From assembly GCA_035561135.1 (NCBI GenBank), contig DATMYA010000008.1:434001-498000 (forward strand): DNA of 64,000 bases, read 5' to 3'. Under the pieces are notes generated by a model that saw nothing but the letters and a program-made list of their open reading frames with translations, was not told where the DNA came from and searched no databases. This DNA comes from Clostridia bacterium. GTDB taxonomy: Bacteria; Acidobacteriota; Terriglobia; Terriglobales; Acidobacteriaceae. A program made the position numbers and the translations under genes. Position 1 is the stretch's first letter, and each line of letters starts with the position of its first letter. Positions 1 through 64,000 of the stretch are shown piece by piece.

Positions 1-1
1 T

Positions 2-1285
2 GCCGAGATCGACTCCGCGCTGCTTCGCAAGGAAGCGACAGGGGCGGTGCTGCGCGGGCACTACCGCGAACCGGCAGAGGGCGCCACGCCACACGCGGGC
101 GCACCGATTCCAAACGAGTTGGAGTGGTGCGAGCGACGGCTGCTCGCGCGAATCCATCGCTTGACGCTCGGAACGCTGCGCAAGCAGATTGAGCCTGTCA
201 CTCCGGCACAGTTCATGCGTTGGCTTCTGCGCTGGCAACATGTTGCGCCGGGAACACAACTGGGCGGCGAGCGCGGTGCGCTGGAAATTTTGCGACAGTT
301 GCAAGGCTTCGAAATCCCGGCCAACGCCTGGGAACGACAGGTGCTCGCCCGCCGCGTGCGTGAGTACGATCCCGAAGTGCTCGACCAGCTCTGCCTTACT
401 GGCGCGGTTGGCTGGGGACGCCTGTCGCCGCATCCGGCGACGGTGCACGCGAACGAAAACGCACCCGGCGACGGGGCGGAGGCGAGGACGCGGCGCGTGG
501 TGCCGACGAGTGTCGCACCGATTACGCTGTTCCTCCGCGAAGATTCGGAGTGGATGGCTCCGCGCGCCCACGGCGAAGATGCCGAGCAGGAAAATGGTCT
601 CAGCGCGGTCGCGCGCGAGGTGCTCGGGTTCCTGCGACGTCGCGGTGCCTCGTTCTTCACCGACATCGTTCGCGGAACGGGGAAGCTGAAATCGGAAGTT
701 GAGACGGGACTGTGGGAGTTGGTCGCCGCCGGGTTCGTCACGGCCGATGGCTTCGACAACCTGCGCGCGCTGATCGATCCCAAGCGTCGTGCGGGACAGG
801 GACATGGGCGAACATCGCGCCCGCGTCATTCATCGGGCAGATGGTCGCTGCTCTATGCCGAAAGCGCAGACCACGCCCGACGCGTGGAAGCGACGTGCTG
901 GATGCTACTGAAGCGTTATGGCGTCGTCTTCCGCGAGCTGCTGGCGCGTGAGGCGAACCTTCCAAAGTGGCGCGAATTGCAGATCGCGTTCCGCCGCCTC
1001 GAAGATCGCGGCGAAATTCGCGGAGGGCGCTTCATCAGCGGCTTCATAGGCGAACAGTTCGCATTGCCCGTTGCGGTGGAAAGCGTCCGCGAGATGAAGC
1101 GCATAGAGCCGAGCGGCGAGACCATTACGATTTCTGCTGCGGACCCGCTGAACCTCGTTGGCGTCGTCGTGCCAGGCGAACGCGTTCCGGCCATCAGCGG
1201 AAAGACTGTTACATTCCGCGATGGCGTCGCGTACGAGGCCGATGAAGAGCGAGCGTTCGCGTTGCGTGATGTCGCGACGATGTAA
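2..1285 (+). CDS. Lhr-type DEAD/DEAH helicase, C-terminal part (5' end outside window)
   Basis: The frame is open from the first bases of the window, so the start codon lies upstream and only the last ~427 residues are seen. The text matches the C-terminal region of large Lhr-like superfamily 2 helicases: the DEAD/H-associated stretch with WLLRWQHVAPGTQ and LCLTGAVGWGRLSP, then a winged-helix-like region (VAREVLGFLRRRGASFF) and a C-terminal part with the family-like RFISGFIGEQFALP. The ATPase motifs are upstream and cannot be checked. The family acts in DNA repair. A GTG at 47 is internal, not the start. The family call is strong; the specific role is inferred. Confidence 0.85.
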   Translation, partial: AEIDSALLRKEATGAVLRGHYREPAEGATPHAGAPIPNELEWCERRLLARIHRLTLGTLRKQIEPVTPAQFMRWLLRWQHVAPGTQLGGERGALEILRQLQGFEIPANAWERQVLARRVREYDPEVLDQLCLTGAVGWGRLSPHPATVHANENAPGDGAEARTRRVVPTSVAPITLFLREDSEWMAPRAHGEDAEQENGLSAVAREVLGFLRRRGASFFTDIVRGTGKLKSEVETGLWELVAAGFVTADGFDNLRALIDPKRRAGQGHGRTSRPRHSSGRWSLLYAESADHARRVEATCWMLLKRYGVVFRELLAREANLPKWRELQIAFRRLEDRGEIRGGRFISGFIGEQFALPVAVESVREMKRIEPSGETITISAADPLNLVGVVVPGERVPAISGKTVTFRDGVAYEADEERAFALRDVATM

Positions 1286-1292
1286 AGCGGAG

Positions 1293-1327
1293 GCAGACGT
1301 CGGACGTCAGTGCCGGTTGCCAGTTGA
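1293..1327. repeat. Degenerate 7-nt-period repeat after the helicase gene
   Basis: Consecutive heptamers GCAGACG, TCGGACG, TCAGTGC, CGGTTGC, CAGTTGA can be read from just after the helicase stop codon. The period is 7 and the core (AGACG/GGACG) recurs in the larger repeat at 50731-50948. Function is unknown. Confidence 0.5.
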
Positions 1328-1373
1328 AGTCGCCGTGTTTCGTGCTCGACGAGCTCTGCCGTTTTCCGCGACA

Positions 1374-1892
1374 ATGCCGGGCATGCGGATTCGCTGGCAG
1401 TTCCTTACAGTTCCGGTTTTGTTTGCAACGGTGTCGCCGCTAGTTGCCGGCGAACTGCCAAAAGACGCGATAGCTGATCGCATCATTGTGCTGAAGGCGC
1501 GCCGTGAACTGCAACTATTACATGAGGGCAAAGTACTGAAGACGTATCGCGTCGCACTCGAAGGCAATCCCATCGGCCCGAAGCAGAGACAGGGCGACGG
1601 GCGCACTCCGGAGGGAACGTACTTCATTTCAACGCGCAATCCGAAAAGCCAGTTTCATCTTTCCCCGCGCATTTCTTATCCAAATCAGGAACAGCGCGGA
1701 CGCGCGAAAAAGATGGGAGTCGATCCAGGCGGCGATATTTACATACATGGTCTTCCGAAAGGCTGGGAATGGGTCGGTGCAGGACATCGTATGAAGGATT
1801 GGACAAACGGATGCATCGCCGTCACGAATGACGAAATCGAAGAGATGTGGCGTGTTGTGCCGAACGGTACACGAGTTGAGATAAGGCCCTAG
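1374..1892 (+). CDS. L,D-transpeptidase (YkuD domain), secreted or anchored
   Basis: A 172-residue protein with an N-terminal hydrophobic signal/anchor (about residues 8-25) followed directly by a YkuD domain. The catalytic signature is visible: His125 in IYIHGLP and Cys147 in NGCIAV, with the expected spacing. Such enzymes form 3-3 peptidoglycan cross-links or attach lipoproteins in the periplasm; which one applies here cannot be told. The open frame extends upstream to 1158 but that part reads as non-protein sequence, so ATG 1374 is chosen; ATG 1383 gives a shorter signal peptide and is equally possible. No clear Shine-Dalgarno is seen. It lacks LysM or other wall-binding modules. Confidence 0.85.
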   Translation: MPGMRIRWQFLTVPVLFATVSPLVAGELPKDAIADRIIVLKARRELQLLHEGKVLKTYRVALEGNPIGPKQRQGDGRTPEGTYFISTRNPKSQFHLSPRISYPNQEQRGRAKKMGVDPGGDIYIHGLPKGWEWVGAGHRMKDWTNGCIAVTNDEIEEMWRVVPNGTRVEIRP

Positions 1893-1914
1893 CCGTCGTC
1901 GTGCTCTGCCGCCC

Positions 1915-2271
1915 TTACGACCGTTTGCGGGTGGAGCGGGGTTTGGCTGCTTTCGTCCGTTTCTTTACGAAGAAGCTGAAGTGATGCTTGGTCATGTCCA
2001 CGCGAAGTCCAATGAATTGGACGCCTTCGGTTTGCAGACGCATGCGCTGTTCGAACCCTATCTCGCCTGCGAGAAGAATTCTGCCGCCGGCGCCCACGAC
2101 GCGTTGCCACGGAACCGAGACGCCGTCGCTGCTGTGCAATGCCCATGCCACCTGTCGGGCCGACCCCGGGAATCCGGCAGCATAGGCAACGTCTCCGTAG
2201 GTTGCGACCATGCCGCGCGGAATGCGGCGCACCTGCTTCAGCATTGCAGCGAACATGGAAGTCTGCGGCAT
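1915..2271 (-). CDS. Alkyltransferase-like (ATL) protein, MGMT fold with Trp in place of Cys
   Basis: A 118-residue protein matching the DNA-binding domain of O6-methylguanine-DNA methyltransferases: TYGDVA (Tyr25), the arginine-finger region SARQVAWAL (Arg39), then PWQRVV where true methyltransferases have PCHRV. The acceptor cysteine is replaced by Trp55. This is the hallmark of ATL proteins, which bind O6-alkylguanine without repairing it and pass the lesion to nucleotide excision repair. The C-terminus is basic (KKRTKAAKPRSTRKRS). The gene faces the L,D-transpeptidase gene convergently and looks monocistronic. The start ATG at 2271 is the first in frame. The class assignment rests on the active-site change, read directly. 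Confidence 0.88.
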   Translation of the reverse strand: MPQTSMFAAMLKQVRRIPRGMVATYGDVAYAAGFPGSARQVAWALHSSDGVSVPWQRVVGAGGRILLAGEIGFEQRMRLQTEGVQFIGLRVDMTKHHFSFFVKKRTKAAKPRSTRKRS

Positions 2272-2290
2272 GTAAGTGAGTTATAGACGA

Positions 2291-2318
2291 GTCGCGTGTC
2301 GAGAGTCGAGGGTCAGGT
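2291..2318. repeat. 7-nt-period tandem repeat upstream of the ATL gene
   Basis: Four heptamers in register: GTCGCGT, GTCGAGA, GTCGAGG, GTCAGGT. They lie 20-50 bp upstream of the ATL start and belong to the same class of degenerate 7-nt-period tracts seen elsewhere in the window. Confidence 0.55.
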
Positions 2319-2453
2319 TCGAGACGCGGGTCGCGCCCACAGCACAGCCAGAAGTGAGTCACTCGTCCGCTCTGCTTTGTTAGTAGTATTGCCCAATGGT
2401 CGTTGGTCCGCTGCTCGGTGGCGCGATTCGCAATGGCACGACGGGAGGCATTC

Positions 2454-2873
2454 ATGGACAGAACGTACGTAGAAACCCTGTACAGAGAGCTTGTGAACGC
2501 GTTCAACCGGCACGATCCGGTTGCACTCTCGGATTGCTTCTCGGAACAATGCGAGAAGATTGAACTTGATGGCAGCCGGGCGAAGAATCGGGCGGAAGTT
2601 CTCAACCAGGCGCAGAACCTGAAATCCAACATCTACAAAGATGCCCAAATTACGCTGGACATCGAGTGGCTCCTTCCAATAGCGGCCGAAGTTGCGGCCG
2701 TCACGAGCAGATTCACGCTGACAGGCGCGCGCAACGCAGATGGCACACCTATGCAGGAGCTTAGCGGTTTTCAATTCTCAATCGTTGCGCTCGATGAGGG
2801 CACGCCGAAGATCAAGGTTGCGCACTCATTCCTGCCCGTGCCGGACCTTCAACCAATACAGGCTGTGGCGTGA
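2454..2873 (+). CDS. SnoaL/NTF2-like protein, SgcJ/EcaC-type
   Basis: A 139-residue small alpha+beta protein with the opening helix typical of NTF2-like families (ELVNAFNRHDPVALSDCFSEQ). That pattern is shared by SnoaL-like and SgcJ/EcaC oxidoreductase-like proteins. No signal peptide or membrane segment is visible, so it is probably cytosolic. The start at 2454 is set by a GGGAGG box (about 2441-2446) seven bases upstream; the longer frame to 2403 is not used. The substrate and even enzymatic activity are unknown for most members, so no reaction is assigned. Confidence 0.65.
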   Translation: MDRTYVETLYRELVNAFNRHDPVALSDCFSEQCEKIELDGSRAKNRAEVLNQAQNLKSNIYKDAQITLDIEWLLPIAAEVAAVTSRFTLTGARNADGTPMQELSGFQFSIVALDEGTPKIKVAHSFLPVPDLQPIQAVA

Positions 2874-2936
2874 CGGCGGATCGGCGCAGCGGCCTCTAGT
2901 CTTACCGCGCGACACTTCTAGACGACACTCCTGACG

Positions 2937-3524
2937 ATGAAGGCACTCCGTCCTAATGCCCGCCCAATCCGATGGGTGACTTTGGCGCTGATACTCGGGG
3001 GCAAAGCACTCGCTGTGATCTTTCTGATTACGGCGATCGCGAGCCCTCGGACGCGAGTCATTTACGTTTCACAATTTGCGGAACCGGCGCGCGAACGGAT
3101 GTTCTGGGCATCAGTTGCGTTCTTTCTGACGTTCGCCTTGGTGCGCGCTCTAACGATGTCGATTCGCGCCGGCATTGGCCCATTCAAAAATGTGGTCGTG
3201 GGCGGCAGACATATCCATCATCTCGTCTGGGGCATCGCCCTGCTGCTTCTCGTCGGTTATGGGTGGCTGATTGAGATTGGCGGTGGCGCAGCAGGAACAT
3301 CGCGGTTGGCGGGAAGAGCAATGGCTGTTCTCTATGGAATCGGCGCGGCGCTGACGCTGGACGAGTTTGCCCTCTGGTTCAATCTGAAGGACGTTTACTG
3401 GGCGCGTGAAGGACGCGAGAGTATCGACGCAGTCGTGCTGTTCGGTGCACTGCTGTCGGTCGTTTTTTGGGGTGGACCGTTTTTCAATGCGCTGTTCCGC
3501 GAGGCGGGCAAGCTGATGCACTAA
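2937..3524 (+). CDS. Integral membrane protein of unknown function, about five helices
   Basis: A 195-residue protein with hydrophobic segments at about residues 12-35, 58-75, 95-112, 127-140 and 165-185. Polar motifs between them look conserved in type: GGRHIHHLVWGI in the third segment and LTLDEFALWFNL followed by DVYWAREGRESIDAV. The clustered His and Asp/Glu could bind metal, but that is inference. It starts 63 bp after the SnoaL-like gene on the same strand and may be co-transcribed. I do not recognise a named family with known function. Confidence 0.7.
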   Translation: MKALRPNARPIRWVTLALILGGKALAVIFLITAIASPRTRVIYVSQFAEPARERMFWASVAFFLTFALVRALTMSIRAGIGPFKNVVVGGRHIHHLVWGIALLLLVGYGWLIEIGGGAAGTSRLAGRAMAVLYGIGAALTLDEFALWFNLKDVYWAREGRESIDAVVLFGALLSVVFWGGPFFNALFREAGKLMH

Positions 3525-3748
3525 TTGGGGCCTTACCTCAGCGGCAAAAGCCGCACATCAGAGCTGTTGTGGATGGCACGGCTTGCAGCCGCGACCCTCA
3601 AAGCTTAACCGGACAGACTTCTTGGTTGCTGGATAACAGACTTCTTTCGCGCTGGGAAGAAGAACACTGTCCCATGACATTGTTACAATGAAAAATTCCC
3701 GCCTGTTCTGATTTGCTTATTTCTTCCACGGCGGACGAATGGACAAAT

Positions 3749-5518
3749 ATGCATCGCTGGTCACAGCTCTTTATTCCTACCCTTCGTGAGGCTCCGGCCG
3801 ACGCGGAAGTCGCGAGTCACAAGTTCCTGGTGCGTGCCGGCTATATTCGACAGCTCGCGTCCGGTATCTACTCCTACCTGTTCATCGGTCAGCGCGCGAT
3901 GCTAAAAATCACGAACGTGGTGCGCGAGGAGATGGACAAGATCGGGCAGGAGTTCTATCTGCCGGCGATTCATCCGCGGGAGGTATGGGAAGCGAGCGGT
4001 CGCTGGGCCGGCATGGGCGACAACATGTTCCGACTGAAAGACCGCAAGGGCGCGGACCTCTGCCTGGGCATGACAGCAGAAGAGGTGATGACGGAGATCG
4101 CCCGCAAGGAGTTGCGCAGCTACAAACAGCTTCCGCAGATCTGGTACCAGATTCAGTCGAAGTTCCGCGATGAGCCTCGTCCGAAGAGCGGACTGTTGCG
4201 CGTGCGCCAATTCACGATGAAGGACGCGTACTCGTTCGACATTGACCCCGCGGGGCTGGACATTAGCTATCAGAAACATTACGACACTTACTGCCGCATC
4301 TTCGACCGTTGCGGCCTGAAGTACGTGGCGGTGGAAGCACATTCGGGCGCCATGGGCGGTTCCGCGTCGCACGAATTCATGGTCTACACCGAAGCCGGCG
4401 AAGACCTGGTGGTGAGCTGCCAGAAGTGCGGCTATGCGGCCAACCTCGAAAAGGCGACTTCGCGTCTGGACATCGTCGAAGATTACGAGGCGAGCGGCGA
4501 TGGACAGCCGGAGCTGGTTCACACGCCAGGCTTGAAGACGATCGAGGCGGTCGCGAGTTTCCTGGGCGTGTCGCCGAAGAACAAGATGAAGACGCTGGCG
4601 TACATGGCCGTGAAATCGAATTCGGCGGCGAACGAGATCAGTGAAATCCCCGTGGTTGTCTTCGTGCGCGGCGACCATTCGCTGAACGAAGCGAAGCTGG
4701 CCAGCACAGTGCCGGGTGCGGAGTTCCGGCCGATGCATCCCGAAGAGATACAGGAAGTCTTCAATTCACCTGCCGGATTCCTCGGCCCAATCGGCATGGA
4801 AACGATGCACCACAAGGGCATCAAGGCGAAGGTATTCGTGGATCGCGCGCTGCTGGGTCGCAAGAACCTGATTGCCGGCGCGAACAAAGAGGACTATCAC
4901 CTTCGCAACGTGACGCCAGGGCGCGACTTCAAGGTGGAAGAGTCACAGTGGCTCGATCTGCGCAGCGTGGAGCAGGGCGAAGGTTGTCCGAACTGCGGCG
5001 AACCGCTGCAGGTGGGCAAGGCCGTGGAGATTGGACACATCTTCAAGCTTGGCTACAAGTATTCGGAGTCGATGGGCGCGCGCGTGCTCGACAAAGACGG
5101 CAAGGAAGTGACGCCGATCATGGGCAGCTACGGTATCGGCATCGAACGCATTCTGACGTCGGTGATTGAGCAGAACCATGACGATAACGGCTTCTGGCTG
5201 CCGCCGAACATTGCGCCTTATGAAGTGGTCGTCGTACCGACCAATGTTGCCGATGAGAAGCTGCTGGCGGCCGCTGTCGAGATTGCGGCCTCGCTGGAAA
5301 AAGCCGGGTTCGATGTGCTGCTCGACGATCGCGACGAGCGTCCGGGAGTGAAGTTCAAGGATGCCGACCTGGTAGGAATCCCTTACCGGATCAACGTTGG
5401 GAAAAAGGTCGTCGAGGGCAAGGTTGAAGTCGTTACCCGCTCGACACGAGAGAGTGTGGATGCTACTATCCCCTCGATTCCAGTGTTAATGATGAAGCTG
5501 CTGCGGCCGCAGGTGTAG
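3749..5518 (+). CDS. proS: Prolyl-tRNA synthetase (bacterial type with editing domain)
   Basis: A 589-residue class II aminoacyl-tRNA synthetase that charges tRNA-Pro. It begins [15 protein letters not shown], the usual ProRS start, so ATG 3749 is preferred over the TTG at 3713. Class II motif 2 is visible in [26 protein letters not shown]-like sequence (about 140-165) and motif 3 in [10 protein letters not shown] (about 440). The stretch between them, about 220-400, is the YbaK-like insertion that hydrolyses mischarged Ala-tRNA-Pro. The C-terminal anticodon-binding domain carries [16 protein letters not shown]. Length is normal for the bacterial form. Upstream, 3525-3748 is non-coding. Confidence 0.97.
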
Positions 5519-5542
5519 CCCGGTGGCGGGGAATGTTGCAGG

Positions 5543-5884
5543 ATGAAGAATCTCAAAGCTCTTTTCGGACTTGCGGTTCTGTTTGCGGCGGTCTACGTGG
5601 CGTGGGCGGTGTTGCCGCCCTATTACAACAACTTCCAATTTCAGGACGCGGTGGACGCCGAGGCGAAGATGAGTTCGTACTCGACCAAGACCGAGTTTGA
5701 AATGCAGGAGTCGTTGGCCAAGAAAGCGCAAGAGTTCGACATTCCACTCAAGGCCGAGCAAATCCACGTGGTGCGCTCGGGGAATGAGCTGAGCATCTGG
5801 GCGGAGTACCAAATCCATGTGGATCTGCCACTCTATCCGGTGGATCTTAGATTTCAGCCTGCAACGAAGAACAAAAAGATCTGA
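5543..5884 (+). CDS. Small single-pass membrane protein, DUF4845-like
   Basis: A 113-residue protein with one N-terminal membrane segment (about residues 5-25) and a short external domain. Lines such as AVDAEAKMSSYSTKTEFEMQ and the IPLKAEQIHVVRSGNELSIW-type beta segment recall DUF4845 proteins. It starts 24 bp after proS and ends at a strong terminator, so it probably closes the proS transcript. Function is unknown; the DUF4845 link is a resemblance only. Confidence 0.6.
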   Translation: MKNLKALFGLAVLFAAVYVAWAVLPPYYNNFQFQDAVDAEAKMSSYSTKTEFEMQESLAKKAQEFDIPLKAEQIHVVRSGNELSIWAEYQIHVDLPLYPVDLRFQPATKNKKI

Positions 5885-5901
5885 GCAGAATCGTTGTCTA
5901 A

Positions 5902-5935
5902 GGAGCCCGGGCGAAAAGCTCGGGCTTCTCTTTTT
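5902..5935 (+). terminator. Rho-independent terminator after the proS unit
   Basis: A 9-bp stem (AGCCCGGGC at 5904-5912 with GCTCGGGCT at 5918-5926, one G-U pair) is followed by CTCTTTTT. It separates the rightward proS unit from the leftward rlmN gene. Confidence 0.85.
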
Positions 5936-5969
5936 GGGGACAAGCCCGAACGCAGCGCGGAGACCAAAG

Positions 5970-7100
5970 TCAGGCGAGAGTCACTAGTTCAGATGTGCGC
6001 TTGAGTTGTCCGCAGGCTGCGTAGATGTCTCGACCACGCGGACGGCGGACAAAGGCTGGAATGCCGGCGTCAACAAGCACCTGCCTGAAGATTTGGACGC
6101 TGCTTTCCTCGGGCGTGGTGAACGGAATGTCCGGGCCGGGATTCAGGGCGATAAGGTTAACCTTGGCGCGGAGGCCGCGCAGAAGTCGAGCCACTTCGCG
6201 AGCGTTCTGCACGGAATCGTTGTCGCCGCCTAGCAGCACGTATTCGAAGGTGAGGCGTTCGCGACGACGTAGCGGGAAATCGCGCGCTGCGGCCATGAGC
6301 TTCTCAATGTTCCATTTCTTATTGATCGGCATGACGCGCGTGCGGTCCGCGTCATTTGAGGCATTCAAAGAAATCGCCAGCTTGGGGCGGACAGTCTCCT
6401 GAGCGAAGTCGTAGATGCGGGGCACGATGCCGGAGGTTGAAACCGTCATGCGCGACTCAGGGATGCCGACGCCTTCAACGAGCAGGCGGACGGCTTTCAT
6501 GAACGGCTCATAATTCAGGAACGGCTCGCCCTGGCCCATGAAAACGAGATTGACGCGCTCCCTGTCGATCTCGACCCGGTGATCGTTGAGGACGACGATG
6601 ATCTGGCCGACGATCTCCCCGGCGCTGAGGTTACGCTTAACCCCGAGCAGGGCCGTCATGCAGAACTGGCAATTGACGGCGCACCCGACCTGGCTGGAGA
6701 CACAGATGGTGGCGCGGTCGTAACGGGCTTTGCCTGATACGTCGCCACCTTCTTCATTGCCGGCTTCGGTTCCGTCGCCCGCTTCCCCGCCATCCCCTTC
6801 CGGCATCCAGACGGTTTCGACCGACTGCCCATCAGCGAACTGAAGTAGATAACGGACGGTGCCGTCCAGGGAGACGAAGCGTTTCTCTATGTCGGGCAGG
6901 CCGATACGAAAGCGAGTCGCAAGCTCTTCGCGCAGATTTTTCGGGATTGTGGAAATGTTCTCGAGAACCGAGGTACGTTCCCGGTACAAAGCCTGGTAGA
7001 GCTGCCGGGCACGGTAGCCGGGCTGCGCTGGCTGCCGCAGAACGTCCGTAAGCTCTTGAAGATCAAGGCCTAATAGTTCGAGTTTTTCGAGGTTCTCCAT
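5970..7100 (-). CDS. rlmN: Dual-specificity 23S rRNA/tRNA A2503-A37 methyltransferase RlmN
   Basis: A 376-residue radical SAM enzyme that makes 2-methyladenosine in 23S rRNA (A2503) and some tRNAs (A37). The Fe-S signature CxxxCxxC is Cys140, Cys144 and Cys147 (CAVNCQFC), preceded by CVSSQVG. The second catalytic cysteine is in IYAACGQL near the C-terminus. SAM-binding GQGEPFLNY and SISLNA-like (LAISLNAS) motifs are present. ATG 7100 is chosen because it gives the usual N-terminus (MENLEKLELLGLDLQEL); the frame runs on to 7154. An acidic, glycine-rich insert (about residues 101-125) between the N-terminal domain and the radical SAM core is unusual. Confidence 0.96.
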   Translation of the reverse strand: MENLEKLELLGLDLQELTDVLRQPAQPGYRARQLYQALYRERTSVLENISTIPKNLREELATRFRIGLPDIEKRFVSLDGTVRYLLQFADGQSVETVWMPEGDGGEAGDGTEAGNEEGGDVSGKARYDRATICVSSQVGCAVNCQFCMTALLGVKRNLSAGEIVGQIIVVLNDHRVEIDRERVNLVFMGQGEPFLNYEPFMKAVRLLVEGVGIPESRMTVSTSGIVPRIYDFAQETVRPKLAISLNASNDADRTRVMPINKKWNIEKLMAAARDFPLRRRERLTFEYVLLGGDNDSVQNAREVARLLRGLRAKVNLIALNPGPDIPFTTPEESSVQIFRQVLVDAGIPAFVRRPRGRDIYAACGQLKRTSELVTLA

Positions 7101-7334
7101 GCATCCAACAGACAATTGAGCAGTGACGAGGGCTTTCTGGCCACGCCGCGGCAATTGGATTAGATTCTATAGGCAGTCGATTCCTTTTGCAGGTTGCGAG
7201 CGAGTCCTAGCGCCACCTGTTCCCAACACGGGAATTAACTGTAACTTTCTGCAACACTGGGTCATGTGGCAAGGTGTTCGTGAAAGGTCGCGATCACGGA
7301 CGGGGGATGTGTGCAAGAATCCATTAGGGGTGCC

Positions 7335-8639
7335 ATGAAGGCCGTTTCCATGCAGAAGCAGACGTTCGATGATTTGCGAAACGTCCAACGGACGGTGCTC
7401 CCGAACGGACTGACGATCCTGACCGAGGAAATGCCGCACGTACGCTCTGTCTGCATTGGCATCTGGATCAAAACAGGTTCGCGGCATGAACCGACGGAAT
7501 GGAACGGCATTTCTCATTTTCTTGAGCACATGGTGTTTAAGGGAACGACGACCCGTTCGGCCGAGGATATCGCGCGTCAGGTGGACTCGATTGGCGGGAA
7601 CATGGACGCGTTCACGGCGAAGGAGTGCATCTGCTTCAATGTGAAGGTGCTCGATGAACACCTACCGATCGCCATGGACGTGCTGACCGACATGGTGCTG
7701 AACCCAATCTTTGCGGAAACCGATATACAGCGAGAGCGGGGAGTGATCCTGGAGGAGATCAAGATGGACGAGGATAATCCCGACTACCTCGTGCATGAGA
7801 TTTTTACCCAGAACTTCTGGAAGGACCATCCGCTGGGGAAGCCGATCCTGGGCACGAAAGATACGGTACGCCGTTTCGAGCGGCAGATGCTATTCGACTA
7901 CTATGGCCAGCGGTTTTCATCCGGCAACATCATTGTGTCTGCGGCCGGTAATCTGGACCATCACGAATTCTGCCGGCTGGTGACGCAGAGCTTCGAGCAC
8001 CTGCAACCGGTCCCCAACGGATCGCACGAAGCGCCGCCGAAAACGGTTTCGCGCATCATGATGCGCAACAAGAAATCGCTGGAGCAGGTGCAGATCTGCA
8101 TAGGCGTGCCGGCCTACTCCATCTCGCACGAGAACCGGTACGTCTCCTACATATTGAACACGCTTCTGGGCGGCGGCATGAGTTCGCGACTGTTCCAAAA
8201 TGTGCGCGAGCGCCAGGGATTGGTGTACTCGATCTTTAGCGAGTTGAGCCCCTTTCACGACACGGGATGCCTGGCGGTGTACGCTGGCACTTCGCGCGAT
8301 TCTGCTCCGAAAGTGGTGCATTCGGTGATTAACGAGTTCCGCGAGCTCAAAAACATCGCGGTGCCAGAAGAGGAACTGCGACGCGCAAAAGACCAGATGA
8401 AGGGTTCTCTCATGCTGAGCCTCGAGTCTTCAACGGCGCGCATGTCAAACCTGGCTCGCCAGGAGATGTATTACGACCGCTTTGTTGGGATCAATGAAAT
8501 CATCGATCGCATAGAATTGGTCACTTCCGAAGAAGTGCTGGCGCTCGCCAACGAGTTCTTCAGGAGCGAACAGATCGCGGTAACCGTGCTCGGGAACCTG
8601 AACGGGTTGAAAATCTCTCGCGATCAACTTGCCTGTTGA
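7335..8639 (+). CDS. M16 family zinc peptidase (processing-peptidase/PqqF-like)
   Basis: A 434-residue peptidase of the pitrilysin clan. The inverted zinc motif HxxEH is His61-Phe-Leu-Glu64-His65, with the distal glutamate in VILEEIKM (about residue 141). The C-terminal half has the second M16 repeat with LLGGGMSSRLFQNVRERQGLVYS. Size and order fit mitochondrial-processing-peptidase-like bacterial proteins, often found beside housekeeping genes and without a defined substrate. ATG 7335 is chosen because AGGGGT (7326-7331) precedes it. No signal peptide is visible, so a cytosolic location is likely. It is divergent from rlmN. Confidence 0.93.
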   Translation: MKAVSMQKQTFDDLRNVQRTVLPNGLTILTEEMPHVRSVCIGIWIKTGSRHEPTEWNGISHFLEHMVFKGTTTRSAEDIARQVDSIGGNMDAFTAKECICFNVKVLDEHLPIAMDVLTDMVLNPIFAETDIQRERGVILEEIKMDEDNPDYLVHEIFTQNFWKDHPLGKPILGTKDTVRRFERQMLFDYYGQRFSSGNIIVSAAGNLDHHEFCRLVTQSFEHLQPVPNGSHEAPPKTVSRIMMRNKKSLEQVQICIGVPAYSISHENRYVSYILNTLLGGGMSSRLFQNVRERQGLVYSIFSELSPFHDTGCLAVYAGTSRDSAPKVVHSVINEFRELKNIAVPEEELRRAKDQMKGSLMLSLESSTARMSNLARQEMYYDRFVGINEIIDRIELVTSEEVLALANEFFRSEQIAVTVLGNLNGLKISRDQLAC

Positions 8640-9054
8640 AATTCTAGTAAAATATTCTCAAATGGCCTGTGGGCGGCCCTTGCAAGTGAATTCCCCTGGG
8701 CGCGACGCGGTCGCGGAGTTGTAGGAGCGGAGGTTCAAGAGGGCTCCTCCGACCCGGGCTTACGCCCTCGCTCGGGAAGAGAACCGCCTGCCACCATGAT
8801 TAAGAGATGAACAACGCTATCCATGACAAATTTGTGCTTCGCCGAGTGACACTATTTGTCAGTGTGACTGCGTTCGCCGGTACGCACAAAAGTTTTGAGG
8901 CTTTGCCAATTGGGAGCAATACACCTAACTTCTTAGAAACAGACAACATACAAACCAGTGCCGAAGGTAACCAACGCTGCAAACACGTTTGGCGTCCGAC
9001 GTGCCCTATACCACGACAGTTGTGAATTCCACACAGTCGAGAGAGATGACATCC
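8640..9054 (+). other. Long 5' region of the pilin gene with stable hairpins; no gene seen
   Basis: This 415-bp stretch has no convincing gene. It can fold: CGGAGG...CCTCCG (about 8730-8753) with a 12-nt loop is followed by GGGC-TTAC-GCCC nested inside CCCG...CGGG (about 8755-8780). After these hairpins the sequence is A+T-richer up to the pilin start. The layout suggests a structured untranslated leader or a small RNA upstream of pilA. No known riboswitch consensus could be matched by eye. Confidence 0.35.
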
Positions 9055-9561
9055 ATGCGTAAACAGAAGGGCTTTTCGCTTATCGAGTTGCTGATCGTTG
9101 TCGCGATCATCCTGATCATCGCGGCCATCGCGATCCCGAACCTGCTGCGTTCCCGCATCGCCGCGAACGAAGCTTCGGCCGTAGGGTCTATCCGCACCGT
9201 CAATACCGCCCAGGTCACGTACGCGTCGACATATCCGGGTTATGGCTTTGCCGCTGACCTCGCTGTGCTTGGCACGACTGCAACCCCGCCGACCGAGGCC
9301 GCCTCGGGGCTGATCGACAGCGTCCTTGGTTGCCCCAGCCAGCCCTGCAGCAAGAGCGGATACAAGTTCGCGATCGTTGGCACCGCGGGTGATGGCACGA
9401 CTCCGAACGGCTCGTACCAGATTAACGGTGAACCGATCACTGCCGGGACTACCGGCCAAGCCTCGTTCTGCTCAAACACTGATGGCGTCGTTCGGAAACA
9501 ACAAGCCGGTGGCGCAATCGCCGACGAAGCGGCTTGCTTGGCTCTGCCCCCGATCCAGTAA
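9055..9561 (+). CDS. pilA: Type IV pilin (major pilin candidate)
   Basis: A 168-residue prepilin with a short basic leader MRKQKG and the cleavage/methylation site G|FSLIE, so Glu5 of the mature protein is present. The hydrophobic alpha1 helix ELLIVVAIILIIAAIAIPNLL follows in two parts, then RSRIAANEASAVGSIRTVNTAQ as in other bacterial pilins. Four cysteines lie in the globular part, two close together (CPSQPC) and two near the end, and could form disulfides. ATG 9055 gives the shortest normal leader; ATG 9046 is an alternative. It precedes a terminator and is separated from the assembly operon by the ABC/LolA cluster. Confidence 0.95.
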   Translation: MRKQKGFSLIELLIVVAIILIIAAIAIPNLLRSRIAANEASAVGSIRTVNTAQVTYASTYPGYGFAADLAVLGTTATPPTEAASGLIDSVLGCPSQPCSKSGYKFAIVGTAGDGTTPNGSYQINGEPITAGTTGQASFCSNTDGVVRKQQAGGAIADEAACLALPPIQ

Positions 9562-9601
9562 CAACTAAGATTGGCGAAGTACCTGGGGGAGGGTACAAGC
9601 C

Positions 9602-9636
9602 AAGGGGAGCAGGAGCAATCCGGCTCCCCCTTTTTC
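9602..9636 (+). terminator. Rho-independent terminator after pilA
   Basis: Stem GGGGAGC (9604-9610) pairs with GCTCCCC (9623-9629) across a 12-nt loop and is followed by a run of C and five T. It isolates the pilin transcript from the following ABC operon. Confidence 0.9.
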
Positions 9637-9741
9637 TTGGTTAGTTGCCGTGCGAAGCGGAAGTCGGCAGTCTGGTCGTTGCTATCGCGAGTTCTTTTCA
9701 GCCACCGTATAATGTCTGATCGTTCCTGACACTTAAACTCT

Positions 9742-10674
9742 ATGGCCGCCATTGAGACTGTTGCGCTCGAGAAACGCTATCCTGCGGGATTCTGGCGCAA
9801 GACATACAAACAGGCGCTGCATCCCCTTTCGCTGACCGTTGAGGAAGGCGAGGTCTTCGGATACCTGGGGCCGAACGGCGCCGGTAAAACGACTACTTTG
9901 AAGCTGCTGATGGGGCTGGTGTTCCCGACCGGGGGCACGGCAAGGATTCTCGGACGCGAACTGCACGATGCGACGATGAAGGCGCAAATAGGCTTTCTTC
10001 CCGAGCAGCCCTATTTTTACGATCACCTCACGGGAACAGAACTGCTCAATTACTACGCGCAGCTCTCTGGCGTGCCGCCGAAGGAGCGCCGCCGCCGCGC
10101 AGAGGAAGTGCTGCGCCGCGTGGGACTGCCTGAAGCGCAAGACACGCAGCTACGGAAATACTCCAAGGGCATGTTGCAACGGATCGGAATTGCACAGGCA
10201 ATCGTCCACGATCCCAAGCTGGTCTTCCTCGACGAACCGATGTCCGGACTGGATCCGATAGGGCGCCGGGAAGTGCGAGACCTGATCCAGAGTTTGAAAG
10301 ACGAAGGCAAAACCATCTTCTTCTCGACCCACATTCTCTCGGACGCGGAAGCGTTATGCGACCGCGTTGCCGTGTTGAACAAGGGACGCCTGCGCGGTAT
10401 CGGCGTGGTGGCAGACCTGGTTCGCGAAGTTAGCGGGCGGGTGGAAATCATGTGGGAAGGCGCGGCAGCGACGGCGGGGATTGTCGCCCTGGGCGGCGAC
10501 TGCCACGCAAGCGGCGATGTGCTGCGGGCGACCGTGCCCGAGAGTCGAATGGACGAGGCGATTGACGCGGTGCGACACGCGCGTGCGCGATTGATCTCGG
10601 TCACGCCGGTACGCGTAACGCTCGAAGACTACTTCGTTTCGCGACTTGAGGCAGAACAGGCGGTGCACTCATGA
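9742..10674 (+). CDS. ABC transporter ATP-binding protein (ABC-2 exporter type)
   Basis: A 310-residue nucleotide-binding subunit. Walker A is GPNGAGKTT, the signature is [14 protein letters not shown] (a variant of LSGGQ common in ABC-2 exporters), Walker B is LVFLDEP and the H-loop is [13 protein letters not shown]-terminal extension of about 90 residues (after KGRLRGIG) is typical of this subfamily. The permease follows with an ATGA overlap, so the two are translationally coupled and form one exporter. Substrate is unknown. The TPR and LolA-like genes downstream suggest an envelope role. Confidence 0.93.
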
Positions 10675-11447
10675 GCCGCATCGGGGCAATTGCATTCAAC
10701 ACCTTCCGTGAAGCGGTGCGAGACCGCGTGCTCTACAACCTTGTCGTGTTCGCGATTCTCATGGTGGGATCGGCACTGCTGTTCGGGCAGATTTCGATCG
10801 GCATCGAACGGCTTGTTCTGGTGAACCTTGGATTGACGGCGATTTCGCTGTTCGGGATCGTGATCGCAATTTTCATCGGCATCGGGCTGGTTTCGAAAGA
10901 GATTGAGAAACGCACGCTCTATACGGTGCTGGCGGCGCGGCCTGTGCGGCGCTGGGAATTCATTATCGGCAAGTTCTTCGGGCTGATCGGCACGCTGGTA
11001 GTGAACGCATCGTTCATGGCGGCCGGCTTCTTCGCGGCGCTTCTCTACCTGACACATAAGCTGCAGGCGGCTGATGCCTATCTGCTCGTCGCCATTTACT
11101 TCATCGTTTTACAGTTCGTGCTTATCACTTCGCTGGCGTTGCTGTTCTCAACCTTCTCTTCCCCGCTGCTCTCATCGGTATTCGCGTTCTCGCTGTTTGT
11201 GATTGGCACATTTGCAGAGGACCTGCGGGGATTCGCGGCCATCGCAAGCGGACCGACGCGATGGCTGGCGGAGGGACTTGCCTACTTTGTGCCCAACTTC
11301 GCGGCCTTCAATGTAATCTCGCAGGTGGCACACTCGGTGCCCGTGCCCGGGAAGCTGATTCTTTACAACAGCATCTATGCCGTGCTGTATGCGACGGCGG
11401 CGATTTCCGGCGCTGTGCTCATTTTCGAACGCCGCAACCTGAAATGA
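10671..11447 (+). CDS. ABC-2 type permease subunit
   Basis: A 258-residue membrane protein with about six hydrophobic segments, beginning with the conserved NTFREAVRDRVLYNLVVFAI stretch seen in ABC-2 permeases. The cytosolic loop SKEIEKRTLYTVLAARPVRRW-type motif after the second helix is also typical. The start codon at 10671 overlaps the stop of the ATPase gene (ATGA), and its own stop overlaps the start of the next gene in the same way. It should pair with the upstream ATPase in the inner membrane. Cargo is not evident. Confidence 0.9.
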   Translation: MSRIGAIAFNTFREAVRDRVLYNLVVFAILMVGSALLFGQISIGIERLVLVNLGLTAISLFGIVIAIFIGIGLVSKEIEKRTLYTVLAARPVRRWEFIIGKFFGLIGTLVVNASFMAAGFFAALLYLTHKLQAADAYLLVAIYFIVLQFVLITSLALLFSTFSSPLLSSVFAFSLFVIGTFAEDLRGFAAIASGPTRWLAEGLAYFVPNFAAFNVISQVAHSVPVPGKLILYNSIYAVLYATAAISGAVLIFERRNLK

Positions 11448-12370
11448 CTTCGCGTAAGCACATCTCGCTTGTGTTCTCGGCGCTGCTGGTGCTGGGCCTG
11501 GGCGCGAGTGTCCCGCTGGTGAAGCGGATCGATCGCGCACGAGAAGCTACGGCGCTGCAAGAGGTGCTCTACATCCCTTCAGCGAACACGGTGAAGCGCA
11601 TGAGCCTGGGATACACCGGCCTGCTGGCCGATGTTTACTGGACGCGAGTGGTGCAGTACTTCGGGGGGAAGCACCACGAAAGAGCGCTGCAATTCAAGCT
11701 GCTAGAACCGCTGCTGGACATCACGACGACGCTCGATCCGCACCTGATGGTGGCGTATGAGTTCGGGTCCATCTTCCTCGCACAGCAGCCTCCTGAAGGT
11801 GCTGGCGATCCGCAAGCGGCGATCAAGCTGGTTGAGCGCGGCATTCGGGAGAATCCGGCGGCCTGGCGGCTGTACTACCATTTGGGCTTCATCTACTGGC
11901 AGGAGCTGGGCGATTCGAAGAAGGCGTCGGAAGTATTCTTGAGAGGGTCGGAAATTCCCGGCGCATTGCCCTGGATGAAAGTGATGGCGGCGACCTTCGC
12001 GCAGCACGCCGGAGACGCGGAGATATCGCGCCTGCTGTGGACGAAGATACTGGAAAGCACGGAAGACAAGCACATCCGGGCGAATGCCATCAAGCGGCTT
12101 CGGGCGCTGCGCGTAGATGAAGAGGTGACGACGCTGCAACAGTGGGTTGATAACTACGCCCGCAATACGGGCCGCGCACCTGCTTCTTTCCAGGAAATGG
12201 TGGCGGCTGGATACCTGAAACGTCTGCCCGTGGATCCGCTGGAAAATCCCTACCAGGTGCGCGGAGGACGTGTCGAGGTGGCGTATCCGGACGACCTGCC
12301 GTTCATCACCAAGGGACTGCCGCCCGGTCGCAAAGCATCGGTTGTGCCCTCTCCGGAATCCAACAAGTAA
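11444..12370 (+). CDS. TPR-like membrane-anchored protein
   Basis: A 308-residue protein with an N-terminal membrane segment (about residues 6-25) followed by helical repeat text (GIRENPAAWRLYYHLGFIYWQELGDSKKASEVF), which fits tetratricopeptide repeats. The C-terminal region (APASFQEMVAAGYLKRLPVDPLENPY) resembles the end of pseudopilin/GspG-like domains in which a short peptide closes the fold. Start ATG 11444 overlaps the permease stop. It is the third gene of a coupled ABC operon and may dock the exporter to a partner; that role is inferred. Confidence 0.75.
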   Translation: MTSRKHISLVFSALLVLGLGASVPLVKRIDRAREATALQEVLYIPSANTVKRMSLGYTGLLADVYWTRVVQYFGGKHHERALQFKLLEPLLDITTTLDPHLMVAYEFGSIFLAQQPPEGAGDPQAAIKLVERGIRENPAAWRLYYHLGFIYWQELGDSKKASEVFLRGSEIPGALPWMKVMAATFAQHAGDAEISRLLWTKILESTEDKHIRANAIKRLRALRVDEEVTTLQQWVDNYARNTGRAPASFQEMVAAGYLKRLPVDPLENPYQVRGGRVEVAYPDDLPFITKGLPPGRKASVVPSPESNK

Positions 12371-12386
12371 GCACCTGAATGAGATC

Positions 12387-13073
12387 ATGAAAATTTTGTT
12401 GAGGACTCTTCTCGCAATTCTCTGCTGCGGTCCACTGTGGCTCGTGGCGACGGCGATGGCCCAGACTTCGCCGGCAGATATTCAAAAATTGGCAGAGGGC
12501 GTTGATAAGCACTACAACAACCTGACTTCCATGCAGGCCGACTTCGCCGAAATTTATCGCGGTGGCGGCATGGCACGCAGCGAGTCGGGCGTGATGTGGC
12601 TGAAGAAGCCGGGCAAGATGCGCTGGGAGTATAGGAATCCGCGGGAGAAACTATTCATCACGGATGGCAAGACGGCGTGGTTCTACGTCCCGGGCGAGAG
12701 GCAGGCACGGAGAGCATCTGTTAAGAGACTGGACGATATGCGCTCTCCGCTACGTTACCTTCTTGGCAGGACAAAGCTAATGAAGGAGTTCGAAGGACTG
12801 TCTTTGGCACCGGACGCTAGACCGGCCAACCAAGGAAACGTCATGTTGCGCGGAGTCCCGAAAGGAATGCAGGACAGGGTTTCCCAGGTGTTGCTGGAGA
12901 TTACGCCGGAGCGCCGCATTGCGCGCATCTTCCTTGAGGAACTCGATGGTTCGACTACGGAATTCCGCTTTCTCCAGCAGCGTGAGAACGTCCAGGTAGC
13001 CGATGAGCGCTTTCGGTTCAGCCCTCCGCGTGGGATAGAGGTCATGGAAGCCAGCGAACTTGCCCCGCAGTAG
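12387..13073 (+). CDS. lolA: LolA-like outer-membrane lipoprotein carrier
   Basis: A 228-residue exported protein: signal peptide about residues 1-25 ending AMA-Q, then the LolA fold start (ADIQKLAEGVDKHYNNLTSMQADFAEIY) and the GVMWLKKPGKMRWEYRNPREKLFITDGKTAWFY block that is characteristic of LolA. LolA shuttles lipoproteins across the periplasm to the outer membrane. ATG 12387 is chosen because it gives a normal signal peptide. It follows the TPR gene by 16 bp. The pairing with an ABC exporter of non-LolCDE type is notable, since LolCDE normally feeds LolA. Confidence 0.9.
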   Translation: MKILLRTLLAILCCGPLWLVATAMAQTSPADIQKLAEGVDKHYNNLTSMQADFAEIYRGGGMARSESGVMWLKKPGKMRWEYRNPREKLFITDGKTAWFYVPGERQARRASVKRLDDMRSPLRYLLGRTKLMKEFEGLSLAPDARPANQGNVMLRGVPKGMQDRVSQVLLEITPERRIARIFLEELDGSTTEFRFLQQRENVQVADERFRFSPPRGIEVMEASELAPQ

Positions 13074-13316
13074 GCAGGCGGACTTTGGCCATGATACTTA
13101 AAACAGGTTTTTAGGGGCCTGTGCTTGGGCCTTAGTGACCTTGCAATTACCGTCGATTTCGATTTAATGCCGAGAGAGCGTCTGTACAGCTACAATGCTT
13201 GGGTTTTCAGGATGTTAGACTCTAAGACAGGCAGTTAAATCCCCGGCTGAAACGTTCAGGGAATCGGCAGGACGCGTGGCCGTGGGGCCACCTTGCCGGT
13301 AGCATGGCTCACGAGC
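13074..13316 (+). other. Spacer between lolA and pilC with two hairpins
   Basis: No gene is visible in these 243 bp. Just before pilC, CTGAA-ACG-TTCAG (about 13248-13260) forms a small hairpin, and a longer one runs from ATCGGCA (about 13262) to TGCCGGT (about 13300), enclosing GTGGCC-GTGG-GGCCAC. They lie immediately upstream of the pilC start and could affect its translation. No riboswitch class was recognised. Confidence 0.35.
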
Positions 13317-14558
13317 ATGGCAGAATTCCTTATCAAGATGGCCGATGAGCGGGGGAACGTTTCCGAACTAATGGAGGCGGGCTTCAGTGAGGCTGAAGTG
13401 CGCGAGCACTTCGCCCAGCAAGGATACCTGGTTTATTGGGTGAAACCCCGCGGATTGCTCGCGGGCGGCGAAATTCGCCTGCCACAGCGCAAGCGCGTCA
13501 AACTGGAACAGTTCGTAATATTCAACCAGCAGTTTGTAACACTGATCCGGGCGGGCCTGCCGATCTCGCAGGCGCTCGACCTGCTCTCAAAGCGGCAGCG
13601 CAATCTGTACTTCCGGTCCGTGCTGGAAAACGTGCGCGACCGCGTTAAGAGCGGCGAGCTGTTGAGCGAAGCATTCGAGGCCCAAGGCGTTTTTCCCAAG
13701 ATTTATTCGACGACGATCCTGGCGGGCGAGAAGAGCGGCAACCTGGAAGAGACTCTGTCGCGCTATATAGGGTTTCAGCGGCTGGCGCTCAGTTTCCGCA
13801 AGAAACTGGTAGCTTCGCTGATCTATCCATCGATCCTTGTGATTGGCGTCACCCTGCTGCTCTCGTTGCTCATCACATTTGTGGTGCCGCGCTTTGCCGC
13901 TCTCTACAACGACATGGGCGCGCCACTGCCGGGGATCACGGCATTCACGCTCGCCGTCGCGTTGAGCATCAAGAACCTGCTTCCCTTGCTGCTGATTGGG
14001 TTGGGTGCTACGGGATTCCTGCTATGGCGCTGGAGTCGCACCGATACGGGGGCTGCGCAGATCGACAAGATCAAGCTGCGGACACCGATCCTTGGGCCGA
14101 CCTGGCTGAAGTACCAGGTAGCGGTGTTTTCGCGGATGCTGGCAACACTGCTGGCGGGCGGCCTGTCGCTGGTTCCGGCGCTGGAGACGGCCAGCGCTTC
14201 CATGCAAAGCCGGCTGATGGCAAACGGCATCAGCGTGGCCGTGCAAAGCGTCCGGGAGGGACAGCCACTCTCGCGCAGCCTGGAGGCCACGGCGATTTTT
14301 CCCGAACTAGCGGTGGAGATGATAGAGGTCGGCGAGTCCACGGGTGCGCTCCCGTCCATGCTTACGTCGGTGGCGGAATTCTATGAGGAAGACGTGCAGA
14401 ACGCGCTCTCGGCGGCGATGTCGCTGATCGAGCCGTTCATCCTGATCTTCATGGGCCTGGTGGTCGGCTTCATCCTGATATCGCTCTACATGCCGGTTTT
14501 CAGCATCGGAACTACCGGGGCCGCGGGCGGAATCGGATCGGCGGGGGCAGGCCGCTAG
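13317..14558 (+). CDS. pilC: Type IV pilus inner-membrane platform protein PilC (GspF family)
   Basis: A 413-residue protein with two GspF domains, each with the long hydrophobic segments of the family (about 160-190 and 365-395). Family text includes FNQQFVTLIRAGLPISQALDLL, the ILAGEKSGNLEETLSRY stretch and, in the second copy, the equivalent MIEVGESTGALPSMLTSVAEFYEEDV. PilC couples the assembly ATPase to pilin polymerisation. ATG 13317 is chosen, eight codons into the open frame. The pilB gene follows by 55 bp. The glycine-rich C-terminal tail (GAAGGIGSAGAGR) is an embellishment. Confidence 0.95.
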   Translation: MAEFLIKMADERGNVSELMEAGFSEAEVREHFAQQGYLVYWVKPRGLLAGGEIRLPQRKRVKLEQFVIFNQQFVTLIRAGLPISQALDLLSKRQRNLYFRSVLENVRDRVKSGELLSEAFEAQGVFPKIYSTTILAGEKSGNLEETLSRYIGFQRLALSFRKKLVASLIYPSILVIGVTLLLSLLITFVVPRFAALYNDMGAPLPGITAFTLAVALSIKNLLPLLLIGLGATGFLLWRWSRTDTGAAQIDKIKLRTPILGPTWLKYQVAVFSRMLATLLAGGLSLVPALETASASMQSRLMANGISVAVQSVREGQPLSRSLEATAIFPELAVEMIEVGESTGALPSMLTSVAEFYEEDVQNALSAAMSLIEPFILIFMGLVVGFILISLYMPVFSIGTTGAAGGIGSAGAGR

Positions 14559-14613
14559 AGCTAACCGGCGCCTTGCCAAACGGCGCACAGATATTTTCCT
14601 GGAGTAAGTATTA

Positions 14614-16248
14614 ATGGCACAGCTTTTCATCAATGGCGCAAGCACAGTCACGGGCGACGAGGAAGCGCGCGGACGCGACTTAGCGCGCCGCTATCGCTGC
14701 GAGTTCGTGGACCTGCGCAACTTTCATATACAACACGAACTGCTACGCAAAATTCCTGTTGACCTGATGTTCCGGCACAACTTCGTCCCGTTGGAAGAAA
14801 CAGAGGACGGACGCCTGGCAATTGCAGTCGCCGACCCGAGCCAGTTGATGATGATCGACGAGATCAGCCTGCTGCTCGCACGGCGCATCCAGCCGAAGGT
14901 CGCGACCCTGTCGCAGATCACGGACATTTTAAAAAAGACAGAGCAGTCACAGCGCGTGCTGGAAGAAGCCAGCGAGGGCTTTGCGCTGGACGTTATTCCG
15001 GAAGACGAGAGCGCCGACGAAACGATCTCGATTGAGCGGCTGACGGCCGAGAGCGACATCAGCCCGATCATCCGCCTGGTGGATACGACGATCTTCACCG
15101 CGCTGCAACGCCGCGCCAGTGATATTCATATCGAAACCCGCGACGACTCGGTCGTAATCAAGTACCGCATCGACGGCGTGTTGCAGCAGGCGATGCAACC
15201 CATCGCGAAAGAGCACCACTCGACCATCATCTCGCGTATCAAGGTGATGAGCGAATTGGACATCGCCGAGCGTCGCGTGCCGCAGGATGGCCGGTTCCGC
15301 GTGCGCTACAGCGCGCGCTCCATCGATTTCCGCGTTTCAATCATGCCCAGCATTCATGGAGAAGATGCTGTGCTGCGTGTGCTCGACAAGGAGTCGATGA
15401 GCGAGAAGTTTCACAAACTCACGCTCGACGTGGTCGGCTTCAGCGAAGATGACCTTCGCAAGTTCCGCCGCTACGTGGCGGAACCCTACGGCATGGTGCT
15501 GGTAACGGGTCCGACGGGCTCTGGTAAAACGACAACGTTGTACGCGGCGCTGAACGAAATCAAGACAGACGAAGACAAGATCATCACGATCGAAGACCCT
15601 GTCGAATACCAGATTCGAGGCGTGACGCAGATTCCGGTGAACGAGAAGAAGGGATTGACGTTCGCACGCGGCCTGCGTTCGATTCTTCGCCATGACCCTG
15701 ACAAGATCATGGTCGGCGAAATTCGCGACACGGAAACGGCGCAGATTGCTATCCAATCCGCACTGACAGGACACCTGGTGTTTACGACGGTACACGCCAA
15801 CAACGTGGTGGACGTGATCGGCCGCTTCCTGAATATGGGCGTTGAGCCGTACAACTTCGTTTCGGCCTTGAACTGCATCCTGGCGCAACGACTGGTGCGC
15901 CTGATCTGCGAACACTGCAAACAACCTGTGCGGTATCCGGCTGACGTGCTGGAAGCGAGCGGGCTCGACCCGGAACAATGGAGCAATTTCACGTTCTATG
16001 AAGGTCCGGGATGCATAGAGTGTGCGGGCACAGGCTTTCGCGGGAGAACGGCGATTCACGAACTGCTGGATTTGACGGACAACGTTCGCGAGATGATTCT
16101 CGAAAAAAGGCCCAGTTCAGAGATTCGGAAGGCGGCGCGCGAAGAAGGAATGACGTTCCTGCGCGAGTCGGCCATCGCTAAAGTAAGGGCCGGAATTACG
16201 ACGCTGAAAGAAATCAATAAGGTCACGTTCATCGAAACGACGCGTTAG
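14614..16248 (+). CDS. pilB: Pilus assembly ATPase PilB (GspE family)
   Basis: A 544-residue secretion ATPase that powers pilus extension. The N-terminal MshEN/GspE-N domain is followed by Walker A GPTGSGKTTT (about residue 300), the Asp box with IIMVGEIRD-like (KIMVGEIRDTETA) sequence and the His box GHLVFTTVHANN. A zinc-binding tetracysteine follows near residues 428-470 (CEHCKQP and CIECAGTGFRGR), as in PilB/GspE but not PilT. Length is normal. It stands between pilC and pilM in one operon. Confidence 0.96.
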   Translation: MAQLFINGASTVTGDEEARGRDLARRYRCEFVDLRNFHIQHELLRKIPVDLMFRHNFVPLEETEDGRLAIAVADPSQLMMIDEISLLLARRIQPKVATLSQITDILKKTEQSQRVLEEASEGFALDVIPEDESADETISIERLTAESDISPIIRLVDTTIFTALQRRASDIHIETRDDSVVIKYRIDGVLQQAMQPIAKEHHSTIISRIKVMSELDIAERRVPQDGRFRVRYSARSIDFRVSIMPSIHGEDAVLRVLDKESMSEKFHKLTLDVVGFSEDDLRKFRRYVAEPYGMVLVTGPTGSGKTTTLYAALNEIKTDEDKIITIEDPVEYQIRGVTQIPVNEKKGLTFARGLRSILRHDPDKIMVGEIRDTETAQIAIQSALTGHLVFTTVHANNVVDVIGRFLNMGVEPYNFVSALNCILAQRLVRLICEHCKQPVRYPADVLEASGLDPEQWSNFTFYEGPGCIECAGTGFRGRTAIHELLDLTDNVREMILEKRPSSEIRKAAREEGMTFLRESAIAKVRAGITTLKEINKVTFIETTR

Positions 16249-16264
16249 CACGACAGAACTCGGT

Positions 16265-17173
16265 ATGAGAGAGAACGGAAACAGAATGGCCAACAACCTC
16301 AGCAACGGCCGTCCACGGATCGCCTGTGAAGTTATGGCAACCCGCGTGACCGCAGCGCGGGTGAACGCCACGCGCCACGTAGTGGAAGCGGTGCACTCGC
16401 GAACACTGCCGCCAGGAGCCGTGACTCCGAACCTGCTCGCGACGAACGTGGCTGAAGGCTCCGCTGTCCGGGACGCTATCGAGGAGATGGTAAGCACCGT
16501 GGCCGGCAGAACGCGCGACGTGATCGCCATTGTGCCGGATGCTGCCGTTCGCATCGTGCTGCTGGAGTTCGATACCCTGCCAGAACGCCGGCTGGATGCC
16601 GACTCGGTCGTGCGCTTCCGGCTCAAAAAGTCTTTGCCGTTCGACATCGACAAAGCCGCGCTCAGTTACGACGTTGCGCGCGCGCCCGGGATGGTGAAGG
16701 TGGTTGCCGCGGTAACTCCGTCGGCGGTATTGCAGGAGTATGAGCAGGTTTTCCGCGATGCGGGGTGCAATCCCGGCATCGTGATGCCCTCGACGATTGC
16801 AGCACTCGGCGCGGTGGATACTTCCCGTCCTACGCTGGTGCTGAAGGTGGATGCCGACACAAGCAGCGTCGCGATTCTGAACCATGGCGAACTGCTGCTG
16901 TACCGAACGCTGGAGAATGGCGGAACCATAATTTCGGGCGAGCGTCTTGCGGAGGACGTGTATCCTTCCGTCGTGTTCTTCCAGGACACCTTCGGAGTGA
17001 ACGTGGAACGGGTGCTGGTCGCAGGCCGCGTAGCGATTCAGGACGTCGCCCCGGCGCTGGAAGCGCAGACAGGTTCACGCGTGCAGGAACTCGTTGGACT
17101 GACGACACTTGCCATGAACGGCAACACCGACCGGTCGGAACTGGCGGGCGTAGTTGGAGCCCTGATCGGCTGA
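16265..17173 (+). CDS. pilM: PilM-like actin-fold protein of the pilus inner-membrane complex
   Basis: A 302-residue cytosolic protein. The text IAIVPDAAVRIVLLEFDTLP, VRFRLKKSLPFDIDKAALSYDV and TLVLKVDADTSSVAILNHGELL matches the PilM/GspL-type actin-like fold, with the second phosphate-loop-like element at VDADTSS. PilM binds the N-terminus of PilN and connects to PilB/PilC. Identity to classical PilM is low; placement right before pilN and pilO supports the call. ATG 16265 is used; ATG 16286 is an alternative start. The final 40 residues are less typical. Confidence 0.82.
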   Translation: MRENGNRMANNLSNGRPRIACEVMATRVTAARVNATRHVVEAVHSRTLPPGAVTPNLLATNVAEGSAVRDAIEEMVSTVAGRTRDVIAIVPDAAVRIVLLEFDTLPERRLDADSVVRFRLKKSLPFDIDKAALSYDVARAPGMVKVVAAVTPSAVLQEYEQVFRDAGCNPGIVMPSTIAALGAVDTSRPTLVLKVDADTSSVAILNHGELLLYRTLENGGTIISGERLAEDVYPSVVFFQDTFGVNVERVLVAGRVAIQDVAPALEAQTGSRVQELVGLTTLAMNGNTDRSELAGVVGALIG

Positions 17174-17189
17174 GGAGCGAACAACAACG

Positions 17190-17843
17190 ATGCGCCTGAA
17201 CATCAATCTCGCAAGCCAGCCGTATGAAGACGTTAAGAAGTTTCTGCTGCGTTGGGGAACGCTGATCGCGGTGCTCGCCATTTTTACGGGTGGCCTTGTT
17301 TATTACGCCATCTCGTCGTGGCGGCAGTCGCGTGACGTGAACCGGCAGATCGCTATGCTGCGGCAGGAGATGAATAGCCTCGACCGCGAAAAAGCGGCCG
17401 GCATGGCGTTACTGAATCGTCCCGACAACAAGGCAGTCGCCGAGCAGGCGCGATTTCTGAATGAGGTTATCGCACGCAAGGCATTCTCATGGACCCGCGT
17501 GTTTGAAGACCTGGAACGCGTGATGCCACCTCGCTTGCATGTGGTTTCCATTGCGCCTGAACTGAACGATCAGAACCAGCTGCAAGTTCGCATGATCGTC
17601 GCCGGAGATTCGCGCGAACGCGCCGTCGAACTGGTGCGGAAGATGGAGGAGTCGGACACCTTCCGGCAAGCGCAGGTACGAGTCGAGTCGAAGGCCCAGC
17701 AAGCTTCCGGAACCGACACGGTTCAGTTTGAGATCAGCTCCATCTACGCGCCACCGGCGGTGGGTGCGCCGTATACGCCGGAATCGAACGGTACCTCCGG
17801 CAAGCTTGGCGACGCTGGCGTGCAGAAAGTTGGCCAGCGATGA
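17190..17843 (+). CDS. pilN: PilN-like fimbrial assembly protein
   Basis: A 217-residue bitopic protein. It begins MRLNINLASQPYEDVKK, the INLxxxPY motif with which PilN binds PilM. A membrane segment follows (about residues 23-45), then a coiled-coil-like stretch and a ferredoxin-like periplasmic domain (VMPPRLHVVSIAPELNDQNQLQV). The start is 16 bp after pilM and the stop overlaps the start of pilO by 4 bp. PilN and PilO form the periplasmic heterodimer of the alignment complex. Confidence 0.92.
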   Translation: MRLNINLASQPYEDVKKFLLRWGTLIAVLAIFTGGLVYYAISSWRQSRDVNRQIAMLRQEMNSLDREKAAGMALLNRPDNKAVAEQARFLNEVIARKAFSWTRVFEDLERVMPPRLHVVSIAPELNDQNQLQVRMIVAGDSRERAVELVRKMEESDTFRQAQVRVESKAQQASGTDTVQFEISSIYAPPAVGAPYTPESNGTSGKLGDAGVQKVGQR

Positions 17844-18382
17844 TCCGTAACGTTCCCGAAGCACGCCGTCGGCTGTTAATAGTACTGATCGTTCTTTTGG
17901 TTCTCGATGCAGCGGCTGTTGCCCTGCTGCTCTCGCCGCTCGGCCGTTCGCGAAGTGCACGCGAGAACGATTACAGCCGGGTGCGTGCGGAATTGCAGGC
18001 CAAGCGTCGCGAGTCGCTTCCGGCGCGCGGCATGGACCAGAAGCTGGATACCGCGCGGAAGCAGATCGACGTCTTCTACAGGGATCGTCTGCCGACTCGA
18101 TATTCCGAAATCTCCGCACAACTGGGGAAACTCGCGAACGAAAACAAGATACAGATCACCGGTATCCGCTATGAAGAGCAGGACGTGAGTATGCCCGGAG
18201 TGCAGCGCATCGGAATCGATGCATCGCTCACGGGCGACTACGCCAATGAGATGAAATTTATCAACGCGCTCGAACGCAACAAGCTGTTCTTCGTGGTGAA
18301 CAGCGTGTTGCTGGGTGAGGCGCAAGAGGGCACGGTACGCCTGCAAGTGCGCTTCGAGACATACATAAGGACGGCCGCCTAG
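17840..18382 (+). CDS. pilO: PilO-like pilus alignment-complex protein
   Basis: A 180-residue bitopic protein with a membrane segment at about residues 12-33, a helical stalk, and a ferredoxin-like domain in the region SEISAQLGKLANENKIQITGIRYEEQ through VQRIGIDASLTGDYANEMKFINALE. These are PilO family features. It overlaps pilN by 4 bp (ATGA) and its stop codon shares one base with the GTG start of the next gene. Expected location is the inner membrane with the domain in the periplasm, paired with PilN. Confidence 0.88.
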   Translation: MIRNVPEARRRLLIVLIVLLVLDAAAVALLLSPLGRSRSARENDYSRVRAELQAKRRESLPARGMDQKLDTARKQIDVFYRDRLPTRYSEISAQLGKLANENKIQITGIRYEEQDVSMPGVQRIGIDASLTGDYANEMKFINALERNKLFFVVNSVLLGEAQEGTVRLQVRFETYIRTAA

Positions 18383-19008
18383 TGAAGCTTGGATCCGAAA
18401 GCCGGACGAAGTTCATCATCGCGATAGTACTGATGTGTGTGGCGGTGTTTCTTCTGATCAGGATGCTGAGTGGAGCGTCTGCACCGGAGCCTGCCAGCGC
18501 GCCAACAGCAACAGCGACGGCGACCGCTGGAGCGCCGGCGCAGGCTGCTAGTGCACCCGCTCCGCCTCCGCGCACTGCACAACGCCGTGGCACGCGCAGG
18601 GCGCCCGCAGCGGTGCTGAACGACACGCTCGATCCTACGCTGCGGCTTGATCTGCTGAAGGCCAGCGAGGAAACGAAATACGAGGGTAAGGGACGCAACA
18701 TCTTCAGGGCACAGGCCGAACCGGCACCCGAGCTTCCGAAGCCGGTGCAGCCGGTGATGAATCGGCCGACGGCGAACAACAACGCGCCTTCGGGTCCACC
18801 TCCGATTAATCTCAAGTTTTTCGGATTCGCGAGCCGCCAGGGCGAGGCAAAGCAGATTTTTCTTTCCCAGGGTGATGACATCTTCGTCGCCGGGGAAGGC
18901 GATATCGTGAAGAGCCGGTACAAGGTGCTACGCATCTCACCGAATGCGGTGGAGATCGAAGACGTTCTAAGCAACAATCGCCAGAGCATTCCCCTGTCGC
19001 AGAGCTAA
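18382..19008 (+). CDS. PilP-like inner-membrane protein
   Basis: A 208-residue protein with an N-terminal membrane anchor (about residues 11-30), an Ala/Pro/Thr-rich linker (about 33-75), and a C-terminal beta domain with PPPINLKFFGFASRQGEAKQIFL and GDIVKSRYKVLRISPNAVEIEDV. The latter resembles the HR/PilP-GspC domain that contacts the secretin. The GTG start overlaps the last base of pilO. It differs from canonical PilP in being a membrane protein instead of a lipoprotein. No pilQ secretin gene follows, as would be usual. Confidence 0.75.
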   Translation: MKLGSESRTKFIIAIVLMCVAVFLLIRMLSGASAPEPASAPTATATATAGAPAQAASAPAPPPRTAQRRGTRRAPAAVLNDTLDPTLRLDLLKASEETKYEGKGRNIFRAQAEPAPELPKPVQPVMNRPTANNNAPSGPPPINLKFFGFASRQGEAKQIFLSQGDDIFVAGEGDIVKSRYKVLRISPNAVEIEDVLSNNRQSIPLSQS

Positions 19009-19032
19009 CCGCGCGCGGCAAACACAAATTCC

Positions 19033-20070
19033 ATGAAGTATCGCGGATTCCAATCACGAAACAAGCGCAAGAGAGGCAGGCAGTCTGGCTACATTCTGCT
19101 CATTCTGCTGCTGGCCATGGCACTACTGATCCTCGCCATGACGGCCGCCGCTCCGCGCATAGCCCAGCAGGTTAAGCGCGACCGCGAGCAGGAGATGATC
19201 CACCGCGGCGAGCAGTACGCGCGTGCGGTCAAGAAGTATTACAAGAAGTTCGGACGCTACCCTACGCGTGTCGAAGACCTTGAGAAAACGAACAACATAC
19301 GTTTCCTGCGCAAACGATATAAAGACCCCATGACCGAGAGCGGCAACTGGAGGCTCGTACGCTTTGGCGAGGTTCAACTCGGACAGACAGGCGGGAGCAC
19401 AGGCAGTATCGCCCCAAGTGCGCAGCAACCGCAAGGGATCGGCGCGAGTGCCGGTACGCTCGGGAGCACTTCGACCACAGGTACTTCGACCACAGACGGC
19501 GAGCAGCCCAAGGCGGAGGCGCCACAGTCTGGCTTTGGCGCCTCAAGCGGCTCCAGTAGTTTTGGCTCAGGCAGTTTCGGCTCAGGCGGCTCTGGTTTCG
19601 GCGGAGGCACCGGCGGTCTTTTCGGAAACTCGAACTCGAGCCCGGGAAACACAAATTCTGGAACTCTGGGTTCGGGAGGTTCTACTTCTGGGAGCTCGAG
19701 TTCTGGAAGTTCGTTCGGAAGCTCCCTCACCGGACAGACTTTTGGCGGCGGGCCGATACTTGGCGTCGCCAGCATGAGCGAACGAACCGGCATACGCGAG
19801 TTCAACAACAAGCGGCGCTATAACCAGTGGCTGTTCGTCTTTGACCCGGCACAGGACCGTGGCGGATTAATCAAGGGACCGTACAATCCCCTCGCCGGAG
19901 CGGTGGGCGCGACGCCTGGAGTCAACATGCCAGGCGGAACTGCTGGGGGTTTTGGATCTAGTGGGTTTGGAACACCCGCTGGATCGGGAGCGACGACAGG
20001 ATTTGGAAGTCCGGCAGGTACCCAACAACAGCCGCAGGGTAGTAGCGGCTTTGGCATGAACCCCAGATAG
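19033..20070 (+). CDS. Pseudopilin-like (GspG-type) protein with a Gly/Ser-rich region
   Basis: A 345-residue protein with a basic leader, then G|YILLILLLAMALLILAMTAAAP, a hydrophobic helix like that of pseudopilins, followed by REQEMIHRGEQYARAVKKYYKKFGRYPTRVEDLEKTN, which is clearly GspG-like. The residue at +5 after the candidate cleavage glycine is Ile, not the conserved Glu. Residues about 120-240 and 290-345 are low-complexity Gly/Ser/Thr/Phe sequence (repeated GSG, SGFG, FGSG). A folded bit between them (TGIREFNNKRRYNQWLFVFDP) looks like a conserved closing motif. It ends the pilus operon at a strong terminator. Could be an envelope-spanning minor pilin; function is inferred. Confidence 0.8.
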   Translation: MKYRGFQSRNKRKRGRQSGYILLILLLAMALLILAMTAAAPRIAQQVKRDREQEMIHRGEQYARAVKKYYKKFGRYPTRVEDLEKTNNIRFLRKRYKDPMTESGNWRLVRFGEVQLGQTGGSTGSIAPSAQQPQGIGASAGTLGSTSTTGTSTTDGEQPKAEAPQSGFGASSGSSSFGSGSFGSGGSGFGGGTGGLFGNSNSSPGNTNSGTLGSGGSTSGSSSSGSSFGSSLTGQTFGGGPILGVASMSERTGIREFNNKRRYNQWLFVFDPAQDRGGLIKGPYNPLAGAVGATPGVNMPGGTAGGFGSSGFGTPAGSGATTGFGSPAGTQQQPQGSSGFGMNPR

Positions 20071-20121
20071 AACCCAGAGCAGCCCCACACGAACGCTCCA
20101 GGCGATAGTAGATGAGATGCT

Positions 20122-20151
20122 AAAAGGCCGCGTCGAAAGACGCGGCCTTTT
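20122..20151. terminator. Bidirectional terminator between the pilus operon and the Fe-S carrier gene
   Basis: A 13-bp perfect stem (AAAAGGCCGCGTC, 20122-20134) with a GAAA loop and flanking A and T tracts on either side serves both convergent transcripts. Confidence 0.93.
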
Positions 20152-20171
20152 GAGTGCTCACTCTCGCGAAT

Positions 20172-20540
20172 TTACGCGCTGAAGGACGAGCCGCAACCGC
20201 ACGTGCTCTTGACGTTCGGATTTTCGAACTTGAAGCCGGCACCCTCAAGCGTCTCGACGTAGTCGACAACGCATGACTGCAAGTACATTAACGAAGTCGC
20301 GTCGACGAAAACCTTAAGGCCTTCGTAGTCGAACGTCTTGTCCATGGCTCCCGCGCCGTTCTCAAACGACATGCTATACGAAAAGCCGGAGCAGCCGCCT
20401 CCAACGACGCCAACACGGAGTCCCGCGGGAACAGGATTCTGCTGCGCCATGATTTCCTTCACCTTAGCAATTGCGTTCGGCGTCAGCGAAACCGGGTTTG
20501 TTTTTTTGACTTCGGGCGGTGTCGTAGTCGTGGTCGACAT
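20172..20540 (-). CDS. erpA: A-type iron-sulfur carrier protein (IscA/SufA/ErpA family)
   Basis: A 122-residue protein with the three conserved cysteines of A-type carriers: Cys50 in GGGCSGFSY and Cys114/Cys116 in STCGCGSSF at the C-terminus. Such proteins receive Fe-S clusters from scaffold proteins and insert them into apo-enzymes. The N-terminal 13 residues are a Thr/Pro-rich extension. ATG 20540 is preceded by an AGGAGA box. It is a single gene with its own promoter (20573-20581) and a terminator. Whether it acts as IscA, SufA or ErpA cannot be told from the sequence. Confidence 0.92.
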   Translation of the reverse strand: MSTTTTTPPEVKKTNPVSLTPNAIAKVKEIMAQQNPVPAGLRVGVVGGGCSGFSYSMSFENGAGAMDKTFDYEGLKVFVDATSLMYLQSCVVDYVETLEGAGFKFENPNVKSTCGCGSSFSA

Positions 20541-20572
20541 TCGTGTCTCCTGTTGATTGCCGTGTACCAGAA

Positions 20573-20581
20573 ATTATAGCA
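20573..20581 (-). promoter_or_regulatory. Extended -10 promoter for the Fe-S carrier gene
   Basis: On the minus strand the sequence TGCTATAAT (20581-20573) is a perfect extended -10 element. It lies about 33 bp upstream of the ATG, leaving a short leader with AGGAGA. No good -35 hexamer is seen, as is common with extended -10 promoters. Confidence 0.65.
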
Positions 20582-20828
20582 AATACTCCATCACATTTAC
20601 CTGTGATGCGAACTTTTCGATGCAGCGATATGCGCTTAAAACGAGCAACACTGTTTTAGACGCCGGATGGAAGCAGATCGTTGCAAAAACTTGAGTCTCG
20701 CGTTGGATGCGCGAAAACAAAGTCCTGCGCGGGCAGCCACTTTGCCCCAGTCACCAGGCAGGCGTCCGAGAGTTGCCGTAGGCGAGTGTTTGGAAAAAAT
20801 ATTCATCCCATCAGGAAAGACTCGGAGA

Positions 20829-20972
20829 TATAATTTGCCGCACAAAGGGCCCCATACCCGCGGCGGCTGGCCGCTCATCCGGGTTGGGCCGGCGTAGAAG
20901 TGGGAGTGCGCCGGTGGGTGAGCTGCTCAGAAAGCCTCTACGAGTGCGCGGGATCAGAACCTGAGGTGGCGA
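20829..20972 (+). other. Structured leader or small RNA upstream of the small membrane protein gene
   Basis: A TATAAT at 20829-20834 could start a transcript near 20841. The following ~130 bases are G+C-rich and fold: GCGGC...GGCCGC, then CCGGCG (20889-20894) pairs with CGCCGG (20909-20914), then GAGCTGCTC. The end overlaps GAGGTGG, the ribosome binding site for the ATG at 20973. The rest of the gap (20541-20828) shows nothing convincing. A 6S-like reading (GGTGAGC-TGCTC followed by AGAAAGCC) was considered but its 3' half is missing. Confidence 0.35.
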
Positions 20973-21245
20973 ATGCCGTTAATGCAAGTGCTGCTGATAG
21001 TCTGGGCCGTACTTACGACGATTCTTGTGATCCTGATCATCTATCGCAGCACGCTGACCATGCATGAGGATGATCAGCTTTTCATCGAGAAATCCGAGTC
21101 GCATATGGAACGCGAACAGCAGGAGCTGCTGCTCAAGTTGAACCGGCTCACGCCGATCGTCGGCTGGCTCGGAGCGACTTCAGGCGTGCTCATCCTGGTG
21201 ATTGCGGGCATGTGGATCTGGCGCGGATTGAACGCGGTTCAATGA
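20973..21245 (+). CDS. Small two-helix membrane protein of unknown function
   Basis: A 90-residue protein with membrane segments at about residues 5-24 and 64-84, separated by a polar, charged loop (HEDDQLFIEKSESHMEREQQELLLKLNRL). The start ATG 20973 has GAGGTGG six bases upstream. Both ends would lie on the same side of the membrane. It appears to be a lineage-type protein; no function is known to me. It sits alone behind a structured leader. Confidence 0.7.
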   Translation: MPLMQVLLIVWAVLTTILVILIIYRSTLTMHEDDQLFIEKSESHMEREQQELLLKLNRLTPIVGWLGATSGVLILVIAGMWIWRGLNAVQ

Positions 21246-21385
21246 TCTAACTGAATTGCGATAGAACCATTGCTGATCGGGGGCGCTTCAGCCCCAGTGA
21301 AAGTTGCTGCAAGCAAGAAGCGAAGCTCCGTCTTGAGATATTCCTTGTGGTCTTGTAAATGAGCACAGCTTCCATTCCTTCGAGG

Positions 21386-22570
21386 TTACGCCTTCACAGG
21401 ATCACACTCCTCAAAAGATAGCGGATTGCCACCCTGCAAGTTACCCACCCGCACACATCGCTTGCCTTCGAGAATACCCAGCAGAGGTGTGCCAAGGATT
21501 TCGCCGCGCCAGCCTTCCAGTAATGCGGGCTCGTTGTCCTCCGGATGTAATCTCCACCGAACCAACTCCTGCAGGTCTGCCGTCGTCGCGAGGAGAGCCG
21601 CGTCGATGCGGTACTCGGTAGCGAGGCCGTTCGAAGCCACGGAAAGAAGCTTGGCGAGGATCGCGACCTGCGGTGGATCTTCGCGACGTTCATTGCTCGG
21701 CAGTTTACTTTCCGGCAACTCTATCGCGACATGCACGGCTGCGACGATATCAGCGGAGGCACTGCGGACCAGGCGACGATCGAGGCCGCGCAGTGCGAAC
21801 AGGTCTTCCTCGGTTGCCGGGGACCGGCGAGCGATCTCCACAAGTAAACTATCGCCCAGAACCCGCGCGACCGGCAGGTTTAAATGCCGCGCACTACGGT
21901 CGCGCCAGCGCCACACCTCCCGCAGGACCCCCAACTGCCTCCGAGTCAAGCGCGCGCTGCCGGAGACGCGCCAACGCTCTTCTTCGCACAACACATCTTG
22001 CGCCAGACGAGCACACTCGCCCTCAACCCACTCCAGGCGGCCCATCTCTTTCGCGCGTTCGAGTACCTTTTCGCGCATGGCGAGCAGGTATCGCACGTCA
22101 TCGGCGGCATACTTTAGCTGCACGGGTGTGAGAGGACGCTTGCGCCAGTCGGTAAAGCTTTCTCCGCCGTGTACGCGGACGCCGACAAGCTTGTTCACCA
22201 AATTGGTGTGACTGAGTGGATATCCGTATCCGACCAAACCGGCGGCAACCTGTATGTCAAGGACACCCGCAGGGGGCGCGCCGGCGCCTTTAGCGCAGAA
22301 GCGCACTTCCTGCCGCGCAGCCACCGCCACCATTTCACGGCCAGGCTGGACGAGCAGTTCCCATAATTTATGGAGATCGGGAATGGCAATGGGATCAACG
22401 ATCCAGATTCCATCTGGCGTCGCCAACTGCACGAGGCAGAGCGCCGGCTCATATCGTCCTTCGGAGATGAATTCGGTATCGAGCCCAATAATGGCATATG
22501 GTTCAAGCTGCTTCAGCAGCTCAGTAAACTTCGCGGGCGTATCTACGTAAACGGCTGGGTTCGTGTCCAT
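21386..22570 (-). CDS. rnd: Ribonuclease D (DEDD exonuclease with HRDC domain)
   Basis: A 394-residue 3'-5' exonuclease of the RNase D family, which trims tRNA and other small RNA precursors. Exo I is IIGLDTEFISEG (Asp31, Glu33), Exo II lies around VLDIQVAAGL (about residue 105), and Exo III is YAADDVRYLL (about 165-170, Tyr and Asp of the DEDDy type). An HRDC domain occupies about 215-290 (LGVLREVWRWRDRSARHLNLP). The last ~90 residues appear to hold a second, degenerate HRDC-like segment. The ATG at 22570 begins the usual N-terminus. Confidence 0.93.
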   Translation of the reverse strand: MDTNPAVYVDTPAKFTELLKQLEPYAIIGLDTEFISEGRYEPALCLVQLATPDGIWIVDPIAIPDLHKLWELLVQPGREMVAVAARQEVRFCAKGAGAPPAGVLDIQVAAGLVGYGYPLSHTNLVNKLVGVRVHGGESFTDWRKRPLTPVQLKYAADDVRYLLAMREKVLERAKEMGRLEWVEGECARLAQDVLCEEERWRVSGSARLTRRQLGVLREVWRWRDRSARHLNLPVARVLGDSLLVEIARRSPATEEDLFALRGLDRRLVRSASADIVAAVHVAIELPESKLPSNERREDPPQVAILAKLLSVASNGLATEYRIDAALLATTADLQELVRWRLHPEDNEPALLEGWRGEILGTPLLGILEGKRCVRVGNLQGGNPLSFEECDPVKA

Positions 22571-22737
22571 GGGGCGTTACTGAAACATTGTAATCGGTCG
22601 GAGTTGCAGACGGCTCACGGTGCTTAGAACCTTCCCTCCCCTGCACGCGATGATCAAGCCTGCTTCGCATGGCCAGCAAGACGAAAGGCACGGCTTGCGG
22701 CCGCCCTCATTCGCTAGTACAAGGTCATCGTCCACGT

Positions 22738-23364
22738 TCATTTCGTTCCGCTGATGTTCAGTTCGTAGAGCATGTCGGGACGGGCGTCACCGCGCCAGTC
22801 AAGAACGTGCAGGAAGAAGACGACGTCCTGCCCCGCTGTCCCAGGCACCTGGAGCTGTAGCAAAGAATCGGTGGTGCCGGAATACTGGTCGTCGTTAAGA
22901 CACTCACCAGTGTAGTTGTAGCTGCTTTGGGACCAACATTTCTGGAGCCGTATGCCATTTGCGTCGACGATCTCGATGACCGTGTCCAACACGCCCGAGG
23001 TCTGCGTGTACAGCGCCCTGGCACCGACCTTCACCATTGCGCCAGCGATGGCGGTCAATTGGTAGTAGTCGTGGTCGGACTCTGTGTCGGTGCGAGTGTC
23101 CCAGTATGGGCTTAAAGATGCATTGTAAATACCCGGCCCGATGGGAGTGGCGGTGATGACTGTGTCATTGCGGGCGCTGTTTGCCGGGCGGAAGATGGTG
23201 AGCAAGTTATTTGTGACGCTTTGTGGCTTTGCCGTGAACGCGTCTGTAACCTGGACCGTTACATACGATCCGCCGAAACCCGTCGGAGTTCCCGAAATTA
23301 CGCCGGTCGAAGCATGCAGCGTCAAACCTTCGGCTATCGGGAGCCCAGCATCATCACTGAACAG
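22738..23364 (-). pseudogene. Truncated 3' remnant of a putative-Ig-domain secreted protein
   Basis: The frame encodes FSDDAGLPIAEGLTLHASTG then VISGTPTG, the end of a bacterial putative Ig (He_PIG) repeat, followed by a region like pre-peptidase C-terminal domains (DTRTDTESDHDYYQLTAIAGAMVKV and FFLHVLDWRGDARPDMLYEL). The frame is closed upstream by an in-frame TAG at 23365-23367, in the middle of what should be an Ig repeat, and there is no signal peptide or start codon with a ribosome site. The gene is therefore 5'-truncated. Its parent protein would be a large secreted multi-domain protein. An ORF calling TTG at 23325 as start is artificial. Confidence 0.7.
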
Positions 23365-23546
23365 CTACATTGGAATTGCATGAATGAAAATGAGTGAATA
23401 ATTTCCGCAGCAGCGACTTGCCTGTTCTCTGGATAGACGCTATACACTACGGCACAGAAAGATCAATCAGGCCGCCCGGTTTAGTTGCAATTGATTTTGC
23501 AGCAGTCCGTCCCAATCCAGCCGCGGTTCCAATCGCGAGGACACCA

Positions 23547-24868
23547 ATGCCCCCCGTTGTTCCCCCTCCTGTTCGGCAGATCACCAAGATCTTCGATCAC
23601 GTCGATCTCGCCCTCAGAAACGGCCGCCGCCGTAACCCTCTTCTCGCGCGTATTGCGTGCGCGTGGTTGGTGTTTGTGACCTCAATGCTGGTTTCGGCCG
23701 CAAACGCACAAACGCACATTGCGGTGGGCTACAAAGATTTCTATTACGGCACGACTGGCACCGGTACCCCGACGGGCGAAAAACCGGAAAGCAAGTTGTG
23801 GTGGAATGATGGCTACTGGTGGGGAAGTTTGTACAACGACGCCGCGCAGGAGTTTCACATCTACCGCTTCGAACCCGCGACTCACAGTTGGCAGGACACT
23901 GGAACGGTGCTCGACGACCGCAACAGCAGCAGGGCCGACGTGCTGTGGGATGCAGAGACGAACAAGCTCTACCTCGTATCGCACATCTTCACCACGCTGG
24001 GGCAGACAACGACCTCAAGCAGTTGGGGACGCCTGTACGTCTATACCTACAATTCGAGCACGAAGACGTACACCAAACAACTTCAGGTGAACAACGTTAC
24101 GAGGGGCAAATCCGAGACGCTGACGCTCGCGAAAGATACGACCGGAACGCTGTGGGCCACGTACGTAGAGGGCAGCAAGGTAATGGTGAACCACAGTAGC
24201 GGCACCAACTACGCGAGTTGGGGCACTCCCTATGTGTTGCCGATCAGCTCGAGCGCAGTCAATGTCTCGTCGGACGACATCTCGTCGATTATTGCCTTTG
24301 GAGGCAAAGTAGGAGTGATGTTGAGCAATCAGCTCACCTCCAGGTTCTATTTTGCAACTCACGCGATGGCGATCCTCCGACGACCTGGCACCAGGAGGTA
24401 CCAATTACAGGCGCAACGGGCTTGGCTGACGATCACATCAGCCTGAAAGCCACCTCAGACGGACGGGTGTTTGCCGCAGTGAAGACCTCGTACACCGGCT
24501 CCAGCGATCCGCTGGTGCTGCTGCTGGTCCGCAACACGGCAGGACAGTGGAGCAGCTATACCTTCGGACGCAAGAGCGACCACCACACCCGTCCCATCGT
24601 GCAGTTGGATCAGCAGAACGGCCGGTTGTACGTGTTCGCGACGTCGCCAGAAAGCGGTGGCACGATCTACTACAAGACTTCGAGCCTGAGCAGCATTTCG
24701 TTTCCCACCGGACTGGGCACGGCGTTTATTAAGAGCACGACCGAAGCCAACATCAATGACGCCACTTCTACGAAGCAAAACACAAACAGCACCACAGGAC
24801 TGCTGGTAGCCGCTGGCAATGTCACTGTTCGCTATTACTTCCACAACAGCTTTGGACTCAAGGAATGA
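23547..24868 (+). pseudogene. Secreted beta-propeller-like protein, interrupted by a frameshift
   Basis: ATG 23547 with GAGGA upstream starts a protein with a long basic N-terminus and signal peptide (ARIACAWLVFVTSMLVSAANA). It continues with repeat text (SRADVLWDAETNKLYLVSH, TLTLAKDTTGTLWATYVEG) typical of a sialidase-like or BNR-type propeller. Near 24360-24366 the reading frame shifts: up to FYFATH it is in frame 23547, and from DGDPPTTWHQEVPI onward it is in the frame that ends at 24868. One missing base (CGC read as GC) explains it. Either a real inactivating deletion or a sequence error. Function unknown; no Asp-box motif (SxDxGxTW) is visible. Confidence 0.7.
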
Positions 24869-24931
24869 GCACGCAGAGGCTTCGACCGTGACACGAGGTC
24901 CACGGCCATTCCCGATGTGAGCAACAAATTC

Positions 24932-24958
24932 AAAGCGCCTGCAATCGCAGGCGCTTTT
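24932..24958. terminator. Terminator after the frameshifted gene
   Basis: AAAGCGCCTGC (24932-24942), loop AATC, then GCAGGCGCTTT and T. The 11-bp stem is perfect and has A and T tracts on both sides. The rest of 24869-25144 shows nothing else that can be supported. Confidence 0.88.
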
Positions 24959-25144
24959 CATCAAGTGTCGCGCTCACCTCCGCCGCAGCGTGCCATATTG
25001 CGGATGCGTGTGCCGCGACTGCCTCAGGCGATGGTGGCGCACCGATGCTGAGTCGAGTTTTCGGCAGCAGCCGCTCCGGAGGTACAATAGCTATGAACGA
25101 GAAATTGAAGTGACTGCGACAATGACAATGTCGAGTGGAAAAGC

Positions 25145-25173
25145 TTGACGTTGCATTCAGTCCCTTCCAGAAT
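25145..25173 (+). promoter_or_regulatory. Probable sigma-70 promoter of tRNA-Leu
   Basis: TTGACG (25145-25150) and CAGAAT (25168-25173) are separated by 17 bp, giving 5/6 and 4/6 matches to the consensus. Transcription would begin about 10 bp before the mature tRNA 5' end. Confidence 0.5.
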
Positions 25174-25190
25174 TCTTTACGATTCTTAAT

Positions 25191-25275
25191 GCGAGAGTGG
25201 CGGAATTGGCAGACGCACCAGACTTAGGATCTGGCGGGTAAAACCGTGGGGGTTCGAGTCCCCCCTTTCGCACCA
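25191..25275 (+). tRNA. tRNA-Leu (anticodon UAG)
   Basis: An 85-nt class II tRNA with encoded CCA. Acceptor arms GCGAGAG (25191) and CTTTCGC pair with one G-U; the anticodon stem CCAGA/TCTGG encloses loop CTTAGGA, anticodon TAG, reading CUA. The variable arm has CGG/CCG and the T arm GGGGG-TTCGAGT-CCCCC. The 3' part is the insertion site of the element that follows; the tRNA remains complete because the element supplies the 3' end. Confidence 0.97.
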
Positions 25276-25276
25276 A
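25222..25276. repeat. attL: tRNA-Leu 3' half, direct repeat with 29720-29774
   Basis: 55 bp running from the anticodon loop through CCA. The copy at 29720-29774 differs at two positions only, both in the variable-arm loop (GTAAAA here, GTAACT there). Downstream of the variable arm, 32 bp from CCGTGGGGG to CCAA are identical. This is the usual attachment site of tyrosine-recombinase elements. Confidence 0.93.
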
Positions 25277-25282
25277 ATACTT

Positions 25283-25310
25283 ACGGGCACCCTCATAAGG
25301 TGCCCGTTTT
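25283..25310 (+). terminator. Terminator just downstream of tRNA-Leu, element-borne
   Basis: ACGGGCACC (25283-25291), 7-nt loop, GGTGCCCGT then TTT. It stands inside the element, 7 bp after attL, and would end tRNA transcription before the integrase gene. Confidence 0.85.
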
Positions 25311-25314
25311 GCAT

Positions 25315-25334
25315 TGTGCCCAATTTTGTGCCCA
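25315..25334. repeat. 20-bp repeat, left copy (candidate integrase arm site)
   Basis: TGTGCCCAATTTTGTGCCCA is made of two TGTGCCCA boxes spaced by ATTT. An exact second copy lies at 29582-29601, so one copy lies near each end inside the att sites. Such paired repeats flanking a recombinase element suggest arm-type binding sites. Confidence 0.6.
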
Positions 25335-25351
25335 CCTGAGATTTTCTGTGC

Positions 25352-26437
25352 CTAGTCTCCCGCTGGCGGAAGTGCCGCAAGTGCAGCGTTCGTTGTCTGC
25401 TGAAAGGCGCGGTCTATCGCGTCCGCCTGAGGGTGAACATATCGCTGTGTGATCGTGATTGAGGAGTGCCCAGCGATGCGCGCCAGCGTGAACACATCAC
25501 AGCCCGCCTCTGCTAGTTGCGTCAGCGCCGTGTGCCGGAGCACGTAAGGCGGGAAGGCTTTGATTTCCTTTTCCCGGCTCGCCTTCGCTTTCGCGTTCGC
25601 ACGATCGAGGCCGCGCTTGTGCTGGTCCTTCGCCGTGTCTTTGTTGAGGTGGCCTTCAATCGAGGTGGCGGGGAATACCCAACCCTCTTCCGGCTTGCCC
25701 GCGGAAATATAGCGGTTCGACATGGCGACATACACGGCCGGGACCATCGGGAGCATTCGGCGCGCGGCTTTCGTCTTGCCCTCTGTGACCTGTATAAGCC
25801 CGCCTGTGCCGTTCAGATGGATATTCTCCCACCGCAGCGCGAACACTTCGCCAGGGCGCATTCCTGTGCCGCGAATGATGATTGCAGCGTCTCTCCACGG
25901 CTGCGGGCATTCTGCGATGTACCGTTGCCAATCGCCATCTGTGAGCACGGTGTCACGCTGGCGCTCGCCTTTCGCGAGAGTGATCTTCACGGGCCTGTCC
26001 AGCTTGCCCCACTCGAATGCGAGGTTAAGGGCGCGGCGTAGGGTGCGAAGGCCGCAATTGATGCGGGAAGGGGAGAGGTGGGCATACTTCGCGGCGAAGT
26101 GCTGTGCGTGCTGGTCGCTGATCTTGTCCAGTGGATCAGAGGCCCAATCGCACTTGCAAATCATGTTCGCGCCATCGGTGTAGTATTCGGCCGTTGCGGG
26201 CTTCGCAGCGTGTTTCGTCTCCACGAATGGCACGAAATCGTCTTTCAGAAAATCCGCCAGCGCTGGCGCGGGTTTCTTTTCACGGATGCCCACAAGGCCA
26301 TTCGCTAGCGACGTGCGGTGTGCCGATTCAATGTTGCGCGCCTTCTTGTCATTGCCTTGCTTCGTGGACTCGCGGATCAGCTCGCCATTCCACATGAACT
26401 TGTACCAGTAGACACCGCCGCGCTTGTAAATGGACAT
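25352..26437 (-). CDS. int: Tyrosine recombinase (phage-type integrase)
   Basis: A 361-residue site-specific recombinase. The catalytic residues are visible: Arg in GTGMRPGEVFALRW (about 193), His-x-x-Arg region LRHTALTQLAEAG (about 298), His in GHSSITITQRYVHP (about 320) and the nucleophile Tyr in the same block (about 330). The N-terminal half carries an SAM-like core-binding domain (about 60-165). It reads toward the tRNA and starts 2 bp after the stop of the upstream 26440 gene, so both are translated from one message. It should integrate at attL and, with the excisionase-like protein, excise. Confidence 0.96.
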   Translation of the reverse strand: MSIYKRGGVYWYKFMWNGELIRESTKQGNDKKARNIESAHRTSLANGLVGIREKKPAPALADFLKDDFVPFVETKHAAKPATAEYYTDGANMICKCDWASDPLDKISDQHAQHFAAKYAHLSPSRINCGLRTLRRALNLAFEWGKLDRPVKITLAKGERQRDTVLTDGDWQRYIAECPQPWRDAAIIIRGTGMRPGEVFALRWENIHLNGTGGLIQVTEGKTKAARRMLPMVPAVYVAMSNRYISAGKPEEGWVFPATSIEGHLNKDTAKDQHKRGLDRANAKAKASREKEIKAFPPYVLRHTALTQLAEAGCDVFTLARIAGHSSITITQRYVHPQADAIDRAFQQTTNAALAALPPAGD

Positions 26438-26439
26438 AA

Positions 26440-27300
26440 CTAGCTCTTCGCCTCGTTTCGGTTCCTTCGGACTGATTCAAGATGACCGCAGTATTGATCG
26501 CAGTAGACCCGCTTGTGCTTTGACTCAACTTTGAAGATCTTCGGGCAGTCGCTACGCGCGCATACGCGAAACTCCGTTCCTAGCAAATGATCAACGGTAA
26601 TGGTGCCCAATAGTGCGTCTATGCAAGTTCGAGCTTCAATTCTGAGGTGGGGAAACTCCGGACGGGGCTTTCCGAACGGTAGCGATGCGAATTGTGAACC
26701 TAGCCAATTCGCTGCCGTGCAGAGCAATCCCGAACTAATTAGTTCTCTTACGTCGTAGTACTCATTTGCTGTACGCGGCACAGATACATGCCACACCCGC
26801 TCTGCGAACGTGACCCAGGGAACTATCTTGTTGCTAGAGCGATCAACTGGTTCACGCGGCAGGGTAACGGAATCCCATTGCCCATAGCGCGACAGAAAGG
26901 CCGCTAAGCCGTTCGTCGTTTCATCGAGCTCGAGAAGTTCGTCCCGCATCTGCCATGCGTCAATCTCTTTAGGCACATAACTGACAAGTCTCTTCCCAGC
27001 TTTGATCGGGAAATCAGCTATTAAAGCTTCTGCTGTTCTGTTCTCACGAATTGCGCGGAAGCGCATCGAGTTTTTACCAGTCACCTTGAAAGGAACGACA
27101 TCTCGGAGTTCCGTGGGTAGAACAAAGGGACGCATTCTTTGGCGGAGCCCTTTGTATTCGCCGGGCTCGGTCACTTCCACAACTGTGAAGGTTGAAATTT
27201 CGTCCTCTACCCAGCCAACGCTTTTGACTTTACCTACTGTCCAGCGAAGCGGAGTAGTAGCGAAATCTATTACAGCAGCGACTTGGATTGGGTGTGCCAC
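26440..27300 (-). CDS. Unknown element protein with C-terminal CGNR-like zinc finger
   Basis: A 286-residue protein with no recognisable domain in the first ~230 residues. Near the end, C-x4-C-x14-C-x3-C (CARSDC...VYCDQYC) followed by basic RRNRNEAKS fits a CGNR-type zinc finger, a probable DNA-binding feature. GTG 27300 lies 18 bp from the nearest operator box and has no clear Shine-Dalgarno. It is in one operon with int, so it may regulate recombination or act at the operator; both are inferences. It is not a known phage repressor type. Confidence 0.65.
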   Translation of the reverse strand: MAHPIQVAAVIDFATTPLRWTVGKVKSVGWVEDEISTFTVVEVTEPGEYKGLRQRMRPFVLPTELRDVVPFKVTGKNSMRFRAIRENRTAEALIADFPIKAGKRLVSYVPKEIDAWQMRDELLELDETTNGLAAFLSRYGQWDSVTLPREPVDRSSNKIVPWVTFAERVWHVSVPRTANEYYDVRELISSGLLCTAANWLGSQFASLPFGKPRPEFPHLRIEARTCIDALLGTITVDHLLGTEFRVCARSDCPKIFKVESKHKRVYCDQYCGHLESVRRNRNEAKS

Positions 27301-27317
27301 AATTTGTGTCTCGATTG

Positions 27318-27359
27318 TGGCATTGTGCTATGCCATGCTTCGGTTGTCAAGCATGGCAT
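27318..27359. promoter_or_regulatory. Three-box operator between the divergent element operons
   Basis: TGGCAT (27318-27323), ATGCCA (27330-27335) and TGGCAT (27354-27359) occur in the 88-bp divergent gap. The second and third are part of a longer inverted repeat, TGCCATGCTT (27331-27340) and AAGCATGGCA (27349-27358), separated by 8 bp. This geometry is typical for a homodimeric regulator that controls both directions. The bound protein is not identified. Confidence 0.65.
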
Positions 27360-27388
27360 TCGCTTAGACGTGAATTGGGAGAACCTAA

Positions 27389-27592
27389 ATGGAAAAACTA
27401 TTCTCGGTTACTGAAGCTTCGCAAGTGCTCGGCGGCATTAGCAAATGGACGATACATTCTTGGCTTTCAAAAGGCCGTATTCAGCGAACGAAAGTAGGCT
27501 CTCGGACGCTAATCAGGGAGAGCGAGCTTCAGAAAATCATTGAGGACGGCGGCAAGAGTCAGGCACCGCGCCGCGGAGAGGCAGAGGTATAG
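27389..27592 (+). CDS. Excisionase-like helix-turn-helix protein
   Basis: A 67-residue protein with the MerR-like HTH of the excisionase family: FSVTEASQVLGGISKWTIHSWLSKGRIQRTKVGSRTLIRESELQKII, where VTEAS starts the first helix, WTIHSWLSKG the recognition helix, and KVGSRTLIRESEL the wing. Start ATG 27389 has GGGAGA seven bases before it. It is the first gene of the rightward operon and would direct excision or repress transcription. Size is normal for the family. Confidence 0.85.
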   Translation: MEKLFSVTEASQVLGGISKWTIHSWLSKGRIQRTKVGSRTLIRESELQKIIEDGGKSQAPRRGEAEV

Positions 27593-27595
27593 GGC

Positions 27596-28081
27596 ATGGG
27601 CGCAAACGTAAAGGCTCCAGGTGTTCGAGCACCGGGAGCCTCACCGCTCACTCTCAGTCGCAACGATCAGGAAGCAACAGAAAGGACGGAAGTGGTGACC
27701 AATTCGTTTGCATTGTCCTCCAGCGAGGGCACTACTAGCAAGCAAAAGCAGGGAGTTTTTCCAGCAATACGCGCGCGCGAGGGTGGGCTTTGGCGTGACC
27801 ATCTCGCAACGCCAAAGCAGAGCAAGCTGGTATTCACTGCCGGCAATCGGAAAGCGACACAAGCCGATGTGCTCATTGAGTTGCTACGCCAAGCACGCTA
27901 CGAAAAGCGAGCACTCGAGCTGCCCGAAATCATGGCCGTTGGAATCGCGCAGCACGGAACACGGTTCAATGAGATACGCAAACGCGGTTTCGACGTTCAG
28001 AACGAACAAGAGCGCGACGAGCACGGCCGTGTGCTCTCTCGATATTTCCTAGTACACGACCCGGAGACAGACGCACTGTGA
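27596..28081 (+). CDS. Element protein with winged-helix-like domain
   Basis: A 161-residue protein with a disordered, Ser/Thr-rich N-terminal third (about 1-60). The C-terminal part KATQADVLIELLRQARYEKRALELPEIMAVGIAQHGTRFNEIRKRGFDVQNEQ reads as a helix-turn-helix (helix-rich start, then a recognition-like region) and ends in SRYFLVHDPE, a beta strand. It looks like the small winged-helix proteins found in tRNA-borne elements. The stop overlaps the next start. Its target is unknown. Confidence 0.6.
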   Translation: MGANVKAPGVRAPGASPLTLSRNDQEATERTEVVTNSFALSSSEGTTSKQKQGVFPAIRAREGGLWRDHLATPKQSKLVFTAGNRKATQADVLIELLRQARYEKRALELPEIMAVGIAQHGTRFNEIRKRGFDVQNEQERDEHGRVLSRYFLVHDPETDAL

Positions 28082-28545
28082 CCGTAATGATCGACACGTT
28101 CTTTGGCATTCATCCTCACGTTATTCGCTCTGGACTGTGGGCGAACATGAGGCCGGGTGAAAAAGACCTGTACGTCTATCTCATGGAAGAGAGCGAACGG
28201 TACCGCACACGCGAGCTCAGAAGGACGGATGCGGAGATTCAAGCGGCAGTAGGCACAGCGCCGCGAACACTGTGTGACGCACGAAAGAGACTCGCAGAAC
28301 ACGGCCTGATTGTTTACAGACGCGGGAGCGGGAACAAGTACACCTATGTGATTTGTGACCCTCTGACGCGTGCTCCATATCCGGGAGACGCTGATAAGCC
28401 AGTACCGTACCGCAAGCGCTCTGAGGAGCCTTCAAACGGCAGCAATGAGCCTTCAGTGGGTGGAGCGGCAAGCATCGGCTACTGTGCCGAAGCTGTGAAG
28501 CAACGGCCGGAGGCACACGGCTTACCCGGCGTATTCGATAACTAA
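28078..28545 (+). CDS. Winged-helix replication/regulatory protein of the element
   Basis: A 155-residue protein. VIRSGLWANMRPGEKDLYVYLMEESERYRTRELRRTDAEIQAAVGTAPRTLCDARKRLAEHGLIVYRRGSGNKYTYVI is a winged helix: helices, then TLCDARKRLAEHGLIVYRRG-type recognition helix and wing. This arrangement is shared by replication-initiator N-terminal domains and by phage helix-turn-helix proteins. GTG 28078 overlaps the preceding stop (GTGA); ATG 28087 is an alternative start. The non-coding segment right after it carries inverted repeats, which fits a Rep next to its origin. Role inferred. Confidence 0.6.
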   Translation: MTVMIDTFFGIHPHVIRSGLWANMRPGEKDLYVYLMEESERYRTRELRRTDAEIQAAVGTAPRTLCDARKRLAEHGLIVYRRGSGNKYTYVICDPLTRAPYPGDADKPVPYRKRSEEPSNGSNEPSVGGAASIGYCAEAVKQRPEAHGLPGVFDN

Positions 28546-29117
28546 ACAAGGCAGAGCAGCAAGAATTGCCGAGCTGGTATGAGGGGAGCAGATAAGCAAA
28601 CCTTGCTACACGTCAAGCAATTCTTGCTACTCAGTTCAGCAAGTTCTGCGCTCGCACTTTGCGCAAGTGTCGCACTTGCACTGTGTTGGCGCGCCAGCGT
28701 CCATTCCTAAAACATTCCTACTAAAAGAACATTCCTATTCAATGGTTTTTCTTTCGTAGTTGCTTGCTCGCTATTTGTAGAGCCTCGCACAAGCGTGCTT
28801 TCGGCTGGCGTTTGATTTCTCGAAAATCAATGGCGAAATCAAAGCCGAATGCTGCCTGTAGGGGGAGGGGGTGGTCTCGATCTTCTGGGGATCGTGATTC
28901 AAGACCATGCGGCTAAGAACACGCACGTTTCCGCGAAATTAAAAAACGGCGTTTCTTATGTATGCGCGCGCATGTGAATATCTCCTTCCAAAGAGCGACA
29001 AGCCAGCGCATAATGCGTGCCGTTTTCAGAACGATGCAAATTGTTAAGGATTGTTAAGGTTTCGAAGCACCGCTGCGGGTTTTTGGAGCAGTACGCGCGC
29101 GAGAGGATTACGCACAA
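28546..29117. other. Non-coding segment with inverted repeats; possible origin of the element
   Basis: No gene is visible in 572 bp. AGCAAGAATTGC (28558-28569) and GCAATTCTTGCT (28617-28628) form a perfect 12-bp inverted repeat, with further AGCAA/TTGCT units between and after (about 28594-28608, 28639-28647). A second long inverted repeat runs from TTCGGC (28800-28805) and TTTGATTTC (28811-28819) to GAAATCAAA (28835-28843) and GCCGAA (28844-28849). It is more A+T-rich than the host genes. The combination resembles iterons with a stem-loop. Confidence 0.5.
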
Positions 29118-29372
29118 ATGTTCACGCTGAGCACCATGACACTAACGGCCGTCCTTCTTGGGGCAGCCTATTTCGTCTTCAAGGTCAGCCTCGCGCTTGA
29201 TGCACTCACAAAGCGAGTTGAGCAACTCGAGCACATAGCTGGAGCACCTCGCGGCAGAGAGTGGGGAGATGGCGAAGGGCTAACTCGGCGTGTCCACGAT
29301 CTTGAAAAGCGTCTCTGGGATATGGACGCGGCCGCAATCGGCTCAAAAGTTCCGTACCCTCACGAATACTGA
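29118..29372 (+). CDS. Small membrane protein of the element, coiled-coil tail
   Basis: An 84-residue protein with one membrane segment (about residues 6-27) and a polar, heptad-like tail (LALDALTKRVEQLEHIAG and RRVHDLEKRLWDMD). It may oligomerise through the tail. GAGAGGA precedes ATG 29118 by about 10 bp; ATG 29136 is also possible. With the next gene it forms a pair of tiny membrane proteins. Such proteins sometimes serve in exclusion or lysis in mobile elements; that is speculation here. Confidence 0.55.
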   Translation: MFTLSTMTLTAVLLGAAYFVFKVSLALDALTKRVEQLEHIAGAPRGREWGDGEGLTRRVHDLEKRLWDMDAAAIGSKVPYPHEY

Positions 29373-29397
29373 ACGCAATAATCTCAGGAGGGATTCG

Positions 29398-29571
29398 ATG
29401 TTACTCAGCATCTTGGGTGTGGCCATCATTGTTCAGCTTTGGTTCGTATGTGCGCTACTGCGGGAAATCAGGTTCGCGATTCACCTAGTCACGCAACAGC
29501 TGGAGTATCTCGGAGCACCTCTTGAATTGCACGGCTCGGTACTGTGTGCCGCGAAAAGGGCAAGTGAGTAG
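29398..29571 (+). CDS. Small membrane protein of the element
   Basis: A 57-residue protein. ATG 29398 is fixed by AGGAGG (29386-29391), a strong ribosome site. The first 21 residues form a membrane helix (MLLSILGVAIIVQLWFVCAL) and the rest is an amphipathic stretch (LREIRFAIHLVTQQLEYLGAP). It starts 25 bp after the previous gene and is its likely partner. No function is assigned. Confidence 0.6.
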   Translation: MLLSILGVAIIVQLWFVCALLREIRFAIHLVTQQLEYLGAPLELHGSVLCAAKRASE

Positions 29572-29581
29572 CAACTCTGAC

Positions 29582-29601
29582 TGTGCCCAATTTTGTGCCC
29601 A
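29582..29601. repeat. 20-bp repeat, right copy (candidate integrase arm site)
   Basis: An exact copy of the repeat at 25315-25334, in the same orientation, about 120 bp inside attR. Confidence 0.6.
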
Positions 29602-29719
29602 GTGGTCGGTTGTATGGGCTTGTCTCTCGCAGAACCGCGGTGCGGGAAATGCGCATAAATACTGGACTATCTCAGTTCATGCAAACCGCGCTAAGTTGTT
29701 GATTGTTCGTGCGCCGTGA

Positions 29720-29774
29720 ACTTAGGATCTGGCGGGTAACTCCGTGGGGGTTCGAGTCCCCCCTTTCGCACCAA
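29720..29774. repeat. attR: remnant of the original tRNA-Leu 3' end
   Basis: A 55-bp partial copy of tRNA-Leu from the anticodon loop to CCA, not a tRNA by itself because the 5' half is absent. Its two differences from attL lie in the variable-arm loop, so this copy probably preserves the pre-integration chromosomal sequence. Confidence 0.93.
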
Positions 29775-29781
29775 GAGCTTG

Positions 29782-29807
29782 GGGCCGATATAAGAATCGG
29801 CCCTTCT
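29782..29807 (+). terminator. Original chromosomal terminator of tRNA-Leu, stranded at attR
   Basis: GGGCCGAT (29782-29789), loop ATAAGA, ATCGGCCC then TTCTT. It lies 7 bp beyond the attR tRNA remnant, in the same relative position as the element-borne terminator beyond attL. Confidence 0.7.
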
Positions 29808-29981
29808 TCATTGTGCCGAACACCGACCCAGCTCATACCTCGTAAAGCCGGCACAAGGACGTTCGGGACCGGCAAATCCAAATTCATTGAACGAAAGAGC
29901 AGAGATCACCGACGGCACAGGTTTCTTGCGCATCCGTTTGTCTGATAGGCTGGGCGAACCACACTTGCAGCGAGGTTAACA

Positions 29982-30275
29982 ATGGCCGCTCCACAGCAGC
30001 CCGAAATCAACGTAAGCAATACCGAAGACTACCGCGAGAATTATGCCAACAGCGTGCAGGTGCGCGTTAACGTTTGGGACTTTTTTCTGTGCTTTGGGAC
30101 TCTGACGCCCGCGTCCGAAGAACGGCTGGAGGTGCGTAACTTCCAGGGCATCTATCTGAGTCCGCAGCAAGCCAAGGCGCTCGCAAACATCCTGGCGCAG
30201 AATCTCGTGAACTACGAGCAGACGTTCGGAGAGATCAAACTCGATCCGCGAATGGCATCCGGGCCAATCCACTAA
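29982..30275 (+). CDS. DUF3467 family protein
   Basis: A 97-residue soluble protein. The NYANSVQVRVNVWDFFLCFG start and the closing LSPQQAKALANILAQNLVNYEQTFGEI match DUF3467, a small beta-strand-plus-helix family found across bacteria with no settled function. It starts 26 bp before the glycosyltransferase gene ends its leader and may be co-transcribed with it. It lies just outside the element. Confidence 0.85.
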   Translation: MAAPQQPEINVSNTEDYRENYANSVQVRVNVWDFFLCFGTLTPASEERLEVRNFQGIYLSPQQAKALANILAQNLVNYEQTFGEIKLDPRMASGPIH

Positions 30276-30301
30276 TCCAGCAATCTCAAGAACAACGGCC
30301 G

Positions 30302-31951
30302 ATGCTCGCGCACGACAATTCGACCAGCAAACGGCACGGGCCTGTCCGTGCGCGTGCCAGTATCGCCGACAGGCCGTTGCTTCTTTTCGCGCTCATCTTT
30401 TGCGCCATATTCGCGCTTCATGCACCCGTGTTGCGCCTTCCGTATTTCTGGGATGAGGCGGGATACTTTGTGCCGGCGGCGCGAGACTTGCTGCTTACCG
30501 GCGACCTGATTCCGAAAACCACGCTTTCGAATGCGCACCCACCGCTGGTGATGGCGTGGCTTGCACTGTGGTGGAAGTTCAGCAACTACACGCCGGCGGT
30601 GTCGCGCACAGCCATGCTTCTGGTGGCGGCCTTCGCGCTCCTGGGTGTGTGGCGGCTGGCACGGAGTGTCGCGAACGAGAAAGTCGCGGCAGCCTCTGTC
30701 ATTTTGACGGCGCTTTATCCGGTGTTCTTTGCACAGAGTTCGCTGGCGCAACTGGATATCGCGGTGGCGGCGCTGACAATCTGGGGCGTGACGATGTACG
30801 TTGAGCAGCGCCGCGTGGCTGCCATCGTCTTCTTCTCGCTGGCGGCCGTGGCGAAGGAGACCGCGCTGGTAGCACCGTTCGCGATTTTCGGATGGGAGCT
30901 GGTTTGTCCCCTCATCGCACGCTGGCGCGGTGCCGAATTGTGCGGTCACCGACCCCGGCTGGCGCAAACGTTCTCGCTGCTGCTGACGGCTGTTCCGCTG
31001 GCCCTCTGGTACGCGTACCACTACCACCGCACGGGCTTCGCGCTGGGCAATCCCGAATATCTGAAGTACAACCTGGGCGCGACGATAAGCCCCCTGCGGA
31101 TCGTGCTCGCGGGAATGCAGCGGTTGTGGCAGGCGTTTGGGTACATGAATCTTTTCGTGCTGACGATGCCCGCATGGTTGGCCATGCAATATCCGCCTCT
31201 GGTTGATGACGGACGAGAGCGGCAGCGCATCAGCATCCCCGTGCAACTTGTCTTCCTGGCGCTGGTGCTGGCGCACGTGGTTGCGTTTGCGGTGCTCGGC
31301 GGCGCAGTGCTGGCGCGGTATATGCTCCCTGTGGTTCCGCTGGTGATCATCGTTTCGGTTTCTACCCTGTATCGCAGGATCCGGAGGTGGACGCAGTGGG
31401 TGGCGCTGGTGGCGGTAGCATTCGTGATGGCGCTGTTGATGAATCCGCCATGGCGCATCGCGCCGGAAGACAATCTCGCTTATACGGACTTCGTGCGGCT
31501 GCACAAGCAGGCTGCCGTCCTGTTGGAGACGAAGTACGCCGATGATCGCGTATTGACGGCCTGGCCGGCCTCGGACGAACTGAACCGGCCATTCCTGGCG
31601 TATGTGAAGAAACCGCTAACGGTCGTGCGCGTTGAGAACTTTACGTTGCCGCAAGTGATGGCCGCGGCGCAGCAGCCGGACGCGTTCGACGTGGCATTCG
31701 TTTTCTCGACAAAGTATGAGCCGCCCCGAAACTTGCTGTCACGTTTCGGGTGGTGGGAGCGGATGCAGGAACGCTTCTTCGACTACCATCGCGATCTGCC
31801 GCCCGAGGTGATCGCCGAGATGCTGCATGGAAGAATCGCATGGGAGCGTCGGCAGGGTGGGCAGTGGGCTGCGGTCATCGAAATAGACAAAATCAGGAAT
31901 GCGGAGTTGCAGCCACTCAGCACTCAGGGTTCGGCGGTTAGGAATCCGTAG
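30302..31951 (+). CDS. GT39/ArnT-like membrane glycosyltransferase
   Basis: A 549-residue multi-pass protein with about ten hydrophobic segments in the first 380 residues. The catalytic Asp/Glu of the PMT/ArnT fold is seen in LPYFWDEAGYFVPAARDLL (first periplasmic loop), followed by NAHPPLVMAWLALWW. Such enzymes use lipid-linked sugars to modify lipids or proteins in the periplasm. The last ~150 residues are a soluble periplasmic domain. The final codons (31914-31941) coincide with a 7-nt-period repeat, suggesting the repeat tract entered the reading frame. The acceptor is unknown. Confidence 0.85.
   Translation: MLAHDNSTSKRHGPVRARASIADRPLLLFALIFCAIFALHAPVLRLPYFWDEAGYFVPAARDLLLTGDLIPKTTLSNAHPPLVMAWLALWWKFSNYTPAVSRTAMLLVAAFALLGVWRLARSVANEKVAAASVILTALYPVFFAQSSLAQLDIAVAALTIWGVTMYVEQRRVAAIVFFSLAAVAKETALVAPFAIFGWELVCPLIARWRGAELCGHRPRLAQTFSLLLTAVPLALWYAYHYHRTGFALGNPEYLKYNLGATISPLRIVLAGMQRLWQAFGYMNLFVLTMPAWLAMQYPPLVDDGRERQRISIPVQLVFLALVLAHVVAFAVLGGAVLARYMLPVVPLVIIVSVSTLYRRIRRWTQWVALVAVAFVMALLMNPPWRIAPEDNLAYTDFVRLHKQAAVLLETKYADDRVLTAWPASDELNRPFLAYVKKPLTVVRVENFTLPQVMAAAQQPDAFDVAFVFSTKYEPPRNLLSRFGWWERMQERFFDYHRDLPPEVIAEMLHGRIAWERRQGGQWAAVIEIDKIRNAELQPLSTQGSAVRNP
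31914..31941. repeat. 7-nt-period repeat inside the glycosyltransferase 3' end
   Basis: CACTCAG, CACTCAG, GGTTCGG, CGGTTAG in register. The tract runs into the last codons of the coding sequence. Confidence 0.45.
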
Positions 31952-32013
31952 TCACTGTTCAATAACCAGCTTCGCTAACGAAGCCAGATAGGTTCGCGCC
32001 TGTCCGCAGCGTC

Positions 32014-32730
32014 TTAGCGCTCCGCTAGTTTCTTCGCTGTTCTGAAAACATCCGTAAACATCTTCTCGGTCAGCTTGCCGGTTGCCGTGTTCTGGTTCGA
32101 CGGGTGATAGCTCGCAATCAGTGTGACTCCGTTCGGCATCTTGTAGCGCTCGCTATGGCCGAACACATACTCCTTCTTGGTCGCGATAATCCCCTTGCGC
32201 TTGAGGTAATTCAGATACGCCTCGAAACCGATCTTCCCTAGCGCGACCACAACCTTTACGTTTTCGAGTGCTTGCAGTTCGCGATCGAGAAAGGGCGAGC
32301 AGGCGGCGATCTCGTCTGGTGTCGGCTTGTTGCCGGGCGGAGCGCAGCGCACCGCGGCCGTGATGTAGCAGTCGATCAAGCGCATGCCATCTTCGCGATG
32401 ATCGGCGTTGGATTGCGAAGCGAATCCCGTCTTGTGCAGAACGGGGTACATGAAGCGTCCCGACATGTCTCCGGTGAACGGGCGACCAGTGCGATTGGAA
32501 CCGTGCGCACCGGGAGCGAGGCCGAGAATGAGCACGCGCGCCTTCGGGTCGCCGAAGCCGGGCACGGGCTTCGCCCAGTACTCCCACTCCATGTAGGCGC
32601 GACGCTTCTCACGGCCAACATTTTCACAGTGAGCAACCAGCCGAGGGCAGCGTCGGCAGGCAACAACTTCCTGATGCAGAAGGGTAAGCGCGGAGGACAT
32701 TGCTCCTATTGTAGAACCGCCGGTCGTCAT
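32014..32730 (-). CDS. udgB: Family 5 uracil-DNA glycosylase (UdgB type)
   Basis: A 238-residue Fe-S DNA repair enzyme that removes uracil and other deaminated bases. Motif A is GLAPGAHGSNRTGRPFTGD (family 5: GLAPAAHG-like, with no Asp or Asn general base at the usual place) and the second motif is SYHPSNQNTATGKL. Cluster cysteines are in CRRCPRLVAHC near the N-terminus, with others (CYITAAVRCAPP) further on. The ATG at 32730 has GAAGG upstream; ATG 32700 would also leave the Fe-S region intact. Convergent with the glycosyltransferase gene. Confidence 0.93.
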   Translation of the reverse strand: MTTGGSTIGAMSSALTLLHQEVVACRRCPRLVAHCENVGREKRRAYMEWEYWAKPVPGFGDPKARVLILGLAPGAHGSNRTGRPFTGDMSGRFMYPVLHKTGFASQSNADHREDGMRLIDCYITAAVRCAPPGNKPTPDEIAACSPFLDRELQALENVKVVVALGKIGFEAYLNYLKRKGIIATKKEYVFGHSERYKMPNGVTLIASYHPSNQNTATGKLTEKMFTDVFRTAKKLAER

Positions 32731-32749
32731 TTGACCTTCAGCGGTTAAA

Positions 32750-32877
32750 CAGGCTGCTGAAAGAGTCCTACTCTTGAAGACATTGGCCCTCAGCGGCTAA
32801 TAAGGCCGACGTTCATTCAGTGCGACTTACGGCACGCCTGAAGGCGTGCCCTTTCAAACAGCTAATTTTCAGCAGGC
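32750..32877. repeat. MITE-like intergenic repeat with terminal inverted repeats
   Basis: The gap between udgB and the next gene holds CTGCTGAAA near 32754 and its inverse TTTCAGCAG near 32867, 9-bp terminal inverted repeats flanking about 128 bp. Inside lies a perfect 8-bp hairpin GGCACGCC-TGAA-GGCGTGCC (32831-32850). The layout is that of a non-autonomous or REP-like element. Confidence 0.5.
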
Positions 32878-32940
32878 ATTCAAGAAATCGCGTCAGCAGA
32901 CCGTAAGCCGCTGAGTTACGCCGGAAGCGCGCTACACCCT

Positions 32941-33243
32941 CTATCCCACAGCTTCGAAGATACCGAGGAGTTGTTCGCTTTCGGTCAAGTTCTCACATTG
33001 CCGGTCGATGGCTTCGTATTGCGACGAACTACGCTGGCGGAACTTCTGAAATTCGGAGCGTGAAGTCCAGCGATCGATGGTGAGATAGCGTCGCGTTTGG
33101 TCGGCATCGCGCAGCAGGGTGGTTCCCCGGTACGCTGGATCATTGGCGAAGAGCCTGGCCCAGATGCCAGACGACGAGTAGAGAACCTCGAATTCTTCTT
33201 CCCTGCCCTCGCGCACCTGGAATTCCCAGACAATATCGATCAT
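32941..33243 (-). CDS. Small ABM-like monooxygenase-fold protein
   Basis: A 100-residue protein with the pattern of the dimeric alpha/beta barrel (ABM/YdhR-like): an opening strand (MIDIVWEFQVREGREEEFEVLY), GTTLLRDADQTRRYLTIDRW and an ending helix. Members are often stress or quinone-related, some are heme-degrading, but catalytic residues cannot be judged here. ATG 33243 is chosen; the open frame runs to 33516 but its upstream part does not read as a protein. The gene faces leftward, with the tig leader on its other side. Confidence 0.65.
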   Translation of the reverse strand: MIDIVWEFQVREGREEEFEVLYSSSGIWARLFANDPAYRGTTLLRDADQTRRYLTIDRWTSRSEFQKFRQRSSSQYEAIDRQCENLTESEQLLGIFEAVG

Positions 33244-33521
33244 TGGCGTCGCTCGATGTCGCGACTTGTCTTTTTCATGGCGGGAACATTGTACTGAAGG
33301 AACGTACTGAAGGGATCGTTTTGGAAGGCGAAATGGAAAACAGCTTCCGCTCGTTTGACCGCATTCCTTTGCGTCTCTTAAACTAGAGATTCGCGGAGCC
33401 TTCACTCGGCGGCCGCTGTCCAGTTCATTCTTTAGACCGGCAAGTTTTTGTCGGCGCATGCACGGCCGCTTTGATCCGGCCCAACTGATCGAAATCCTGT
33501 CGTCCCCGGAAGGCACTAACC

Positions 33522-34829
33522 TTGACTTCTACCGAAACAAAGAACGAAAACGTGAGCGCGTGCACCCGCGAGGTTTCCATCGAGATTCCCGCCGATGTCG
33601 TGACGCGCCAAACCGAGTCTGTCATCAGCAAGTATCAGAAGATGGCCCGCATCCCGGGCTTCCGCCGCGGCAAGACGCCGGCGACGATCATCCGCCAGAA
33701 GTTTATGGAAGACATCCGCACGGAGGTCGCGGAGACGCTCATTCCGAAATACTTCAAGGAAGAAGCGGAAAAGCAGAGCCTTGTGCCGGTATCACAGCCT
33801 CGAGTGACCGATCTGCATATCCATGACGGCGAACCGCTACGGTTCAAGGCAACATTTGAGGTAATGCCGGAAATCGAAGTGAGCGGATATCAGGAACTCC
33901 GTCCAGAGCCTGTGGTGGTCACGGTCACCGACGAAGAAGTCGGGCAGACGCTGGAGAACATTCGCCAACAGCACGCGACATATACCAATGTAGAAGAAGA
34001 TCGCCCGTTGCAGGATGGCGACTTCGCGCAGGCCAGTTTCAAAGGTTCTGCTAAGACGGATGGCGAATCGCCTGCCGAAGGTGAAAACAAACCGGTCGAG
34101 ATGGACGAAGTGCTAGTGGAGATTGGCGGCAGCAACACCATCGCAGAATTTTCAGAAAACCTGCGAGGCGCCAAGGCGGGAGAGGAACGCAATTTCGAAG
34201 TTACTTACCCCCAGGATTTCTCCGATCAGCGCCTCTCCGGCAAGACCTTCCAGTACCAGGTGAAGATCAAAGGCATCAAACAAAAGAGCGTGCCCGAATT
34301 GAATGACGAGTTCGTTAAGGAACTGGGTGGCGAATTCACCACGCTCGACGAATTGAAGGCGAAGATCCGCGAGGGCATGCAGCAAGAGAAGGAGCACCAG
34401 GCCGAGCATCAGGCAAAAGACAAGATCGTCGAGGATCTGGTGAACAAGTATCAGTTCGACGTTCCTGACTCACTGGTTGAGCAACAGATCGATGTGCGTC
34501 TCGACAGGGGTTTGCGCGCTCTGGCCGCGCAGGGAATGAAGACGGAAGATTTGAAGAAGCTGGATTTTGCGCGTTTGCGCGATGGACAGAGGGAAGCTGC
34601 GAAGCGTGAAGTTAAGGCGTCTCTGCTGCTGGAAAAGATTGCTGACAGTGAGAAGATCGAAGTGAGCGATGATGAGTTAGCAAGAGAGATTGAGGGGATC
34701 GCGCGGCAGATGAACCAGACGCCGGAAGCCATCCGGGCTCGTTTGACACAGGATGGGGCCGTCGATAGAATCCGGGACAGAATCCGCAACGAAAAAGCCC
34801 TCGAATTTTTGTACCGCAGATCCGCATAG
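33522..34829 (+). CDS. tig: Trigger factor
   Basis: A 435-residue ribosome-associated chaperone and prolyl isomerase. The ribosome-docking signature is IPGFRRGKTP (residues about 44-53), followed by the FKBP-like PPIase domain (about 150-240; GDFAQASFKG, YPQDFSDQRLSGKTFQYQVKIKGIK) and the helical arms. TTG 33522 is the start, with GGAAGG about 12 bp before it. An acidic insert within the PPIase domain (KTDGESPAEGENKPVEMDE) is a little longer than usual. It heads the tig-clpP-clpX-lon block. Confidence 0.96.
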   Translation: MTSTETKNENVSACTREVSIEIPADVVTRQTESVISKYQKMARIPGFRRGKTPATIIRQKFMEDIRTEVAETLIPKYFKEEAEKQSLVPVSQPRVTDLHIHDGEPLRFKATFEVMPEIEVSGYQELRPEPVVVTVTDEEVGQTLENIRQQHATYTNVEEDRPLQDGDFAQASFKGSAKTDGESPAEGENKPVEMDEVLVEIGGSNTIAEFSENLRGAKAGEERNFEVTYPQDFSDQRLSGKTFQYQVKIKGIKQKSVPELNDEFVKELGGEFTTLDELKAKIREGMQQEKEHQAEHQAKDKIVEDLVNKYQFDVPDSLVEQQIDVRLDRGLRALAAQGMKTEDLKKLDFARLRDGQREAAKREVKASLLLEKIADSEKIEVSDDELAREIEGIARQMNQTPEAIRARLTQDGAVDRIRDRIRNEKALEFLYRRSA

Positions 34830-34927
34830 GGCGGGCTGCTTTCCACCCTTTCCTACAATCAAGCAACTCGGAAGTGTAGGCACGGGCTGAGGCACCCACG
34901 CGGGGCCGCACAAAAGGAGCGGAAACT

Positions 34928-35512
34928 ATGCTTGTGCCCATGGTGATCGAACAAACCAGCAGGGGCGAGCGCGCGTACGACATCTACTCCCGGTTGCTGC
35001 GGGACAACATCATCTTCATCGGCACTCCTATCGACGACAATGTGGCGAACCTGGTGATCGCCCAGTTGCTGTTCCTGGAAGCCGAGGACCCGGAGAAGGA
35101 TATCTCGTTGTACATCAACTCGCCGGGCGGCTCGATTACGGCGGGCATGGCAATCTACGACACGATGCAGTTCATCCGTCCAGACGTTACGACAATCTGC
35201 ATTGGACAGGCAGCTTCAATGGCTGCGCTGCTGCTAACGGCCGGCGCCGCAGGCAAGCGTTATGCTCTCCCCACTTCACGTATTCTGATCCATCAGCCGC
35301 TTATGTCCGGACTCTCGGGCCAGGCGACCGATATCGACATCCATGCCCGGGAGATCCTGCGGATGCGCGAGATCACGAACCAGCTGCTCGCCAAACACAC
35401 AGGCCAACAACTGGAAAAGGTGGAGAAGGATGTCGAGCGTGACTTCATCATGAACGCGCAACAGGCGAAGGAATACGGGATCATCGACGACATCATCTAC
35501 AAGCACAAATAG
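34928..35512 (+). CDS. clpP: ATP-dependent Clp protease proteolytic subunit
   Basis: A 194-residue serine peptidase. The triad is Ser97 (GQAASMAA), His122 (LIHQPL) and Asp172 (VERDFIMNA). The protein forms the tetradecameric barrel that ClpX feeds. Length and active-site spacing match classical ClpP. AAAGGAG (about 34913-34919) precedes ATG 34928. It stands 98 bp after tig and about 290 bp before clpX. Confidence 0.97.
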
Positions 35513-35805
35513 TAGATGACGGTGGGCCATTGAACCTTCAGCAGGGTAGTAGGGTAATTGACGGATTTCACGCGGCCCAGACTTGAGAGATGATCGGCGT
35601 ATTGCATATCCCTCCGATCGGATTATCCGGGCGGCACGGTTAACAAAGCATTAGCAATGGGAAGCAGCTCCGGAGCTTGACCATCCCCGGGGTGAACAAT
35701 CGGGAACGTCTCTCCGACCGGCGCTACATCAGCCATCCGTTTGAATGGCTCTGTAAATGCGAGGAAGCCGGGAAGGGCGTGCAGGTGAAGTAAAAGGAGT
35801 ATCCA

Positions 35806-37083
35806 TTGAAATCCAGGTCCGGTTCTGATGAAGTATTACGGTGTTCGTTCTGTCACAAGTCCCAGGACGCCGTAGCAAAACTGATTTCTTCGCCTAGCGA
35901 CTACCCTCGCGCCTATATTTGCGATGAGTGTGTTGCGGTCTGCAATTCCATTCTGGAAGACGATCGCACAGAAGCGCAGCCGGCCGCCGCTCCGAACCAT
36001 CTGCCCAAGCCTCACGAAGTGAAAGTGTTTCTCGATGAGTACGTGATTGGGCAGGAGCAGACCAAGAAGAAGCTGGCTGTTGCCGTCTACAACCACTACA
36101 AGCGCGTGTACATGAACCGGCAGCGGACCAGCGAAGTCGAACTGGCCAAGTCGAATATTCTGCTGATTGGCCCTACTGGCACAGGCAAGACGCTGCTTGC
36201 ACAGACGCTGGCCAAGATGCTGGATGTGCCTTTTGCAATCGTGGACGCGACGACACTGACCGAAGCGGGTTACGTCGGCGAAGACGTTGAGAACATCATC
36301 CTGAAGCTGCTGCAAGCGGCGGACGGCGATGTGGCTCGCGCGCAGACTGGCATCATCTACATCGACGAGATCGATAAGATCGGGCGGAAGGACGAGAACC
36401 CGTCCATCACTCGCGACGTAAGCGGTGAAGGCGTGCAGCAGGCCTTGCTGAAAATTCTTGAGGGGACGGTTGCCAATGTTCCACCCCAGGGTGGACGCAA
36501 GCACCCGCACCAGGAGTTCACGCCGGTCGATACGACAAACATTCTGTTCATCTGTGGCGGCGCGTTCGTCGGACTGGAGCGCATCATCGGCAGGCGTGTG
36601 GGCAAGCGAGCGATGGGCTTCCGCAGCGGTGAAGAGGGCGGCGACAATGAACTCCTGGGCGGCCAGAAGCGCGACAGTGAGTTGTTGCAGCGCGCGGAGC
36701 CGCAGGACCTTGTCAAGTTCGGACTGATTCCAGAATTCGTTGGCCGCATGCCCGTCATGGGCGTACTTAGCGACCTTGACGAGAGTGCTCTCGTCGAAAT
36801 CCTTACGCGTCCAAAGAATGCAATTGTGAAACAGTACCAGCGGCTGTTTGAATTCGAGAACGTTCGCTTAAGGTTCACCGACGATGCACTGCGCGCGATT
36901 TCGCGCGAAGCGATGCAACGCAAGGTTGGAGCGCGTGGCCTCCGCATGATCCTGGAAGAACTGATGCTCGACTTGATGTATCACTTGCCGAGCCAGAAGA
37001 AGCTGAAGGAATTTGAGGTGACGAGCGAGATGGTAGAAAAGCGCGAACTCTCGTCGCCCCTCATTGAAAAACAAGCCAGCTAG
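35806..37083 (+). CDS. clpX: ClpX, unfoldase subunit of ClpXP
   Basis: A 425-residue AAA+ unfoldase. The N-terminal zinc-binding domain has Cys13/Cys16 and Cys39/Cys42 (CSFC...CDEC). Walker A is GPTGTGKT (about 122), Walker [12 protein letters not shown], and the pore-1 GYVGED region and RKH loop ([10 protein letters not shown]) are present; the C-terminal small domain carries the [15 protein letters not shown] sequence. TTG 35806 has AAGGAG before it. The 293-bp gap upstream shows nothing clear. It ends at a strong terminator. Confidence 0.98.
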
Positions 37084-37096
37084 GTTACGGATTCGC

Positions 37097-37133
37097 CTGA
37101 AACGCCCGGCCAGGAGCCGGGCGTTTCAGTTTT
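37097..37133 (+). terminator. Rho-independent terminator after clpX
   Basis: CTGAAACGCCCGGC (37097-37110), a 5-nt loop CAGGA, and GCCGGGCGTTTCAG (37116-37129), then TTTT. A 14-bp perfect stem separates clpX from lon. Confidence 0.95.
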
Positions 37134-37395
37134 CCGTACAACGCGACTTGGCGGTTCAATTACTAAAGTATAAGAAGCTTGTTGCCGAAGGCGTTTGCAG
37201 GTTCGCCCCGTTTCCGGCCCCATTCCCGGAATCATATTGGTACCGTTCTAAGAAGGTTCGGGACTGGGTAGCAGCGGTTGCCGACGCGTGTCTGATGTAG
37301 TAGGCTCGAATTACAGATGTACGTGCGGCAATCTGGGGAATAGCTTGCAAGTGATTGATTTTGCAAGCCATAGCCGCACAGGAAAGCGGGGCAGA

Positions 37396-39801
37396 GTGAC
37401 TCAAGTGAAGGAAAAATTCGAGACGCGTAAGCTGCCGATGATGCCCATTCGGGACGTCGTCATCTTCCCGCACATGATGACGCCATTCGTCGTCGGTCGC
37501 GAGTCCAGCGTGCGCGCCTTGGAAGAGGCGTTAGCGTCGGACAAGAAGATATTCTTGGCAACACAGCACGACGCCAGCGTTGACGAGCCGAAGCCGAACG
37601 AGATTTACCAGGTCGGCACGATCGTCAACATCGTCCAGAGTCTCAAGTTACCCGACGGAAACATCAAGGTTCTGGTTGAAGGTATCGAGCGCGGCAAGAT
37701 TCTGCAGGTGATCGACACTGACGGCTTCTACGAATCGACTGTTCGGACCGTGAAGTATACGCCCGAGGTGACGCCGCAAATCGAGTCGGCGATGCAGCGC
37801 GTGATCTCGCTGTTTGAACAGTACGTAAAGCTCTGCCAATCGCTGAACTACGAGACAATGGCCGCCACCGTCCGCATGGAAGATATGTCCAAGCTGACGG
37901 ATACCATCGCGGCGAACCTGCAGCTCTCGATCGAGGAAAAACAGGAACTGCTGGAGATTTTCGACCCGGTGGAGCGACTGAACCGCGTCGCTGACGTACT
38001 CGATATCGAAATCGAGAAGTTGAACATGGACCGCACCATCCAGTCGCGCGTGAAGCGCCAGATGGAGCGAGCCCAGAAAGAGTACTACCTCAACGAGAAA
38101 ATCAAAGCCATCCAGAAGGAACTGGGGCGCGGCGAAAAGAGCGAATGGGACGAGTTGAAGAAGAAGGTGGATTCGGCCGGAATGCCGAAGGATGTGCATG
38201 AGAAGGCTATCCAGGAACTGAAGAAGCTGGAAGCCATGCCGCCAATGTCCGCCGAGTCAACGGTTTCGCGCAACTACCTGGACTGGCTGCTCGCCGTTCC
38301 CTGGAAGAAGAAGTCCAAGGAAATCCGCAGCATCGAACATGCGGAGAAGATTCTCAACGAAGATCACTACGGGCTGGAGAAGATCAAGGACCGCATCCTT
38401 GAGTTCCTCGCCGTACGCCAACTTGTGAAGAATCCGAAGGGCTCGATCCTGTGCTTCGTGGGACCTCCCGGCGTGGGCAAGACTTCGCTTGGGATGTCGA
38501 TCGCGAAGGCTACGGGGCGTAAGTTCGTGCGCATGTCGCTGGGCGGCGTGCGAGACGAAGCCGAGATCCGCGGACATCGCCGGACCTATATCGGTGCGCT
38601 GCCTGGCCAAATTATCCAGATGATGAAAAAGGCAGGAACCAAGAACCCGATCTTCATGCTGGATGAGGTCGACAAAATGTCGATGGACTTCCGCGGCGAC
38701 CCGTCCTCGGCGCTGCTCGAAGTTCTCGATCCCGAACAGAACTTCATGTTCGTGGATCACTATCTCGACGTTGAGTACGACCTGTCGCAGGTGTTCTTTA
38801 TCGCGACGGCAAACGTGATGCACACCATCCCTGCCCCGCTACAGGACCGCATGGAAGTGCTTCGTCTGCACGGCTACACCGAGCAGGAAAAACTGGAGAT
38901 TGCGAAGCAATACCTGGTGAAAAAGCAACGCGAGCAAGCCGGCCTGACCGAAGCCAACATCAGATTCACGGAAGGTGGGCTGAAGCAGATCATCCGGTAC
39001 TACACGCGGGAAGCAGGCGTCCGCAACGCCGAGCGCGAAATCGGCAACATCTGCCGCAAGGTGGCGCGCCGCGTTGTGAAGGATGGCGACAAGTACTCCA
39101 TCGAAGTCACGGAGGCCAACGTCAGCGAGTTCCTGGGTGTTGAGAAGTTCCGCGACACGGCGGCGAACGACAGAAGCGAGATTGGAGTCGTCACGGGCCT
39201 TGCATGGACGGAAGTTGGCGGTTCAATTCTGAGCACAGAAGTTTCCGTCGTGGATGGCAAGGGCAAGCTGACGCTAACCGGAAAACTCGGGGACGTGATG
39301 CAGGAGTCGGCACAGGCTGCCATGAGCTACGTGCGCTCGCGCGCCCATGGTCTTGGCCTGCCCCGCGACTTCTATCGCAACGTCGATATCCACGTGCATG
39401 TGCCAGAAGGGGCTATCCCGAAAGACGGCCCGTCGGCCGGCATCACGATGGCTACCGCGCTGGCAAGCGCACTCAGCAAGATTCCTGTTCGGCGCGACGT
39501 CGCAATGACTGGCGAGATAACGCTGCGCGGCAAAGTGCTGGCGATCGGCGGCCTTAAGGAAAAACTACTGGCGGCACACCGCGCGGGCATCATGGAAGCC
39601 ATCATGCCCAAGGAGAACGAGAAGGACCTGGCGGACCTTCCGGAGAATCTACGGAGCGAGATGAAGCTTCATTTCGTGGAAACCATGGATGACGTGCTGC
39701 GGCTTGCGCTGGAGCGTCCGCTGCCCGACGTGACGGCTGAAGAAGCGGCTCCGATCGGCACAATTCCTCCACCGCCGGAGTCGCCCACCGCGCGTCAGTA
39801 A
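37396..39801 (+). CDS. lon: ATP-dependent protease Lon
   Basis: An 801-residue protease from GTG 37396. The N-terminal LON substrate-recognition domain starts [24 protein letters not shown]. The AAA+ core has Walker [10 protein letters not shown] (about 360) and the [22 protein letters not shown] and FMLDEVDKM motifs. The Ser-Lys peptidase has Ser in [11 protein letters not shown] and Lys in [17 protein letters not shown]. The open frame begins at 37288, but that N-terminal part looks non-native, so 37396 is chosen. Lon removes damaged and regulatory proteins. Confidence 0.97.
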
Positions 39802-39816
39802 CATTAACATTGGCTT

Positions 39817-39849
39817 CAGGTGGAGCAGACCAACGTCGTGCTCCACCTG
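39817..39849. other. 11-bp perfect hairpin downstream of lon
   Basis: CAGGTGGAGCA (39817-39827) pairs with TGCTCCACCTG (39839-39849) with an 11-nt loop. It lacks a T tract, so it may stabilise the lon message or assist rho-dependent termination. Confidence 0.55.
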
Positions 39850-40045
39850 AGAGCCAAGGCCCCAAGCGACGGGCAGTCGGCGAACCAATGCCCGGGCATA
39901 TTCCCCAGCCCGGGTTTCCTTCGGCAATTTTTTCAGCGACAAGCGAGGTACTCGAGTCGAGGCACTCGCGATATGATGTATAAGCAAACTGTGACATCGT
40001 GAACCGAGACGGCAAGGGCGCGGACACGACGCGAAATCGTAACTC

Positions 40046-40660
40046 ATGAAAGTTCTAACCAAATTCATGATGTCGGCTGCCGACCCGCAGCGCTTCCCTT
40101 CGCCGGGAGCGCCCGAAGTCGCGTTCATCGGGCGATCAAACGTCGGCAAATCCAGCCTGATCAATTCGCTCGTGGGAAACAAGATCGCGAAGACAAGCAA
40201 CACGCCCGGACGAACGCAGACGATCAACTTCTTTGAGATTCGCTGGCCAGGCCGCCCTCGGCCCGACATTGTTTTTGCCGACCTGCCCGGCTATGGATAT
40301 GCTCGCGTGCCGCGCGAACTCACCCAGGAGTGGCCCAAGTTTATTGAGCCTTATCTCAGCCAGCGGCTTAATCTGGCGCTATGTCTCTGCCTGGTGGATG
40401 CCAATGTTCCGCCACAACAAAGCGATGCGCAGATGGTGGAGTGGCTTCGCACGACGAATCGGCCATTCATGGTGGTTGCAACAAAGGCAGACCGCGTCGG
40501 CACGCGTCTCGTGGCTTCACTTAACGCTCTCAAGAAGGAACTCGGGATAGAGACGATCGTTGCGTATTCGTCCAAAAGCGGCGCCGGACGCGATGAACTG
40601 TGGCGCGCCATTCGCGAAGCTGGCGAGCGACACCACGACGCGCAACCAGAGGCTTCCTAG
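40046..40660 (+). CDS. engB: Ribosome biogenesis GTPase EngB (YsxC)
   Basis: A 204-residue GTPase needed for 50S subunit assembly. G1 is GRSNVGKSS (about 29-37), G2/switch I NTPGRTQTINFFEI, G3 DLPGYGYARVP, G4 TKAD (VVATKADRVG), and G5 around YSSKSGAG. Length is normal. It starts about 245 bp after lon, and the gap holds only the hairpin at 39817. It completes the housekeeping block. Confidence 0.96.
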   Translation: MKVLTKFMMSAADPQRFPSPGAPEVAFIGRSNVGKSSLINSLVGNKIAKTSNTPGRTQTINFFEIRWPGRPRPDIVFADLPGYGYARVPRELTQEWPKFIEPYLSQRLNLALCLCLVDANVPPQQSDAQMVEWLRTTNRPFMVVATKADRVGTRLVASLNALKKELGIETIVAYSSKSGAGRDELWRAIREAGERHHDAQPEAS

Positions 40661-40848
40661 AAAACCCTGAAGCAAAGCCGGGCGTTTCCGGGTACGTCTC
40701 ACGACACGCTCATACTGCTGACAAAATCATGCTACGGACGATCTGCTTCGTTTCCAGCGAGGCACAAAGCAGGTCCTTCAAGATGACCCATCTCTCTTTC
40801 GAGTTCACTTGCTAGATTTGTCAGCTCCGAGTCAATCTTTGCGGCGTG

Positions 40849-41511
40849 TCAGCTTTCGAAGAAGCGGGTCTCGTCGATCAGCGGGACGAAGCGGCAGGCG
40901 TCGAGTTGGGTGATACGAGGCTCGCCGTGAAGCTTGCGCACGAGTTGAAGTGTTTGCACATCGGGCGGGCCAACGGGGATCACCATGTTGCCACCTTCGG
41001 CAAGTTGCGCGACCAGTGCATCGGGGATGCGCACCGCAGCAGCGGCGACGATGATGGCGTCGAACGGCGCTTGCTCGGGAAGACCCTTGCTGCCATCTCC
41101 GACCGCGACTACGACGTTCTTGTAACCGAGGCGGCTAAGAATTTCATTGGCCTGGCGTGCAAGCCCGGTATGTCGTTCGATGGTGTATACCTGTCCTGCG
41201 ATCCGCGCCAGCACTGCCGCCTCGTATCCGGTGCCGGTACCGACTTCCAGCACCTTGTCTTCGGCGCGCAAAGCCAGCGCCTCGACCATGGCAGCGACGA
41301 TATACGGCTGCGAAACGGTTTGGCCGGACGCGATGGGGAGAGGGTGATCGGCGTAGGCATCGCCCCAGTAGCCTGGATCGATGAACTCGTGTCGCGGCAC
41401 CGTCTCCATGGCCGAGAGCACGCGTTCATCCCGTATGCCGCGCTGGCGCAGTTGCGTTTCAACCATCACGTTGCGCGCGACCCTGAAGCGGTCTGAAACA
41501 TCTTCCGGCAT
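40849..41511 (-). CDS. pcm: Protein-L-isoaspartate O-methyltransferase
   Basis: A 220-residue SAM-dependent repair enzyme. Its substrate-binding N-terminus is VETQLRQRGIRDERVLSAMETVPRHEFID, the isoAsp-binding GQTVSQPYIVA follows, and motif I of the methyltransferase fold is VLEVGTGTGYEAAVLA. ATG 41511 is 30 bp from the tamB stop, so it is the last gene of the bamA operon. It repairs isoaspartate in aged proteins. The link with envelope assembly may be a matter of operon order only. Confidence 0.96.
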   Translation of the reverse strand: MPEDVSDRFRVARNVMVETQLRQRGIRDERVLSAMETVPRHEFIDPGYWGDAYADHPLPIASGQTVSQPYIVAAMVEALALRAEDKVLEVGTGTGYEAAVLARIAGQVYTIERHTGLARQANEILSRLGYKNVVVAVGDGSKGLPEQAPFDAIIVAAAAVRIPDALVAQLAEGGNMVIPVGPPDVQTLQLVRKLHGEPRITQLDACRFVPLIDETRFFES

Positions 41512-41541
41512 ATCGAACTGAAGCCACCGAAGAGGTTGATG

Positions 41542-44500
41542 CTATTTCTTGCGCTGACGCACCCTGATGTCGAAACCCAGGACACCGTTCTGGTCGCGCA
41601 CCGCAAGGATAGAAACGTTGCGGTTCAGGTTGTACTCCATCTGGATGATCTGCTGCGCGGACTGCGACAGGTTTGTGATGTACGTCAGCGTGATCTTGTT
41701 CGAGACCTGCTGCTCGATCGTAAGCCGCGCGTTCGGGTTGTTCTCAGGCCCGCCGACCTGCGGGTCGATTTTAATCCTGCTCACGCCAAACAGTTTCTGC
41801 ACGCGACTGCTGACGGTGGCGTTCAGAGCTTGTCCGAGCAGCGCGTTCGATGCCGTTTCCGTCATGTTAGGTAGCTGCTGCGGGTTGTACATCTGTGCCG
41901 TCGCAGATTCCTCGCGAGTTCGGCCGAGCGCCAGCAAGGCGATGATGTCGCCGGTCGGTAGCGGCGGGTCGGAACGATACGTAGTGCTCAGCTTGTCCAC
42001 CGAGCCATGAAAGCCCAGCGAAATCTCATAATCCCGGACTCGCGCGGAGGCTTCAACATCCAGCACCGGCTCGATGCGAACCGGATTCGTGAACGTGATA
42101 TCGCCACGCTCGAGGTGATACTTGGTCGCGTTGAAGAATACGTCGCCTTCCACGATGTTCACGCGTCCGAGGACCGTAGGATGGGTACCTGTGCCGCGCA
42201 GCCGCAGATCGACGTCGCCCGACACCTTGGCCAATGAGGTCTGTACCTGCAACTCCGGTGTGGAGATCACGTGTACGTCGAAGCGCAGGTTGTTAAGCGG
42301 CGAATCCGGCTTGGGCGTTTGCGGTGCCTGCTTACTGCTGGCGAGATAGAGCGCGAAGTCAAAGCGGGGATTCAGCCCGAACTTTGTGATCGTCACGTCG
42401 CCGGAGAGGAGCGAGTTCTTTATCGTTCCTGCGAGCATAAGGTCAGCATCGGCTGTCGCACTGATACCCGGCGGATAACGCAGCCGTATATCTTTTCCGC
42501 TTGCCGAAAGGTTGAAGGTGAAGGCGCGATCAAAGGTGATGAAGCCTCCGATGTTCAGCATGCCTCCGCCGCTACGGGCTGTCAGTTGCTGGACATGGAG
42601 GCGGTTTTGCGTGAACACCATGGTGCCATTGATGTCGCTGAGGCCATTCGGCAGGTCGATATACGAAATGCCTCCGTTCGAAATCTGTACCTGACCCTGC
42701 AATGCCGGGCGGTTGATCGTGCCTCCCACGGTGACGCCAAACTCGGATGTCCCGTAAGCCATCAGGTCGGGACCGAAGCTTTGCAGCAGCTTCATGTTCA
42801 CTTTGCCGTCGAGCCTCAGGTTGAGTCTGCGAGCGCCGCCAAGTTCTGCGGTACCGCCGGCGTTGATAAAATGCGCCTCCTCACCTTCGAGGCGGAAGCT
42901 CTCGACGCGAATGACCTGGTTCGCCATGACGAAACGCAACGGCCTGGCACTCTGCACGCGAACATTCTCAACTTCGGCCGAGAACTGGTCGATGGTCGCA
43001 ATGGCACTCAGCAGTTTCGGCTGCTTCAGCGGCCCGTCCACGACGATATTCCCGGCCATCGAGGAGCGCCCCGTAACGCTTCCTGTCACAAAGCTCTTTA
43101 ACAAAGGATTGACGTTGAGGCTCCCAAACCGCACCACGAGATGACCAGGCATGTCTCCGCGCAGGTGGACGTTTCCGTCCATCGTGAGATTTGCGTTCTG
43201 GAAATTCGAACGCGCAGAGACCAGCATCTCCATTCCCTGTGTCTTTGCGTCGGCATTCAAGTCACCGAGCTTCTCACCGTTGACTACCAAATTACGCATC
43301 CGCAACCGAGCATTCAGGACAGGCTCCTTGAGCGTGCCCGAACCCGATGCATCCACGTTCAGCAATCCGTCCACCTGGAGCTTCTTCTGGAGTTGCTTGA
43401 CTTGCGCCATGCGCAGGTCGGCTCCGTGCAAGTCGAAACGGAACACTTCCGATTTCGTGTTGTAAGCAGCTCCGCCGCGGACACGCCCGACATCGCTTTC
43501 GAGAACGATGTTACGGAGCTGAGCTTCCTGTCCGCCGAAAACGATGTCTGAGTTGAGGGAGCGAATCGGCTGGCCGTATGCCACGGCATCCGTGAGCGCG
43601 AAGCGCCCGCTGCCGTGCGTGTTGTTCTTTGTGCCGCTGACCTGGACGTTGGCGTCCAGCATGCCGGTGATGGGATAGTCGTAGCCGGCGATGGATTGCA
43701 ACTCCGCGACTTCGGCGTTGGTGACGTTCAATCTGGCTGTGAATGGCGAAGCGTCGGTGAAAGATCCTTGCGTCAAGGTTGCGCTCGCGTCGATCTTGAC
43801 TTGGGCATTTCCACGGCGCAGCGTGCCGTGGCTCACCGAAGCCTGGATCTGTGAATACTGCACATCGGCTGAGAGCCTGTCCCAATGTATGCGGCGCTGC
43901 ACGGGCTGCGACCCTAACACGGGGATGGTTGCCGCGGCGTTCGCGAGCTGTGAGTTTTCAGCTACGCCCTGGCTGGGCTGCGTAGGTGCAGGCGTGTACA
44001 CGGTCGTGAAATCCTGGAGTTCCAGGTGGCCTGCAAGCGAAGGCGCGGTTAACCTGCCCGACATGGTTCCGTTGAACGCCAGCACGCCGGCTATGTCGAC
44101 GGGCAGCGGCTCCGGGCCACGCACGGCATCAATCAATGGCTTGAACTCGCCAACGTTGCTGCTGTCGATCGCAAAGCGCAGATTCGCGCGAGTTCTGCCA
44201 AGCGACCCGGTTGCGCTCAGCCGCGTCGCCCGCGTGACGAGGTTCATCTCTGACAAGTCCAGCGCCTGCGAGCGTGCGCTGTACGCCCCGCGTATGTTCG
44301 CCGTAACCGGAAGTTGCTCGGGAGGAACGAAGGCAGGCGGAGTCACGTCCAGCGCTATGGAGGCTTGAGTATCGGACGCCGATCCGGTCCACCGTGCAAC
44401 GACTGTTCCGCCGGTAGCGCCAACGAGATTCAGCCGATCGAGCGGCACCTCGCGACTGGAGAGTGCTTCCGCGATTTGCTGTACCGGAATCGAGTGGATA

Positions 44501-45654
44501 TTGAATGTGGCCGAACCCTGTTGCGGAGGATTTTTCGCCATGCCGCGAGCCTTCGCGATGTCCGGCGGTGGCGTCGTCATCCAGTTGCGAACGTTGGCTT
44601 CGCCTGTCACGGTTCCGCCGAAGACTCGCGCGAAAACATGCGATAACGAGAGACGATCCTGATCGAGCGAGAACTCCGAACCCGCGTAGGCATCGCGAAG
44701 GTGGACGTTGCCGTCGCTGTATTCGAGCGTCTTGATTTGCAGTTTGCCGTTGGACGAGAAGCCCTGAAGCGAGTAGGAGCCCTGCCCCTGCACGTTGAGC
44801 GTGCCGGCGCGCAACTCGCGCACTCGAGCAATGCTGGCAGCTTCGGCCAGGTTGGCGCTGACGTTATAGACGAGTTCAATCCTGGGCGCACGGAAATCGC
44901 TTATGCTTCCGTGTGCCTCCAGTTGCGTCTGTCCAGACGACCATTTGAGACCTTTTACCTCGGCGCGGTTCGGAAACACGCTGAACTGCACTTCCGCGAG
45001 GGATGAGAACGGCCGGTAATCCTGCAGCTTGGTATCAATCTTGCCGATGTGGATGCTGCCGTCGTAGCGCTTCGCATCCGCCTCGTAGGTCATGCCGGCG
45101 CGCAGGTCGCTCGCCGTGAAGTCCATAGGGATGCGCCGATGGTTCCAGATCAGCATCCCTTCCTGAACCTCTGCGCGTTCGATAGCGAGATCGAACAGCA
45201 ACTGCACGGGATCGCGATTGCTCTGCTGCTTCACCTTCGGTGTCGGCTGGTTTGTGGTGCCATCGGGGTACACGATGATGTGCACGACCGGGCGGTTGAT
45301 CGTAATCTGCCGAAGCCCGGCTTCCTTCCGAAGAAGCGAGATGATTTTGAGGCGCGCGTAGAGCCGGTCAGCATGCGCGTAGGGCAACTCGTCCGGCGAT
45401 TCGAGGCCGTGGATGGTGATGTCCGTGGCCTCCACTTCCAGGGCCGAGAGGTTCCAGCGCAGAGTCTTCAACTCGACGCGACCACCGGTCATCTGCTCAA
45501 GTTGCGCAACAAGCCTGCCCCGAACGAAGTCGCGGAAACGTCCGCTGGTGAGGTACCAGGCAGCGACAACAACAAGCATGAGCAGAGACAGGCCGAGGAC
45601 GGCCTGCACTACTGTGCTTCGCGTCGTGCGCGGATTGCTGTTGGCGTCTGCCAT
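41542..45654 (-). CDS. tamB: TamB-like translocation and assembly module protein
   Basis: A 1370-residue envelope-spanning protein. An N-terminal membrane anchor (about residues 19-40) is followed by AsmA-like text (VRGRLVAQLEQMTGGRVELKTLRWNLSALEVEATDITIHG), long beta-rich repeats, and the C-terminal DUF490/TamB domain (GDVFFNATKYHLERGDITFTNPVRIEPVLDVEASARVRDYEI). TamB-type proteins bridge the periplasm and move lipids or outer-membrane proteins with a BamA-family partner. ATG 45654 is chosen; GTG 45660 is an alternative. The bamA gene two genes upstream supports the role. Confidence 0.93.
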   Translation of the reverse strand: MADANSNPRTTRSTVVQAVLGLSLLMLVVVAAWYLTSGRFRDFVRGRLVAQLEQMTGGRVELKTLRWNLSALEVEATDITIHGLESPDELPYAHADRLYARLKIISLLRKEAGLRQITINRPVVHIIVYPDGTTNQPTPKVKQQSNRDPVQLLFDLAIERAEVQEGMLIWNHRRIPMDFTASDLRAGMTYEADAKRYDGSIHIGKIDTKLQDYRPFSSLAEVQFSVFPNRAEVKGLKWSSGQTQLEAHGSISDFRAPRIELVYNVSANLAEAASIARVRELRAGTLNVQGQGSYSLQGFSSNGKLQIKTLEYSDGNVHLRDAYAGSEFSLDQDRLSLSHVFARVFGGTVTGEANVRNWMTTPPPDIAKARGMAKNPPQQGSATFNIHSIPVQQIAEALSSREVPLDRLNLVGATGGTVVARWTGSASDTQASIALDVTPPAFVPPEQLPVTANIRGAYSARSQALDLSEMNLVTRATRLSATGSLGRTRANLRFAIDSSNVGEFKPLIDAVRGPEPLPVDIAGVLAFNGTMSGRLTAPSLAGHLELQDFTTVYTPAPTQPSQGVAENSQLANAAATIPVLGSQPVQRRIHWDRLSADVQYSQIQASVSHGTLRRGNAQVKIDASATLTQGSFTDASPFTARLNVTNAEVAELQSIAGYDYPITGMLDANVQVSGTKNNTHGSGRFALTDAVAYGQPIRSLNSDIVFGGQEAQLRNIVLESDVGRVRGGAAYNTKSEVFRFDLHGADLRMAQVKQLQKKLQVDGLLNVDASGSGTLKEPVLNARLRMRNLVVNGEKLGDLNADAKTQGMEMLVSARSNFQNANLTMDGNVHLRGDMPGHLVVRFGSLNVNPLLKSFVTGSVTGRSSMAGNIVVDGPLKQPKLLSAIATIDQFSAEVENVRVQSARPLRFVMANQVIRVESFRLEGEEAHFINAGGTAELGGARRLNLRLDGKVNMKLLQSFGPDLMAYGTSEFGVTVGGTINRPALQGQVQISNGGISYIDLPNGLSDINGTMVFTQNRLHVQQLTARSGGGMLNIGGFITFDRAFTFNLSASGKDIRLRYPPGISATADADLMLAGTIKNSLLSGDVTITKFGLNPRFDFALYLASSKQAPQTPKPDSPLNNLRFDVHVISTPELQVQTSLAKVSGDVDLRLRGTGTHPTVLGRVNIVEGDVFFNATKYHLERGDITFTNPVRIEPVLDVEASARVRDYEISLGFHGSVDKLSTTYRSDPPLPTGDIIALLALGRTREESATAQMYNPQQLPNMTETASNALLGQALNATVSSRVQKLFGVSRIKIDPQVGGPENNPNARLTIEQQVSNKITLTYITNLSQSAQQIIQMEYNLNRNVSILAVRDQNGVLGFDIRVRQRKK

Positions 45655-45658
45655 CTTC

Positions 45659-45685
45659 ACTTCTACTCGCGACTTCTACTTCGCG
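45659..45685. repeat. Tandem 13-14-bp repeat between the SurA-N gene and tamB
   Basis: ACTTCTACTCGCG (45659-45671) is followed by ACTTCTACTTCGCG (45672-45685); the unit is close to two heptamers. The repeat overlaps the last codons of the upstream gene (Ser-Ala-Lys-stop) and the ribosome site of tamB. Confidence 0.55.
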
Positions 45686-46389
45686 CTGGCGGTCCCGTTC
45701 GCTGTGCCGCCGCCAGGCACCAACTGCGTGTCGGGTGTCGCGTGCGCCATGTGGACTTGGCTCTGGTTCCTTAGGTTCGACAGCCATGCGCTCAGGAGTT
45801 CATCCATGCGCTGTTGCGTGAGCAGTTCTTCAATGTTTCCCGAGACGGCGGGCAACGGCGCGATCTGCGCGCCCGTCTTCGTCAACTCCGGCACGAGTTT
45901 CTCGCGGTAATAGGCCTGTATGTTCTCCGTCTCTATGTGGACCGCGGGGCGCAACCGGAGATCGATGAATTGCAGCATCTCCATCTGTGCCTGAATGCGC
46001 TGTTCAAAATCAGCTGGTGTCATTCCGTAGGCGGCCAAAGCATTCCGCCAGCCGTCCTCGGTAGTTGTGCCTGGGACCTGCGAGCGTACCTGCACGATGC
46101 GTTCCTTCACCTGCTCCGGCGTAATACTCTGGATGCCTTGCATCTGCTGCCGCAACAGTTCCTGATCGATGAGGCGCTCGAGCGCAGCCCTCTGTTCCTG
46201 GATTGTGAACGTTTCAAGCTTGCGCCCTTGCAGGAATGCTTCGAAGCGCAGCGCATCCTCCCAGTCGCTCTCCATGAGCGGACGTCCGTTGACAGTCACG
46301 ACGATGCGGTCGATGACGACGCCTGCTTGGATCGTCGCAAGGCCTGCGACCAGCATAACGAAAATGAGTACGAATGCCTTCCGTGCCAT
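45676..46389 (-). CDS. SurA N-terminal-like periplasmic chaperone
   Basis: A 237-residue secreted protein. The signal peptide covers about residues 1-23 (FVLIFVMLVAGLATIQA), followed by VVIDRIVVTVNGRPLMESDWEDALRFEAFLQG, the SurA/PpiD N-terminal opening (VVxVNxxxI). No parvulin domain follows, so it is a chaperone without isomerase activity. ATG 46389 overlaps the bamA stop (ATGA), so the two are translationally coupled. This supports a role in delivering outer-membrane proteins to the BamA homologue. Confidence 0.82.
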   Translation of the reverse strand: MARKAFVLIFVMLVAGLATIQAGVVIDRIVVTVNGRPLMESDWEDALRFEAFLQGRKLETFTIQEQRAALERLIDQELLRQQMQGIQSITPEQVKERIVQVRSQVPGTTTEDGWRNALAAYGMTPADFEQRIQAQMEMLQFIDLRLRPAVHIETENIQAYYREKLVPELTKTGAQIAPLPAVSGNIEELLTQQRMDELLSAWLSNLRNQSQVHMAHATPDTQLVPGGGTANGTASAK

Positions 46390-49300
46390 CAAAATGTTTG
46401 TCCAATACTGAAGAAGAAATTGAAGCGCCGCAGCGTTTCGGAATGGGGATTGGCGCCCTGGAGCACCTGGAACGCTGGCGGGTTCAGGTTATAGCCGAGG
46501 TCAAAGCGAACCGGACCGATCGGGGTGCGATAGCGTAACCCGCCACCGACAGCATGAGACATGTAATTGAAATCGCAAGTTGAGGTAAGGGTGCGACAAC
46601 CCTCCCGATTCCGCTGCGAAAAGCGAACGAGGTTCTTCACCATCTGCTTCCCCTCGCCGAACACATTTCCCATGTCATGGAAGATAACGAAGCTCAGGTT
46701 CTCCTGCACAAAGGGCAGAGCGACCGGGGGCAAGCGAAGCTCAAGGTTGTTGACGAACATGGCGTTGCCGCCGAGTGGCGTGCCAGTCTGAGGGTCGCGC
46801 GGGCCCGCCTGGTTTATGGCGAAGCCGCGCAGCGAGTTCCCACCGCCGGCGAAGAAGCGCTCAGGCAACGGCACAAAGTCGGAGTTGGCGTACGGTGTCT
46901 CGAAACCGATACGAGTGTTGCGCGCAAAAACATAGTTGCGCTTGAAGGAGTGGTAGGTCGCGTTCTGAATCAGCAGCCGCCCGAAATTCGCCTCAGAGCC
47001 GAAGTAGCCGGAAGCCACACCAAAATCGGCGGTGGTGTAGTTGCCCTTGGTGGCGTTAATGGGATCGTCGCGACGATCTCGCAGCAGGATGATGCTGGGC
47101 ATACCTACGCGTACCGGCTTGGAAAAAAGCGGAACGAGTTCGGGAGTAAACCCCTCAGGAAAACTCGCGGGGTCCACCTTCACGCGGCGGTAGGAAAAGC
47201 GGTACAGCAGGGTCGTGGCGCGGCTCAACACTTGCTCCAACTGGGTGGAGGCCTCCAGCCTTTCCGAGGCGAACGTGTTCACGTCGCGAGTGTTGTCGTA
47301 GAACGTGCTCACGGTGAAGCGCCAGTTCGGCAAGTCGAACCATCGCGGCGAGTCGAAGCTGAGCAGGGCGCGCCTCTGTAGCCGTCCTAATCTCGATTTG
47401 AAGATGATCGACTGATCTCGTCCGCGGAAGTTGATGCGGGTTACGTCAAACGATACGCGTGGGCTGACGCCCGTCTTGCCTTGCGGGGCGGTACCTGCAC
47501 TCTGGTTTGCGCCTGTTGCGATTTCGATACCGAAGCCGTAGTTGAAGGTGTATCGCTTCGCTTCTCGGGTCTGGAACAGCAGGTTCTTGCGGACCGCGTC
47601 GCCATTTGGATTCTGCACGGCCATATTCACTTCATTGAAGATGCCGAGGTCGTACAGCCGTCTCTGAGACTCGAGCATCGCGGCCTGGCTGAGCGGATCA
47701 CCCGGCTTGATGGCGAACTCCCGGGTTACGACGTGCGGCCTCGTGTTCTCCAGTCCGGAAACAAGGATGCGATCGACGAAGACTCTCTTCCCTTCGATGA
47801 TCTTGTACACCACATCCATGCGGGTAGCATCGCCCGCATGCGGCTTTGCACTCGTTTCGAACTGTACGTCGGAGAAGCCGTGGTTGAAATAGTAGTTCAC
47901 CACGGAGTCGCGGTCGCTGGCGACGTTCATATCCGAGAACGGCTGGCCTTCGATGGTGGTGAGCAGGCTGCGTACTTCTTCGGCGGGAATGGACGACGTG
48001 CCGACGATTTCCAGCGAGTTCACGCGTGTCTGCGGTCCTTCATCGATGCGAAGCACAACGCGCATGCGCCCGGAATCGCCATTCACGTTACCCTGCACTG
48101 CGGACGTAACCTTGACCTTCGCGAAGCCGTTCGCCTGGTACAAATTCTCTATGGACTGGATATCACGCGTGAGAATCGACTGGCTGAAGCGCCCGTGCGA
48201 AAGCAAAATCCCAGCCGGTTGCATAATGAGCCGTTCGCGAATGAGATCGCTACCGAAGTACTTGTTCCCCTCCAGAACTACGTCCGAGAGTTTGTGGCGT
48301 TCTCCGCGATTGATGTCGTAGACGATATGCAAGTGGTCGTCTCTTGGATCCGCTTCGTGTTTGAATTCGATAGCTACATCGAAATAACCCTGCGTCTGGA
48401 AATAGTCGCGCAGGTTACGACGGCCTTCATTCAGCAGGTCATCATCGACGGCGTTCTCCTCGTATACAGGAACATACTTCTTCAGCTGGCCTTTGCTGAC
48501 CTTAGCGCCCTCAACGTGGATATCGACCGTGGGGCCACGCTGTATCTCAAACGTGTAATCGAGCGTGTTCGATTCGGGGTGATACTTTCGCTCGACAACC
48601 GCCACCTGCGACTCTAGGCGCTTCTGCTTCTGATACTTGTTACGAAGCCGCGTCAGAGCGCGAGTGATGGTATCGCCCCGAACCTTGTCGCCGCTGTGCA
48701 GCTTCGCAATGTCGCGTATCTGTCCGTCTGAATACCCTGGTTTGCCACGCACCACTACATCGCCGACGCGAGCAGGCTCTCCTCCCTGCACATGGAAGTT
48801 GATGTCCATCTGCTGCGTTTCGTCATGCGGAATCTCATCGGCCGTGATCGTCGCTTGGTAGAAGCCGTGGTCTTCCATGATCTTCTTCATACGCGTCAAT
48901 GCGAGCTCTACCATCTCGTGCGTAAACATCTCGCCGAGGGCAAGCTTGCTGGCCGTCACGAGCTGGTTGGCACTCGGTCCACCCTTGGGAATGCCGTCTA
49001 CCGTGATCCCGCCGATGAAGTAGTTTTCCCGTGCGACGAAAACCAGCGTTACCTGGTTATTCTGCGTCCGGTCGGCCTCAACCTGAAGTGAGGCGAAACG
49101 CCCCGTAGCATAGAGAGTTTGCAGACTGCTGCGTACCTTGACGCGATCGAGCGGCTCGCTCGGCTTCTGGGCAATGATGTCGAGCAGACTTTCATTCCTG
49201 GCGCCGCTGACGCCTCTAAAATCGATGTGATGGACAATCAGTCCCTGGAGGGAGGCGATGCCAGAGAGTCCCGGCAATAAGGAGGCCTGTTGTTTACTGG

Positions 49301-49490
49301 TCTCCGCAGAGCCAGGAAGTTGCGCGACACTGGTGTTCGTCTGCGACGCTGGGGTGTTCGTCTGCGAAGCGGGCACCGTACTTTGCTGGTTCTGAGCTGG
49401 GCCACCTGCCCAGACAGGAGTGAGCGCAACGAGCGCCAAGGCGGCGCAAGCGGCAATGCTCCTTACCAGTCCTGTGATACTGGCCAGCAA
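46389..49490 (-). CDS. bamA: BamA/TamA-family outer-membrane assembly protein (Omp85)
   Basis: A 1033-residue outer-membrane protein. A signal peptide (about 1-28, AALALVALTPVWAGG) is followed by a Gln/Thr/Ser-rich linker with a repeated ASQTNT motif (about 40-55). POTRA domains follow (LQGLIVHHIDFRGVSG, YFIGGITVDGIPKGG, ARVGDVVVRGKPGY, TVDIHVEGAKVSK, KLSDVVLEGNKYF, VNSLEIVGTSSIP, RVFVDRILVSGLENT), giving at least six. The C-terminal barrel contains GGGNSLRGFAI and ends in Phe (FFFSIGQTF), as in outer-membrane proteins. The TTG start at 49490 has AGGAGAG before it. It heads the bamA-surA-N-tamB-pcm operon. Confidence 0.94.
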   Translation of the reverse strand: MLASITGLVRSIAACAALALVALTPVWAGGPAQNQQSTVPASQTNTPASQTNTSVAQLPGSAETSKQQASLLPGLSGIASLQGLIVHHIDFRGVSGARNESLLDIIAQKPSEPLDRVKVRSSLQTLYATGRFASLQVEADRTQNNQVTLVFVARENYFIGGITVDGIPKGGPSANQLVTASKLALGEMFTHEMVELALTRMKKIMEDHGFYQATITADEIPHDETQQMDINFHVQGGEPARVGDVVVRGKPGYSDGQIRDIAKLHSGDKVRGDTITRALTRLRNKYQKQKRLESQVAVVERKYHPESNTLDYTFEIQRGPTVDIHVEGAKVSKGQLKKYVPVYEENAVDDDLLNEGRRNLRDYFQTQGYFDVAIEFKHEADPRDDHLHIVYDINRGERHKLSDVVLEGNKYFGSDLIRERLIMQPAGILLSHGRFSQSILTRDIQSIENLYQANGFAKVKVTSAVQGNVNGDSGRMRVVLRIDEGPQTRVNSLEIVGTSSIPAEEVRSLLTTIEGQPFSDMNVASDRDSVVNYYFNHGFSDVQFETSAKPHAGDATRMDVVYKIIEGKRVFVDRILVSGLENTRPHVVTREFAIKPGDPLSQAAMLESQRRLYDLGIFNEVNMAVQNPNGDAVRKNLLFQTREAKRYTFNYGFGIEIATGANQSAGTAPQGKTGVSPRVSFDVTRINFRGRDQSIIFKSRLGRLQRRALLSFDSPRWFDLPNWRFTVSTFYDNTRDVNTFASERLEASTQLEQVLSRATTLLYRFSYRRVKVDPASFPEGFTPELVPLFSKPVRVGMPSIILLRDRRDDPINATKGNYTTADFGVASGYFGSEANFGRLLIQNATYHSFKRNYVFARNTRIGFETPYANSDFVPLPERFFAGGGNSLRGFAINQAGPRDPQTGTPLGGNAMFVNNLELRLPPVALPFVQENLSFVIFHDMGNVFGEGKQMVKNLVRFSQRNREGCRTLTSTCDFNYMSHAVGGGLRYRTPIGPVRFDLGYNLNPPAFQVLQGANPHSETLRRFNFFFSIGQTF

Positions 49491-49697
49491 TCGCTCTCCT
49501 GTCCAAAAAATAAGACCTGCCAGCCCCAGTTACGCTTATAACTGCTTCGATGAGCAAGCGCGCCGTGCTTGTTGTACCGCTAAGGCCGCGTAAGCCCATG
49601 ATGCAACGGGGTTTCCCTGAAACCGATCCAGCCCGGCAAGCGCACCTGAATTTTCCTGGATGACAGGCCCTTATAATACCTGTTCAACCCTTCTACT

Positions 49698-50726
49698 ATG
49701 GACAGCAAAGTGCGATTCGAAGAGCGGTATTCGCGGCAGATCCTTTTCCGCGGCATTGGAGTAGAAGGACAGCAGCGCCTGGCCCAGTCGCGCGTAGCCG
49801 TGGTTGGCTGCGGAGCGACCGGCTCTGCCCTTAGTTCCCTGCTCGCGCGCGCCGGAGTGGGACACCTGCGCGTCATTGATCGCGACTACATAGAGCCTAG
49901 CAATCTTCAGCGCCAGGTGCTGTTCGATGAGGCCGATGCGGCTGAGTCCCTGCCCAAGGCCATCGCAGCCGCGCGCAAGATTGGCGCATTCAACTCAGAG
50001 ATCACCGTCGAACCGCAGGTCGCCGACCTGACGCCTTCCAACATCGATGAGCTTCTGCAAGACGCACAGATCGTGCTCGACGGGACCGATAATTTCGAGA
50101 CGCGATACCTACTGAACGATTACGCGATTCAACATTCGGTGCCGTGGATCTATGCCGCTGCGGTTGGCAGCTATGCCGTAACCATGAACGTGCTGCCCGG
50201 CGAGACGGCGTGCCTGGCTTGCGTCTTTCCTGATTCGCCGAAGGGCATCGTCGAAACGTGCGACACGTCTGGCATCCTCAACTCTGCGGTGAACCTGGTG
50301 GCGTCGGTCGCGGCAACGGAGGCAACGAAGTTTCTGGTTGGCGCGACTGACAAGATGCGGCGAAGCTTGCTCTCGTTCGACGTCTGGAGCAACGATCATG
50401 CCGAGATCGGTACGGAACGGCCTCGCAAAGACTGCCGTGCGTGCGCCGAACACGACTTCGTTCACCTGGCTGGCGAAGGGCGTCCTCACATAACGATGTG
50501 CGGCCGCAACTCCGTGCAGATACACGAACGCAACCGGCCCATCGACTTCGGCGAAATCACACGGCGACTCGAACCGCACGGCACCGTGCGCCACAACGAG
50601 TTCGTGCTGAAATTCTGGCGCGATCCCTACGAAGTAACGCTCTTCCCCGACGGCCGCGCCATCGTTAAGGGCACAACCGATGCCTCCATCGCCCGCAGCC
50701 TGTACGCCAGATTCATCGGATCGTAA
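49698..50726 (+). CDS. ThiF/MoeB-type E1 adenylyltransferase
   Basis: A 342-residue ATP-dependent activating enzyme. The N-terminus RYSRQILFRGIGVEGQQRLAQSRVAVVGCGATGS contains the Rossmann nucleotide-binding glycines; DRDYIEPSNLQRQVLF carries the ATP-binding Asn/Arg, and the zinc ligands are CLAC (about 172-175) and CRAC (about 250-253). The C-terminal ~80 residues (ITMCGRNSVQIHERNRPIDFGEI...) are an extra domain not found in MoeB. It adenylates the C-terminus of a small ubiquitin-like sulfur carrier (ThiS or MoaD); which one is unclear because no carrier gene is adjacent. Confidence 0.9.
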   Translation: MDSKVRFEERYSRQILFRGIGVEGQQRLAQSRVAVVGCGATGSALSSLLARAGVGHLRVIDRDYIEPSNLQRQVLFDEADAAESLPKAIAAARKIGAFNSEITVEPQVADLTPSNIDELLQDAQIVLDGTDNFETRYLLNDYAIQHSVPWIYAAAVGSYAVTMNVLPGETACLACVFPDSPKGIVETCDTSGILNSAVNLVASVAATEATKFLVGATDKMRRSLLSFDVWSNDHAEIGTERPRKDCRACAEHDFVHLAGEGRPHITMCGRNSVQIHERNRPIDFGEITRRLEPHGTVRHNEFVLKFWRDPYEVTLFPDGRAIVKGTTDASIARSLYARFIGS

Positions 50727-50730
50727 AAAG

Positions 50731-50948
50731 CAGACATCGGACGTCAGACGGCAGACGATAGACGTCGAACTCGTGCCGGCATCATCTGGGGAATTGCGCC
50801 TGGCAAGTCTGACCTTCCGTCCTCGTCATGCGCCTTGCGATCACGCCCGCGGCCTGCCCCCTGAAGTCTGCGTTCGTCGTCCGCCGTCTGCTGCCCGATG
50901 TCTGACGTCTGCGGTCCAATGTCTGCCGTCTGAAGTCTGAAGTCTGCC
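50731..50948. repeat. Long degenerate heptamer repeat with inverted halves
   Basis: Left tract (50731-50772): CAGACAT, CGGACGT, CAGACGG, CAGACGA, TAGACGT, CGAACTC. Right tract (about 50861-50948): a run of heptamers ending in GTCT (GATGTCT, GACGTCT, AATGTCT, GCCGTCT, GAAGTCT, GAAGTCT). CAGACATCGG at 50731 is the inverse of CCGATGTCTG at 50895-50904. The whole fills most of the ~300-bp gap after the ThiF-type gene, so the transcript could form a long hairpin there. Confidence 0.65.
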
Positions 50949-51032
50949 TTTTGGCATCCTCTGTTTACTTCCTGTTAATCCAACGTACGTTGATGGCGCT
51001 CGCGCAGAGTTGCGGGTGCGGGAGACTTCCGT

Positions 51033-51482
51033 ATGAGGCAATTGCTGATTCTTCTAGGGCTGCTGTTGTGGTGCGCGTTGATGTCTGCACAGGTGCCGAT
51101 TGCTGGCACGTTTTCCAGCCTCCCGCCACAGAGTGCAATCGTGGTCAGTGGTCCGGCGTTGTCGCCTCCAATCCTCGACCTGGGCAATGGACTCACGCCG
51201 CCCGTAGTGCTCAATAAGACATACGTTGTCGTGCCTACCTACGCCAATACGGAAGTGCAGCCCTCGACGGTCGGCTTGCCGCAAGGCGCAGAAATGCCAC
51301 CGGTGGGCCGTCTGGGACAATTGCGCTTCGACTTCGTAGTTGCGGGCGGCGAGCCAGCCTACGGTTCCAAGGCTGCGCAAACCCGCAGTCTTGGCGAGAT
51401 CGCTAGAGAGCGTCGCGGAACGAAATCGCAAGCAGGCCGCCTCTACACCAACGAGGATATCGACCGGGTGAAGCAGCAGTAA
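51033..51482 (+). CDS. Secreted protein of unknown function
   Basis: A 149-residue protein with a signal peptide (about 1-19: LLILLGLLLWCALMSAQ). The mature part is Pro/Val-rich with no recognised domain (ALSPPILDLGNGLTPPVVLNK). The C-terminal tail (TRSLGEIARERRGTKSQAGRLYTNEDIDRVKQQ) is a common ending in small acidobacterial secreted proteins. ATG 51033 is taken; the gene is convergent with the 51535 gene. No function is proposed. Confidence 0.6.
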   Translation: MRQLLILLGLLLWCALMSAQVPIAGTFSSLPPQSAIVVSGPALSPPILDLGNGLTPPVVLNKTYVVVPTYANTEVQPSTVGLPQGAEMPPVGRLGQLRFDFVVAGGEPAYGSKAAQTRSLGEIARERRGTKSQAGRLYTNEDIDRVKQQ

Positions 51483-51534
51483 GCGTTGCGTAGCTGCACG
51501 AGTGACCGAGCTTTGCAAATCTTCAACTCGCGAC

Positions 51535-53307
51535 TCAACGTTCTTCGCGGTCTTCCTGCATCATCATCATGCTGGCGCCGCTCTTGGTCTGCGACATCAC
51601 AGTGATGTTTCCTTGCGAGACGCCGAGTAGCGAGTTTGCCAACCCTATCTGGACTATGGTGCGAATGTCGTCATCGGGAATTTCCTTCAGCAGGCCTTGC
51701 GCCCAAGGTGGCGAGATTCTCACTGCGGACGCGATCATCGAGCGCCAGCCGTTGGTAGAAGGCCAGTAGGCCTTCATCGCCGTGTTTGGATCGTCAGCGT
51801 TGACATCGGTCTTGTAAACCTTTTCGGCCAGCGCAATGCCCTTCTCGATGACCTTCTTTGCGTCTTCCGTCTCATTCAATTGCAGGTACATTCCTGCGAC
51901 ATCGCGCAACTGCATAATCTGGTCGTCTGGCTGTAGCGGAGCCATTGCGTCCAGCGCCTTACCCAGTGCGGCGCGAGCTACGCTGGAATTCTTCTTCAGG
52001 GTGGCGCGCGCAATGCCGAGGAGCGCGCTGGTTTTTTGACGGGGATCGCTTAACGCACTGGCATTGGCGAGGGCGTCCTGCGGATGCTCGTCAGCGTCGG
52101 CCACGATTTTCGATGCTCTCTGCATTTCGACTGGGCTCGGCATGGGTCTACCGGCACCTGGCCCACCAGGTCCGCCGCGTCCTGGGCCACCGGGTCCAGG
52201 GCCGCCTGGTCCGGGGCCGCCACTGGAGACCATAAAAGATGTTCCACCGCCAGCTTCGCGCCGGCGTTCACCGCTGTCGGGACGCGATGTTTCCGGCGCA
52301 ACGCCGCCCAGCCCTTGCGGATACCTATCGAGCAGCGTCTGCAGGTTTTGCTGATCCTTCAGGAGCTTTTCCGCCTGGCGTTCATCGAATTCGCGGATGA
52401 TCGGCAAGAGTTGGAACAGCCTGTACTCGTATTGCGAGTTCAGTTGAGCCGCTCCCTTTGCGGACGCGATGCTGATCTTCGACTTGTCCTCGCCCTTCTC
52501 GTCCTGCTTCTTCGCATTCGAAAGCAGCACATCGATGGCCTGCTGCACCAGCACGGGCGGGAGCTGCTTGTAATAGGACGTGACGAGCGCGCCGAAGTCG
52601 CCTGGACCGATTCTGGACATGCCGGTGTGCTCGTGATCGCGGAAGCTGCTGAGTGCATTGGTGAATAGTTGCTGAATCTCAGCTGACTGCTCAGGCTTCA
52701 TGCGCGCCATGACGCGGTTCACCGCAGCGTACGGAATCTCCTGCTCCTGTCCTATCCGGTAGATCATGTCGATGGCGCGGTCGAGTTCGTTGTTCTTTTC
52801 GTAGTACGAGAGCAATGCGATCAACACGCGTTCGCGGACGTCGAGATCGACTTCGGAGAGCAACTCGTCCACGCGTTCCGCTGTGATGGGCACCATCGTA
52901 TTCAGAATCTGCTCTTGAAGGGTTCTCTTGGCAGTGCTGCGGGGGCGAGAATCGCCTGTCTCCATACTTCGCGCCGAAGTCAGGGCATCTTCGAGCAGGG
53001 CAAGTGATTTCTTCCTGTTCGCCGCCTGGTAGGAGCGCGCCAGTTGCAGCAAGGCGTATGCTCGCGAGCCAGGGTCTTCAATGCCGCGAGCCTGGCCCTC
53101 GGAGGATTCGAGCATCTGCATGACATTCTCGCGTTCTTCGGCAGAGAGCTTCTTCGCCGGAGGCTCGACGCTGCGGCGGCGCTCAGGCTGCGCGCCAACT
53201 CTTTGCTCGGTTTGCTGTATGCGTTGTTCCTGTGCGCTGAGCACACAACTCGCCAGCAGGATGACGGCAAACACGGCGAAAGTTTTTCTGGAAAACACTC
53301 TTTTCAT
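51535..53307 (-). CDS. Secreted helical-repeat protein with a Pro-Gly-rich linker
   Basis: A 590-residue exported protein with a signal peptide (about 1-25) and two helical domains, each with many short alpha repeats (AYALLQLARSYQAANRKKSLALLEDALTSA and, after the linker, TSALLGIARATLKKNSSVARAALGKALDAM). Between them (about 365-395) is a Gly/Pro tract of GPGGPG-type repeats, collagen-like in pattern. The last residues contain MMMM and an acidic tail. It looks like a TPR-type scaffold in the periplasm or outside. I do not recognise a family. Confidence 0.75.
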   Translation of the reverse strand: MKRVFSRKTFAVFAVILLASCVLSAQEQRIQQTEQRVGAQPERRRSVEPPAKKLSAEERENVMQMLESSEGQARGIEDPGSRAYALLQLARSYQAANRKKSLALLEDALTSARSMETGDSRPRSTAKRTLQEQILNTMVPITAERVDELLSEVDLDVRERVLIALLSYYEKNNELDRAIDMIYRIGQEQEIPYAAVNRVMARMKPEQSAEIQQLFTNALSSFRDHEHTGMSRIGPGDFGALVTSYYKQLPPVLVQQAIDVLLSNAKKQDEKGEDKSKISIASAKGAAQLNSQYEYRLFQLLPIIREFDERQAEKLLKDQQNLQTLLDRYPQGLGGVAPETSRPDSGERRREAGGGTSFMVSSGGPGPGGPGPGGPGRGGPGGPGAGRPMPSPVEMQRASKIVADADEHPQDALANASALSDPRQKTSALLGIARATLKKNSSVARAALGKALDAMAPLQPDDQIMQLRDVAGMYLQLNETEDAKKVIEKGIALAEKVYKTDVNADDPNTAMKAYWPSTNGWRSMIASAVRISPPWAQGLLKEIPDDDIRTIVQIGLANSLLGVSQGNITVMSQTKSGASMMMMQEDREER

Positions 53308-53545
53308 AAGAAAGCCTCCAACGAAATTGCCGCCCCGGAACGGATCAACATACTTTACGCGCAGTTACGCTTGCCGCATAGACGCGAGCCTATGCCGAGC
53401 GTGAACAACGTGGCAGAGCGAAAGAACCCGTATCCGCGCTCTACCGCTGCCTAGCCGCGCGGCGCGGCATCTGCTATCGTTCAGCCTTCACGGTGAGAGC
53501 TGTTGCCACCGTGCGCTTTGCAGACCAAGTGAAAGGGTCTCCCCG

Positions 53546-54844
53546 ATGGCCGAAGCTTACATGCCGAGCCAGCGTCCACAGCCCAGCAGAATGTATCGCT
53601 GGCTGGTGCTGATCTTTATCAGCCTTGCGATGTTTGGCAACTACTACGTTTACGACAGCATTGCGCCAATTGCCGACTTGCTGAAGTCGCAGTTGGGCTT
53701 CAGCGACGTGATGATTGGCAGGCTGTACTCCGTGTACAGCTACGCAGCGGTCGCAACCTTGCTGCTGGGCGGCGTCATCATCGACCGATTCGGCACGAAA
53801 AAGGCCGTCATGCTGTTCGGCGCGGTCTGCACCGTTGCCGGCGTCTTGACGGCGATTTCGCCTAACTTCTACGTGATGCTGGCTGGACGGCTTCTGCTGG
53901 GATTAGGCGCCGAATCGTTGATTGTGGCGGTCACGACGGCGCTGGCGAAGTGGTTCAAGGGCAAGGAGCTGAGCTTCGCCTTCGGCATCAACCTGACCGT
54001 GGCGCGGCTGGGATCGGTTGCGGCAGACAATTCTCCAACCTGGGCGGGACGCTGGTATAGCAACTGGCATGATCCGCTATGGGTCTCTGCCGTTATCGGC
54101 GGCTTCTGCCTCCTGGGGGCAATTGTCTACTGGATGCTGGAGAGTAACGCCGAGCGCAAATACACGCTTGGTGAAGCGGGGTCCACTGACAAGCTGGTTT
54201 GGCGCGACTTGCTTCGCTTCAATCGCTCGTTCTGGTACGTGGTGGCCTTGTGCGTCACTTTCTACTCCGCCATCCTGCCATTCCGCGCATTCGCCATCAA
54301 GTTCTTCCAGGAAGGACATGGATTGTCGCGCGAAGCTGCCGGCGGGCTGAACAGCCTGCTGCCGCTTTCGGCGATGATCGCCACGCCGCTGTTCGGTTTG
54401 CTGGTGGATCGGATCGGACATCGCGCCCTGTTCATGGCCGTGGGCTCCCTGCTGCTGACCCCGGTCTTCGTGATGATGATTCCTGCGCTCCACTTGAGTC
54501 TCTATCTCCCGATTGCGTTCGTTGGAATTGCGTACTCGATGATCCCTGCCATCATGTGGCCATCGGTGGCATACATCGTGGACGAGCGCAAACTGGGGAC
54601 GGCATATGCACTGATGACTCTGGTACAGCAGCTTGGCGTGGCGGGCATGAACGAAGCGATTGGCAGAGCGAACGACGTGTACGGAGCGGGCGCCGCCAAT
54701 CCCTCCGGCTATAACCCAATGCTTTACACGCTATCGACGCTCGGCTTCTTAGGGCTCCTGTTCTCGTTCCTGCTCTGGAAGACCGAAAAGGGTCCGAGCG
54801 CGCACGGACTTGAGACCATTACGGCCGGTGCGGCATCTAAGTAG
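53546..54844 (+). CDS. MFS transporter
   Basis: A 432-residue permease with about 12 membrane segments. The loop 2-3 signature of the superfamily is visible as GGVIIDRFGTKKAVMLFGAV (G-x3-D-R-x-G-x-K/R-K/R). The second half repeats it as FGLLVDRIGHRALFMAVG. A central cytosolic loop and a C-terminal cytosolic tail are present. The substrate cannot be told; the NYYVYDSIAP loop after helix 1 is like those of the oxalate/organic anion type, a weak hint. It has its own terminator. Confidence 0.88.
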   Translation: MAEAYMPSQRPQPSRMYRWLVLIFISLAMFGNYYVYDSIAPIADLLKSQLGFSDVMIGRLYSVYSYAAVATLLLGGVIIDRFGTKKAVMLFGAVCTVAGVLTAISPNFYVMLAGRLLLGLGAESLIVAVTTALAKWFKGKELSFAFGINLTVARLGSVAADNSPTWAGRWYSNWHDPLWVSAVIGGFCLLGAIVYWMLESNAERKYTLGEAGSTDKLVWRDLLRFNRSFWYVVALCVTFYSAILPFRAFAIKFFQEGHGLSREAAGGLNSLLPLSAMIATPLFGLLVDRIGHRALFMAVGSLLLTPVFVMMIPALHLSLYLPIAFVGIAYSMIPAIMWPSVAYIVDERKLGTAYALMTLVQQLGVAGMNEAIGRANDVYGAGAANPSGYNPMLYTLSTLGFLGLLFSFLLWKTEKGPSAHGLETITAGAASK

Positions 54845-54909
54845 TAGGGGCGCAAGGCCTACGGGCCGACCGGAGAACCTGCCGGTCAGCGCACCCGAGC
54901 TTTTAAATT

Positions 54910-54951
54910 GAGGCGCTCAGGCAACCAAAGTGGCTGCCGAACGCCTCTTTT
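54910..54951 (+). terminator. Probable terminator after the MFS gene
   Basis: GAGGCG (54910-54915) pairs with CGCCTC (54942-54947), with GGCA/TGCC nested inside, followed by TTTT. Confidence 0.65.
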
Positions 54952-55133
54952 ATGTTGGCATCCAGTCTTAGGCCCGATCTCACCCCGAACGCCGGTACTG
55001 CCGACGTAGGCCGCGGACCCACGGTGAATACAACGTACCTCGTAACGATGCACCTCGTAGCCCGGGGACGCTCAAGTACAACGAACAGCTACACTGGCCG
55101 CATCTCACCAGATAGCGACCTGACAAGGGCGAT

Positions 55134-55739
55134 TTGACACAAGCGAAGAAAATTCTGGCTTCCGGTATCTCTGAAGCGGAGGCGATCGAGAGAGCCAAGC
55201 AAGGAGACGCCGAATCGTTTGAGGCGCTGTATGGCCTGCACAAACGGCGTGTGTACTCACTCTGTCTCCGAATGACCGGGAACACTGCTGAGGCGGAAGA
55301 CCTTACGCAGGAAGCATTTCTCCAGCTCTACCGGAAGATCGCGACCTTCCGGGGCGAATCCGCCTTTTCGACGTGGCTGCACAGATTGGCAGTAAACGTA
55401 GTACTGATGCACCTGCGCAAAAAAGGCCTTCCTGAGGTTTCGCTGGAAGAAACCATGGAGCCGCAGCAGGAAGATGGTCCGAAAAAGGACATTGGAGCGC
55501 GCGATAACGTCCTTGCCGGATCGATCGACCGCGTAAATCTTGAACGCGCGATTGAGAGCCTGCCCCCCGGCTATCGCATCATATTTGTGCTTCATGATAT
55601 TGAGGGTTACGAGCACAACGAGATTGCCGAGATGATGGGCTGCTCCATCGGAAACAGCAAATCTCAATTACACAAAGCGCGCATGAAGTTGAGGGACCTC
55701 CTGAAGACCAGCAGAGCCGAAAAGGCCTTGAGGCGGTAA
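55134..55739 (+). CDS. ECF-type RNA polymerase sigma factor
   Basis: A 201-residue sigma-70 family member with only regions 2 and 4. Region 2: [60 protein letters not shown]; region 4: [58 protein letters not shown] 55134 is used, with AAGGG before it. An anti-sigma factor gene lies 101 bp downstream and a DUF4097 gene after it, so the three form an envelope stress-type operon. Confidence 0.93.
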
Positions 55740-55840
55740 GGGAGGCGTGCCCCGGCGGCATGGCACGGCAAGCGAGTGAACTGAATGACACGACATTCCG
55801 AAGCGCCAGGCGACCGGGCGCGATATCGGGGAGAGAAGAA

Positions 55841-56464
55841 ATGACCTGCGCAGAATTTCAGCGCGATTTGCCATACATTATCGATGGTGGCGGCACAGCC
55901 GCGCACGAGGAGCATCTGCGACTCTGCGCCGTTTGCTCCGACCTCGTTTCAGACCTCAGGTACATTGCCGAGCAGGCAAAGCTGCTGGTTCCCATGGAAA
56001 GCCCGAGCCCGAGGGTCTGGGACGGAATCTCTAAATCGCTTGAGCGGGAAGGCCTGGTGAAACCCGCCCAGGCAAGGAGGGGTCTTCTAGGACCCCAACG
56101 GTCCAGATGGGGATGGCTCCTGCCAATGACGATCCTTTTGCTGCTCGGCGTTGGCTTGTTTGTATATCGCAGTAAGGGGATGCGCTCCGCCGAAATCACA
56201 AACGCGCCGCTTGCGGAACCCGTGCCAGCGCCTACCGCCGCCGTGGACGAAGATGATCAGCAGGTGCTGCAAGCTGTCGCCGATCGCGACCCTGCGCTGC
56301 GACAGAACTACGAAGACAATTTGAACCAGGTCAACCTTTACATCAGCGACGCCAAGCAATCCTTGCAGGACGATCCCTCGGATGGCGAAGCTCGCCAATA
56401 CCTCATGCAGGCGTACGAGCAGAAGAACATGCTCTACCAGATGGCGACCCGTCCCGCAGAATGA
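55841..56464 (+). CDS. Zinc-finger anti-sigma factor, membrane-anchored
   Basis: A 207-residue protein. The N-terminal ZAS domain has Cys3 and the motif HLRLCAVC (H-x3-C-x2-C, about residues 27-34), the feature of zf-HC2 anti-sigma factors that hold ECF sigma factors inactive. One membrane segment lies at about 90-110 (WLLPMTILLLLGVGLFVY), so the C-terminal domain of about 95 residues is periplasmic and could sense stress. ATG 55841 is preferred; the open frame begins at 55760. Confidence 0.88.
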   Translation: MTCAEFQRDLPYIIDGGGTAAHEEHLRLCAVCSDLVSDLRYIAEQAKLLVPMESPSPRVWDGISKSLEREGLVKPAQARRGLLGPQRSRWGWLLPMTILLLLGVGLFVYRSKGMRSAEITNAPLAEPVPAPTAAVDEDDQQVLQAVADRDPALRQNYEDNLNQVNLYISDAKQSLQDDPSDGEARQYLMQAYEQKNMLYQMATRPAE

Positions 56465-56520
56465 GCGACGTGAGCCCCCGGTTGCTGCGACGGCGCGCGA
56501 GCTGAGGGCAGGAGAGAGGC

Positions 56521-57375
56521 ATGGGAAATAGGCTTACGGCTGCGAAGCTGGCTGTTGTCGCCCTGGCGTGCCTTGCTGCGATCCAGGCACCGGCTCAAAC
56601 CCGTAAGGATTTCAAGTTCTCTGCCGCGCCCGGCGCGACCCTCACAATCGTGAACGAGTCCGGTGCCGTGACGGTGCGTGCATGGGCGGGACGCCAGGTA
56701 GCGATCGCTGCAACGACGTACTCCGATAAAGTCGAGATCGACCAGAACCAGTCCGGAACCCGTATTGAAGTTCGCACCCACCTGTTACAGCCCAAGCTTG
56801 ACACAGACCAGTCACGTGTCGACTACGAGATTTCCGTGCCGCCGGATGTGGCCCTGAACATCCGTTCCTCAAATGGCCCCATTGCGGCCGAACGCATGCG
56901 CGGAGACATCAACCTTGAAGGCGACACCGCCCAGATTGACGTCCGCGAGTCCGGCTATGGTCATGTGCACGTGCGCACGATGGGCGGTCCAGTGCGGCTT
57001 GTGAACGTTGCGAACGCGCACGTTGAGATCACCTCCGTTTCCGGAAACGTGGAGCTTACAAACGTCGACGGTCCACGTGTGGAAGTGAACACCACGAACG
57101 GGAAAATCGCTTACTCCGGCGACTTCGGCCGGGAAGGTGATTACACGTTCACCAGCCACTCAGGCGACATCGATGTCACGTTACCGGCCAGCGCCTCGGT
57201 TGACATTACCGCGCGGTCGGTCAAGGGCAGCGTGCAGAACGACTTTCCTTTCCAGCCTAAGCAGCACACGTCCTTCGCTGCCAATACACGCGCTTTTGCC
57301 GGCACGTCCAACTCGGGCTCCTCTTCGGTTCAGCTCCGTTCTTTCAGTGGTACAATCCGCGTCAAGAAGCAGTAA
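56521..57375 (+). CDS. Secreted DUF4097 (adhesin-like) protein
   Basis: A 284-residue exported protein with a signal peptide (about 1-25, AVVALACLAAIQAPAQ) and a regular beta-helix-like pattern of short beta strands (INLEGDTAQIDVRES, VRLVNVANAHVEITSVSGNVELTNVDG, GKIAYSGDFGREGDYTF). This is DUF4097, common in bacterial envelopes and of unknown function. AGGAGAG precedes ATG 56521. As third gene of the sigma/anti-sigma operon, it is a likely target or sensor of that system; inference only. Confidence 0.85.
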   Translation: MGNRLTAAKLAVVALACLAAIQAPAQTRKDFKFSAAPGATLTIVNESGAVTVRAWAGRQVAIAATTYSDKVEIDQNQSGTRIEVRTHLLQPKLDTDQSRVDYEISVPPDVALNIRSSNGPIAAERMRGDINLEGDTAQIDVRESGYGHVHVRTMGGPVRLVNVANAHVEITSVSGNVELTNVDGPRVEVNTTNGKIAYSGDFGREGDYTFTSHSGDIDVTLPASASVDITARSVKGSVQNDFPFQPKQHTSFAANTRAFAGTSNSGSSSVQLRSFSGTIRVKKQ

Positions 57376-57481
57376 ACATCGGTTTACTGAGGCGTGAATG
57401 CCGGCTCCCATGGGTGCGCACATGGTGCGCACCAGGGTTTGTACTCTCGCCAAAGCTCGCAGAGAAGGTTGAGCGCTCAAA

Positions 57482-58027
57482 GTGTGTCCGGCGTCACAAG
57501 TCCGTCATCAGCGTCGCGTTGTATTCCTCGTCGGCTTCATGGGATCGGGCAAGACGACGGTGGGCGCTGCGCTCGCCGAACGCCTCGGCTGGCGCTTTAT
57601 CGACCTGGACACCCAGATTGAAGCGCGCGAACAAAAGTCGGTGGCAGACATCTTCCAAGGCGGCGAACAGGCGTTTCGGCGCGCAGAGGCGGATGCGTTG
57701 TCTGCATTGCTAGGCGCGTTGAACGACGGCGACCCGACGGTGGTTGCGCTCGGCGGAGGTGCATTCGCGCAACCGCAGAACCAGGAACTGCTCGGGAAAT
57801 GTGGCGCACCAATAATCCATCTCGACGCATCCGCGGACGAACTTCTCGAACGTTGTCGCATGGCCGGGCCGGAGCGCCCTCTGTTCAGGGATGAATCACA
57901 GTTCCGCCTGCTATACGAAGAACGGCGGCCGCACTATCTGCAGGCGACCTTTCACCTGCAAACGACCCGGAAGAGCGTCGCCGAAGTCGTTCGGGAGCTT
58001 GAGTCTCTTGTGGCAGAACTGGCATGA
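57482..58027 (+). CDS. aroK: Shikimate kinase
   Basis: A 181-residue P-loop kinase, the fifth step of the shikimate pathway. Walker A is GFMGSGKTT (about 18-26), the substrate-binding DLDTQIE and FRRAEADAL segments, the GGGAF motif (VVALGGGAF) and the lid region with RPLF are all present. GTG 57482 is the only reasonable start seen; a weak AGAAGG lies about 15 bp upstream. Its stop overlaps the start of the next gene (ATGA). Confidence 0.94.
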   Translation: MCPASQVRHQRRVVFLVGFMGSGKTTVGAALAERLGWRFIDLDTQIEAREQKSVADIFQGGEQAFRRAEADALSALLGALNDGDPTVVALGGGAFAQPQNQELLGKCGAPIIHLDASADELLERCRMAGPERPLFRDESQFRLLYEERRPHYLQATFHLQTTRKSVAEVVRELESLVAELA

Positions 58028-58797
58028 TGCAGCGGAGGTTTCACTTGGGTAAGCGCAGAATAGTCCTGGTATTAGCTCAGATGTTCGTGGTCCTCTTCGC
58101 TCTGTGTGGCGTTACCGCGCTGTTCGGAGCCGACAAGAAACAGCGTGCGGAGAGCCCGGTAGTGGACTCTGGTTCGTTCGGTATATTCGTTGGCGGACGC
58201 CGTGTCGCGACGGAGACATTTACGATCAAGCAACAGCCGGACGTCAGCATCGCCACCTCTGAACTGAAGGTGGATGACGGCAAAGTCAAGGCGACCCAAA
58301 CCTCGCGGTTGGAACTCACGCCGAGTGGCACGCTCCGGAAATATGAGTGGCGCGAACTCAGTCCCGGGAAGTCGCAAGCCACGGTCGAACCCAGCGATCA
58401 GTTCCTGGTTGAGCGCACGGTCGTGAACAACAAGACCGTCGAGCAGCCTTTTCTCGTCCCCGCGAGCAGCATGGTGCTCGACGACTACTTCTTCTCTCAC
58501 CGGGAAATCCTGGCGTGGCGCTATCTCGGAAGCACATGCAAGGTGCCGCCGGGCGGCACATCCTGCGAATTGCCCAAATCGCAGTTTGGCATCGTTGTCC
58601 CGCGCCAACGCACAGCAGCCATGATCAGCATCGAGTTCAAGGGACGGGAGCAGGTCAACATTCGCGGACAGGAAATGCAACTCAGCCGCTTCAATCTCGA
58701 GGCCGATGGCGGAAACTGGGCAATGTGGCTCGACAGCAATCACAAACTGATCCGCATCGTGATCGACAGCGACGGTACCGAAGTCGTGCGCGACTGA
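58024..58797 (+). CDS. Secreted protein of unknown function
   Basis: A 257-residue protein with an N-terminal signal or anchor (about 12-35: IVLVLAQMFVVLFALCGVTALFG) and a beta-rich mature region beginning SGSFGIFVGGRRVATETFTIKQQPD and ending NWAMWLDSNHKLIRIVIDSDGTEVVRD. The opening and closing resemble lipoprotein-like periplasmic proteins that measure a chemical mark, but no named family is recognised. ATG 58024 overlaps the aroK stop, so it is translationally coupled with aroK. Confidence 0.65.
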   Translation: MMQRRFHLGKRRIVLVLAQMFVVLFALCGVTALFGADKKQRAESPVVDSGSFGIFVGGRRVATETFTIKQQPDVSIATSELKVDDGKVKATQTSRLELTPSGTLRKYEWRELSPGKSQATVEPSDQFLVERTVVNNKTVEQPFLVPASSMVLDDYFFSHREILAWRYLGSTCKVPPGGTSCELPKSQFGIVVPRQRTAAMISIEFKGREQVNIRGQEMQLSRFNLEADGGNWAMWLDSNHKLIRIVIDSDGTEVVRD

Positions 58798-58915
58798 TTG
58801 GGGTACAAAGCTCACGGGGGATGCGCAAACAACAATTACATCCAGATCAGCTTGCATCCAACAGGACGCAGATGACTTCGCCCGCAGCCTGGGCTAACAT
58901 CGTGCCCCTAACCCT

Positions 58916-59938
58916 ATGGCCACTCAACACCGCTCAGATATCCTGTTCACATTTTTCGTAGCTATCCTGCTCGCGGCCGCATGGCACGTTCGCAGCGTGC
59001 TGCTACTCATCTACATTGCGGGATTGTTCGCCGTCGTTGTCGGACCTGGCATCAAATTCGTCCAACGCATGCACGTTGGCCGCTGGCGTCCAGGGCGAGG
59101 AGTGGCCACACTGTCCCTGCTCGCTGCTGGTTTCGGGGTGCTGACGCTTTTCTTCGTCTTCGCCATTCCACCCATCTTCCGTGACATTCAGGCATTCTCC
59201 ACTGATCTGCCTGGCAAGGTGTCACGCGTCGTTGAACGCGTGCAGCACTTGCCGTTCGCGCAGGGAGTTGATCCGTCGTCGCTGCAGGGCTATGTTGCGA
59301 ATGCCCTTGGCGGGGTCCTTGGCGTGTTCAAGGGCGTGGCGGGAGGTGTAGCCGGATTCTTTAGCTGGCTGGTCCTGACCGCCTACTTCATCATCGGCGG
59401 TGAGCGCGCGTTTCATTGGACCCTGTCGCTGTTTCCGCAGGAACTACGCCCGAAGCTTGAGTACACTGCCGTTGTCGCAGAGCGCCGCGTAAGCAGGTGG
59501 CTGCTGGGACAGCTCACGCTCATGCTCATCCTCGGCACTTCTTCGATGATCGTTTTCTGGGTCCTGGGAGTGAAATACTTCTATGCGCTCGGCGTCTTTG
59601 CAGGAATCACAAATATCGTTCCTATTGTTGGGCCGGTAATCTCTGCGGTGCTGGCGGCGACCGTCGCCGCATTCGATTCGTGGACGAAAGCCGCCGTCGT
59701 AGTGATCTTTTACTTGATATACCAGCAGGTCGAGAACGCGTACCTGACGCCGCGCATCATGAAATCCACGGTCGATCTACCCGCGCTTGCGGTGGTGATC
59801 GCACTGGCGATTGGCGGCACGCTGGCTGGCATTCTAGGCGCACTAGTGGCGGTGCCTACGGCGGCCCTGATCGCGGTGATCCTGGATGAGTACGTGGTCA
59901 AAAGCGATACCGCCGCAACCGCGCCACACGGCAGATGA
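58916..59938 (+). CDS. AI-2E family transporter (PerM-like permease)
   Basis: A 340-residue membrane protein with about eight hydrophobic segments. Family text includes LVLTAYFIIGGERAFHWTLSLFP, YALGVFAGITNIVPIVGPVISAVLAATVA and the ending IALAIGGTLAGILGALVAVPTAA. Members include the AI-2 exporter TqsA and proton/sodium antiporters, so the substrate is open. ATG 58916 is used. It is convergent with galT, 18 bp apart. Confidence 0.9.
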   Translation: MATQHRSDILFTFFVAILLAAAWHVRSVLLLIYIAGLFAVVVGPGIKFVQRMHVGRWRPGRGVATLSLLAAGFGVLTLFFVFAIPPIFRDIQAFSTDLPGKVSRVVERVQHLPFAQGVDPSSLQGYVANALGGVLGVFKGVAGGVAGFFSWLVLTAYFIIGGERAFHWTLSLFPQELRPKLEYTAVVAERRVSRWLLGQLTLMLILGTSSMIVFWVLGVKYFYALGVFAGITNIVPIVGPVISAVLAATVAAFDSWTKAAVVVIFYLIYQQVENAYLTPRIMKSTVDLPALAVVIALAIGGTLAGILGALVAVPTAALIAVILDEYVVKSDTAATAPHGR

Positions 59939-59956
59939 GGTGCGCCGCAGCGCGCC

Positions 59957-60961
59957 TCATCGATGGACAATCGGCAAGTTGCGCAGGAATTCCGCAGCGG
60001 CCTCCGGCAACACGGTGTTGATGAACATGCCGGAGCCCAACTCAAAGCCGGCGACGCGCGTCAGTCGCGGGATGATGCTCAGGTACCAGTGGTAGTACTT
60101 CACACCCACGTTTTCAGCGGGTGCGGAACGAATGGTGTAGTTATAGTCGGGATTCTGAAGCCCTACATAAAGCTTGGCCAGAACGGTGCGCAGCACTCGC
60201 CCAAGGTCTGTCACTTCGAGATCGTTGATCGCACCGAAGCTGGCCATGTGGCGGCGCGGATAGATGTGTGTAGCAAACGGCGTTGGCGACGCGAACTGCT
60301 CTAACGCCACGAAGTGCTCTGTCGCGACCACAACCCGCGTTTCTTCTTCCAACTCCTCGTTGAGCACCTCGCAGAAAATGCATTCGCCGAACTCGTCATA
60401 GTGGCGAAGCGCCTCGTAAATCCGGTTGCGCACCTGGTGCGATATGACAGGCGTCGCGATCAACTGCGAATGCGGATGCTCCAGGCTTGTGCCCGCTGCG
60501 AGACCGTGATTCTTAAAGATCGTCACGTGCGTGACCCGAAGGTCCTGGCTGACCTGCAGATAGCGCTCGCGGTAACAGCGCAGAATGTTCGCCACATGCT
60601 CGTCTGATAAAAACGCAGTGTTGGCGTTGTGGTCACGCGCTTCGACGATAACGTCGTGGATGCCGACACCATTCATCGTTCGGTGCGACCGCGAGATTAC
60701 GCGCCTCGGTTCTCCCTCGCGCGCCAGAGCCGCAAACTTGTTCGGAATGACGCGCAACTGCCAAGCGCCATCCGGGCCGTCCATGTGACACACCTCGGGA
60801 GGCGCAAGGCGCTCGTTACCCGGACAGAATGGGCAAGCCGCGACATAACTCGGCAAGGGCTTGACTTCGTGTAGGATGGCCATCTCTTCCGGACGCTTGG
60901 CTCGTTCGGTGGCGATGATTACCCATTCCTTCGTGAACCGGTTCTGGCGTAGTTCCGGCAT
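59957..60961 (-). CDS. galT: Galactose-1-phosphate uridylyltransferase family protein
   Basis: A 334-residue nucleotidyltransferase of the HIT superfamily, second step of the Leloir pathway. The catalytic triplet is His162-Pro-His164 (SLEHPHSQ), the zinc-binding cysteines Cys43/Cys46 (CPFC) and a later His pair are present, and RVIPNKFAA is the substrate loop. ATG 60961 is set by GGAGG seven bases upstream. Some relatives act on ADP-glucose and not UDP-glucose, so specificity is not fixed. It is a single gene. Confidence 0.9.
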   Translation of the reverse strand: MPELRQNRFTKEWVIIATERAKRPEEMAILHEVKPLPSYVAACPFCPGNERLAPPEVCHMDGPDGAWQLRVIPNKFAALAREGEPRRVISRSHRTMNGVGIHDVIVEARDHNANTAFLSDEHVANILRCYRERYLQVSQDLRVTHVTIFKNHGLAAGTSLEHPHSQLIATPVISHQVRNRIYEALRHYDEFGECIFCEVLNEELEEETRVVVATEHFVALEQFASPTPFATHIYPRRHMASFGAINDLEVTDLGRVLRTVLAKLYVGLQNPDYNYTIRSAPAENVGVKYYHWYLSIIPRLTRVAGFELGSGMFINTVLPEAAAEFLRNLPIVHR

Positions 60962-61200
60962 GTTGCCTCCGTGTACTGGGAACGCATCAACCTGTCGCCG
61001 CGGAGCATACCAAACCTGAGGGCAAAGGCGCAGAATCGCCGGACAGGCAGGTGCTGCGCCCCGAACTCTTACGACGAACGTCCTGTCCCGAAAGAACTGC
61101 GCCCGTCGCCTCGCGACAGGTGATATAAATTCTGAATACCCCTTTGCCTGCGCGCGCCTAAGTGTATTCGCAAGCCGCGTAGTGTTTGGATCATAAGTTG

Positions 61201-62253
61201 ATGCAAAAAAAGATTTCTGTCGGCATTCTTGGCGCTACCGGTATGGTGGGCCAGCGCTTTATTCAGCTTCTCGAAAATCACCCTTGGTTTGAGGTGGCGT
61301 GGCTTGCCGCCTCGGAACGCTCGTCAGAAAAGCCCTACGCCGAAGCCGCCCGCTGGAAGATGCGCACGGCAATCCCTGCGCGCATTGCCGGAATGAAGCT
61401 CTCGCCGGCCGCGCCGGACCACGCGCCGAAGGTGATCTTCGCCGCGCTCGACGCAGATATCGCTCGTGATCTTGAGCCGCAATTCGCCGAAGCCGGTTGC
61501 GCCGTCATCTCGAACTCCAGCGCTTTCCGCATGCACGAGAACGTTCCGCTGGTCATTCCCGAGGTAAACGCCGATCACCTGAAACTGATCGACAAACAGA
61601 CCTGGCGCAAACAGTCCGGCGGGTACATCGTGACGAACCCGAACTGCTCCGCCATCGGACTGGTACTCGCGCTCGCACCGCTGCATAAAACGTTCGGCAT
61701 AGAAAAAATTTTTGTCACAACCATGCAGGCCGTGAGCGGCGCAGGATACCCGGGCGTCGCTTCACTGGACATCCTCGGCAATGTCATTCCGTTCATCAAG
61801 AGCGAAGAAGAGAAGATGGAAGCCGAGACGCGCAAGTTGCTCGGCAAACTGCACGGTGCTGCCGTTGAACAGGCGTCGTTTGGAATGACTGCGCACTGCA
61901 ACCGCGTTGCCGTAGAAGACGGCCACACCGAATCTGTCTCGATTGAATTCAAGAGAAAGGCGACAGCCGATAGCATGATCGCAGCGTGGAATGACTTCCG
62001 AGCCGTTCCACAGGAGCTGAAACTGCCACACGCGCCGGCGCAGCCGATCTTCTACGATGTTCGTCCGGATCGTCCGCAGCCGCGCTTCGACGCGGAACGC
62101 GGCAATGGCATGAGCGCCAGCGTTGGACGCCTGCGTCCGTGCGGCTTGCTCGACTGGAAGTTCACCGTGCTGTCGCATAACACGATTCGCGGGGCCGCCG
62201 GAGCAGCCATCCTGAACGCTGAGTTGCTCAAGGCGCAAGGATACTTCAGCTAA
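61201..62253 (+). CDS. asd: Aspartate-semialdehyde dehydrogenase (archaeal/fungal-type)
   Basis: A 350-residue NADP-dependent enzyme that makes aspartate semialdehyde for lysine, DAP, threonine and methionine synthesis. Rossmann GATGMVGQRF is at the start; the nucleophile is Cys149 in VTNPNCSAI, and the acid-base His242 lies in NRVAVEDGHTES. The motif set is that of the archaeal-type Asd, not the E. coli type. ATG 61201 is chosen; a short extension to 61186 is possible. Upstream, 60962-61200 is non-coding. It forms a pathway set with lysC and dapB. Confidence 0.95.
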   Translation: MQKKISVGILGATGMVGQRFIQLLENHPWFEVAWLAASERSSEKPYAEAARWKMRTAIPARIAGMKLSPAAPDHAPKVIFAALDADIARDLEPQFAEAGCAVISNSSAFRMHENVPLVIPEVNADHLKLIDKQTWRKQSGGYIVTNPNCSAIGLVLALAPLHKTFGIEKIFVTTMQAVSGAGYPGVASLDILGNVIPFIKSEEEKMEAETRKLLGKLHGAAVEQASFGMTAHCNRVAVEDGHTESVSIEFKRKATADSMIAAWNDFRAVPQELKLPHAPAQPIFYDVRPDRPQPRFDAERGNGMSASVGRLRPCGLLDWKFTVLSHNTIRGAAGAAILNAELLKAQGYFS

Positions 62254-62371
62254 ATGCGATCCGTGGTCAGACATATCCGTAATCAGACTTTACGTCTCCG
62301 CGTTCAGCGTGGCATGAAGTTGGAGCTGAGGGCGGAAGTCCGCAGCTAAAACGAACCGAGAAGCGCATTCC

Positions 62372-63745
62372 ATGATTGTGATGAAATTCGGCGGCACGTC
62401 CGTCGAAAATGCCGAGGCTATCGACCGCGCGTGCGCCATTGTGAAGGGCAGAGCCGCGCGGCGTCCGGTCGTTGTCGTAAGCGCAATGGCCAAAGTGACG
62501 GACACGCTACTTGCCATGGGGCGCGCCGCCGGCGCTAGCGACCGGGAGAAGGCGATCGAACTCTCGCGAGGACTGCGCGAGCGTCACTACAACACGGCAA
62601 GCGAACTGCTCAGGACGGCCGTGTTCACCCAGTTCCACGAAATCCTGGAATGTGAGTTTGATTCGCTGGATGAGCTCCTGCGGGGCATATCGGCCGTCGG
62701 AGAACTGACGCCGCGCACGTCCGACTACGTAGTGGCTTATGGCGAGCGCCTCTCCAGCAAGCTGGTGACTGCCGCATTCTCCGCGCGCGGGCTGAATGCG
62801 ACACTGGTGGATGCGCGTCAGGTCATGATCACCGACGCGCAGCACACGCGCGCCATCCCGCAGGTTGACACTGTCGACGATCGCGTACAGACAATCATCA
62901 AGCCGCTGCTCGACGAGGGCCGGATTCCTGTGATGGGCGGTTTCATTGGCGCAACGCGTGACGGTGTGCAGACAACCATCGGACGCGGCGGGTCAGATTT
63001 TTCGGCTGCGCTGATCGGCTCCGCCCTCAACGCCGAGTCCATAGAGATATGGACCGACGTGGATGGCATGAAGACGACCGATCCGAACATCTGCCCGGAC
63101 GCGCACCGGATCAAGGTCATCAGCTTCGAAGAGGCCGCCGAACTGGCCTACTTCGGGGCGAAGGTGCTGCACCCTGCGACCGTTCTGCCTGCGGTGCAGA
63201 AGAATATCCCTGTGTACGTTCTCAACTCGCGGAATCCGAAGAACGAGGGCACGCTGGTTGTCGCAATCGCGCCCAAGTCGAAGAGTATCTTCAAGGCCAT
63301 TGCCGCCAAGAAGCGCATCACGATTGTCGATGTGGTCGCGGCTCGCATGTTGATGGCGCACGGATTCCTGCGCACAATTTTTGAAGTGTTTGATAGGCAT
63401 CGCTGCCCGGTCGACGTGGTCTCGACTTCGGAGGTCAGCGTCTCACTCACCGTCGACTCCAACGAAGCGATTCCCGCCATCGCCGCCGACCTGGAGAAAA
63501 TTGCCGACGTGAAGTATTCCGGACGCAAGGCAATCGTCTGCCTGGTGGGCGAGAATATTCGCGAAAAGCCAGGCATCGCGGGACAGGTTTTTTCGGCCAT
63601 CGAGGACATCAACGTCCGCATGATTTCGCAGGGAGCGTCGGAAATTAACATTACGTTCGTCATCGACGAGGCCGATGTGCCGGAGACGGTCCGCCGCCTG
63701 CACCAGCAGTTCTTCGCCAATCCAGACCCGGAGACGTTCGATTAG
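62372..63745 (+). CDS. lysC: Aspartokinase (LysC type)
   Basis: A 457-residue kinase that makes aspartyl phosphate, the first step of the aspartate family. The N-terminal kinase core has MKFGGTSV, then GRGGSDFSAALIGSAL (substrate/ATP region) and EIWTDVDGMKTTDPN. The C-terminal third holds two ACT domains (TIVDVVAARMLMAHGFLRTIFEVF and IVCLVGENIREKPGIAGQVFSAIED), which bind the feedback inhibitor (usually lysine or threonine). It lies 118 bp after asd and 29 bp before dapB. Confidence 0.96.
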   Translation: MIVMKFGGTSVENAEAIDRACAIVKGRAARRPVVVVSAMAKVTDTLLAMGRAAGASDREKAIELSRGLRERHYNTASELLRTAVFTQFHEILECEFDSLDELLRGISAVGELTPRTSDYVVAYGERLSSKLVTAAFSARGLNATLVDARQVMITDAQHTRAIPQVDTVDDRVQTIIKPLLDEGRIPVMGGFIGATRDGVQTTIGRGGSDFSAALIGSALNAESIEIWTDVDGMKTTDPNICPDAHRIKVISFEEAAELAYFGAKVLHPATVLPAVQKNIPVYVLNSRNPKNEGTLVVAIAPKSKSIFKAIAAKKRITIVDVVAARMLMAHGFLRTIFEVFDRHRCPVDVVSTSEVSVSLTVDSNEAIPAIAADLEKIADVKYSGRKAIVCLVGENIREKPGIAGQVFSAIEDINVRMISQGASEINITFVIDEADVPETVRRLHQQFFANPDPETFD

Positions 63746-63774
63746 CCAGTGCCTCGAGAGAACAGGAAAACGCC

Positions 63775-64000
63775 ATGAACTTCGTCCTTGTGGGTGCGGG
63801 AAAGACAGGATCGCTTGTCGCGGAAATTGCGCGGGAACGCGGACACAACGTGCGGATCGTGGAACAGGAAGAGAATGAGAACGGCGCTGCGCTGACTCGC
63901 GAGTCGCTCTCCGGCGTAGATGCCGTCATTGACTTCACAACGCCCCAGGCCGTTATCGCCAACATTGAAGCGTGTGCTCGTGCGGGCGCGAACATGGTCG
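63775..64000 (+). CDS. dapB: 4-hydroxy-tetrahydrodipicolinate reductase, 5' part (cut by window end)
   Basis: The first 75 residues are seen: MNFVLVGAGKTGSLVAEIARERG, then NENGAALTRESLSGVDAVIDFTTPQAVIANIEACARAGANM. GAGKTG is the Rossmann loop and DFTTPQA is the classic DapB motif. The enzyme reduces the DAP/lysine intermediate with NAD(P)H. ATG 63775 follows AGGAAAA by 7 bases. The frame is open at the end of the window. Confidence 0.9.
   Translation, partial: MNFVLVGAGKTGSLVAEIARERGHNVRIVEQEENENGAALTRESLSGVDAVIDFTTPQAVIANIEACARAGANMV

Follow-up and report, generated by a model that had tools for sequence, protein, structure and literature searches.

A 4.5-kb tRNA-Leu-integrated element is among the smallest members of a family of tRNA islands in Acidobacteriota

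Introduction

Acidobacteriota dominate many soils, yet our search of the open literature turned up neither a satellite or small integrative element described from this phylum nor an existing name. In a 64,000-nt stretch of DNA from an Acidobacteriota bacterium (hereafter the window), a compact element of 4,498 bp occupies tRNA-Leu. A sequence-only reading had proposed that it may represent a new class of small integrated plasmid or satellite. Here we ask what this element is, whether it stands alone, and how an element of this size could move between cells.

Results

The element is inserted in tRNA-Leu and carries the 3′ half of the gene

Both ends of the element were confirmed by repeat and tRNA analysis (Table 1). 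The 55-nt att direct repeats, described as clean in the sequence-only reading, differ by two mismatches at a spacing of 4,498, and the tRNA-Leu, which is the sole tRNA detected in the window by ARAGORN, is intact. The 3′ half of this tRNA-Leu, from the anticodon on, agrees with other occupied genomes, and attR is identical to the tRNA-Leu allele of an unoccupied relative (L113 in genome G023). The allele swap was seen in three occupied genomes, and unoccupied ones have other alleles. Because the 3′ half matches occupied genomes and attR matches an unoccupied one, the alleles indicate that Int recombined an attP carrying a tRNA 3′-half with tRNA-Leu, with the crossover in or near the anticodon. 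The element thereby gave the gene back its 3′ half together with a terminator, the hairpin downstream of attL, which substitutes for the displaced native one.

The junction between tRNA-Leu and the downstream gene is unbroken in relatives, which represent empty sites. The sequence-only reading had held that relatives lacking both the element and the att duplication would speak against it; this was worded backwards, as such relatives support insertion, and they were seen here. Thus, the locus shows the general features of tRNA-targeting tyrosine integrases, namely a duplicated tRNA 3′ end, Int beside the tRNA, and an empty site in relatives. The closest tRNA-Leu occupants are degraded and yield no distal att: int is frameshifted in L049 and truncated beside a transposase-like gene in L203.

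Table 1. Features of the element and its insertion site (window coordinates)
Feature	Position	Strand	Basis
tRNA-Leu (anticodon TAG), intact	25191..25275	+	ARAGORN; allele comparison
attL core repeat, 55 nt	25222..25276	+	direct-repeat search
Intrinsic-terminator-like hairpin	25283..25307	+	terminator scan; RNA fold -19.0 kcal/mol
Inner (arm-type) integrase site TGGGCACAAAATTGGGCACA, left end	25315..25334	-	conserved after int in relatives
Tyrosine integrase (int), 361 aa	25352..26437	-	PF00589 E=1.8e-22; phrog_1 E=2.6e-47
CGNR-type zinc-finger protein, 286 aa, GTG start	26440..27300	-	PF11706 E=2.4e-4, just below curated cut-off
Divergent control region	27301..27388	.	promoter scan; perfect 11-nt palindrome
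Excisionase-like HTH_17 protein (xis), 67 aa	27389..27592	+	PF12728 E=6.2e-9; TIGR01764 above cut-off
orf161, winged-HTH-like, second gene of xis operon	27596..28081	+	HTH_39 E=0.029, weak
wh155, winged-helix replication-initiator-like protein	28078..28545	+	phrog_270 E=3.8e-5; model; Foldseek
Non-coding repeat-bearing segment, relatively AT-rich (49% GC)	28546..29117	.	repeat enrichment; DNA fold
Small membrane + coiled-coil protein, 84 aa	29118..29372	+	ORF; coding-like codon-position GC
Small membrane protein, 57 aa	29398..29571	+	ORF; AGGAGGG Shine-Dalgarno
Inner (arm-type) integrase site, right end, same sequence as left	29582..29601	-	repeat analysis
attR core repeat = displaced 3′ half of host tRNA-Leu	29720..29774	+	repeat + allele comparison
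Native tRNA terminator, displaced by insertion	29781..29804	+	terminator scan

The integrase is conserved together with a CGNR protein, arm sites and a divergent xis gene

The integrase, already recognized as a tyrosine recombinase, is under purifying selection, with dN 0.14 and dS 1.40 against its counterpart in L045 (dN/dS about 0.1). The 20-bp arm sites inside the two element ends are identical to each other, and the motif is kept downstream of int in about 25 related loci. The CGNR gene lies directly upstream of int, its end 2 nt ahead of the int start, and adjoins int in relatives too. Its product had been taken for one of two Rep-like or winged-helix proteins; this assignment was rejected, as the C-terminal end is a CGNR-type zinc finger. 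The predicted fold of the protein is of low confidence (mean pLDDT 57). The CGNR protein is a usual partner of this integrase and likely an accessory factor or regulator of Int.

The control region contains a promoter-like TTGACA-17-CACAAT on the minus strand (27350-27322) and a perfect 11-nt palindrome, ATGCCATGCTT-8-AAGCATGGCAT, at 27330-27359. A similar GAAGCATGGCAT operator-promoter arrangement is found in L051. A sigma-70 scan gave fewer promoters than in shuffles, and its single hit coincides with the L051-like arrangement. On the other side of this region, the xis product is excisionase-like as originally proposed, and is 55-79% identical in several relatives. The orf161 protein is conserved and recurs beside replication genes, with 66% identity over 94 aa in L058 and further relatives in L079-L086.

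wh155 and the non-coding segment form a candidate replication module

The second of the two supposed Rep-like proteins, wh155, retained this assignment. Its gene overlaps orf161 by 4 nt, its model is a winged helix with pLDDT about 80 over residues 10-100, and its Foldseek matches in the viral library are dominated by phage replication initiators. The PDB fold matches include generic winged helices, the best of which are MarR/AspA-type regulators (E=0.012), and wh155 could therefore be a regulator. Homologues of wh155 are rare: they occur in 4 of 150 relatives, counting its own genome, and neither wh155 nor orf161 had a match in viral contigs, phage genomes or plasmid records at the sensitivity used. 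The downstream segment, previously called repeat-rich, does show repeat enrichment, but this is modest (p about 0.003-0.007 for 7-10-mers). Together with the DNA fold of 28546-28760 (z=-3.0), it marks the segment as a candidate replication origin.

Both small ORFs that follow encode a TM segment and a coiled coil with coding-like codon-position GC, and are credible as the two tiny membrane proteins of the sequence-only reading; profile searches with the 84-aa protein (Pfam, NCBIfam) gave no convincing family match. In agreement with that reading, Pfam, PHROGs and NCBIfam revealed no virion, conjugation or defence genes in the element, nor any match to terS, ppi, sid/psu, capsid or capsid-remodelling genes. 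No relaxase or TraB/FtsK-like transfer protein was recognized in it with Pfam and NCBIfam.

The element belongs to a family of tRNA islands

The integrase is present in 45 of 398 genomes of the same family (about 11%), scattered over 19 of 79 genera and several tRNA types, which implies horizontal spread. We defined an int-CGNR-xis family of tRNA islands by an A1-type Int, TGGGCACA-N4-TGGGCACA arm sites at both ends, CGNR directly upstream of int, and a divergent xis, all of which are present in the window element. Thirteen elements, in seven tRNA types, could be fully delimited and span 4.5-18.8 kb. Most of them have the arm sites, int-CGNR and divergent xis in common and differ in replication genes and cargo. 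Many members carry cargo, which in larger ones includes type IIG R-M and TA genes. The replication modules are exchanged at one same position, where sister elements carry DnaB/AAA_25 helicases and primases instead of wh155. One sister at tRNA-Arg in another genus, 4,492 bp long, has nearly the same size, core, gene order and arm sites.

The sequence-only reading had suggested a search for the same proteins at tRNA-Leu or other tRNAs, with the reservation that they might always occur within larger phage or ICE islands. Close relatives were found at other tRNAs, and the reservation was not borne out: the matches listed for the delimited elements (4.5-18.8 kb) include neither structural nor transfer genes. 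The window element is thus one of the smallest in a family of tRNA islands that had not been catalogued before and that share their integration machinery. Because this larger family exists and at least one real prophage integrates with the same module, the term "new class" is too strong; the layout also closely parallels known minimal phage satellites.

The same module occurs in a prophage

The int-CGNR-arm module was also found in a prophage on IMG/VR contig 3300005529_001120 (L078, L119). The L078 integrase belongs to the same family (44% identity) and adjoins a CGNR-type partner and the arm motif; the contig encodes portal, large terminase, lysozyme-like, primase and helicase genes, none of which is present in the window element. 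The arm pattern alone is unspecific in viral contigs, as a related integrase adjoins it in only some of 17. Candidate helper prophages reside in the genome of the window element; no packaging site common to these and the element was found, and the DNA they share amounts to chance 14-16-mers.

The element resembles AICE/pSAM2-type integrative replicons in its tRNA att site, Int/Xis and Rep-type protein, but none of their TraB-type FtsK-like transfer proteins was recognized in it, and it comes from a different phylum. With PICI, P4-like and cfPICI satellites it has in common site-specific integration, int, an AlpA/Xis-type regulator, a replication module and the lack of a full virion set, but it has no recognized TerS, ppi, sid/psu or capsid genes. 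Its 4.5 kb compare with 6-18 kb quoted for phage satellites (PMC11389934).

The phage-inducible chromosomal minimalist islands (PICMI) of Vibrionaceae are about 6 kb long with the layout int/iolg/alpA/up1/prim, adjoin fis, and have a DUF3987/DUF5906 primase as their defining gene; PICMI115 has 17-bp repeats (PMC10803314). PICMIs and the window element both have int, a gene overlapping or abutting it (iolg in PICMI), an AlpA/HTH_17 excisionase-type gene, an intermediate small gene, a replication gene and large non-coding regions, and both lack capsid and packaging genes. The integrase is likewise of PF00589 type, and the AlpA-type gene matches PF12728 (E=6.2e-9). In contrast, the Pfam search gave no DUF3987 or DUF5906 domain in the element, the winged-helix wh155 stands in place of the primase, and the site is tRNA-Leu with 55-bp repeats in another phylum, not fis. 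The CGNR protein and iolg are alike by position beside int, which does not imply homology. The window element is laid out like a PICMI but is not a member.

Discussion

We consider the element to be probably a functional-looking, replicative, non-self-transmissible integrative element that targets tRNA genes and is moved by a helper, most plausibly a phage. This rests on the att repeats, arm sites, the arm motif in about 25 loci, empty sites and allele swap; on purifying selection on int, the tRNA-Arg sister, the swapped replication modules and the likeness of wh155 to phage initiators; and on the PICMI layout (PMC10803314), the candidate helper prophages and the int-CGNR-arm module in a prophage contig. 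Counted against it are the generic fold matches of wh155, the rarity of its homologues, of which searches of phage and plasmid records gave none at the sensitivity used, and the finding that only chance 14-16-mers are common to the element and the resident prophages.

The int-CGNR operon would keep the element integrated under the shared operator. Upon derepression of the divergent xis-orf161-wh155 operon, Xis and Int, perhaps with the CGNR protein, would excise a 4,498-bp circle, and wh155, with orf161, may start replication at the non-coding segment, with replication proteins supplied by the host. Since the element carries no packaging or conjugation genes, transfer from cell to cell would need a helper, presumably a phage as in PICMI satellites.

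Alternatively, the element could be a small integrative plasmid or AICE-like replicon that excises, replicates via wh155, and moves by conjugative mobilization or natural transformation instead of phage. We regard this as unlikely: replication-type genes do hold a constant place throughout the family, the cargo of larger members is ordinary (type IIG R-M, TA genes) and no TerS or capsid-related gene was recognized, but neither was a relaxase or TraB/FtsK-like gene, the relaxase match of the genome lies on a 13.6-kb contig (C2) without link to the element, and the integration module is common to a real prophage (L078).

Still less probable is that the element is what deletions left of a temperate phage with this integrase, reduced to its integration and early genes. 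L078 combines portal, terminase and primase genes with the CGNR-int-arm module on one contig, and decayed copies such as L049 and L203 do occur. However, the window element is intact at both ends, in its two arm sites and in every core ORF, its int is under purifying selection, a sister of near-identical size lies at another tRNA in another genus, and viral contigs and phage genomes gave no match to wh155 or orf161. An island mobile only within its cell or lineage, with functional Int/Xis, no replication or horizontal transfer, and wh155 as a transcriptional regulator, would suit the MarR/AspA-type PDB matches but is very improbable given the replication initiators among the viral-library matches, the helicases and primases at the wh155 position in sister elements, and the spread over tRNA types and genera.

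Extending the helper-moved reading to the whole family, we tentatively raise the possibility that Acidobacteriota harbor tiny helper-dependent replicons, the smallest of 4.5 kb, analogous to PICMI, in which CGNR would be an obligatory Int partner and replication cassettes would be swapped on a constant integration and excision module also used by the helper phages. Should the 4.5-kb forms turn out to move, few known hitch-hiking elements would be smaller, and int-adjacent genes like PICMI iolg would gain a second system for testing their role. The arm motif, int-CGNR, xis and tRNA repeat make the module easy to recognize, and automatic searches can rely on it to locate islands and set their limits.

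Insertion of the element at tRNA-Leu

The element is intact and belongs, as a minimal member, to an undescribed family of tRNA islands in Acidobacteriota. The 55-nt att repeats and the tRNA-Leu target claimed in the sequence-only reading are present: the repeats differ at 2 positions and are spaced by 4,498 nt, and the left repeat is the 3′ part of an intact tRNA-Leu; the window has no other tRNA gene. Insertion is proven without recourse to the repeats. At empty sites, tRNA-Leu lies directly upstream of a conserved 97-aa gene with no element in between, in relatives including G001 (L091), G021 (L090), G029 (L093), G018 (L089), G017 (L111) and G033 (L112). The element is present in one copy in its own genome. 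The element is not an artefact.

Features of the element and its surroundings (window coordinates)
Feature	Position	Strand
tRNA-Leu	25191-25275	
attL	25222-25276	
Terminator-like hairpin, left	25283-25307	
Inner arm site, left	25315-25334	
int	25352-26437	-
CGNR gene	26440-27300	-
xis	27389-27592	+
orf161	27596-28081	+
35-nt repeat, first copy	27748-27782	
wh155	28078-28545	+
35-nt repeat, second copy	29072-29106	
Inner arm site, right	29582-29601	
attR	29720-29774	
Terminator-like hairpin, right	29781-29804	
97-aa gene	29982-30275	

The tRNA-side att copy, GGGTAAAACCG, is identical in the tRNA-Leu of L049 and L203, occupied sites in other genomes with integrases 75-79% identical, and the tRNA-Leu of unoccupied relatives differs from it. 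The tRNA of another compared genome, G023, has the sequence of the far copy, GGGTAACTCCG. The two mismatches are thus alleles rather than mutations. Because the tRNA-side allele matches occupied genomes and the far allele matches G023, the element carries the tRNA 3′ half; the same pattern places the crossover near the anticodon, on the upstream side of the variable loop, and shows both att copies to be unmutated, so that the insertion looks recent. Intrinsic-terminator-like hairpins follow both tRNA copies: the element supplies a substitute for the tRNA terminator that it displaced. At L113:1212-1438 in G023, a second perfect 55-nt att copy lies 88 bp downstream of tRNA-Leu, with ~87 bp in between; the pair looks like the scar of an element deleted from the same site.

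Just inside each end lies a perfect 20-bp direct repeat, TGGGCACAAAATTGGGCACA (int strand), with no further copy in the 64 kb when 3 mismatches were allowed and none in shuffles. In ~25 related loci the motif comes after the stop codon of int, and most of the smaller delimited relatives have a second copy at the far end; these repeats behave as integrase arm-type sites do. The integration mechanism is well supported, and we hold it with high confidence.

Gene organization and control region

The minus-strand unit pairs the integrase with a 286-aa protein that carries a CGNR-type zinc finger at its C-terminus; 2 nt separate the stop codon of one gene from the start codon of the other, and at this junction relatives have either an overlap or a gap of a few nucleotides. 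The plus-strand genes stand close together: a 3-nt gap separates xis from orf161, which overlaps wh155 by 4 nt. The 88-nt control region separating the two units contains a perfect 11-nt palindrome (matched in 1 of 3000 shuffles) and a promoter-like TTGACA-N17-CACAAT, and its layout and core GAAGCATGGCAT are common to the region before the CGNR gene of the related locus L051. In the integrases of L021/L051, L050, L052 and L179, a Cys-rich, zinc-finger-like insert between the arm-binding and core domains resembles the CGNR finger of the partner protein. Another CGNR-type gene in the window's genome (L026, G000:C14, about 107 kb), accompanied by a weak xis match, adjoins large genes and lacks the element's integrase.

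The ~570 nt after wh155 hold no credible gene, as the sequence-only reading had it, and the repeat richness claimed for this segment is moderate; its first 215 nt have a strand fold z of -3.0. The two tiny membrane proteins of that reading correspond to two small TM/coiled-coil ORFs after the segment, with coding-like codon-position GC. A 35-nt direct repeat (80% identical) occurs inside orf161 and just upstream of the 84-aa ORF.

Candidate replication genes

The wh155 protein matches phrog_270, a replication initiation protein (E=3.8e-5), and its modelled winged helix matches phage 'replication initiator A', 'replication protein C', 'replisome organizer' and lambda GpO N-terminal proteins (best E about 4e-4), as well as generic winged helices in PDB (E 0.01 or worse). 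What follows xis in sister elements is a DnaB/AAA_25 helicase in L049, L070 and L021, a DUF3631 protein in L053, a primase in L047, another HTH initiator-like protein in L048, and a 158-205-aa family of unassigned function in L058, L045 and L050. Relatives of orf161 adjoin such genes also in L079, L080, L081, L084 and L086. The wh155 matches and the genes at the same place in sister elements support, without proving, a replication role, and the element likely replicates after excision. The 158-205-aa family (L058:7899-8462; relatives in L045, L050, L079 and L080) accompanies orf161 and/or xis in compact elements and has no convincing match in Pfam, PHROG or NCBIfam.

Distribution of the family

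The same module was found in relatives at tRNA-Leu and other tRNAs, and the element is no one-off. The integrase (E<=1e-60) occurs in 45 of 398 sampled same-family genomes and 19 of 79 genera, own genome included. In a scan of 84,980 species 33 loci came up, almost all of them from records with Acidobacteriota names; the exceptions are a MAG labelled Bordetella, which is the same contig as G107 of the window's class, and one weak Tannerella match.

Fully delimited elements (tRNA repeats of 34-58 nt)
Target	Size (kb)	Element
tRNA-Leu	4.50	window
tRNA-Arg	4.49	sister L058/L024
tRNA-Ser	6.38	
tRNA-Pro	7.13	
tRNA-Met	7.34, 7.67, 12.9	three elements
tRNA-Lys	10.0, 12.05, 15.7, 18.0	four elements
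tRNA-Thr	12.3	
tRNA-Leu	18.8	second at tRNA-Leu

The sister element has a repeat spacing of 4,492 and the same arms as the window element (identities: int 46%, xis 74%, orf161 66% over 94 aa). Type IIG R-M genes occur in larger members, as do TA-type, protease, ankyrin and secreted-repeat genes. The 99 pooled proteins of delimited elements included replication enzymes, resolvases and cargo; capsid, terminase, portal and relaxase were all missing from the 25 best-represented families per library. Exceptions to the core are L070, with a serine recombinase in the CGNR position, and L053, in which no xis was detected. A related, more distant design is L032 (tRNA-Val, 5.34 kb, perfect 46-nt repeats), with a CGNR-type protein, xis, a wh155 relative and a Panacea antitoxin. 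Two successive tRNA repeats past the int-proximal one in L067/L169 and L075/L170 suggest tandem or composite islands at one tRNA.

Comparison with PICMIs and phages

The nearest described design is that of the PICMIs, the phage-inducible chromosomal minimalist islands of Vibrionaceae, whose 6.1 kb hold int, iolg, an activator of the AlpA excisionase type, one small gene and a primase, besides large stretches of non-coding DNA; iolg overlaps int, usually by 4 nt, and is required for excision, and the int-adjacent genes form 13 families, all of unassigned function (PMC10803314). Gene order is the same, with CGNR in the iolg position. The defining fis site and DUF3987/5906 primase are absent from the element, which is therefore not classed among the PICMIs; the leading hypothesis is that it functions as they do.

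ORFs of L078, an IMG/VR contig, were read as portal, terminase, lysozyme-like, primase/helicase and PIF1-like genes, and it has the same CGNR-int-arm end; the small islands and at least one prophage therefore have the integration module in common, which would be expected from an exchange of modules between phages and islands, or if satellites are among the islands. Two phage regions with a portal gene lie in the host genome and share no sequence with the element above chance words. Transfer by a phage helper is possible, at somewhat under even odds in our view, and dependence on one is the least supported step. In L132 (IMG/VR 3300027911_000471), tRNA-Arg is the site of a related integrase; a D5-type helicase lies to one side, and terminase-like genes lie immediately beyond the tRNA on the other.
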